A stretch of DNA of 26,812 nt. It comes from a virus. Below are positions 1 through 26,812 of the stretch, one piece after another. Below the pieces are notes generated by a model. That model was not told the DNA's origin, did no database searches, and was given only the letters and a program-made list of their open reading frames with translations. How positions within the stretch are numbered: the first letter of the stretch is position 1; each line of letters opens with the position of its first letter. The stretch spans positions 1 through 26,812 of IMG/VR virus record IMGVR_UViG_3300009104_000106; one strand, given 5' to 3'. The position numbers and the translations under genes were made by a program.

Positions 1-788
1 GGTTCGACCAGGTCCGCGGCGTTTCTCCACTGGCTCCGGCGATCAAGACATTTATCGACGTTTACGAGGGCTTCGATTTCGCCCTGGCGAAAATGAAAGT
101 TTCGCAATTGTTCGGCCTCTGCTTTTATCGTGAAGCGGCCGAACCTGTAACGCTCCCCAGCGCAACCACCGACGACGACGTCCCCCTCGACCCGGCCGGT
201 AACGGTTACTCGGTCGACTTTGGCAAGGGTCCCGTCGCCCTGGATCTCGAGCCTGGCGATCGCGCCGAGTTCCTCGAACCCAAAACACCGCCGGCGGAGT
301 TCCAGAACTTCTCGACCGTAATGATCGGCGCCGCCCTGAAAAGTCTCGATATCCCGCTGTCCATGTACGACGAGGCGCACACCAACTATAGCGGCGCACG
401 GTCCGCCCTGATCCATTACCAGAGAAGCGTCAAACAAAAGAGCGACCAGCTCCGCGATCTCCTTAACAGAATCGTCGGGTGGCGGTTGCGAATGGCAATC
501 GCTGAAGGCGAGCTAATTGTCCCGCCCGAGGCCGCGATCCGGTTCGACTGGATCCCGGCGGGCGTCCCCTGGTTCGATCCTACGAAGGAAATCGCCGGCG
601 ACGTCGCGGCAATCAATGCCGGCCTGACAACTCGCTCCCAGGTAATCAAGGAACGCCACGGCCGCGACTTCCGCGAAGTGATCGACCAGCTCAGGGCTGA
701 GCAGGAATACATTAACGACGCCGGCCTGGTCTTGAATCAGACGCAACTCGAAACAGTCGAACCAGAAACCGAGGACCCTGAAGAATGA
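1..788 (+). CDS. Phage portal protein, lambda family, C-terminal part
   Basis: The protein forms the dodecameric ring at the capsid vertex through which DNA is packaged and ejected. The open frame has codons starting at base 3 and runs in from the left edge without a start, so the N-terminus is missing. Visible residues begin with FDQVRGVSPLAPAIK, the conserved portal segment RGVSxLAPxI, well upstream of the first ATG at 93. Near the C-terminus a W-I-P...P-W-F-D-P-x-K-E segment, then a GLTTRSQVIKERHGRDF segment, matches the usual end of lambda gpB-like portals. The stop overlaps the ATG of the next gene (ATGA), indicating translational coupling. Terminase and the portal N-terminus should lie to the left. 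Confidence 0.9.
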   Translation, partial: FDQVRGVSPLAPAIKTFIDVYEGFDFALAKMKVSQLFGLCFYREAAEPVTLPSATTDDDVPLDPAGNGYSVDFGKGPVALDLEPGDRAEFLEPKTPPAEFQNFSTVMIGAALKSLDIPLSMYDEAHTNYSGARSALIHYQRSVKQKSDQLRDLLNRIVGWRLRMAIAEGELIVPPEAAIRFDWIPAGVPWFDPTKEIAGDVAAINAGLTTRSQVIKERHGRDFREVIDQLRAEQEYINDAGLVLNQTQLETVEPETEDPEE

Positions 789-1963
789 CACAAAAAACCA
801 TTCCCGCGAACGCTTGTTATTTTAATGCCGGCGAGGTCGCGCTAGAGCTTGACGGCGATCCGCTTTCCACCCGCGTATCCCTGCTCGCGCGATCCGCCCA
901 GCCCATTGATCACTGGCACTGGGGCCGGGTCGTCCACGACCTCGCCGGCGTTCAGATCACCAAGCCGAAACTGCCGATCGACTACGCTCACAACGCGGAC
1001 GAGGTGATCGGGTTTCTCGATACGATCGAGGTCGACGAGATGGGACTAAGGACCGACGGGCAACTGGTCGTTTTCAATGACGACGACCGGGCGGCCGAGG
1101 TTGCCTACAAGAGCGCCCAGGGCGTCCCCTACGAGGCTTCGATCAATTTCGGGGGCGACGGTATCAAACTCCAGCAAGTCGACACCGGGGAAACGACAGA
1201 AGTCAACGGCTACGAGTTCGAGGGGCCAGGCGTCGTCGTTCGCTCCTGGCCGCTCCGCGGCGTTGCAATCGTCCCCTATGGGGCCGACCAGAATACGGAA
1301 ACGAACACATTTAACAACGGCGGCGAAATTGCTGTCGAGTTCTTAGATAGAAAGGGTAACGAAATGGCAGCTCGCAAACGAAAGAAACCGGCCGCCGATC
1401 AACTTGAATCGGCAACCATCGAGGCACCGATCGAGGACCAGGTCGTCGAGGATCAAATCGCCGAGGATCAAATCGAGGACCAGGACGCCGACCAGGTCGA
1501 CGTCGACGGCTCCGCCGAGGCAGTCGAGGAAATCGTCGCCGAGACAGAAGCGGCCAAGGACGATAAAAAAGACGAGAAAGACGAGAAGGGCGAGAAACCC
1601 GCCGACGAACCCGAACTTAAACCCAAGTTTACCCAGGCCGAGGGCGAACGGTTCGTCTCCGAGTTCGGCGAGATCGGCGCCACCTGGTTCGTCGAGGGGA
1701 TCACGTTCGAGCAGGCACAAGAGCGGCAACTTTCCCAGCTCAAGGAAACGCTCGAGAAACTGAAAGAGGAAAACGCCGAGCTACGTCAACGCGTCGGCGC
1801 TGCCGAGTTTGGCGAGAGCGAGGGCGTCGAGTTCTCGAACGCTCCGGCCGACCTGGGCAACAACGCCGCGATTTTTGAATCGCACTCTAAACACTTACCC
1901 CGCGCCGCCGCCGCGTTCGCGACTCGTTTCGAAGTCGACCGCAACGGCAACGGCCGCGCCTAA
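785..1963 (+). CDS. Prohead protease fused to capsid scaffold
   Basis: This 392-residue protein should process the capsid and guide its assembly. Residues 1-190 look like a serine-type prohead protease: PIDYAHN with His69 and YEASINF with Ser119 are in the right order and spacing for the catalytic pair. Residues 195-300 are a very acidic, low-complexity stretch of Glu, Asp, Ile and Val followed by a Lys/Glu-rich run, and residues 310-345 are a predicted coiled coil (QLSQLKETLEKLKEENAEL), as in scaffolds. It sits between portal and capsid, the standard location. A methionine at residue 194 with its own ribosome site suggests the scaffold is also made alone (see the separate entry). The protease class is from motif and position only. 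Confidence 0.82.
   Translation: MTQKTIPANACYFNAGEVALELDGDPLSTRVSLLARSAQPIDHWHWGRVVHDLAGVQITKPKLPIDYAHNADEVIGFLDTIEVDEMGLRTDGQLVVFNDDDRAAEVAYKSAQGVPYEASINFGGDGIKLQQVDTGETTEVNGYEFEGPGVVVRSWPLRGVAIVPYGADQNTETNTFNNGGEIAVEFLDRKGNEMAARKRKKPAADQLESATIEAPIEDQVVEDQIAEDQIEDQDADQVDVDGSAEAVEEIVAETEAAKDDKKDEKDEKGEKPADEPELKPKFTQAEGERFVSEFGEIGATWFVEGITFEQAQERQLSQLKETLEKLKEENAELRQRVGAAEFGESEGVEFSNAPADLGNNAAIFESHSKHLPRAAAAFATRFEVDRNGNGRA
1351..1366 (+). promoter_or_regulatory. Internal ribosome site and ATG for a separate scaffold protein
   Basis: AAAGGG at 1351-1356 lies 7 nt before an in-frame ATG at 1364-1366, residue Met194 of the protease-scaffold. The next residues are AARKRKK and then the acidic scaffold. 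The start falls at the join between the protease domain and the scaffold domain. Lambda C/Nu3 and Mu I/Z use the same nested arrangement to make excess scaffold. Use of the start is inference. Confidence 0.5.
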
Positions 1964-2013
1964 CTTCTACAACTGGACCCATTTTTCCCACCGAATAGAG
2001 AGGACCCTAAACA

Positions 2014-2937
2014 ATGGCAGACGCATATATGAGCAGTTCCGACGTAGTGAAATTTAACGACGCTGATCTCGATATCGGTATCGTCTCGGACGTTCTGAAC
2101 GACGCGCCGGTTCTGGCCGCGCTCGCCGCTCGATCAATCCCCGGCTATACCTACAAATACCTAAAGAAAACCGCCAATCCGGCAACGGGCTTCAGATCCG
2201 AAAACGACGGTCGCGAAAATACCAAGGGGACATTTGCGAACGTGACGGTTACTTGCGCGATTCTCGACGCCAGTTTCCAGGTTGACGTCGCAACGGCCGA
2301 GGCCGACGAGCGAGGACCCTCCGCAATGCTCGCCCAACAAGCGGTTGATCATTTACAGTCGGCTATGTTCCACGCCGAGAGCGAGATCATCACGGGCGCC
2401 GGTTCTGGCGGCTTCGACGGCTGGGCCGATCAAACCGTCGGACATATCGGCGGAGCGATGAACGTAAATGCGGGAGGCACCACCAGTTCAACCGGTAGCA
2501 GCGTCTACCTCGTTCGCTCTGGGTTGTCAGATTGTCACGTCGTTTGGGGTTCCAGCGGCCAGATCGCTATCGGCGAGACGAGCGTAATCAAGGCCGCCGG
2601 CAGCGCGACCGGGAGTTTCCCGGCGTACTATACCGGCGTCTCCGCCTGGCTCGGTTTACAAATCGGATCCGCTTACTCGCTGGGTCGAATTTGTAACTTG
2701 ACCGAGGACAGCGGCAAGGGCCTTACCGACGACCTGATCAGCCAGGCTCTGGAGAAGTTCCCAAGCGGCCGCGGTCCGACTCACGTCGTAATGAATCGGC
2801 GAAGCATGGGCCAACTCCAGCGGTCCAGGACAGCCACGTCGCCGACCGGGGCGCCAGCAAATTACCCCGAGTCCGTTCACGGCGTGCCGATTATCGTCAC
2901 GGATGCGATCAGTTCCACTGAGGCGCTCTTATCATAA
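2014..2937 (+). CDS. Major capsid protein
   Basis: The predicted product of 307 residues is the shell subunit of the head. The ATG at 2014 follows an AGAGAGGA ribosome site. Support is mainly its position right after the protease-scaffold and before connector genes, its length, and its composition: a helical N-terminus (DVLNDAPVLAALAARSIPG), a long mixed alpha/beta middle, and a C-terminal segment (HVVMNRRSMGQLQRSR, then VHGVPIIVTDAI) that resembles the P-domain end of HK97-fold capsids, where a measured value is followed by G-V-P-I-x-x-t-D. I see no N-terminal delta domain, which fits use of a separate scaffold. The stop TAA overlaps the next ATG (TAATG). Confidence 0.85.
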   Translation: MADAYMSSSDVVKFNDADLDIGIVSDVLNDAPVLAALAARSIPGYTYKYLKKTANPATGFRSENDGRENTKGTFANVTVTCAILDASFQVDVATAEADERGPSAMLAQQAVDHLQSAMFHAESEIITGAGSGGFDGWADQTVGHIGGAMNVNAGGTTSSTGSSVYLVRSGLSDCHVVWGSSGQIAIGETSVIKAAGSATGSFPAYYTGVSAWLGLQIGSAYSLGRICNLTEDSGKGLTDDLISQALEKFPSGRGPTHVVMNRRSMGQLQRSRTATSPTGAPANYPESVHGVPIIVTDAISSTEALLS

Positions 2938-3308
2938 TGGCAGCAATCCAGGAACATATCGCGAACAGTTTCGCAACGGTCAAGAGGGAGGTCGGCGTCA
3001 GTGTGACCTACACGCGCGGAGATCGCGCGGTCGCACTTGTCGCCGTCCCCTCGACGACCGAGTTCGAGGTCGAGACGGGCGACATTATCGAAACCGCTCA
3101 GAGCCGGGACTTTTCAATCCTGGCGAGCGACCTGGTCCTCGGCGGGTTCGCGACACTTCCAGAGAGGGGCGACACAATCCGCGAAACGATCGACGGCGTC
3201 GAGCAAACTCACGATGTGAGAGCGCCGGCCGGGTCGGTCCACTTTCGTTACCTCGACCCTTACCGGAAGGTTCTCAAGATTCACACCACGCAAACAACCA
3301 GCAACTAG
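2937..3308 (+). CDS. Head-tail connector (head completion) protein
   Basis: This 123-residue beta-rich protein starts on the last base of the capsid stop codon. The segment SRDFSILASDL...LPERGDTI, followed by a short strand and a C-terminal YRKVLKIHTTQ, resembles small phage joining proteins in which a P-x-x-GD-x-I loop precedes a strand carrying the variable end. Such proteins close the head and present a platform for the tail. The position directly after the capsid gene supports this. It could equally be called a stopper or adaptor; I cannot separate these from sequence alone. Confidence 0.6.
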   Translation: MAAIQEHIANSFATVKREVGVSVTYTRGDRAVALVAVPSTTEFEVETGDIIETAQSRDFSILASDLVLGGFATLPERGDTIRETIDGVEQTHDVRAPAGSVHFRYLDPYRKVLKIHTTQTTSN

Positions 3309-3316
3309 GGGGCGAC

Positions 3317-3751
3317 ATGGCGGCGACAATCATCTCGATCTGTTCGGCCGTCGTGACTCACCTCAACGACAGCGCGACCCAGGCGACCTACGGCGAAACG
3401 TTCACCGCGGCGCGAGTGTTCTCGCCTCACTTTGACCGCGAGACGCTGGCCGGTTTATCGGTCGACGTCTTTCCCGCGGCCGACGAGAGCGAGGCGTTTT
3501 CCCGGTCCGGTGAGTTGCACACGTTCCGCGTTGGCGTCGTTATCAGGAAACCAATAGACCCCGATTCAACCAGCGCCGGCGACTCCGCGATCGAGCTGGT
3601 CGACCAGATCAAGGACTCGCTGAAGTTCGTCAACATGAGCGGCGCGGGTTATATCTCATTAACAAACGATCCGACGTTCTCGCTCGAGTTTCTCGAATCA
3701 AGGCGGGAGTTTCTGAGCGTGATTTTCGTCACCTATAAGAAGGGCAGGTAA
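3317..3751 (+). CDS. Putative tail terminator or neck protein
   Basis: The reading frame is open further upstream (to 2903) but that part lies inside two other genes; I place the start at ATG 3317 because the product then begins MAATIISICSAVVTHLND and GGGGGC precedes the ATG 8 nt after the last stop. The 144-residue product has a helical N-terminus, a VFSPHFDRETLAGLSVDVFP segment, and a C-terminal pair of strands. This matches the layout of tail terminator proteins (lambda gpU-like), where a helix is followed by x-V-x-V-x-P and a strand-rich end. The location between connector and tail tube agrees. The function is inferred. Confidence 0.55.
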   Translation: MAATIISICSAVVTHLNDSATQATYGETFTAARVFSPHFDRETLAGLSVDVFPAADESEAFSRSGELHTFRVGVVIRKPIDPDSTSAGDSAIELVDQIKDSLKFVNMSGAGYISLTNDPTFSLEFLESRREFLSVIFVTYKKGR

Positions 3752-3755
3752 AAAA

Positions 3756-4235
3756 ATGGCTTTCGACTCTAGCGTAAAATTCGGGCATGATTGCAAGATT
3801 TACAATAACACCGGGACGCACGCGTCGCCGACCTGGAACGAACTAAACATCGTTAAAGACGTGACGCTTAACATGAGCCAGAACGAGAGCGATATCACAA
3901 GCCGGGCCGGCAAGGGTTACGTGATGACCGCCGGGACGCTGATCGACGCCTCGATCGATTTCTCGGTAACCTGGGACCCAAGCGACGCGGCCGACTTCAC
4001 ACAGCTCCAGAACGCGTTTTTTAATCGGAAGCCGGTCGAGCTTCTCATCATGGACGGCGATCGCACGACCACCGGGAGCGAGGGCCTGAACGCGTTTTTC
4101 GTTGTGACTAACTTCACGCGGAACGAGGCAATCGCCGACGCGGTAAGCGCTGACCTCACTTGTAAGATTACCAAGAACCCGCGAGAGGGCGGCGCCGAGA
4201 TTACGGACGTTCCCGCCTGGTCGGTTACTAGCTAG
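3756..4235 (+). CDS. Major tail tube protein
   Basis: The product of 159 residues is mostly beta strand. It begins MAFDSSVKFGHDCKIY and contains NIVKDVTLNMSQNESDITSRAG, the first strands and loop commonly seen in siphophage tail tube proteins, then FSVTWDPSD and FNRKPVELLIMDG. The order tube, chaperone, tape measure in the following 3.5 kb is the classic arrangement, so context is strong. In this group the tube subunit stacks as hexamers around the tape measure. The ATG follows the previous stop after only 4 bp, in an A-rich stretch, so its ribosome site (AAGGGCAGG) lies inside the upstream gene. Confidence 0.8.
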   Translation: MAFDSSVKFGHDCKIYNNTGTHASPTWNELNIVKDVTLNMSQNESDITSRAGKGYVMTAGTLIDASIDFSVTWDPSDAADFTQLQNAFFNRKPVELLIMDGDRTTTGSEGLNAFFVVTNFTRNEAIADAVSADLTCKITKNPREGGAEITDVPAWSVTS

Positions 4236-4260
4236 AACGTTTTTTTAGGAGTGGGAAAAC

Positions 4261-4740
4261 GTGAAAAACTTCACTGACGCAAACGGGCGAGACTGGTCGA
4301 TCTCGATCACCATTGCCCAGGTTAAAAAACTTCGTGACAAGTGCGACGTTGACCTGGTCGCCGACAACCTCGGCGAAACACTGACCCAGATCGGGAACGA
4401 CCCGGTCGCCCTTTGTGATTGTATTTATACGCTTTGCGAGGATCAGATCGAGAAAGCGGGCCTCTCCCCGGAACAGTTCGGCGAGGCCCTGGCCGGCGAC
4501 TCGATCGACGACGCGACCGACGCGTTCCTCGACGCACTGGTCGAGTTCACGCCCAAAAAAAAACGGGCGATCCTGAGAGGGGTCCTGACGAAACTATACG
4601 AGGCGGAGGATCGAGCGATCTCGGCGGCGATGACATACCTCGAGAGCGACGAATTCGAGAGCGATCTGAAGAACGCTCTCACGTTTGGGGAGAAATCTAC
4701 AAACTCGCCGGCGTTGTCGGCGTCGACCCCGGACCCTTAA
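4261..4740 (+). CDS. Tail assembly chaperone, upstream frame (gpG-like)
   Basis: A GTG start at 4261 is preceded by AGGAGTGGGAAAAC. The 159-residue product begins MKNFTDANGRDWSI and is mostly helical and acidic, as expected for the first half of a tail assembly chaperone that coats the tape measure protein before tube polymerisation. Coding quality stays good up to about 4690 (LKNALTFGE) and then becomes a poor Ser/Thr/Pro tail before the stop at 4738-4740. The conserved second domain continues in the -1 frame from about 4680. I therefore take this gene to have two products, the short form ending at 4740 and a frameshifted form ending at 4979. Confidence 0.75.
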   Translation: MKNFTDANGRDWSISITIAQVKKLRDKCDVDLVADNLGETLTQIGNDPVALCDCIYTLCEDQIEKAGLSPEQFGEALAGDSIDDATDAFLDALVEFTPKKKRAILRGVLTKLYEAEDRAISAAMTYLESDEFESDLKNALTFGEKSTNSPALSASTPDP

Positions 4741-4979
4741 CGCTGCGAGAGCTGGCGCATATGTACGAGGGGCGGCAATTTGATAACTGGAACCATACGG
4801 CGGCGCAAATGGCAATCCTGGCAAACATCAACCGAGGCAAACGGTCGCGAGCTTACGAGGTCGCCGACTTTCACCCAATGATGGACCGCCGTTCTGGCTT
4901 ACGTTTGGGCAAGGGTACGATCAGCGCCTTGAAAATGTTCGTCCCGAAAGAGAACGGGGGGGCGAGCGATGGCGAATAA
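4689..4979 (+). CDS. Tail assembly chaperone, frameshifted C-terminal domain (GT-like)
   Basis: The -1 frame from about 4680 reads VWGEIYKLAGVVGVDP, then LTLRELAHMYEGRQFDNW. This is the typical second chaperone domain (W-x-x-I-x-x-LAG-x-x-G, then T-L-R-E-L). No start codon or ribosome site lies at its front, and the upstream part of this frame is Arg-rich shadow, so the domain must be reached by frameshift from the gene beginning at 4261. The exact slip site is unsure: 4684-4690 (TTTGGGG in ACG TTT GGG GAG) is where both frames change quality, while A9 at 4555-4563 is the best formal slippery run. The stop TAA at 4977 overlaps the next gene. Confidence 0.65.
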   Translation, partial: GEIYKLAGVVGVDPGPLTLRELAHMYEGRQFDNWNHTAAQMAILANINRGKRSRAYEVADFHPMMDRRSGLRLGKGTISALKMFVPKENGGASDGE

Positions 4980-5487
4980 CTTCGTGACGATGGCGCTCAA
5001 GGGGATCGAGTTCAAACCGTCGAACGTCCTGTCGCCGGCGGACAAGGAACTCCGGCGTCGACTGTTCAAGCTGGGCGCGTTCGTCAGGCGTTCGGCCAGG
5101 CAGTCGATCAGAAAGAGCAAGAAAGCCGTCGCCGATCCAGGGAAACCGCCCAAGAGCAAATCGGGCCACCTGAAAAACCTAATCGTTTACGACGTCGAAC
5201 TCGACGATCGAAACGTCGTAATAGGTCCTCGCGTCGCCCGGTCCAAGATTGCGAATTTTATCGAGTACGGGGGCGAGCAGGAGATCGAGGTCTGGCCCTG
5301 GTGGCAGGCGGCCGATTTTAAAGAACGCCAGAAAATCAAACGGGAGATTAAAGCTAAGGGTCGCCGACTTCACGATCCATCGAACAAGGTCAAGATCACC
5401 GTGAAATATGAACCCCGGCCATTTATGCGGCCAGCGTTCGAGAAAGAGATCCGGGCGAATCCCGATCTCTGGGGAGATTTAATCTGA
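4969..5487 (+). CDS. HK97-gp10-like tail completion or neck protein
   Basis: The 172-residue product is basic and shows the usual order of HK97 gp10-like proteins: an N-terminal helix (LRRRLFKLGAFVRRSARQSI), then PGKPPKSKSGHLKNLIVYDV, where the conserved P-P-x-x-x-S-G-x-L-K-x-x-I is visible, then FIEYGG, and a C-terminal RPFMRPAFEKE (conserved R-P-F-x-x-P-A). These proteins sit at the head-tail interface. In most siphophages this gene lies before the tail tube; here it lies after the chaperone. The start overlaps the end of the frameshifted chaperone by 11 bp. Confidence 0.75.
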   Translation: MANNFVTMALKGIEFKPSNVLSPADKELRRRLFKLGAFVRRSARQSIRKSKKAVADPGKPPKSKSGHLKNLIVYDVELDDRNVVIGPRVARSKIANFIEYGGEQEIEVWPWWQAADFKERQKIKREIKAKGRRLHDPSNKVKITVKYEPRPFMRPAFEKEIRANPDLWGDLI

Positions 5488-7241
5488 TGGCAGCCAGTGG
5501 AGGAATCAGGGCCGGTAAGGCTTTCGTAGAGTTGGGCGTTAAGACGGCCGCCCTCGAGAAGGGACTACGGTCGGCCGGGAAAAAATTAAACGCCTTTGGC
5601 GGATCAATCCGAAACATGGGCGCCAAGATCGCCGGCCTGGGCGTCGGGATGGCCGCACCATTCGCGGCCGCGACCAAAATTTTCATGTCGATGGGCGACG
5701 CCCTGGACAAGATGAGCGCCCGAGTCGGCGCGAGTGTTCCCTTTCTCTCGAAACTCTCGCACGCCGCCGCAATCGGCGGGACTGATCTCAAGGCAATGGA
5801 GACCGGCATACGTCGGATGCAGAGGACAGCAATGGACGCAACGCGCGGACTCAGTACGGCGACGGAGGTTTTCGGTCAACTCGGGATAAGCGTCAAGGAT
5901 TCGAACGGGGAACTTAAGTCGACTGAAGTCCTTTTTATGGAGGCCGCTCGAGCGTTATCACAAATCGAAAACAACACCAAGAAAGCAGCACTCGCGACAA
6001 TGCTGTTCGGCCGGGCCGGGACTAGCTTATTACCGATGCTTGAAAACGGCGAGGCGGGTTTACTGGCGGTTATGCAGCAAGCCGAGGACCTGGGCCTGGT
6101 GATGAGCGAAGAAGACGCCGCGGCGGCCGCCCAGCTCACCGACGCGTTCCATAACTTATGGTCGTCCGTGAAAATGGGAGTTTTCCGAATCGGTTCCGCC
6201 CTCGCGCCGACGCTCCAGAGAGTCGCCGAGCGGCTGGTCGAGGTTTCTTCCCAGGTCGGCGAGTTCCTCAACAAGAACCGCGAGTTGATCCGAACGGCTT
6301 TCATGGTGACGCTCGGAGTGATCGCGTTCGGCGCTACTTTGGTAGGCCTGGGCGTCGGGATCCAGGTCGCCGGCTTCGCCCTTACTGGGTTAGCAACCGG
6401 GATAGGCGTCGTGATGGCTGTCCTCTCTGCTGTCCTGTCACCTATTGCCCTGGTGACCGCGGCAATCGTAGGCGCGGGGGCGGCGTTCCTGAAGTGGACC
6501 GAGACCGGGCAGCAGATGCAAAGCAAAGCAATGGGAATATTTTCAGGAATCAAGGACCATTCGCTCCTCATGTTCGGCGGGATTAAAGACGCCCTGGCGG
6601 GTGGCGAGTGGAAACTGGCCGCGAAAATCGCCTGGACCGGGATCAAGCAACCCTTTACCAGTGGTTGGAATTTTCTCAAGGACGGATTTTTCTCGGTTAA
6701 GTACCTGGTCACCCAGCTATGGGCGGACCTGTTCAACGGGATCGCTAAACGGGTGACCAATTTCGTCGGCTGGTTTACCAAGAAGTTTGGCCGGGTGATC
6801 AAGTTCTTTAACGCGGACTTCGACCTCGAACAGTGGGACAAAAAGACCGACGCCTGGGCCGAAAAGAAAAACGACGATCGATCGAAGTCGGCCGCCAGGG
6901 CTACGAACGAAAGATCCAAGAAGTTCAACCAGGCCACGCGAAAGATCCAGGACGAGGAAAGAGAAAACCGCCAGGAACTCGCCAGGCTTCGCGAGCAAGC
7001 GCGAGAGAAACGAGCGGCCAGGGAGGCCGAGGTCGAGGAAACAACACCCGAGCCGGTCGAGGTTCCCGACGCTCCCGAGCTACCGACCGGGGCCAAGGGG
7101 TTCGGGGCGTTCAGCGCCTCGGCCGTCGGTCGCATGAGTCAGCAAGTCGAGCAAAAGATCCAGGCCCAGCAACTCGAAACGCTTCGCACCATTGCAGAAA
7201 ACACCAGCGGCGAACCCGGCCAGGTTGTTTTCGGAGCATAA
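5487..7241 (+). CDS. Tape measure protein
   Basis: The tape measure fixes tail length and is threaded into the tube by the chaperones encoded upstream. Its 584 residues show long helical stretches, a Gly/Ala-rich N-terminus (GLRSAGKKLNAFGGSIRNMG), a motif typical of tape measures (FGRAGTSLLPMLENG, residues 173-187), and a strongly hydrophobic block near residues 268-335 with three membrane-like segments (VTLGVIAFGATLVGLGVG and following). The C-terminal 130 residues form a charged coiled coil (EERENRQELARLREQAREKR) and then a Pro/Glu-rich linker. At roughly 0.15 nm per residue this would give a tail near 90 nm, which is inference. TGATG overlap with the gene before it. Confidence 0.88.
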   Translation: MAASGGIRAGKAFVELGVKTAALEKGLRSAGKKLNAFGGSIRNMGAKIAGLGVGMAAPFAAATKIFMSMGDALDKMSARVGASVPFLSKLSHAAAIGGTDLKAMETGIRRMQRTAMDATRGLSTATEVFGQLGISVKDSNGELKSTEVLFMEAARALSQIENNTKKAALATMLFGRAGTSLLPMLENGEAGLLAVMQQAEDLGLVMSEEDAAAAAQLTDAFHNLWSSVKMGVFRIGSALAPTLQRVAERLVEVSSQVGEFLNKNRELIRTAFMVTLGVIAFGATLVGLGVGIQVAGFALTGLATGIGVVMAVLSAVLSPIALVTAAIVGAGAAFLKWTETGQQMQSKAMGIFSGIKDHSLLMFGGIKDALAGGEWKLAAKIAWTGIKQPFTSGWNFLKDGFFSVKYLVTQLWADLFNGIAKRVTNFVGWFTKKFGRVIKFFNADFDLEQWDKKTDAWAEKKNDDRSKSAARATNERSKKFNQATRKIQDEERENRQELARLREQAREKRAAREAEVEETTPEPVEVPDAPELPTGAKGFGAFSASAVGRMSQQVEQKIQAQQLETLRTIAENTSGEPGQVVFGA

Positions 7242-7253
7242 GGAACCCAAAAA

Positions 7254-8159
7254 ATGGCATTTGATCGCGGCGGTCTTGAAATGTGGGAACGCGTCGAGTC
7301 TCGAACCACCGACGAGGCGACCGACTCGGCGTCGATCACGTTTAACTACATCATTCGCGGGTCGACTGACGACATAGCAGTTAAAAAACACCTGATCACG
7401 AAAACAACTCTCAGTTATGACGGGATGAAACGCGAGAGCTGCAACATCAAACCACTGGGCCAGGATTGGTGGGAGGGAGAGGTTAAGTACACCTGGAAAG
7501 AAGCCGAGGACAAGGACGACAAAGGCTGGCCGCTCCCGAGCTACTCGTTCGACACAAAAGGCGGGACCTTCCACGTTAGCCACTCGATCAAGACGGTCAA
7601 GAGTTACTCGGCCACGGGCGACCCGGCTCCCCAGTTCGACGGCGGGATCGGCGTCACCAAGGACAAGATCGACGGCGTCGACGTGATAATTCCGAAGCTA
7701 TCTTTCCAAGAGACGCACCATTTCCCCCTGGATAAGGTCGACGGCGAGTTTCTCAAGGACCTCGCAAGAGCGACCGGGAAAGTTAACTCGGACACCTGGC
7801 GAACGTTCGCTCCCGGCGAGCTGTTGTTCCTGGGCGCCAGCGGAAGCAAAGGCGAGAGCGACGTCGCGGTGACTTACGGTTTCGAGGCAAGCGAGAATAA
7901 CAACGCCCTCACCGTCGGCGGGATCGCCAACATCGCCAAGAAGGGCCACGAGTACCTGTGGACCTATTACACCGACCAGTCAGACAGCTCGACCAATACG
8001 ACCGTTAATAAGTTACGCTCTGTTTACGTCGAGCAGGTCTACGAGTCGACGAGTTTCCGTACGTCTCTTGGGCTACCGGATCACGTCAGCAGATCGACGC
8101 GAAAGTCGATCATGCGTAAAGACCGCGCAATCGCCGGCGCCGCGGCCGAGGGGGCGTAA
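7254..8159 (+). CDS. Distal tail protein of unknown exact role
   Basis: The 301-residue product directly follows the tape measure, where distal tail or baseplate hub proteins are encoded. It is beta-rich, has no signal peptide, and contains TWKEAEDKDDKGWPLPSYSF and FSFDTKGGTFHVSHSI-like segments, then LSFQETHHFPLDKVDGEF. This style of protein recurs, to my recollection, in planctomycete prophages at the same position. A role in forming the tail tip is inferred from the position alone. The ATG at 7254 has AAGGAACCC 5-13 nt before it. The gene ends TAA at 8157-8159 and the next ATG follows at once. Confidence 0.55.
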   Translation: MAFDRGGLEMWERVESRTTDEATDSASITFNYIIRGSTDDIAVKKHLITKTTLSYDGMKRESCNIKPLGQDWWEGEVKYTWKEAEDKDDKGWPLPSYSFDTKGGTFHVSHSIKTVKSYSATGDPAPQFDGGIGVTKDKIDGVDVIIPKLSFQETHHFPLDKVDGEFLKDLARATGKVNSDTWRTFAPGELLFLGASGSKGESDVAVTYGFEASENNNALTVGGIANIAKKGHEYLWTYYTDQSDSSTNTTVNKLRSVYVEQVYESTSFRTSLGLPDHVSRSTRKSIMRKDRAIAGAAAEGA

Positions 8160-8957
8160 ATGAAAAAAGTCAAAGCGGGGCAAGCGGTCGACTTCAAGGC
8201 CAGCGAATGGAACCAGATCGTCGACGCGACGAACTACGTCAACCAGACGAGAGCCAGGGGCGGCCAGGCGATCGAACGCTCTCGCAATTACCTGGTAAAC
8301 GGTTCGGATATCATTCTCGGCGTTAACAACACCGGGGCCACGATCAACCAGTTCGACGCCGTCGCCCTGGGAGAAACCACGCCCGCGACGAGCCATTCCG
8401 AGTGGCATCAAAAAATCGCCGTTAATGTCGACTGGCCGACTGGCGACTTATGCGAGAACCTGGCAATCGCCCAGGAGGGTATCGCGGCCGGCGAGTTCGG
8501 TCGGATCATGGTCTCCGGCGTCAGCCCGGCGAGGATCGCTTTCGACAAATATCACGACGGGGACGACCTTTGTATCGGCCAGGCTGGCGGCGGAACCCTC
8601 AAGACTCGCGGCGCCTATACCGGCGACGGTAAAGACTGCCTGGTCGGCGGGATCGGTTTAAAGTTAATTCACCAGGGCGGAGCGACTGGCGGCGATCAGG
8701 GACTCGTCAGCGTCGGCCAGTTCTCGAGCTGTCATTCGACCCGCTATCTCGGGAACCTGACCGACGACCTCGAGGAAACCGACACCACGTTTCAGATCGA
8801 CGGCCTGGTCGCTCTCAACGGGAAAGCGACAAGCGAATCATTACTTGACGTCGCGAACCCGTTCGAGTTTTACGGCGATGACGACGCCCTCGCTCTTGTC
8901 GAGTGGGACGAGGCCGGCGAGCGTTGGATTCTCGTCCAAGTGGGTTGCCAGGAGTAA
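8160..8957 (+). CDS. Putative tail tip or baseplate protein
   Basis: The gene begins on the base after the previous stop, so translation is probably coupled. The 265-residue product starts MKKVKAGQAVDFKASEWN, then NQIVDATNYVNQ, a short helical head (about 40 residues) of the sort found at the front of phage capsid-decoration and tail proteins, followed by a beta-rich body with many Gly/Asp turns (VALGETTPATS, IMVSGVSPARI, VGGIGLKLI). It has no catalytic motif that I recognise. The body resembles proteins with repeated small beta sandwiches. I infer a structural role at the tail tip from its neighbours only. Confidence 0.5.
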   Translation: MKKVKAGQAVDFKASEWNQIVDATNYVNQTRARGGQAIERSRNYLVNGSDIILGVNNTGATINQFDAVALGETTPATSHSEWHQKIAVNVDWPTGDLCENLAIAQEGIAAGEFGRIMVSGVSPARIAFDKYHDGDDLCIGQAGGGTLKTRGAYTGDGKDCLVGGIGLKLIHQGGATGGDQGLVSVGQFSSCHSTRYLGNLTDDLEETDTTFQIDGLVALNGKATSESLLDVANPFEFYGDDDALALVEWDEAGERWILVQVGCQE

Positions 8958-8978
8958 CAACGAAAGGGGGGCGGATCA

Positions 8979-9758
8979 ATGGCGGGTTTTCCTTGTGGTT
9001 GCCTGGGTTGCGATTGCAATTGTGATGTGTGCGTTAACTCAAAAGCGCCGCCGCGTTGGAAGGTCGTCCTCTCTGGGATCTCGGCGGCGAACGAGGACGA
9101 CGACTTGAACCACGGCGCCGGCGTCGGCGGCTACGCCCCCGAGACCGTAAACCCGAACCTATACGCCTCCACCGATTGCGTCGATCTCAACGGCACGCAT
9201 ATCCTCCACCATGCCGGCGCCTACCGAGGAACCCTGGAAAGTCCTCGCGGGAAATGCAACCCGATCAATCCTCACAATTCTTACTGCTCGTGGTACGCTC
9301 CCGGCTGGACGTATGGCGGGACGACTGGCGGCGTAAAAGTGGACGAACGAGAAAACGATCTCGGCGAGACGGTCGACGTTTACGCGTTTCTCACTCTTTA
9401 CCTCGGCGAGGGTTCATCATCCTACAGGACAGAGTCTTGCGACTGGGACGTGAATCTCGGCGGACCGGCCTACCAGTTACACGTCTGGTTCCAAGACTGG
9501 TGTGAGGGCGGGACCGATTACTTTATGTGTAGTCTCGAGGAGCTATACAGCTCCGCGAGTTTTCTATTTTACGGCGCCGCCCAGGAATACGACGGCGAGG
9601 AATGTTGTGATGTTGTCGACCTGGAATTAACGAACTATTGCCAGACGTCGATCGGTTCGCTCGTCGGCGTCGATACGATTACGTTCGGCCAGGGTTTCCG
9701 GCGGCTATGTTCCGGGCGGGGCGGCGCTAAGGCGACGATCACCGCCCTCAGCCCTTGA
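8979..9758 (+). CDS. Cysteine-rich tail-region protein
   Basis: This 259-residue protein opens with six cysteines in its first 18 residues (Cys6, 8, 11, 13, 15 and 18; the start reads MAGFPCGCLGCDCNCDVC) and carries about ten more along its length, including an ECCD pair. The body looks beta-rich with Trp and Tyr. The N-terminal cluster could bind metal; the rest could form disulfides in the finished virion. No signal peptide is present. The start follows GAAAGGGGGGCGG. It lies between tail proteins and a zinc-ribbon glycosyltransferase fusion. I recognise no family with confidence, although Cys-rich proteins at this spot appear in planctomycete prophages as I recall. Confidence 0.55.
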   Translation: MAGFPCGCLGCDCNCDVCVNSKAPPRWKVVLSGISAANEDDDLNHGAGVGGYAPETVNPNLYASTDCVDLNGTHILHHAGAYRGTLESPRGKCNPINPHNSYCSWYAPGWTYGGTTGGVKVDERENDLGETVDVYAFLTLYLGEGSSSYRTESCDWDVNLGGPAYQLHVWFQDWCEGGTDYFMCSLEELYSSASFLFYGAAQEYDGEECCDVVDLELTNYCQTSIGSLVGVDTITFGQGFRRLCSGRGGAKATITALSP

Positions 9759-9770
9759 GCGGGTGACCCT

Positions 9771-10982
9771 ATGAAATGGACCTGTAAAACTTGCGGCCTT
9801 GTCCTCTCAATGACTCGCGACGAGTTTCCCGTCCGTTGTAGTTGCGGAACCGTCGACGACGGCGCCGACTGCGAGAGCGTCGGCCTGGGCGATACAATCG
9901 CCAAACTGACCAGACGCCTCGGGATTAAATCTTGCGGCGGCTGCAAGCAGCGCCAAGCGACCTTAAACCGCCTATTCCCCTACCGCCAGAAACTAAGCGG
10001 CAAACGCTGCGACGTCTTGAACTGTTACCCGCCGCTGGAGAATCCCGAGTGGATCAAACTCAGGGGCGACCTTTACGCCCGCGAACTGAGAAAGGCCGGC
10101 CTCGACGCTGTGAGTCAACAAGTCTCACACAAGACCGCCCAGGCTGCGAGTGTCGCGATCAACGAACACAACCCGCGCGTGTTTGTTAATCACGCGTTTT
10201 TCTTCTCCTGGGACGTGATCGGGGAGCTGGCCGGGGCGTTTCCGAAAACTAACTTTTTAACGATCAATCACTCGAGCCAGGCGGATCTCGCCCGGTCCCC
10301 TCGCTGGTTAAGCGACCAGGCTCACTTTAGCGAACTCGCCCAGCAACGCGAGAACTGTTTTCTCGGAACGGTCGACGATCGCAACCTCCTGGCCGACGTC
10401 GGCCTCTCTCGAGTTCTCTGGGTTCCAAACCTGGTTAACTGGCCGCGATGGCCGGCGACGCACCAGATCAAGACCGAGCGACCGATCGCCTCGATCGTTG
10501 GCCGGTACGATCCGAATAAAGCGATCCCGCATTCGATCCTGGCCGCCGCGATCAGTGGCCGGGTGGATCTCTTGTTCATCGTTAAGAACGCCCGCCGGGA
10601 TCAACTCACTGATTACTGTCAGTCCCTGGGCGTCGCGTTCGAGTTCGTCGACTGGTCGAGCTGGGACGATTATACGAAGACAATCGGCGACCGCGTCAGC
10701 GTTGCTCTACAACCGAGCTTCTCGGAGTCTTTCAACTACGTGAGCGTCGAACAAATGGCGATGGGCGTCCCGGTGATCGGTTCGCCGTCGGTTCGCTTTC
10801 TTCCGCGAGACTGGCAACCGAACCCCGACGATCCGCGTGATATCGCTCGCCGTCTCGACGCGGTTCTCGATGACTACGCGACGCAGAGCAAGCGAGCGGT
10901 CAAGATCGCCGCGAACGTTAAGCAAGTTAACCAGGCACAAGCCGAAACAGTTTACAAACACCTAGCCAACAAAAGGGGGTAG
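9771..10982 (+). CDS. Zinc-ribbon and GT4-type glycosyltransferase fusion
   Basis: Residues 1-70 hold Cys5-x2-Cys8, Cys23-x-Cys25, and then LGDTIAKLTRRLGIKSCGGC with Cys55-x2-Cys58 followed by KQRQATLNRLFP. The last motif is a widespread small phage domain, normally encoded as a separate protein or tail-protein end. Residues 75-400 look like a GT-B fold glycosyltransferase of the GT4 type: NHAFFFSWDVIGEL and VPNLVNWPR in the N-lobe, ASIVGRYDPNK, and the nucleotide-sugar site E319-S-F-N-Y-V-S-V-E327 followed by QMAMGVPVIGS (the EX7E motif). It would transfer a sugar from a nucleotide donor to an unknown acceptor, perhaps a virion protein or the host surface. Acceptor and donor cannot be read. 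Confidence 0.75.
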   Translation: MKWTCKTCGLVLSMTRDEFPVRCSCGTVDDGADCESVGLGDTIAKLTRRLGIKSCGGCKQRQATLNRLFPYRQKLSGKRCDVLNCYPPLENPEWIKLRGDLYARELRKAGLDAVSQQVSHKTAQAASVAINEHNPRVFVNHAFFFSWDVIGELAGAFPKTNFLTINHSSQADLARSPRWLSDQAHFSELAQQRENCFLGTVDDRNLLADVGLSRVLWVPNLVNWPRWPATHQIKTERPIASIVGRYDPNKAIPHSILAAAISGRVDLLFIVKNARRDQLTDYCQSLGVAFEFVDWSSWDDYTKTIGDRVSVALQPSFSESFNYVSVEQMAMGVPVIGSPSVRFLPRDWQPNPDDPRDIARRLDAVLDDYATQSKRAVKIAANVKQVNQAQAETVYKHLANKRG

Positions 10983-10985
10983 CTC

Positions 10986-11831
10986 ATGGCCGCGAAATTA
11001 TGGGTCGGCGGAGACGGAACCGGAAGTCAACAAACCGATTGGAGCAGGGCCGCGAACTGGTCACCGTCGGGGGTTCCCGTTGCAAGCGATACAGTCACTT
11101 TTCAAAGCAGCTCGACATATAGCGTAACGGCTGGACTCGACCAGTCGAGCGTCAGCCTGGGAGCGATGCGGGTCGAGGCCGGGTACTCCGGCTCGATCGG
11201 GACCAGCTCTAGCCCGCTCCTTTGTGATCCGGCGAGTCTGGTCGTTGATACTGGCGACGTCGGCGCGAGTCTTTATTTCGACTTTGGCGCTCAGACTCTC
11301 GACGTCACGGTAAAGAGCTGCTCGTTCGGCGCCCTGGGGACCTATGGCGTCGAGCTTTCTGGGGCCGGCGTTGCGATCTCGAACCTGATCGTTGACTCTG
11401 GAAAGGTCGGGCTATGTACGGGCGTCGGCGAGACGGCCACGGTTACGACGGCCAGGGTAAGCGGCTCGGCCGGCGACCTGACGATCGGGACCGGCGTCAC
11501 ATTGACCAACGTCGACCAGTCGGCCGGGTCGATCCTGCTCGCTTGTTCGGTTCAGGATATCGATCTCTCTGGCGGAATCCTCACCACGGACCAGGCGGCC
11601 GCCGTCAGCACCTCGGCAACCGTTCACGGCGGGACCCTCAACCTCGACGCCTCGGGGACAGTGGCGGCGCTCGTCGTCCACGGCGGCACGGTTAACTTCC
11701 GGGGCGGCGTCGCTCGAACCGTGACAGCTCTCACGCTCAACCAGGGGAGCGTCAGTTACGACCCGCAAGCGATCACCATATCGACCTGGAACGTTGCGGA
11801 CCGCCCGGTGACCGTTTCCGCCTCGACCTGA
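10986..11831 (+). CDS. Beta-rich fibre or decoration-like protein
   Basis: The 281-residue product opens with WVGGDGTGSQQTDWSRAANW then SPSGVPVASDTVTF, a motif (W-G-G-D-G-T...W-S-x-A-x-N-W-S-P-x-G-V-P-x-x-x-D-x-V-x-F) that I know from secreted beta-solenoid proteins, including planctomycete ones. The rest is Ser/Thr/Gly/Val-rich with repeating strands such as TATVTTARVSGSAGDLTIG and HGGTLNLDASGTVAALVVHGG, consistent with a right-handed beta-helix. No signal peptide is seen, which favours a virion protein over a secreted host one. It most likely forms part of a tail fibre or spike. It ends the tail block before the lysis-type genes. Confidence 0.55.
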   Translation: MAAKLWVGGDGTGSQQTDWSRAANWSPSGVPVASDTVTFQSSSTYSVTAGLDQSSVSLGAMRVEAGYSGSIGTSSSPLLCDPASLVVDTGDVGASLYFDFGAQTLDVTVKSCSFGALGTYGVELSGAGVAISNLIVDSGKVGLCTGVGETATVTTARVSGSAGDLTIGTGVTLTNVDQSAGSILLACSVQDIDLSGGILTTDQAAAVSTSATVHGGTLNLDASGTVAALVVHGGTVNFRGGVARTVTALTLNQGSVSYDPQAITISTWNVADRPVTVSAST

Positions 11832-11906
11832 TCGCCAGGAGGGGAGGGTATCGGAATCAAATCGACTTAAAAGTGACCTGGGGAACATCAAAAAAAGGGG
11901 TAAAAC

Positions 11907-12212
11907 ATGGAATTGGACATTGCGAAACTACTCGAGGGCGGGCCAGCGATCTGGATCGCGGCCGGCGTTATCGTCTTTCTTTTGGCTCGAAACAACAAGG
12001 ACGGCGGTTTCTCGAACCTGCTCGTTGAGCTGCTCCAGGCACTCTTGAACGCTCCGGCGCCCGACGACCTGAGCAAGAGCGACCAGCGCGTGAGCGCCGT
12101 CGTTAAACTCTCGAACCACCTGAGAGACCAGGACGACGAAAAGAACGCGGACGGCCTGCTCTCGTTCCTGCCAGCTCTCACCAGGAGGGGCCGGAAGAAT
12201 GATAAGAGCTAG
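11907..12212 (+). CDS. Small membrane protein, holin candidate
   Basis: The product has 101 residues and one clear membrane segment (AIWIAAGVIVFLLAR, about residues 14-28), followed by a second weakly hydrophobic helix (FSNLLVELLQALLNAPAP) and a charged C-terminus ending RRGRKNDKS. The start has AAAAAAAGGGG 8 nt upstream and is preceded by 75 bp without a gene, the only sizeable gap in the left arm. Placement at the front of a set of membrane genes and before a peptidase suggests a holin-like role. The number of membrane segments is lower than in class I holins. Function is inferred. Confidence 0.45.
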   Translation: MELDIAKLLEGGPAIWIAAGVIVFLLARNNKDGGFSNLLVELLQALLNAPAPDDLSKSDQRVSAVVKLSNHLRDQDDEKNADGLLSFLPALTRRGRKNDKS

Positions 12213-12441
12213 CCGTCGCCGAAATCGACCAGACAAGGACAGCGACAAGGACGACCGCCGAGAGGACCGCCGGGACTGGAAGCGCGAGAAGTGGGAACAC
12301 AAACCGCGGAAACTTCTCGACCTGGTCACCGCTGGGACTGGCCTCTTGAAATGGATCGCAATCCTGGCCGGCCTCTTTTACGGTCTACAGTACGCCGGCG
12401 GCGTTGATCTTCTGAAACTTCTCACCGGGGGCGACAAGTGA
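12199..12441 (+). CDS. Small membrane protein with basic N-terminus
   Basis: The gene overlaps the previous one by 14 bp. The 80-residue product has a highly charged Arg/Lys/Asp N-terminal half (RRRNRPDKDSDKDDRREDRR) and one membrane helix near the C-terminus (LLKWIAILAGLFYGLQYAGG), so the charged half would sit in the cytoplasm. With the genes at 11907 and 12438 it makes a run of three small single-span proteins. Such clusters often hold holin and antiholin. The role is inferred from location; no family is recognised. Confidence 0.45.
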   Translation: MIRASRRRNRPDKDSDKDDRREDRRDWKREKWEHKPRKLLDLVTAGTGLLKWIAILAGLFYGLQYAGGVDLLKLLTGGDK

Positions 12442-12842
12442 AAACAAAGAACGACAATAGCCTGGTTCTGGTTCTACTCGTTGGGCTTCTCGTCTTTAGT
12501 TCTCTGAAGGTGAAACCGGCCAGCGAGGAAACCACCGAGACGCCGACCCTCGAGGGCCTGGCCCTGATCCTCGAGGCTTTCGCTTACAACCTCGAGCAAG
12601 ACGGCCAGCTCGAGACGCCGACGCTCCAGTGGTCGAGCGACCTGGGCGAGGTTTTCAACCTGTTCGGATCCCGGTCAACGATCGGCCGGTCCTATCGTGA
12701 ACGCTTCGCCGACCAGTTCGACGACCTGGGCGATCAGCTCGCCGAGGCCCTGGAGGCTCGCGAGGGGCCGCAACCGCTCACCCCTGCCAGGCGATCCGCC
12801 GCCGCCGAGGTCCTGCGACGTTTTGCGAGGGGTCTCAAATGA
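12438..12842 (+). CDS. Membrane-anchored or exported small protein
   Basis: A GTG start overlaps the previous stop (GTGA). The 134-residue product begins with a short charged stretch and a hydrophobic core (SLVLVLLVGLLVFSSL, about residues 8-23), either an uncleaved anchor or a signal sequence. The outer part is acidic and helical (LEGLALILEAFAYNLEQ, FADQFDDLGDQLAEALE) and ends in a basic helix. It lies just upstream of the papain-like peptidase and overlaps it by four bases, so the two may act together. No family is recognised. Confidence 0.45.
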   Translation: MKTKNDNSLVLVLLVGLLVFSSLKVKPASEETTETPTLEGLALILEAFAYNLEQDGQLETPTLQWSSDLGEVFNLFGSRSTIGRSYRERFADQFDDLGDQLAEALEAREGPQPLTPARRSAAAEVLRRFARGLK

Positions 12843-13792
12843 ACTACAACCGGACCGGGTGGGCCGCCGATGGGATCGAGACCGCGGCGTTCGCCTCGAC
12901 TCTTTCCCCGCTCTACGGCGACCAGCTCGAGGGGCTACCCTTTGACAAGGACCGCTCAGCCTACCCGTTTCGATTCCTGGCTCGAGCGCTCACCGGTAGC
13001 AAGAACGTAAACGCCGGCCGCCTGGTTGCAATTCACCAGGGGAGCGTCGGGTCTTGCGTCGGTTGCATGGGGTCGCGCGTTGCGGACCTGACGGCCGCCT
13101 GCGATATCTACCAGCGACGCGAGCGGGAAACCTGGCCCAGGAACAAGGCAACGACCCGGCCGATCATTAGCTCGCCCGAGTATTGCTACGCCGCCGCCCG
13201 CCAGGTGACCAGTAGTCTCGGACGCTGGGACGGGGCGACCGGGTCGGGAATGGCTCGAGCGTTTCAGGAAATCGGGACAGCTCACCAGAGACCCCACGGC
13301 CAGGACCTCGATCTGAGTCGCTACAGCGCCCAACGGGCGAGGACCTGGGCCAGGCGGGGAGTCCCCGACGAGGTACTCGAGGCAGCTCGAGAGCATCCCT
13401 TTCGGGCAACCTGCCGAGTCACGACGGCCGAACACGCCGTCGCCTTGTTGCAGAACGGTTACGGCGTCGGCGTCTGTTCGGGCCTGGCCTGGAGTGACCG
13501 CCGCGACCGGGACGGCTTCGCTCGCCGCGTTCGCCCTGGCTGGTCTCATGCGATGGCGGTGATCGGTTACCACGTCACCGACCGAGGCCGCCGCGGTTTT
13601 ATCTTTCAGAATTCATGGGGCGCCGACTGGATCGCCGGACCCGTCCCGGTGACCGACTTCCCCGAGGGGTCGTTTCTTTGCGACTGGGACGACGCGGCCG
13701 TCGCTCTCAGCTCCGGCGATTGCTGGGCTTATGGAGGTTACAAGGGTTTCGCGATCAGTCCGTTCGACTGGAAAGGGGGCCTCGGGTGGTGA
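12839..13792 (+). CDS. Papain-type (C1) cysteine peptidase
   Basis: The active-site residues are all visible and in papain order: oxyanion Gln67 and nucleophile Cys73 in HQGSVGSCVGC, His237 in GWSHAMAVIGY, and Asn258 in FQNSWGADW. Length is 317 residues with about 55 before the catalytic domain. There is no clear signal peptide, so it is likely cytoplasmic until membrane permeabilisation, or packed in the virion. The position inside a run of membrane proteins, before a lipoprotein, suggests a lysis enzyme that cleaves cell-envelope peptides or proteins in place of a usual endolysin. A maturation or anti-host function is also possible. The family call is strong; the role is inferred. Confidence 0.85.
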   Translation: MNYNRTGWAADGIETAAFASTLSPLYGDQLEGLPFDKDRSAYPFRFLARALTGSKNVNAGRLVAIHQGSVGSCVGCMGSRVADLTAACDIYQRRERETWPRNKATTRPIISSPEYCYAAARQVTSSLGRWDGATGSGMARAFQEIGTAHQRPHGQDLDLSRYSAQRARTWARRGVPDEVLEAAREHPFRATCRVTTAEHAVALLQNGYGVGVCSGLAWSDRRDRDGFARRVRPGWSHAMAVIGYHVTDRGRRGFIFQNSWGADWIAGPVPVTDFPEGSFLCDWDDAAVALSSGDCWAYGGYKGFAISPFDWKGGLGW

Positions 13793-14076
13793 GGGTTTTA
13801 ATCTGCGCGTCGTTGTTTTTGTTTTTGCCTGGTTGTGAGCGAATCGAATCGGAGAGCGGGACCGATCTCGAGGCGCTGCGGCTTCGCCTGGCCGTCGGGG
13901 AGGCGTTTGTTTTCTCTCGGCCAGTCCCAGGGACGGGACCAGTCGAGCCAGCTCCGCCGCTCACACCTGGCGACAGTTGTTCGGGGGCGCTTCGTATCAA
14001 CCGCGAGCTACCCGCTCCGCTCTTGCGGGCGAAGCGCTCCCGACTCTTTCCACTTTTCAAGAGGCGTAAGAAATGA
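13789..14076 (+). CDS. Small lipoprotein, possible outer-membrane spanin
   Basis: A GTG at 13789 overlaps the previous TGA (GTGA); GTG 13786 is an in-frame alternative. The product (95 residues) starts MRVLICASLFLFLPGC, a short lipoprotein signal with lipobox L-P-G-C and Cys16 as the first mature residue. The rest includes a Pro-rich stretch (RPVPGTGPVEPAPPLTPG) and a very basic end (LFKRRKK). Small Pro-rich lipoproteins next to a membrane-anchored coiled-coil gene match the o-spanin/i-spanin pair that fuses inner and outer membranes at lysis. The order is reversed relative to lambda Rz/Rz1, and the basic C-terminus is unusual. The frame is open upstream, but that part is shadow of the peptidase. 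Confidence 0.5.
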   Translation: MRVLICASLFLFLPGCERIESESGTDLEALRLRLAVGEAFVFSRPVPGTGPVEPAPPLTPGDSCSGALRINRELPAPLLRAKRSRLFPLFKRRKK

Positions 14077-14402
14077 CATTCGACCAGGTTCAACAATTCG
14101 TCTCGCTGGTCGGCGTCCCGGCCGCGATCCTCGCCCTCTTGTTTTTCTTTCTCTGGAGGTTCGGCCGTTGGCTCGGACCTCGAGCGGATCGCATTATACA
14201 AAATCACGTTGATTTTCTGACTCACAGCGAGGATAACCAAACCAAGCAGACCGCAACGCTCGCCCAACAGAGCGAGTTGATCGGTAAAACAGTCCGCGCC
14301 CTTGCCGAGTTTACCGACGCGGCCGAGAGCGCACTTGATCGCGAGACGGACGAGGCGAAAGTCTTTCTCGAAAAGGCTCGCGACGAACTGAAGCCAGGGT
14401 AA
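14073..14402 (+). CDS. Membrane-anchored coiled-coil protein, possible inner-membrane spanin
   Basis: The 109-residue product has one N-terminal membrane helix (VGVPAAILALLFFFLWRFG, about residues 14-32) and then a long charged helical region (QTKQTATLAQQSELIGKTVR, DRETDEAKVFLEKARDELK) likely to form a coiled coil. That layout fits an i-spanin or a pore-associated protein. It overlaps the lipoprotein gene by four bases (ATGA), implying coordinated synthesis. Arginines on both sides of the helix leave topology uncertain. The function is inferred from layout and neighbours. Confidence 0.45.
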   Translation: MTFDQVQQFVSLVGVPAAILALLFFFLWRFGRWLGPRADRIIQNHVDFLTHSEDNQTKQTATLAQQSELIGKTVRALAEFTDAAESALDRETDEAKVFLEKARDELKPG

Positions 14403-14430
14403 TAAGCGGAGCGGCGAACAGTGGGAAACT

Positions 14431-14811
14431 ATGCCGGCTCTCTTTTGTTTATTGTGGGCGCACGTCGCGCCGGTCGACCTGCGCGAATACCGGGTCGACG
14501 TGATCGAGTTCAACCAGGTAACGCAACTCGACGAGTCGGGCCGCGTTGTCGGCGTCCGTTTGAACCAGTGGATCTTCTGGGACTGGCACAAGACGCGAGG
14601 GGAGTTCCTGGTCCGAGACTGGCGTCGCTGGTCGGCCGATCACAATACGCCAGAGTATGATCACAAGCGCCGCGAGTGGCGGTTACTTTTCAAGGATAAC
14701 GAGAGATGGATCACGATCATCGCGACCAGTTACGTCCTGACCAGGAGCGACCACGACCCGGAAGTCGAAAACCGGAAGCGGCTCACACCTGAGCGCCGCC
14801 GCCGATTCTAG
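14431..14811 (+). CDS. Hypothetical protein with possible signal peptide
   Basis: The ATG at 14431 is preceded by GTGGGAAACT. The 126-residue product begins MPALFCLLWAHVAPVDLREY, a short hydrophobic start that could be a weak signal peptide. The remainder is rich in Trp, Arg and Asp (LNQWIFWDWHKTRGEF, VRDWRRWSADH) and predicted to be a small beta sheet: VDVIEFNQVTQLDESGRVVG, then RLLFKDNERWITIIATSYV. It ends in a very basic tail (RKRLTPERRRRF). It is the last gene of the structural and lysis operon with convincing coding character. I do not recognise a family. Confidence 0.5.
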   Translation: MPALFCLLWAHVAPVDLREYRVDVIEFNQVTQLDESGRVVGVRLNQWIFWDWHKTRGEFLVRDWRRWSADHNTPEYDHKRREWRLLFKDNERWITIIATSYVLTRSDHDPEVENRKRLTPERRRRF

Positions 14812-14978
14812 GGGCCGCGGTCGGCGGTTGTCCGTTTTGCGGGTCGAACCAGTTCTCGTTGTTGCTGTCGTTCTCGATCCACCTGGCGAACGCTCGGGTC
14901 TCGGTTCCGGCGTTCTGTCGTCATTGCCGGCGTCACTTCCGAGCAAGGCTTGCCCCGTATGAATCAGAACCACTGTAA
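14805..14978 (+). CDS. Possible zinc-ribbon peptide without a normal start codon
   Basis: The frame reads GGCPFCGSNQF...PAFCRHCRRHF, two CxxC pairs 27 residues apart, a good zinc-ribbon pattern with GC-rich third positions and a stop at 14976-14978. The frame is closed by TGA at 14789-14791 and has no ATG, GTG or TTG before the first cysteine; the only candidate is ATT at 14805. It overlaps the end of the gene at 14431-14811. It may be a remnant, use a rare ATT start, or be reached by frameshift from the upstream gene. The opposite strand also reads passably here, so coding is not settled. Confidence 0.35.
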   Translation: MLGAAVGGCPFCGSNQFSLLLSFSIHLANARVSVPAFCRHCRRHFRARLAPYESEPL

Positions 14979-15080
14979 CAACTTGAAACCCAGCAAGGCA
15001 TGAAAGAGAATCGCCAGCAGAAAATGAACCGCGGCGAGCGTACCCAGGAACAAGAGAGCGAGACGGGTCGGGCGATCCAT
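14964..15080 (-). CDS. Possible 38-residue membrane peptide
   Basis: On the minus strand an ATG at 15080 opens 38 codons reading MDRPTRLALLFLGTLAAVHF, then a further hydrophobic stretch ending LLQWF and TGA. The charge is at the N-terminus and the rest is one long or two short membrane helices, like a small toxin, holin or leader. A purine-rich AGCGAAAG lies 9 nt or so upstream as a weak ribosome site. Antisense of purine-rich DNA often reads as hydrophobic peptide by chance, and a 57-codon + strand frame (from 15000) covers the same bases, so confidence is low. Confidence 0.3.
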   Translation of the reverse strand: MDRPTRLALLFLGTLAAVHFLLAILFHALLGFKLLQWF

Positions 15081-15202
15081 TGCGTTTTTCTTTCGCTAAG
15101 TTTCCCGCTCGCCAGACATTCTACACGGTCCGCGCTACGTTGCGAAATGGCGACAAGGCCCCCTGGTAACTAACGGCGCGAATTCCAGTTTGTCCGATCT
15201 TT

Positions 15203-15406
15203 TTGTTCGGATTGTGGAACTTAATCAAACAGGCTATAAGGCGCAACAGGGCGAACGCTGCGGCGCTTTGCGATCGTTTGCGGGTGATCAATCGCAAAGC
15301 GAGAACGTCGTCAGGCGAGGCCCTGGGAGACGAGAAACGCGCGGCACTTGTGGCACGCGATACGGATATTTTAGAGAATCTTTTAGAATCTTTTGGTAAC
15401 TATTAA
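15203..15406 (+). CDS. Small helical protein, unknown function
   Basis: A TTG at 15203 opens 67 codons: MFGLWNLIKQAIRRNRANAA, then a basic helix (LCDRLRVINRKAR) and an acidic one (DTDILENLLESFG). There is no clear ribosome site, and the frame is closed by TAA at 15167, so a TTG start at 15203 or 15209 is the only ordinary option. Amino-acid composition is protein-like and better than the overlapping frame at 15190. It lies alone between the lysis block and the repeat region at 15430. Function unknown. Confidence 0.4.
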   Translation: MFGLWNLIKQAIRRNRANAAALCDRLRVINRKARTSSGEALGDEKRAALVARDTDILENLLESFGNY

Positions 15407-15429
15407 CCACTAACCTATACGCCACCGGG

Positions 15430-15468
15430 AACCTACGATTCTAGGTTAAACCCCTTGTTTAAAGGGGT
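15430..15468 (+). repeat. Two adjacent inverted repeats
   Basis: AACCTA (15430-15435) pairs with TAGGTT (15442-15447) around a 6-nt loop, and ACCCCTT (15450-15456) pairs with AAGGGGT (15462-15468) around GTTTA. Neither is followed by a T-run on the + strand. They lie in the 303-bp gap after the gene ending at 15406, where a control region would be expected, and may be protein-binding sites or RNA hairpins. Confidence 0.5.
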
Positions 15469-15512
15469 ATCTATAGGCCCGCTCGCTCGCCGCCGACCCT
15501 CGATTTAGCAAA

Positions 15513-15544
15513 CCTGCGCTTCAGAAAAGGCGTGCAGGCGTTTT
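15513..15544 (+). terminator. Terminator-like hairpin after the structural/lysis operon
   Basis: CCTGCGC (15513-15519) pairs with GCGTGCAGG (15530-15538) with one bulged T, loop TTCAGAAAAG, followed at 15540 by GTTTTATATTGGTTTTATAG. The stem and T-rich tail suggest a Rho-independent terminator for + strand transcription from the left arm. The AT-rich tail may also hold a promoter for the genes starting at 15710. Confidence 0.45.
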
Positions 15545-15599
15545 ATATTGGTTTTATAGGGTTGCATCGCCTCTCCAGATAACCTTTAATGTTGTCCGT

Positions 15600-15629
15600 G
15601 GTACTGGCCTTGGTACTCGTTGCGGTACT
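15600..15629 (+). repeat. Three GGTACT repeats at exact 12-bp spacing
   Basis: GGTACT occurs at 15600, 15612 and 15624, each 12 bp apart, and the reverse complement AGTACC occurs at 15669. The set lies 80-110 bp upstream of the gene at 15710, in DNA without a convincing gene. The layout resembles small iterons or tandem operator half-sites. An ATG at 15589 reads through the repeats as a Val/Leu-rich peptide, which could also explain the periodicity (12 bp is four codons). Confidence 0.5.
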
Positions 15630-15709
15630 GGTCGGTTTCGGCGAATCCGCCGCGGCTCACCCGGTCGAAGTACCACTAACCCTCAACCCTCAACAACGGA
15701 GACCAAGAG

Positions 15710-15952
15710 ATGACCAAGCAAGCAAACGGACGAATGAACGACGACGGAATTACGGCTTACCGCTTTGCGGTATTGGAACGGCAAGGACCGCTCACCGAGG
15801 CTGGCGAAGCGATACGCTTCTCCGCCGTCAAGATAACGACGGGCGAAGATGGCGACGAGGCGATTGAGACCCTTGGCCGCTTCCCAACAGAAACCGAAGC
15901 GAGCGACCTTGCCAAGCAGGAGCAGTCAGCCTTCTTGCGATACTACAGCTAA
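15710..15952 (+). CDS. Small acidic hypothetical protein
   Basis: The ATG at 15710 follows CAACGGAGACCAAGAG, a usable ribosome site (GGAG). The 80-residue product reads ITAYRFAVLERQGPLTEAGE, then IRFSAVKITTGEDGDE and ends SAFLRYYS. It looks like a small single-domain alpha/beta protein. It begins a series of four short genes before the integrase, a common place for accessory (moron-like or host takeover) genes. No family is recognised. Confidence 0.55.
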   Translation: MTKQANGRMNDDGITAYRFAVLERQGPLTEAGEAIRFSAVKITTGEDGDEAIETLGRFPTETEASDLAKQEQSAFLRYYS

Positions 15953-15965
15953 CCCTTAACCAACA

Positions 15966-15995
15966 CCCCCCCCTCAATTAAGGATCAACAGAATG
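15966..15995 (+). repeat. Repeated initiation leader, copy 1
   Basis: Eight C residues, then TCAATTAAGGATCAACAGA and the ATG at 15993. The AAGGA is a ribosome site 8 nt from the ATG. The same block recurs before the genes at 16389, 16844 and 17160. Confidence 0.8.
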
Positions 15996-16361
15996 ACAAT
16001 TGTCTACGAATGGGATATCGAGACAGTGGATACAACCACCGGTGATATTGTAGACCACTACCACGAGGATACACTTTCGGACCTGGTCACCAATTTGGAA
16101 CGATGGGACCCCGAACCAAACGAGAGGTATCGTCTCGTTTTGGTGCGCGACGTCAGGGACGACTGTGGCGTTCAGGATCGCGCTTGGTGGTATGTCGAGG
16201 ATAATCCCGCCGTCCCTGGGGTCCGTTTCGACGACCTCGGCGGTTTTGTTTTCGGCAATGGCGCCGGCGGCGTTCAAGTCCCTCGGAAATACCTGAGAGA
16301 ATTCAAGCGTTACGCCACCCGAATCAATGATCGTTTAAAGACTTTGAATAGCGACAAATAA
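15993..16361 (+). CDS. Hypothetical protein, accessory region
   Basis: The 122-residue product begins MTIVYEWDIETVDTTTGDIV, then DHYHEDTLSDLVTNLERWDP and RYRLVLVRDVRDD, which reads as a small alpha/beta domain with strand, helix, strand order. It ends with a basic helix (YLREFKRYATRINDRLKTLN). The beginning resembles small phage proteins with a repeated strand turn (Y-E-W-D-I-E-T-V-D) but no named family can be given. The start is fixed by the repeated leader with AAGGA 8 nt before the ATG. Expression is probably matched to that of the genes at 16389, 16844 and 17160, which share the leader. Confidence 0.55.
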   Translation: MTIVYEWDIETVDTTTGDIVDHYHEDTLSDLVTNLERWDPEPNERYRLVLVRDVRDDCGVQDRAWWYVEDNPAVPGVRFDDLGGFVFGNGAGGVQVPRKYLREFKRYATRINDRLKTLNSDK

Positions 16362-16391
16362 CCCCCCCCTCAATTAAGGATCAACAGAATG
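16362..16391 (+). repeat. Repeated initiation leader, copy 2
   Basis: The C-run, TCAATTAAGGATCAACAGA and ATG repeat copy 1 almost base for base. It starts immediately after the stop codon of the upstream gene. Confidence 0.8.
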
Positions 16392-16832
16392 ACACTAACA
16401 CTTAAAAACGTCAAAGAACTGAAAGAACTCAGCCAGGAAACGGTTTGTTTTTCTGCGAGCATTTACTGGAACGGGAAGCGAGTGGCGGAGGTTTCTAATC
16501 GAGGCCACGGCGGGCCGAACGAGTACCACTGGTTTGACCGGGCCGCCGAGGCCGAGGTCTGGGAGTACGCTCGGGACACGATCAAGGATTACGATTTCGA
16601 ACAGTTGGATATCGTGGTCGGCGACCTCGTCTATGAGGCGGAAGTAAAAAAGAAGTTAAAAAACTGGTGCGCTACCAAAACAGTCTACAAACTCAAGAGC
16701 GACGAGAAGGGGTCTTTTCGTTTACTCGAGACCCGTTTTTATCAAGGGATTGCCGACCAGCTCCGTAGGAAATACGGCGACCAACTGGACGTTATTTTCA
16801 ATGAAGAATTAAACCTCCCCCCCATCAATTAA
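16389..16832 (+). CDS. Hypothetical protein, accessory region
   Basis: The 147-residue product begins MTLTLKNVKELKELSQETVC, then FSASIYWNGKRVAEVSNRGHG with GGPNEYHWFDR, suggesting a two-strand hairpin with a Gly-rich loop, then acidic helices and a basic C-terminal half (VKKKLKNWCATKTVYKLKSDE). The last codons (NLPPIN and stop) are encoded inside the third copy of the leader, so the leader doubles as coding sequence here. I recall similar W-N-G-K-x-V-A-x-V-x-N-x-G-x-G-G openings among phage and plasmid hypothetical proteins. Function unknown. Confidence 0.55.
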   Translation: MTLTLKNVKELKELSQETVCFSASIYWNGKRVAEVSNRGHGGPNEYHWFDRAAEAEVWEYARDTIKDYDFEQLDIVVGDLVYEAEVKKKLKNWCATKTVYKLKSDEKGSFRLLETRFYQGIADQLRRKYGDQLDVIFNEELNLPPIN

Positions 16833-16846
16833 GGATCAAAAAAATG
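16815..16846 (+). repeat. Repeated initiation leader, copy 3
   Basis: CTCCCCCCCATCAATTAAGG then ATCAAAAAAATG. It overlaps the last six codons of the upstream gene and carries that gene's stop (TAA at 16830) within ATTAAGG. The match to copies 1 and 2 covers the C-run, TCAATTAAGGATCAA and the ATG spacing. Confidence 0.75.
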
Positions 16847-17131
16847 AACGTTGGACAACTACGAAAAGAGCTGGAAAAACTGAACGACGACGTCGAGTTA
16901 CTCGTCTGCCTGGAAGGGGGCGACAACAATCCGATTCACCTCGGCTTGCAGACCCGACTAGACGATCTCGGCGACTATGTTTTTCTGGCGTCTCCGATGC
17001 TGTCGCCTGAGTCGTTTCGCGCTTGGCTGAGAAAGGTCCAAACGTTTCCCAGCGTCTGCGAGTTTTGCCACGGTGCCGGAAGTCTCGGCGCCGGCTACGA
17101 CTGCGACCGATGCGAGGGCCGAGGAAACTGA
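16844..17131 (+). CDS. Small protein with DnaJ-like zinc motif
   Basis: The 95-residue product has two parts. Residues 1-50 (MNVGQLRKELEKLNDDVELL, then VCLEGG) resemble a small phage domain that starts with a helix T/N-V-G-x-L-R-x-x-L and a strand. Residues 72-95 hold Cys72-x2-Cys75-H-G-A-G and Cys87-x2-Cys90-E-G-R-G, two copies of the CxxCxGxG unit seen in the zinc-binding region of DnaJ and in small zinc proteins. A role in binding protein or nucleic acid is possible. It uses the repeated leader and lies 28 bp before the integrase gene. Confidence 0.6.
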   Translation: MNVGQLRKELEKLNDDVELLVCLEGGDNNPIHLGLQTRLDDLGDYVFLASPMLSPESFRAWLRKVQTFPSVCEFCHGAGSLGAGYDCDRCEGRGN

Positions 17132-17137
17132 ACCAGG

Positions 17138-17162
17138 CAATTTTTAAGGATCAAACGAAATG
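17138..17162 (+). repeat. Repeated initiation leader, diverged copy 4
   Basis: CAATTTTTAAGGATCAAACGAA then the ATG at 17160 of the integrase. The C-run is absent but CAATT-TAAGGATCAA and the spacing are kept. Confidence 0.6.
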
Positions 17163-18407
17163 GCAACAGCAAGCAGAAAGAAAAAGACGGACGACTTCCC
17201 CCTGACGAGATGCACCTACGGCAAGGGCGGTAAAAAGATTAGGTATCGGAAGATCATCAGGGGCCGCGCGTTTTATTTTGGCGACGGCGACGACCGGGAC
17301 GCCGCCCTGGCGGATTACCTCGCCTTGCGGCATCACCTCGAACTCGGGCGGAGTCTTGACGAGGCTCGCGCCCTGGCTGCTCGAGCTGACGGGAAAAGTC
17401 ACGGGCGCGTGACCGTCGACGAGCTGGCGAACCGTTTCGTCGCTGACAAGCTGGCCGCCCATGAGGAGGGATCTATTCAGACTCAGACCTTCCGAGACTA
17501 CAAACACGCTGCTCGGATGCTGATCGGATGCGTCGGACGATCGACGATCGTCGAGGAACTGACCGCCAACGATTTCGTTAAAATAAAACGAGAACTCCAG
17601 AAGGGGAGAGTCCTGCAAACCGTCAAGAACATGATCGTTAATATCAAGATCATTTTTAACTTCGCATACGACCGAGACCTGATCGATCGCCCCATGAAAT
17701 ACGGGAGAGAGTTCCACGTCACGAACCGGGCCGTCGTCAAGAGTCGGATCGATACGCCGACGTTTTACTTCAGCGCGCCCCAGCTCCGGCAGTTGATTGA
17801 TACGGCCGACGTCCGACTTCGCGCCCAGGTGTTACTCGGTATCAATGGCGCCCTCGGGAACAAGGACGTCGCCCTGATCCGCGAGCGGCATATCGATTTC
17901 GAGAACGGCTGGGTAAACTACGCTCGCCGAAAGACCGGGCAGGCGAGGTCGTTCCCACTCTGGCCGGAAACCGTCGAGGCAATTCTGGCCGCGATTAAGA
18001 TCCGCCCCCTCGCGAAAGTTGCCGACGAGTCCGATTGTATTTTCATCGGCCGAGAGGGTCGGGTCTTGTGTCGAGATCACGGCCATACGCAACTCCGCCG
18101 AACGTTTCGCAACCACCTGGACAAGAACGGCGATTATCCAAAGGGGGCCGGATTCTACACGCTGCGCCGGACGTTTATCACGATCGGCCGCAAGACGGGC
18201 CGTTCGCTATGCGTCAAGTATATCGCCGGCCATGCAATGACAGACATCACCGATCGGTATGACGCCACCGTTAACAATGCGACCGACATTTTCGATCCCG
18301 CCGGCCTGGTGGAGGTTTCCCAGTTTGTCCGCAACTGGCTGCTAGAGAGCGACGGGGACGATAACGCCGAACTCCCGACGATGATGAACTTGACAAGGCA
18401 GCTCTAA
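17160..18407 (+). CDS. int: Tyrosine recombinase (integrase), planctomycete GNxD type
   Basis: The 415-residue protein should integrate and excise the phage DNA. Residues 85-190 are the core-binding domain (VTVDELANRFVADK... LQTVKNMIVNIKIIFNFAYD). The catalytic domain follows: KTGQARSFPLWPE with Lys258, LRRTF with Arg336, GHAMTDITDRY with His358 and nucleophile Tyr367, exactly nine residues apart. Two canonical residues are replaced: box I, usually G-x-R-x-x-E, reads GALGNKDV (residues 230-237) and lacks Arg, and box II His is Tyr333. I recall GNxD boxes in planctomycete recombinases, so this is probably a natural subfamily and not decay. The start is set by AAGGA before the ATG. Confidence 0.85.
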   Translation: MATASRKKKTDDFPLTRCTYGKGGKKIRYRKIIRGRAFYFGDGDDRDAALADYLALRHHLELGRSLDEARALAARADGKSHGRVTVDELANRFVADKLAAHEEGSIQTQTFRDYKHAARMLIGCVGRSTIVEELTANDFVKIKRELQKGRVLQTVKNMIVNIKIIFNFAYDRDLIDRPMKYGREFHVTNRAVVKSRIDTPTFYFSAPQLRQLIDTADVRLRAQVLLGINGALGNKDVALIRERHIDFENGWVNYARRKTGQARSFPLWPETVEAILAAIKIRPLAKVADESDCIFIGREGRVLCRDHGHTQLRRTFRNHLDKNGDYPKGAGFYTLRRTFITIGRKTGRSLCVKYIAGHAMTDITDRYDATVNNATDIFDPAGLVEVSQFVRNWLLESDGDDNAELPTMMNLTRQL

Positions 18408-18416
18408 AAAAAGAGA

Positions 18417-18444
18417 GGGGACCGGCTGTTTTTGGCCGGTCCCC
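18417..18444 (-). terminator. Strong GC hairpin after integrase
   Basis: GGGGACCGGC (18417-18426) pairs perfectly with GCCGGTCCCC (18435-18444) around TGTTTTTG. On the + strand no T-run follows; on the minus strand CTCTCTTTTTTTAG follows, so it fits better as a terminator for leftward transcripts, although it may stop both. A second small hairpin (GTCCCG 18456-18461 with CGGGAC 18468-18473) lies just downstream. Confidence 0.55.
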
Positions 18445-18493
18445 CCGTTGATCTCGTCCCGGTAGTTCGGGACAATGAAAACTCGTCATTTAC

Positions 18494-18580
18494 AGAGAGG
18501 TGGCTGAGTGGTCGAAAGCGCCAGGTTGCTAACTTGGTGAAGTGGCAACGCTTCCGCGGGTTCGAATCCCGCCCTCTCTG
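18494..18580 (+). tRNA. tRNA-Ser (anticodon GCU)
   Basis: The acceptor stem AGAGAGG (18494-18500) pairs with CCTCTCT (18573-18579) and the discriminator is G at 18580. The D-arm TGGCTGAGTGGTC, anticodon loop TTGCTAA with anticodon GCT, long variable arm typical of class II serine tRNA, and T-arm GCGGGTTCGAATCCCGC are all present. CCA is not encoded. The tRNA lies 87 bp after the integrase stop, the usual setting of an attachment site; it reads AGC/AGU codons. As phage genes continue beyond it, this may be a phage-carried tRNA or an attP that contains the whole tRNA. Confidence 0.93.
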
Positions 18581-18584
18581 CTTG

Positions 18585-18980
18585 TCACCCTATCGACGTT
18601 CGTCCAGTCAAACGTCGATAGGTACTCTCCAGGCCGAGTCCGAACTCCGCCGAACGGTTCTGGAGTCCTCTCTTGCCCTCGTCTCCCAGGGGGTTAACCC
18701 CTTTCTCGTGGTCGAGGCTGGCGAACTGATTCAGAGACCCGCCGATCGGTCTCGTCTTGGGTTCGTCCTGTTTCTCGCCGAACAGCGCGACGCTCAACTC
18801 TGCTCGCGTCGTGTTCCATCGCCCGGCGTACTTCTGGGCCGCCAATCGCCCCGACTCAATCCATCGCCGAATCGTTTTTTCTGAAAGTCCCGACGTTGCG
18901 GCGGCTTCTTTAATCGTCAGACGTTCCCCTGGTTCAATTAACTCTCTTGCAAACTGTTCTGCGCGTCCCTCGTTAGACAT
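18585..18980 (-). CDS. Excisionase-like HTH protein
   Basis: I place the start at the minus-strand ATG at 18980 because GGAG (in GATAGGAGCC) lies 9 nt upstream; the longer open frame to 19052 reads as shadow. The 131-residue product contains LTIKEAAATSGLSEKTIRRW, then IESGRLAAQKYAGRW and TTRAEL, the winged HTH of the MerR/excisionase (HTH_17) type: helix, turn, recognition helix, wing. The C-terminal 60 residues have no known domain. Transcription runs toward the tRNA and integrase. The last codons lie within the inverted repeat at 18589-18622. It may be the excisionase or a lysogeny regulator. Confidence 0.7.
   Translation of the reverse strand: MSNEGRAEQFARELIEPGERLTIKEAAATSGLSEKTIRRWIESGRLAAQKYAGRWNTTRAELSVALFGEKQDEPKTRPIGGSLNQFASLDHEKGVNPLGDEGKRGLQNRSAEFGLGLESTYRRLTGRTSIG
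18589..18622 (+). repeat. Perfect 12-bp inverted repeat with 10-bp spacer next to tRNA
   Basis: CCTATCGACGTT (18589-18600) and AACGTCGATAGG (18611-18622) are exact reverse complements around CGTCCAGTCA. It starts 9 bp after the tRNA. Neither strand has a following T-run. The layout (two inverted arms around a short spacer) fits a recombinase core or regulator-binding site as well as an RNA hairpin. It forms the 3' end of the minus-strand HTH gene. Confidence 0.75.
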
Positions 18981-19171
18981 TTTATAGGCTCCTATCCCTC
19001 GGACCCCACGGTCGCCTGTTCCGATGTCGTCCCCCCCGTACGTTCCGAGCATCGTCGCTCGTATCGGCCAGGGGACGCCGCGACCGGACTGTTTTTGTAT
19101 CCCGGTGGATCTCTGCCGGGAACTAGGGGGAAACCGTTTTTTAAATAATCAACTGGTTTCGCGCTGTGGAA

Positions 19172-19200
19172 TGTAGAAAATATTGCTAACAGATGTCCAA
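19172..19200 (-). promoter_or_regulatory. Candidate leftward promoter overlapping an operator copy
   Basis: On the minus strand TTGGAC (19200-19195) lies 17 bp from TCTACA (19177-19172). The -35-like box is part of the repeated operator sequence, so a protein bound there would block it. This would drive the HTH gene at 18585-18980 with a leader of about 185 nt. Box matches are only moderate. Confidence 0.3.
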
Positions 19201-19279
19201 CGCTGACCAATCGTGTAGCTACAAAACTACAAAAAAAACTTATGACCGGACGTGTCACGATTCGGTCAACGCTGACCAA
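19195..19279 (+). promoter_or_regulatory. Two operator-like direct repeats in the divergent region
   Basis: CAACGCTGACCAA occurs at 19198-19210 and again at 19267-19279, 69 bp apart. The second copy is also palindromic (GGTCA at 19264-19268 with TGACC at 19273-19277, spacer ACGC). They sit between two divergent HTH genes. The 515-bp region 18981-19495 contains these, the promoter candidates and a short CCCGG/CCGGG inverted repeat (19101-19105 with 19116-19120), and no convincing gene. Confidence 0.55.
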
Positions 19280-19340
19280 AAGAGTCCAGGGACTTTCGGA
19301 CACTAAAAAACGATTGTCGATAACTCCGACTTCTTGCGAC

Positions 19341-19368
19341 TTGTTTCAGACGTTTCTGTCGCTAAATT
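19341..19368 (+). promoter_or_regulatory. Candidate rightward promoter for early genes
   Basis: TTGTTT (19341-19346), 16 bp, then TAAATT (19363-19368). It lies 127 bp before the ATG at 19496. It would serve the chain of overlapping early genes from 19496 to 23097. The match is modest and no start site can be fixed. Confidence 0.25.
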
Positions 19369-19495
19369 AATCGACCCGTCGTCGCGGTTGCGTTCTCGTG
19401 CATGGGATGGGTTGTCTATACCGACCTCGCTGGTTAGTTGATCCTCCAGCGACAACGGCGGCGGCGGGATCTTTAAAACAACTGAAGGGGAAAAC

Positions 19496-19753
19496 ATGAG
19501 CAGCGACAAACTGTTATCCATTCAAGACCTAGCCGACCAGTACGGCGCGTCGGCCAAGACGTTCCGGGCCTGGATAAAATCGGGCGAACTGAAAGCGGTG
19601 AACGTCTCGCGAGATCAAAAGAGCCAGCGCCCTCGATACATGGTTCGAAAGTCTGACCTCGATAAGTTTTTCGAGGACCGGACAACGGCCGACGTTGATC
19701 GACCCGCTCGCCGGGCCAAGTTCCGCCGCACTCCATACGAAAGGCTCGTTTGA
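19496..19753 (+). CDS. Small HTH DNA-binding protein (excisionase/AlpA-like)
   Basis: The ATG follows CTGAAGGGGAAAAC. The 85-residue product is almost all one domain: LLSIQDLADQYGASAKTFRA, then WIKSGELKAVNVS and RYMVRKSDLDKFFED, the HTH_17 fold with helix-turn-helix, wing and final helix. The same fold is encoded by the divergent gene at 18585-18980. It could be the excisionase or an early-gene regulator. It is the first gene of the rightward early operon and overlaps the next (TGATG). Confidence 0.72.
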   Translation: MSSDKLLSIQDLADQYGASAKTFRAWIKSGELKAVNVSRDQKSQRPRYMVRKSDLDKFFEDRTTADVDRPARRAKFRRTPYERLV

Positions 19754-20370
19754 TGGCTTTCCACGTAACGCGCAGCGTCGCGTCACCCGATTCCTGGGAC
19801 GTTCTAGAGGACGACCAGGTCGTCTTTAGTTCGACCAACGAGGACCAGGTGATCGCCTACCTGAGAGAATCCGGCGTCTTTCCACCCGCCGACCAGGGTC
19901 CGAAACAGTGGCAACCCTGGGAACCCCTGACGGCCAGCGAGATCGAGCGAGTGATCTTTCTCGAGGCCGAGCTAAAAGGGCGGGCCAGGCGAACCCCGGC
20001 CGCCTGTCTACGAATCATCGGCCGCGAACCGTTCGAGATCGAGGCGCTCGCCAGGGTAAGCGAACGAGAGGCTGACGGCATCTGTGAGCTACGCCGCTAC
20101 GGCTGGAGTTACCGAAAGATTTCAGAGCTGACCGGGCGGAACGTCAACACGATCGCCAAGCTAATCACCGACGATATGCAGGGGGGCCGGCGAAGCGATA
20201 AGAAATGGAGATGTCGAGAATGCGGCGCTCTCAACCTGCTCGACGGTTGCGAGACGTGTCGGATCAATCGACTGGCGAACTCCCGGCGACTCAATATTCG
20301 CGACGCCAAACGTCACGCGCTGGAATGGTACAGAAAACAAAACAACCGACCAACAAGGCACCCGAAATAA
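19753..20370 (+). CDS. HTH and zinc-ribbon protein, probable regulator
   Basis: I choose ATG 19753, which overlaps the previous TGA; an in-frame TTG at 19750 is less likely. The 205-residue product has an N-terminal strand region (FHVTRSVASPDSWDVLEDDQ), a helical centre, an HTH at about residues 115-140 (YGWSYRKISELTGRNVNTIA), and a zinc ribbon Cys154-x2-Cys157 with Cys166-x2-Cys169 (CRECGALNLLDGCETC). The HTH resembles sigma region 4 or resolvase-type helices. A DNA-binding regulator of the early operon is likely. The stop TAA overlaps the RecT start. Confidence 0.6.
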   Translation: MAFHVTRSVASPDSWDVLEDDQVVFSSTNEDQVIAYLRESGVFPPADQGPKQWQPWEPLTASEIERVIFLEAELKGRARRTPAACLRIIGREPFEIEALARVSEREADGICELRRYGWSYRKISELTGRNVNTIAKLITDDMQGGRRSDKKWRCRECGALNLLDGCETCRINRLANSRRLNIRDAKRHALEWYRKQNNRPTRHPK

Positions 20371-21044
20371 TGAACCAGCAGAAACCGAGCCATAAGCGAA
20401 CCGCCCTGGAATCGATCGAGACCTCGATCTCCGATAGTTTCGACAAGTGGGCCTCAACCGTCCCGCGAGGCTGTTCGGCCGATCGTCTGTTTCGGTTGTT
20501 CCTCTCAGCACTGAAAGCGAAACCCGCGCTCCTGGAATGCGAACGCGAGTCGATCTTCCAGGCGTTCCGCGATTGTGTTTCTAGCGGTCTCGACGTCGGG
20601 GGCGAGCTGGCTCCCGCCTACCTGGCGAGCTACTCGGGGAGAGTCAAGTTCGGGATCAGCTACCGCGGTTATCTCGAACTGGCTCACCGGGCCGGCCAGG
20701 TTAAGACGATCCGCGTCGAGGCGGTCCGCTCGAGTGACTTGTTCCAGTTTACGCCCAGCGCCGAGGACCCGATCCTCCACACCTGGAGCGACGACCAGAA
20801 CCGCGACGAGTTAAACGTGACCCACGTCTACGCTCAACTGGTTAAGAGTTGCGGCGGCGTCGAGGCCGAGGTCTGGAGTCGCTACCGGATCGACAAACAC
20901 AAGGAGCAACACGTCCGAGACTGGTCGAGCAAGTCGAGCAAGTGGTCGACCGAGTGGCTCCAGATGGCGAAGAAAACCGTGATCCTCGCCCTCTTGAGGT
21001 CTGGCCGCGTTCACCTCTCACCCGATAACCAGGGGGCGGAATGA
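20370..21044 (+). CDS. recT: RecT-family single-strand annealing protein
   Basis: I take ATG 20370 (overlapping the previous TAA) instead of the longer frame from 20205, whose extra part is shadow. The 224-residue product has RLFRLFLSALKAKPALLECE, then SIFQAFRDCVSSGLDVGGEL, APAYLASYSGRVKFGISYRG and YLELAHRAGQVKTIRVEAVR, which follow the RecT pattern (P-x-L-x-x-C...S...A...GL...Y-x-x-x-L-A-x-x-x-G). Such proteins coat and anneal single-stranded DNA in phage recombination. No partner exonuclease is visible nearby. The stop overlaps the methyltransferase start by four bases (ATGA). Confidence 0.87.
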   Translation: MNQQKPSHKRTALESIETSISDSFDKWASTVPRGCSADRLFRLFLSALKAKPALLECERESIFQAFRDCVSSGLDVGGELAPAYLASYSGRVKFGISYRGYLELAHRAGQVKTIRVEAVRSSDLFQFTPSAEDPILHTWSDDQNRDELNVTHVYAQLVKSCGGVEAEVWSRYRIDKHKEQHVRDWSSKSSKWSTEWLQMAKKTVILALLRSGRVHLSPDNQGAE

Positions 21045-22261
21045 TACGAGTAGGAGAACTCTTTGCCGGGATCGGCGGGATCGGTTTAGGTCTGGAAATG
21101 GCTGGCGGTTTTGAAGTCGCCTGGCAAGTCGAGCGGGACCCTTACGCCCAAAAAGTCCTCGCCAAACAGTGGCCGGGGTTGCCAATACATGACGATGTCA
21201 CGACCTTCCCGCCCGACGGGAGTGATAACTGGAACGTAGACATGATAACGGGGGGTTTCCCCTGCCAGGATATTTCAGTCGCAGGTAAAGGAGCTGGGTT
21301 ACATGGAGAACGCTCAGGATTGTTTTACGAAATCGTTCGCATCGCTGGTATTCTGCGACCAAGGTGGCTTTTATTGGAGAACGTCCCAGCGCTCCTTGCT
21401 GGACGAGGATTTCCAGAGGTACTCGGGTCCTTGGCCGCCAGCGGGTATTCTGAGGTCAGATGGAGAGTGTTATCGGCGGCCGAAATGGGAGCGCCGCATC
21501 TCCGAAAACGGATCTTTATATTCGCCACCCTTACCGACGCCGATGGCAAAAGCGAACCCCCTGGACCGCGGCCGCAACGCCCGACGGAAACTAAAGCGAC
21601 TGCCGACCCCGACGGCCAGCGGACGCAGCGGAAGAAACCCCAAGACGGGGAGGGGCGAGGGCCTGGAGTGGGTAGTCAAACGACTGCCAGACGAATACCC
21701 GGCGGATGGATCTGCAACACCTGCGACCTCGACGTCTTTTCGGGATGTCTCCACTACCATGGAGAGTGGCAGTGCCGAAGCTGTGGCGAGTGGACGTACC
21801 CCTTCTGGTACGAACACCGGGAGGGCTGCCAATGGTGCGGCTCCCGAGATGTGGCCGACCCCGTGTTCGAGGGATCACAAGGATACCGGCCAGAATACGA
21901 ACTGGCAGAAAATAGCGGCAAAGGGGAAACTGGCCGGCCTGGTCAAAATGTGGCCGACGCCGAGCGCGAACGAGGACGCGGCCGGCCGACCAGGCAGCAA
22001 GATGCAATTGATGCTCGGAAACCATCCCGAGGTGAGGAACGACAGCGACGGCAACCTCTTGGCTGGGACGTTGAACCCTCAGTTTGTGAGCTGGTTGATG
22101 GGGTTTCCCCTGGACTGGTGCGATATGCCGGACGAGTCGCCACCGGGATCCCGAACCGAGTAAACAAACTAAGGTGCCTGGGTAACGCTGTTGTCCCTCA
22201 GTGTGTCGAATGGCTCGCCAGGAACTGGATCGTCCCGGTAATCGAGGGAAGGGAAACATGA
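21041..22261 (+). CDS. DNA cytosine-5 methyltransferase with zinc-binding insert
   Basis: The 406-residue enzyme should transfer methyl from S-adenosylmethionine to C5 of cytosine. Motif I is LFAGIGGIGLGLEMAG (residues 7-22), motif IV GGFPCQDIS with nucleophile Cys75, motif VI LLENVPALL (Glu113), motif VIII HLRKRIFI (residues 153-160), and motifs IX-X GIPNRVNKLRCLGNAVVPQ (residues 369-387). Between VIII and IX, where the target recognition domain sits, are seven cysteines (225, 228, 236, 245, 248, 263, 266) that could hold two zinc ribbons. Recognition sequence cannot be read. No restriction partner is next to it, so it is likely a solitary phage enzyme for evasion or regulation. Residues 88-374 are overlapped by another frame. 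Confidence 0.93.
   Translation: MIRVGELFAGIGGIGLGLEMAGGFEVAWQVERDPYAQKVLAKQWPGLPIHDDVTTFPPDGSDNWNVDMITGGFPCQDISVAGKGAGLHGERSGLFYEIVRIAGILRPRWLLLENVPALLAGRGFPEVLGSLAASGYSEVRWRVLSAAEMGAPHLRKRIFIFATLTDADGKSEPPGPRPQRPTETKATADPDGQRTQRKKPQDGEGRGPGVGSQTTARRIPGGWICNTCDLDVFSGCLHYHGEWQCRSCGEWTYPFWYEHREGCQWCGSRDVADPVFEGSQGYRPEYELAENSGKGETGRPGQNVADAERERGRGRPTRQQDAIDARKPSRGEERQRRQPLGWDVEPSVCELVDGVSPGLVRYAGRVATGIPNRVNKLRCLGNAVVPQCVEWLARNWIVPVIEGRET
21303..22163 (+). CDS. Phage PTP/WLMGFP-motif protein nested inside the methyltransferase gene
   Basis: In the frame +1 to the methyltransferase, ATG 21303 opens 286 codons. AAAGGAG at 21287-21293 lies 9 nt before it, a near-ideal ribosome site. The product shows FYWRTSQRSLLDE (residues 23-35), WPPAGILRSDGECYRRPKW (44-62), four PTP repeats (78-80, 101-103, 185-187, 218-220, two of them in MWPTP), and TLNPQFVSWLMGFPLDW (256-272). 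I know this combination from phage proteins often found near cytosine methyltransferases and usually of unknown function. Finding it intact and in order makes chance implausible, so the DNA seems to encode two proteins. The role is unknown; a partner of the methyltransferase is a guess. Confidence 0.75.
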   Translation: MENAQDCFTKSFASLVFCDQGGFYWRTSQRSLLDEDFQRYSGPWPPAGILRSDGECYRRPKWERRISENGSLYSPPLPTPMAKANPLDRGRNARRKLKRLPTPTASGRSGRNPKTGRGEGLEWVVKRLPDEYPADGSATPATSTSFRDVSTTMESGSAEAVASGRTPSGTNTGRAANGAAPEMWPTPCSRDHKDTGQNTNWQKIAAKGKLAGLVKMWPTPSANEDAAGRPGSKMQLMLGNHPEVRNDSDGNLLAGTLNPQFVSWLMGFPLDWCDMPDESPPGSRTE

Positions 22262-23097
22262 AAACCGACGCACTACGTCACCCGAAACTGAGACGCCTAA
22301 AGCGAATCTTAAAGATTAAACAATTCGAGGCGATCGGGATTCTCGAGGGCTTGTTCCAGTTCGCTTGTCTTTATGCCAACGACGGAAGGGTCGGTAAATG
22401 GCCGGCCGAGGACCTAGCCGACTTTCTGGAGTGGCAACAGGACCCCGAGCAGCTGGTCGAGGCGTTACGGTCCGCCGGCTGGCTCGACGGCCAGGGGGAG
22501 CAATCCACGATCCACGACTGGGGCGATCACTGTCCCCGGTACATTACGCAACGCCTGGGACGGCGCAAAGATAACGCCACCGAGGACCAGCGAGCGCCAC
22601 TGGGCGCCGACGAGGATCAGCAGCACCTACCCAACCAAACCCAACCTAACAAACCAAACCATAAAAAGACCGTTAACAAGGCCCAGGTCGACCAGTTAAT
22701 CGACCGACTCAAAACGACCAAGGGCCTCGACCCTATCCGCAAGAGCAAGGGCCGCGTCGCCCTGATCCGCCAGGCGATCGCCCTGATCGGTCTTGACGAC
22801 ATCAACGCCGCTCTTGATCGGTTTCCCCTGGACCGGGCGAAACTACCGACCAAGCCGGCCAACTTCTCGCCCAATTGCGACTGGTTATTCCGTGACTACC
22901 ACACAAGGAAAGCAACCGGCGACCGGGTCGATATGATCCTCGAGGGAAAGTACGGGAAGGCAAAGAAACGAAAAGACCCGACGCTCTCCGAACAGATCGA
23001 GGCGCTGGAGATAGCGGTCGACGCTCAACAGACCGAAAACAACCGGCTCTGGTTGTCGAGTGTTCTCAAGTCAAAGCGCGACCAGGTCACCGCCTGA
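22258..23097 (+). CDS. Replisome-organiser-like replication protein
   Basis: ATG 22258 overlaps the methyltransferase stop and follows GGGAAGGGAAAC; the longer frame from 22201 is shadow. The 279-residue product starts MKTDALRHPKLRRLKRILKI, then QFEAIGILEGLFQFACLYAN and DGRVGKWPAEDLADFLEW, the winged-helix head found in phage replisome organisers and DnaD-like loaders. A low-complexity Gln/Asn/Pro linker (QQHLPNQTQPNKPNHKK) leads to a C-terminal helical domain with NFSPNCDWLFRDYHTRK, typical of DnaD/phage replication C-domains (...NW-L-F-x...). It should help load the host helicase at a phage origin. It ends in convergent overlap with the next minus-strand gene. Confidence 0.7.
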   Translation: MKTDALRHPKLRRLKRILKIKQFEAIGILEGLFQFACLYANDGRVGKWPAEDLADFLEWQQDPEQLVEALRSAGWLDGQGEQSTIHDWGDHCPRYITQRLGRRKDNATEDQRAPLGADEDQQHLPNQTQPNKPNHKKTVNKAQVDQLIDRLKTTKGLDPIRKSKGRVALIRQAIALIGLDDINAALDRFPLDRAKLPTKPANFSPNCDWLFRDYHTRKATGDRVDMILEGKYGKAKKRKDPTLSEQIEALEIAVDAQQTENNRLWLSSVLKSKRDQVTA

Positions 23098-24220
23098 CCC
23101 CGTCCCAACAGAGAACCGCGTCGTTGAGGCAATGAAAGCCGATGATCTTCCGACCGTGATCCCCGCCAAACAGGAAAAACGTCGGGGCCGTCGGTTTCGC
23201 TGGGTTGTAACCGTATTGCGTCGAGTACCCGGTCGCCACTTGATACGCTCCCGGTCGACACGCCCAGCAGGTTACCCCGTGACGCTCAAAACTTGAGACG
23301 CTGCACTCATGATTATGAGCAATGCAACCGACGTCGAAACCCTCGGTCCCCATATCCCACCAACGTTTAACCGCATGGGACTGATTAAAGGCCGACTGGT
23401 AACGGTATTGGTGGCGAACCGCGATCTTGTATTCCTGCCCAGGCATCTCGAGAGACAGGCGAGCTTCAGCGGGGGCGTAACAGACGCGATTCTGTTCGGC
23501 TATTTTCTGGAGCATATCAACGCCGGCAAGCTGCATTGTAAAGGCGTCGTGATTTCCCGAGATGCACAAGAGGATATTTTCCGCCCCTATCAACTGGAGC
23601 AAGTGGTCAACCAGTCGATACTCGTCACTCGGGGCCGACCTGGTTCGCACCATTGCGGATCGATGCTTAACGTGATTGTCTACCAGGTCACCGGCCAGGA
23701 TCACGCGCAGACCCTCGGTTTTTCTGATCAGCTCGGCGTCAGCTCGCAACCGGGCGAAGTCACAAAGCGAACCAGGGGCAATATGGGCGTCGCTTAGAAA
23801 CGCGATAGCGGTCACGTCGTCGTCGATCTTGATCTTGAACCGGCTCGAGGCCATTGATCGCTCGATCCTGGCGGCGCTGTCCTGTTCGGCTTTCTTCCAC
23901 TCGGCGGCGGCGTCATGTTCTACCTCTTGCGGGATCAGGCTCTCGACTCCGGCGGCCGATCCGCTGGTCCTGAGCGTCTCCAGTTCCCGGCGGAGAGACT
24001 CGGCCTCTTTCTGGAGACTTGAACTCTGGAATTCAACCGCTGGATTGCCCTTGTCCCTGGCCGGCGAACGCTTCGTTCTTTTCAGCTCTCGAAACTTACA
24101 ATCAACAGAGGATTTAGTCCGACCGAGCTGTTCGGCAATCTCGGCGGCGGTGTAGTGGTTCTCGCGTAGTTCAAAAATGCGAGCGACCTCGGCGTCGGTC
24201 CAGGGTTTCTTGAAGTTCAT
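23087..24220 (-). CDS. Calcineurin-like metallophosphoesterase with N-terminal HTH
   Basis: The start ATG at 24220 overlaps the TGA of the upstream minus gene; the open frame to 24328 is shadow. Of 377 residues, 1-50 form a Myb/HTH-like DNA-binding domain (KPWTDAEVARIFELRENHYT then AAEIAEQLGRTKSSV), 65-85 a short coiled coil, and 135-310 the phosphoesterase core: LSDAHIA (Asp144, His146), AGDLVDN (Asp178), GNHD (222-225), RHQYRYQ (His270) and AHNHE (His302, His304). These are the two-metal ligands of the family. It probably cuts nucleic acid or a phosphorylated nucleotide; the HTH points to DNA. It converges on the replication gene and overlaps its end by 11 bp. Confidence 0.82.
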   Translation of the reverse strand: MNFKKPWTDAEVARIFELRENHYTAAEIAEQLGRTKSSVDCKFRELKRTKRSPARDKGNPAVEFQSSSLQKEAESLRRELETLRTSGSAAGVESLIPQEVEHDAAAEWKKAEQDSAARIERSMASSRFKIKIDDDVTAIAFLSDAHIAPGSLCDFARLRADAELIRKTEGLRVILAGDLVDNHVKHRSAMVRTRSAPSDEYRLVDHLLQLIGAENILLCISGNHDAFTMQLAGVDMLQKIAEQNRVCYAPAEARLSLEMPGQEYKIAVRHQYRYQSAFNQSHAVKRWWDMGTEGFDVGCIAHNHECSVSSFERHGVTCWACRPGAYQVATGYSTQYGYNPAKPTAPTFFLFGGDHGRKIIGFHCLNDAVLCWDGVRR

Positions 24221-24483
24221 TGTCGGCAGTACCCCATTTTTAAAAGTAAAGCGGCCAGGCTGGCGGCGCTGTCCTCGATCGACTCCTCGGCCAGGCACCA
24301 GAACGCCGCATGTAGGAATTCGTGACAAACAACCTCGAGCGTCTCGGCCTCGCTCATGCCGGCCTTGATACGTATCTCGGGATGCTTTGAATCAGGGCGA
24401 GAGCAGTCGCCCCGGTGAGTCTTGAGATGAGCGAACCGGACGACGTAGTCGACCTCGCCGATCTTGTGGCTGATTTTCTCCAC
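24217..24483 (-). CDS. Small HExxH zinc metallopeptidase-like protein
   Basis: I choose the GTG at 24483 because AAGAGG lies 9 nt upstream on the minus strand; the open frame to 24678 is unlike protein before this. The 88-residue product reads MEKISHKIGEVDYVVRFAHL and contains VVCHEFLHAAFW with His54-Glu55-x2-His58, the zinc-peptidase motif, followed by a helix with Glu67 and Glu70 as possible third ligands. Small phage proteins of this layout are common. The role is unknown; processing of a regulator is a possibility. It forms a leftward pair with the phosphoesterase (ATGA overlap). Confidence 0.65.
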   Translation of the reverse strand: MEKISHKIGEVDYVVRFAHLKTHRGDCSRPDSKHPEIRIKAGMSEAETLEVVCHEFLHAAFWCLAEESIEDSAASLAALLLKMGYCRQ

Positions 24484-24624
24484 GTTGGCGGCCTCTTGTA
24501 GTGGTCCGCCCGCTCGCTCTTGTAATCTTAGCCAAAAAAACCACAATGTCGAAAGAGAGAGATCCTGCAAGACTTTCCCAACGAGAGCGGGCAACCGAAA
24601 CCCGAACAAAAAAAGGGGCAATCT

Positions 24625-25080
24625 ATGGCAGGCGCAACGAATCGCGGCGCGTACACTTTCGCGGGCTATTGTTTTCAAGGGACCTCAGTCACCAGTAAGT
24701 ACTACGTTGCTCTGGTTACTGATACGCCGACACCTGAGACTAATACACTTTCAGACCTCAGCGAGATAACCGCCGGCAATGGCTATTCGTCGGGAGGTTA
24801 CGAACTGACTCCAGGAGCGACGGATTTCCCGACGCATAGCGAGCTTGACGGGTCCGACGACGTTGGCCGGATCAAGATCAAGGACATCGTTTTTACTGCG
24901 AGTGGAGGAAATATTCCGGCCAGCGGCGACGGCGCTCTTTACGCTGTTTTGACCGACCACCACGCGACCCCAGGATCGAGAAACTGCTTATGTTTTTGGA
25001 GCTTAAGTTCCGCCAGGACCATAAGCGACACCCAGACCTTGACCCTCGACGATTTACAAATCGACTTTGCTCAGACTTAA
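24625..25080 (+). CDS. Tail fibre or virion surface protein
   Basis: The ATG follows AAAAAAAGGGGCAATCT. The 151-residue product is a beta-rich single domain: YYVALVTDTPTPETNTLSDL, then SEITAGNGYSSGGYELTPGA and LYAVLTDHHATPGSRNCLCF, with the pattern x-x-Y-V-A-L...LSDL-x-E-I-x-x-G-N-G-Y...G-G common in small phage virion proteins of this sort. The 141-bp gap before it holds no gene; it separates the leftward metallopeptidase from this rightward gene, so promoters for both are expected there. A hairpin follows its stop. Confidence 0.6.
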   Translation: MAGATNRGAYTFAGYCFQGTSVTSKYYVALVTDTPTPETNTLSDLSEITAGNGYSSGGYELTPGATDFPTHSELDGSDDVGRIKIKDIVFTASGGNIPASGDGALYAVLTDHHATPGSRNCLCFWSLSSARTISDTQTLTLDDLQIDFAQT

Positions 25081-25091
25081 ACAGGGGGCCG

Positions 25092-25147
25092 GCCGACCAG
25101 GCGAGCGAGGCGGATCTTGCAGGAGTCCCCGCGCCGCCTGGGTCGGC
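25092..25147 (+). terminator. Hairpin between two tail genes
   Basis: GCCGACCAGGCG (25092-25103) pairs with CGCCTGGGTCGGC (25135-25147), one bulged G, across a 31-nt loop that itself can pair. TGTCTTTTAAGG follows. It fits an imperfect Rho-independent terminator after the gene ending at 25080, or an attenuator before the fibre gene at 25167. Confidence 0.45.
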
Positions 25148-25166
25148 TGTCTTTTAAGGTTTCAAA

Positions 25167-25955
25167 ATGGCCGATTATCACGTCGACCTTGTATCTGACA
25201 GAATAAAAGAGCAAACCGAGACGACCGGGGATTCTGACCTGGTCTTGACCGGCGCTATGAGCGGCTTTCGGTCGTTCGCTGATATCGGCGACGGTAAAAG
25301 TACGTATTACGCACTCGAGGACGGCGATTCGACCGCGTTCGAGGTCGGCGTCGGAACGTACACAGCAAGCGGGACCGTTCTCAGCCGCGACAACGTGATC
25401 GCCTCGACCGCCGTCGGCAATGCGAAAATCACGCTCTCTGGAACGTCGACGGTTTTCTGTACCTACCCGGCCGGCGAGAGCGTCCACGGGATAGGCAGCG
25501 GGGCCAGCATGACACAAACCAGTAGCCAGGCAATATCGACGGGCGCCCTTTATCAAATCACTTTCGACACCACGAGCGCCCCAGGCTTCGCCGCCGTTGG
25601 GGGCGCTGTCGTCGCTGATACGAGCAACAATAAATTAACGCTCAAGGAGAAGGGTCTTTATTTCGTCTCGGCTCACCTGGGCGCCCAGAACGGGGACGCG
25701 GTCTATCCTAGCGGCTTCTGGTTAACGATCGGCACCGGGACGACGCTCGGGACCCAGTTCGCTATGACTTACACCGAAAACAACATCTCGAGCAATTCGT
25801 TCGGCGTTGTTACTACCCCGTATTACGTCGCGTCCCCTGACGACGATCTTTATATGAATGTCTGGTTCGAAAGTAGCTCAGGGGCTACGGAATACAACAC
25901 GCTCGTTAACGAGGAACGGTACAAGGCGAAATTTTCCGCCGTCTTTATAAGGTGA
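25167..25955 (+). CDS. Tail fibre protein with C1q-like C-terminus
   Basis: The 262-residue product begins MADYHVDLVSDRIKEQTETT, then SDLVLTGAMSGFRSFADIGD, YYALEDGDSTAFEVGVGTYT and VLSRDNVIAST. This is the conserved N-terminal virion-attachment domain of many fibres (D-R-x-x-E-x-T-x-T-T...G-x-x-F...Y...E-V-G-x-G-x-Y...L-x-R). Residues 120-262 form a jelly-roll-like domain (ALYQITFDTTSAPG, GLYFVSAHLG, DDDLYMNVWFES, KFSAVFIR), similar to C1q/TNF-like receptor-binding heads. It probably binds the host surface. Ribosome site TTTTAAGG lies 9 nt before the ATG. Confidence 0.72.
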   Translation: MADYHVDLVSDRIKEQTETTGDSDLVLTGAMSGFRSFADIGDGKSTYYALEDGDSTAFEVGVGTYTASGTVLSRDNVIASTAVGNAKITLSGTSTVFCTYPAGESVHGIGSGASMTQTSSQAISTGALYQITFDTTSAPGFAAVGGAVVADTSNNKLTLKEKGLYFVSAHLGAQNGDAVYPSGFWLTIGTGTTLGTQFAMTYTENNISSNSFGVVTTPYYVASPDDDLYMNVWFESSSGATEYNTLVNEERYKAKFSAVFIR

Positions 25956-25959
25956 CAAA

Positions 25960-26460
25960 ATGGCAAGCGTAAATTGGCCGAGCGAGGCGAACGTCGTCTC
26001 CCTACTGGGTATCCTCGGAAAACCGAAAGCGCCGGCCAGCTATGCAGGCGGCCAGCTCACGGTCGAGGGCGTCGACCAGGCGGAACTCGAGGCCGCCGTC
26101 GCCACGTTTGAAGCGGACCCGGAAACCTACGTCTTGCGGCCAGTCCGAGCAATCTCAAAACAACGCCTCTCTAACCTGGTCTATGCGTGTACCCTCGGCC
26201 GTTACTCGCAGGCCCGGCAGCAACTATTCCACGCCCTACTGACCGAGGCCCTCGCCGACGGTCTCGAGAACCGAGCGATCTATATCAGACAGCTCTTGAC
26301 CTGGCTAAAACAAGCGGCCGCGGTATTGATCGCCGCCGAGGACCAGGTCGACGCTCTCGAGGACGTTGAGGCAATTCGCGCCGTTGACGTTGATCGGGAC
26401 CAGATCAAAAACGCCGACCCAGAGATAACGATCCGGGCGGCTCTCCAGATTCTCGATTAA
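25960..26460 (+). CDS. Fibre-region hypothetical protein
   Basis: The 166-residue protein begins MASVNWPSEANVVSLLGILG, has a short strand region, and is helical from residue 40 on (QAELEAAVATFEADPETYVL; YSQARQQLFHALLTEALADG; IYIRQLLTWLKQAAAVLIAA). Acidic helical proteins encoded just after a fibre gene can be assembly chaperones or fibre-anchoring proteins. I have no family name. It follows the fibre gene after 4 bp and ends at a TAA beside the AAAGGAG of the next gene, so the three are one transcription unit. Confidence 0.5.
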   Translation: MASVNWPSEANVVSLLGILGKPKAPASYAGGQLTVEGVDQAELEAAVATFEADPETYVLRPVRAISKQRLSNLVYACTLGRYSQARQQLFHALLTEALADGLENRAIYIRQLLTWLKQAAAVLIAAEDQVDALEDVEAIRAVDVDRDQIKNADPEITIRAALQILD

Positions 26461-26472
26461 AGGAGCGCGACC

Positions 26473-26812
26473 TTGTTCTCTCACGCTCCATTTTCAACCG
26501 TCCCGTTCTCGACGACCGCGATCGACTTCGTGAGCGTCACGGTCTCCCCTGATCCGGTTAGCTTGGCGATCAATACCAGCTCGGCGGGCGTCGACCAGGG
26601 ATCTCTCTCGCTCAGTGACTCGGTCAGCCTGGCAATCAATACCAGCGGGCCGGGCGTCGCCCTGGGTTCGCTTACGCTGTCCCCTGGAGCTGTCAGCCTG
26701 GCAATCAATACCAGCTCGGGGAGCGTCGACCAGGGATCTCTCTCGCTCAGTGACTCGGTCAGCCTGGTAATCAATACCAGCGGGCCAGGCGTTGCCCTGG
26801 GATCGCTTACGC
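26473..26812 (+). CDS. Repeat-containing fibre-like protein, partial
   Basis: A TTG at 26473 has AAAGGAG at 26459-26465, 7 nt upstream. The product (113 residues visible, cut by the right edge) begins MFSHAPFSTVPFSTTAIDFV and then consists of repeats of the form V-S-L-A-I-N-T-S-x-x-G-V-x-x-G-S-L-x-L-S, the first at residue 29. Such alternating Val/Ser/Leu repeats build beta-solenoid or beta-prism fibres. The gene continues to the right. A minus-strand open frame here is only the antisense of the repeats. Confidence 0.6.
   Translation, partial: MFSHAPFSTVPFSTTAIDFVSVTVSPDPVSLAINTSSAGVDQGSLSLSDSVSLAINTSGPGVALGSLTLSPGAVSLAINTSSGSVDQGSLSLSDSVSLVINTSGPGVALGSLT
26557..26812 (+). repeat. Tandem 135-bp repeats in a fibre gene
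   Basis: Coding repeats begin at 26557, 26623, 26692 and 26758, alternating 66 and 69 bp, so that two units make a 135-bp superunit. TCGACCAGGGATCTCTCTCG recurs exactly 135 bp apart (26591 and 26726). The array continues past the window edge. Confidence 0.85.

What the first reader, a model, noticed from the sequence alone, without database searches (positions are those of the whole stretch)
21303..22163. Two real proteins encoded in different frames of the same 860 bp inside a DNA methyltransferase gene
The host frame carries the full set of C5 methyltransferase motifs on both sides of the overlap, and within it at residues 88-160 (motifs VI and VIII). The nested frame has its own AAAGGAG 9 nt before the ATG and encodes a recognised phage protein type with TSQRSL, four PTP motifs and a terminal LNP...WLMGFP. 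That both keep their family motifs over the same bases suggests overprinting, perhaps with one protein acting on or with the other. The methyltransferase segment under the overlap is largely its low-complexity and zinc-rich recognition region, which would tolerate this. This is the most likely candidate in the window for an undescribed system.
Basis: partly seen in the sequence, partly recalled or inferred. Interest (0 to 1): 0.9.

Follow-up and report, generated by a model that had tools for sequence, protein, structure and literature searches.

The report
Two-subunit phage methyltransferase, overlapping frames
A phage gene for a DNA cytosine methyltransferase encodes both parts of the enzyme in the same stretch of DNA, with the missing DNA-reading part (motif IX) written in a second reading frame; the arrangement is known from one enzyme (M.EcoHK31I), but it turns out to be common in phages and is left out of the gene annotations I looked at.

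Summary
Window 21041-22261 encodes a C5 methyltransferase (alpha, 406 aa) with motifs I-VIII and X but no motif IX. The +1 frame at 21303-22163 (beta, 286 aa) supplies it as LNPQFVSWLMGFPLDW. In 49 phage relatives found by alpha motifs alone, the +1 frame has 1 stop against 171 expected from synonymous shuffles (+2 control: 435 against 431). Conservation of the +1 residues begins near alpha residue 96 and ends just before motif X. In relatives the TRD and motif IX stretch varies like the third codon position of beta, not alpha. One-frame relatives carry the same PTP...LNPxFxEWMMxxPxGW block in frame between motifs VIII and X. So beta is not an unrelated overprinted protein. It is most likely the target-recognition/motif IX half of the same enzyme, as in the two-polypeptide M.EcoHK31I, whose small subunit carries only motif IX. 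What is new is the breadth (phages, E. coli prophages, plasmids), the evidence that beta also carries the TRD, and a continuum of one-frame, split and nested genes. No expression or activity data exist for this gene.

The parts
21041..22261 (+). alpha: C5 cytosine methyltransferase, 406 aa, motifs I-VIII and X, no motif IX in this frame
   Evidence: ORF; PF00145 E=3.1e-46 res 3-180 and phrog_363 res 1-393; no RLQGFP-type motif in frame 0
21303..22163 (+). beta: nested +1-frame ORF, 286 aa, target-recognition region plus motif IX
   Evidence: ORF; phrog_1008 'DNA methyltransferase' E=1.9e-22; open in 31/20000 synonymous shuffles; conserved in relatives
21287..21293 (+). AAAGGAG, Shine-Dalgarno-like site 9 nt before the beta ATG; supplied by alpha codons for G-K-G-A
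   Evidence: sequence; start+SD in +1 in 63 of 94 relatives against 27 +/- 4 expected
21251..21277 (+). alpha motif IV (GGFPCQDIS, catalytic Cys)
   Evidence: alignment A2
21377..21385 (+). alpha motif VI (ENV)
   Evidence: alignment A2
21488..21511 (+). alpha motif VIII (GAPHLRKR)
   Evidence: alignment A2
21372..21473 (+). beta N-terminal conserved block (YWRTSQRSL ... GPWPPAGILRSDGECY), read over alpha motifs VI-VIII
   Evidence: +1 conservation in relatives beyond the synonymous-shuffle null, many columns with z 4-26
21534..21962 (+). beta region with four PTP modules (PTP at 21534, 21603, 21855, 21954), proposed target-recognition region
   Evidence: alignment; beta-frame codon periodicity in relatives
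22068..22124 (+). motif IX in the beta frame (TLNPQFVSWLMGFPLDWCD)
   Evidence: match to one-frame methyltransferase L232 E=6e-5; profile match E=8e-10
22166..22198 (+). alpha motif X (region CLGNAVVPQ)
   Evidence: alignment A2
21707..21850 (+). Cys-rich (zinc-ribbon-like) insertion in alpha, only in this window among the loci collected

Best explanation
The locus encodes one heteromeric C5 cytosine methyltransferase in two overlapping frames. Alpha (frame 0) forms the SAM-binding and catalytic domain (motifs I-VIII) and motif X. Beta (+1 frame, started independently at ATG 21303 behind AAAGGAG) forms the small domain: target-recognition region plus motif IX. The two chains are predicted to assemble into one enzyme that methylates phage (and host) DNA at a specific site, the same division of motifs as M.EcoHK31I. 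Shown here by computation: both frames are under protein-level constraint; beta carries motif IX; one-frame relatives carry the same block in frame between VIII and X. Inferred: independent initiation, physical assembly, requirement for both chains, methylation activity, and TRD function of the PTP modules.
For: Unbiased phage relatives found by alpha motifs only (n=49): beta core uninterrupted in 48 against 1.6 expected; 1 stop against 170.9 expected; +2 frame 435 against 431.2. Genes with RLQGFP-type motif IX in frame 0 show +1 stops at 21 against 33 expected. Column-wise +1 conservation starts near alpha residue 96 and ends before motif X, peaking at LNPxWVEWLMGFP, z up to 47. 18 independent pairs: alpha pos3/pos1 difference ratio 3.0 in the N-terminus, 1.8 over VIII, 0.56 (CI 0.42-0.74) over TRD+IX, 2.95 in motif X. 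One-frame relatives L232, L254, L276, L278, L199 carry the block in frame with motif X; split relatives match L232 in two pieces. Profile matches of beta to motif IX: E=8e-10 against one-frame enzymes, E=0.004 against RLQGFPDDW enzymes. L232 model: pLDDT 81, Z=26.1, 233 residues at 3.0 A to M.HhaI over 1..338. Start+SD in 63/94 against 27. M.EcoHK31I precedent: PMC3404938.
Against: No expression, binding or activity data. Beta folded alone gives a poor model (pLDDT 57; only the motif IX helix is confident), so the proposed fold and assembly were not shown. The profile match to conventional motif IX is weak (probability 8%). The window has few close relatives, so the constraint tests rest on relatives at 30-50% identity. 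Its nested-span shuffle P (0.0016) is modest on its own, and the Cys-rich alpha insertion suggests alpha may contribute to recognition here.
Confidence: 0.87

Rival explanations
1. Programmed frameshifting joins alpha motifs I-VIII to the +1 TRD and motif IX (and back to motif X) in a single chain, so there is no free beta.
For: One-frame and split gene forms show the same parts can work joined or apart; some relatives lack a strong SD+start (31 of 94).
Against: The +1 frame is conserved as protein well upstream of the TRD, over motifs VI-VIII (SWKTSQ, WPRSGMMRNG), which a fusion made after motif VIII would not contain. Start codons and SD sites are enriched in the +1 frame. Two shifts would be needed. 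No slippery-site search was made.
Confidence: 0.07
2. Beta is a separate overprinted protein with its own function (for example an anti-restriction or regulatory protein) that happens to lie in the methyltransferase gene.
For: Own ORF, own start and SD-like site; no Pfam family.
Against: Alpha lacks motif IX exactly where beta has it; one-frame methyltransferases contain the beta block in frame; loci without a nested frame either have motif IX in frame 0 or belong to other methyltransferase types.
Confidence: 0.04
3. The nested frame is a non-coding shadow of conserved methyltransferase residues (for example GYDAEW read +1 gives GMMRNG).
For: Several +1 motifs do coincide with conserved alpha residues, so part of the +1 conservation is expected.
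Against: The synonymous-shuffle null, which keeps the alpha protein, removes this effect, and the signal remains: 1 stop against 171 expected, z up to 47. Under motif IX several beta residues (M, G, P of WLMGFP at 95%) are more conserved than the alpha residues there (mostly about 50-60%).
Confidence: 0.01

Closest known systems
M.EcoHK31I (YGGCCR), two-polypeptide C5 methyltransferase of E. coli
   Same: Large subunit with motifs I-VIII and X, small subunit with motif IX (PMC3404938). From my own knowledge of Lee, Kam and Shaw 1995 (not readable here): the small subunit is encoded inside the large-subunit gene in another frame, and both are needed.
   Different: PMC3404938 places the predicted TRD in its large subunit; in the relatives of the window the TRD stretch is constrained in the nested frame. 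The window lies on a temperate phage; no restriction enzyme was noticed beside it, but none was searched for. Direct sequence homology to M.EcoHK31I could not be tested.
M.AquI (CYCGRG), split C5 methyltransferase
   Same: Two chains make one C5 methyltransferase. Mycobacteriophage Eaglepride, Gordonia phage McKinley, and Streptomyces and Parafrankia loci here are of this kind.
   Different: In M.AquI-type genes motifs IX and X are both on the second chain; in the window motif X is on alpha.
One-piece C5 methyltransferases such as M.HhaI and the L232-type (PTP ... LNPRFTEWMMMLPDGW ... LGNAVVP)
   Same: Same motifs in the same order; the L232 model superposes on M.HhaI, Z=26.1 over 233 residues at 3.0 A.
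   Different: One frame, one chain.
phrog_1008 ('DNA methyltransferase', PHROGs v4)
   Same: Beta matches it, E=1.9e-22.
   Different: The family is annotated as a methyltransferase, but beta carries no catalytic motif.

Membership tests
[quoted passage not shown]
M.EcoHK31I-type two-polypeptide C5 methyltransferase | motif IX lies on a second polypeptide | tested here: met
   (at the level of the encoded frame; the polypeptide itself was not observed)
M.EcoHK31I-type two-polypeptide C5 methyltransferase | second polypeptide encoded within the gene of the first, in another frame (this feature from memory) | tested here: met
M.EcoHK31I-type two-polypeptide C5 methyltransferase | both polypeptides are needed for methylation | not testable with these tools
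   needs expression and assay
M.EcoHK31I-type two-polypeptide C5 methyltransferase | sequence homology to M.EcoHK31I alpha and beta themselves | not tested
M.EcoHK31I-type two-polypeptide C5 methyltransferase | predicted TRD on the large subunit (PMC3404938) | tested here: inconclusive
   relatives show the TRD stretch constrained in the beta frame; the window alpha has its own Cys-rich insertion there
M.AquI-type split C5 methyltransferase | motifs IX and X both on the second polypeptide | tested here: not met
   motif X is in the alpha frame
C5 DNA methyltransferase superfamily (PF00145) | catalytic PCQ, ENV and GAPHxRxR motifs in Pfam-scoring context | tested here: met
   (alpha only; beta has no Pfam match)

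The most novel reading that the evidence does not exclude
A large share of phage C5 methyltransferases keep their whole target-recognition domain and motif IX in an unannotated, independently started +1-frame gene. The apparent TRD of the annotated protein is then mostly a by-product linker, and specificity is set by a hidden subunit with a variable number of PTP modules. One-frame, split and nested genes would be evolutionary states of one enzyme.
Probability: 0.6. Interest if true: 0.72.

Novelty: new member of a known kind. Interest (0 to 1): 0.57.

Why it matters
In the phage, prophage and plasmid records examined with this architecture, only the alpha frame is annotated. If both chains are needed, cloning or codon-optimising the annotated gene alone would give a dead or misassigned enzyme, and specificity would be sought in the wrong reading frame. 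It also gives a large natural set of roughly 150-300-codon same-strand overlaps in which both frames are parts of one enzyme, and one-frame, split and nested states that make the origin of such overlaps testable.

Tried and rejected
Direct pattern scan of the collection with beta alone found nothing: the window beta is too divergent, and alignments were needed. PDB sequence search with the beta profile gave no hit. AF2 of beta alone was poor, so it was not used for a fold search. An alignment mixing alpha and beta rows seemed to misplace the PTP part and was replaced by A9. The phage m5C methyltransferases ARM81ld_p31 and ARM81mr_p29 (mentioned in PMC5537653) were checked as possible tested relatives: they are conventional one-frame enzymes without a nested WLMGFP frame. 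The first stop count ran to motif X and so counted stops after the beta end; it was refined (cut the motif off and was discarded). Paper searches for a description of this arrangement in phages found none in the open library. The M.EcoHK31I and M.AquI originals are not held.

Full report
WHAT IS THERE. The window is a 26.8 kb virus contig of a tailed temperate phage: head protease, major head protein, tape measure and integrase genes were recognised, and a RecT gene ends at the alpha start. Alpha (21041-22261) is a C5 cytosine methyltransferase; a gene resembling replication initiators starts at its end. Inside alpha, the +1 frame holds a 286-codon ORF from ATG 21303 to 22163 with AAAGGAG 9 nt upstream. 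No other start codon precedes that ATG in its open frame. The span is open in 31 of 20,000 synonymous shuffles. Beta has no Pfam or NCBIfam match but matches phrog_1008, 'DNA methyltransferase', E=1.9e-22.

THE SAME FRAME IN RELATIVES. Phage records first fetched as relatives (Synechococcus S-H1, C72C1, Klebsiella VLCpiS13e, Acinetobacter ABMM1 and others) carry the same +1 block under the methyltransferase gene, annotated only as alpha. I then collected loci by alpha alignment, which does not select on the +1 frame (viral set; GTDB set), and by beta alignment (kept out of the headline stop counts). For unbiased viral genes without motif IX in frame 0 and with a motif-IX-like end in +1 (n=49), 48 have an uninterrupted beta core against 1.6 expected; stops 1 against 170.9; +2 frame 435 against 431.2. 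GTDB set (n=11): 10 uninterrupted against 1.1 expected. Two further viral loci without the regular motif are L128 (degenerate) and L143 (EEMMGFS). Genes with RLQGFP-type motif IX in frame 0 have 21 stops against 33 expected. The set is selected for similarity to the window's alpha, so it measures how tight the arrangement is in this clade, not its frequency among all phage methyltransferases.

WHERE THE SECOND FRAME IS CODING. Column by column, conservation of +1 residues above the synonymous-shuffle null is near zero up to about alpha residue 66, modest around GFPCQ, strong from residue 96 (YD..SWKTSQ, WPRSG, PTP, WPTPxARDxKG, LNPxWVEWLMGFPxGWTDL, z up to 47) and gone at motif X. In 18 independent pairs aligned as DNA, the ratio of differences at alpha position 3 to position 1 is 3.0 in the N-terminal part, 1.8 over VI-VIII, 0.56 (CI 0.42-0.74) over TRD+IX and 2.95 over motif X; 14 of 18 pairs show the reversal in TRD+IX. 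So the stretch between VIII and X varies like a protein read in the beta frame, while the ends vary like alpha. This is why I place the TRD in beta, against the statement for M.EcoHK31I that the large subunit holds it (PMC3404938). Pairs were filtered for local identity and frame, so the most variable TRD pieces are not covered, and some pair members came from the beta-selected set.

WHAT BETA IS. The beta end matches motif IX of one-frame methyltransferases: window beta against L232 (Acidimicrobiia) GTLNPQFVSWLMGFPLDWCD / GRLNPRFTEWMMMLPDGWVCD, E=6e-5. Profile against profile gives E=8e-10 for the one-frame set and, as the single best match, motif IX of RLQGFPDDW enzymes at E=0.004. Five one-frame genes (L199, L232, L254, L276, L278) have this motif IX and motif X in frame 0; L232 and L278 also show PTP modules in frame. 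In split genes (L001 Eaglepride, L002 McKinley, L207, L231) alpha stops after VIII or lacks X, and another-frame ORF carries PTP, motif IX and X; L232 matches the two ORFs of L207 and L231 separately. The L232 model (pLDDT 81) superposes on M.HhaI over 1..338 with Z=26.1, 233 residues, 3.0 A, with a confident motif IX segment; the PTP part is not modelled with confidence. A further nested form (L179, L186) ends in WLSGSERLNMMGF-like sequence, closer to the classical motif IX.

HOW IT IS PROBABLY EXPRESSED. In 94 relatives, 63 have a start codon with an SD-like match of 4 or more bases in the open +1 frame upstream of the conserved block, against 27 +/- 4 in shuffles; for ATG 32 against 11 +/- 3. 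These starts cluster at the GKGAG codons, where the window's ATG lies, and near GFPCQ. Because the conserved +1 block begins over motif VI, a fusion by frameshift after VIII cannot explain it.

COMPARISON. M.EcoHK31I has the same division of motifs (PMC3404938). That its beta lies inside the alpha gene in another frame is from memory; the original paper is not held. By architecture the window belongs with it; sequence membership was not tested. M.AquI differs in the place of motif X. E. coli prophages (L262-L265), Pseudomonas phage 5371 (L283) and a Leptospira plasmid (L284) have the same nested block. No open-library paper describing this in phages was found, but the library is incomplete.

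LIMITS. No step of activity, assembly or expression is shown. Beta alone does not fold confidently. The window's own alpha has an unusual Cys-rich insertion, so its specificity may not rest on beta alone.

Noticed in passing
window 21707-21850: Alpha carries a Cys-rich (three CxxC) zinc-ribbon-like insertion seen in no other collected relative; the beta frame over it stays open but is Ser/Thr/Gly-rich.
   Followed up: partly
L179, L186, L221 (viral contig and Pseudomonas): A second nested lineage with a different, non-PTP recognition region and a more classical motif IX (RWLSGSERLNMMGF); L221 has one stop in the nested frame.
   Followed up: partly
L263 3887-5056 (E. coli cS100a prophage): RefSeq marks this methyltransferase as two partial pseudogenes, yet frame 0 reads through without a stop.
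   Followed up: partly
L001 2423-3413 (mycobacteriophage Eaglepride) and L002 2744-3983 (Gordonia McKinley): Two adjacent 'DNA methylase' genes appear to be the two halves of one split C5 methyltransferase (I-VIII / TRD-IX-X).
   Followed up: yes
window 23087-24328 (-): Minus-strand ORF with a metallophosphoesterase match (PF00149, E=7.9e-5) opposite smaller plus-strand ORFs.
   Followed up: no
window 9771-10982: Group 1 glycosyltransferase (PF00534, E=9e-10) in a phage.
   Followed up: no
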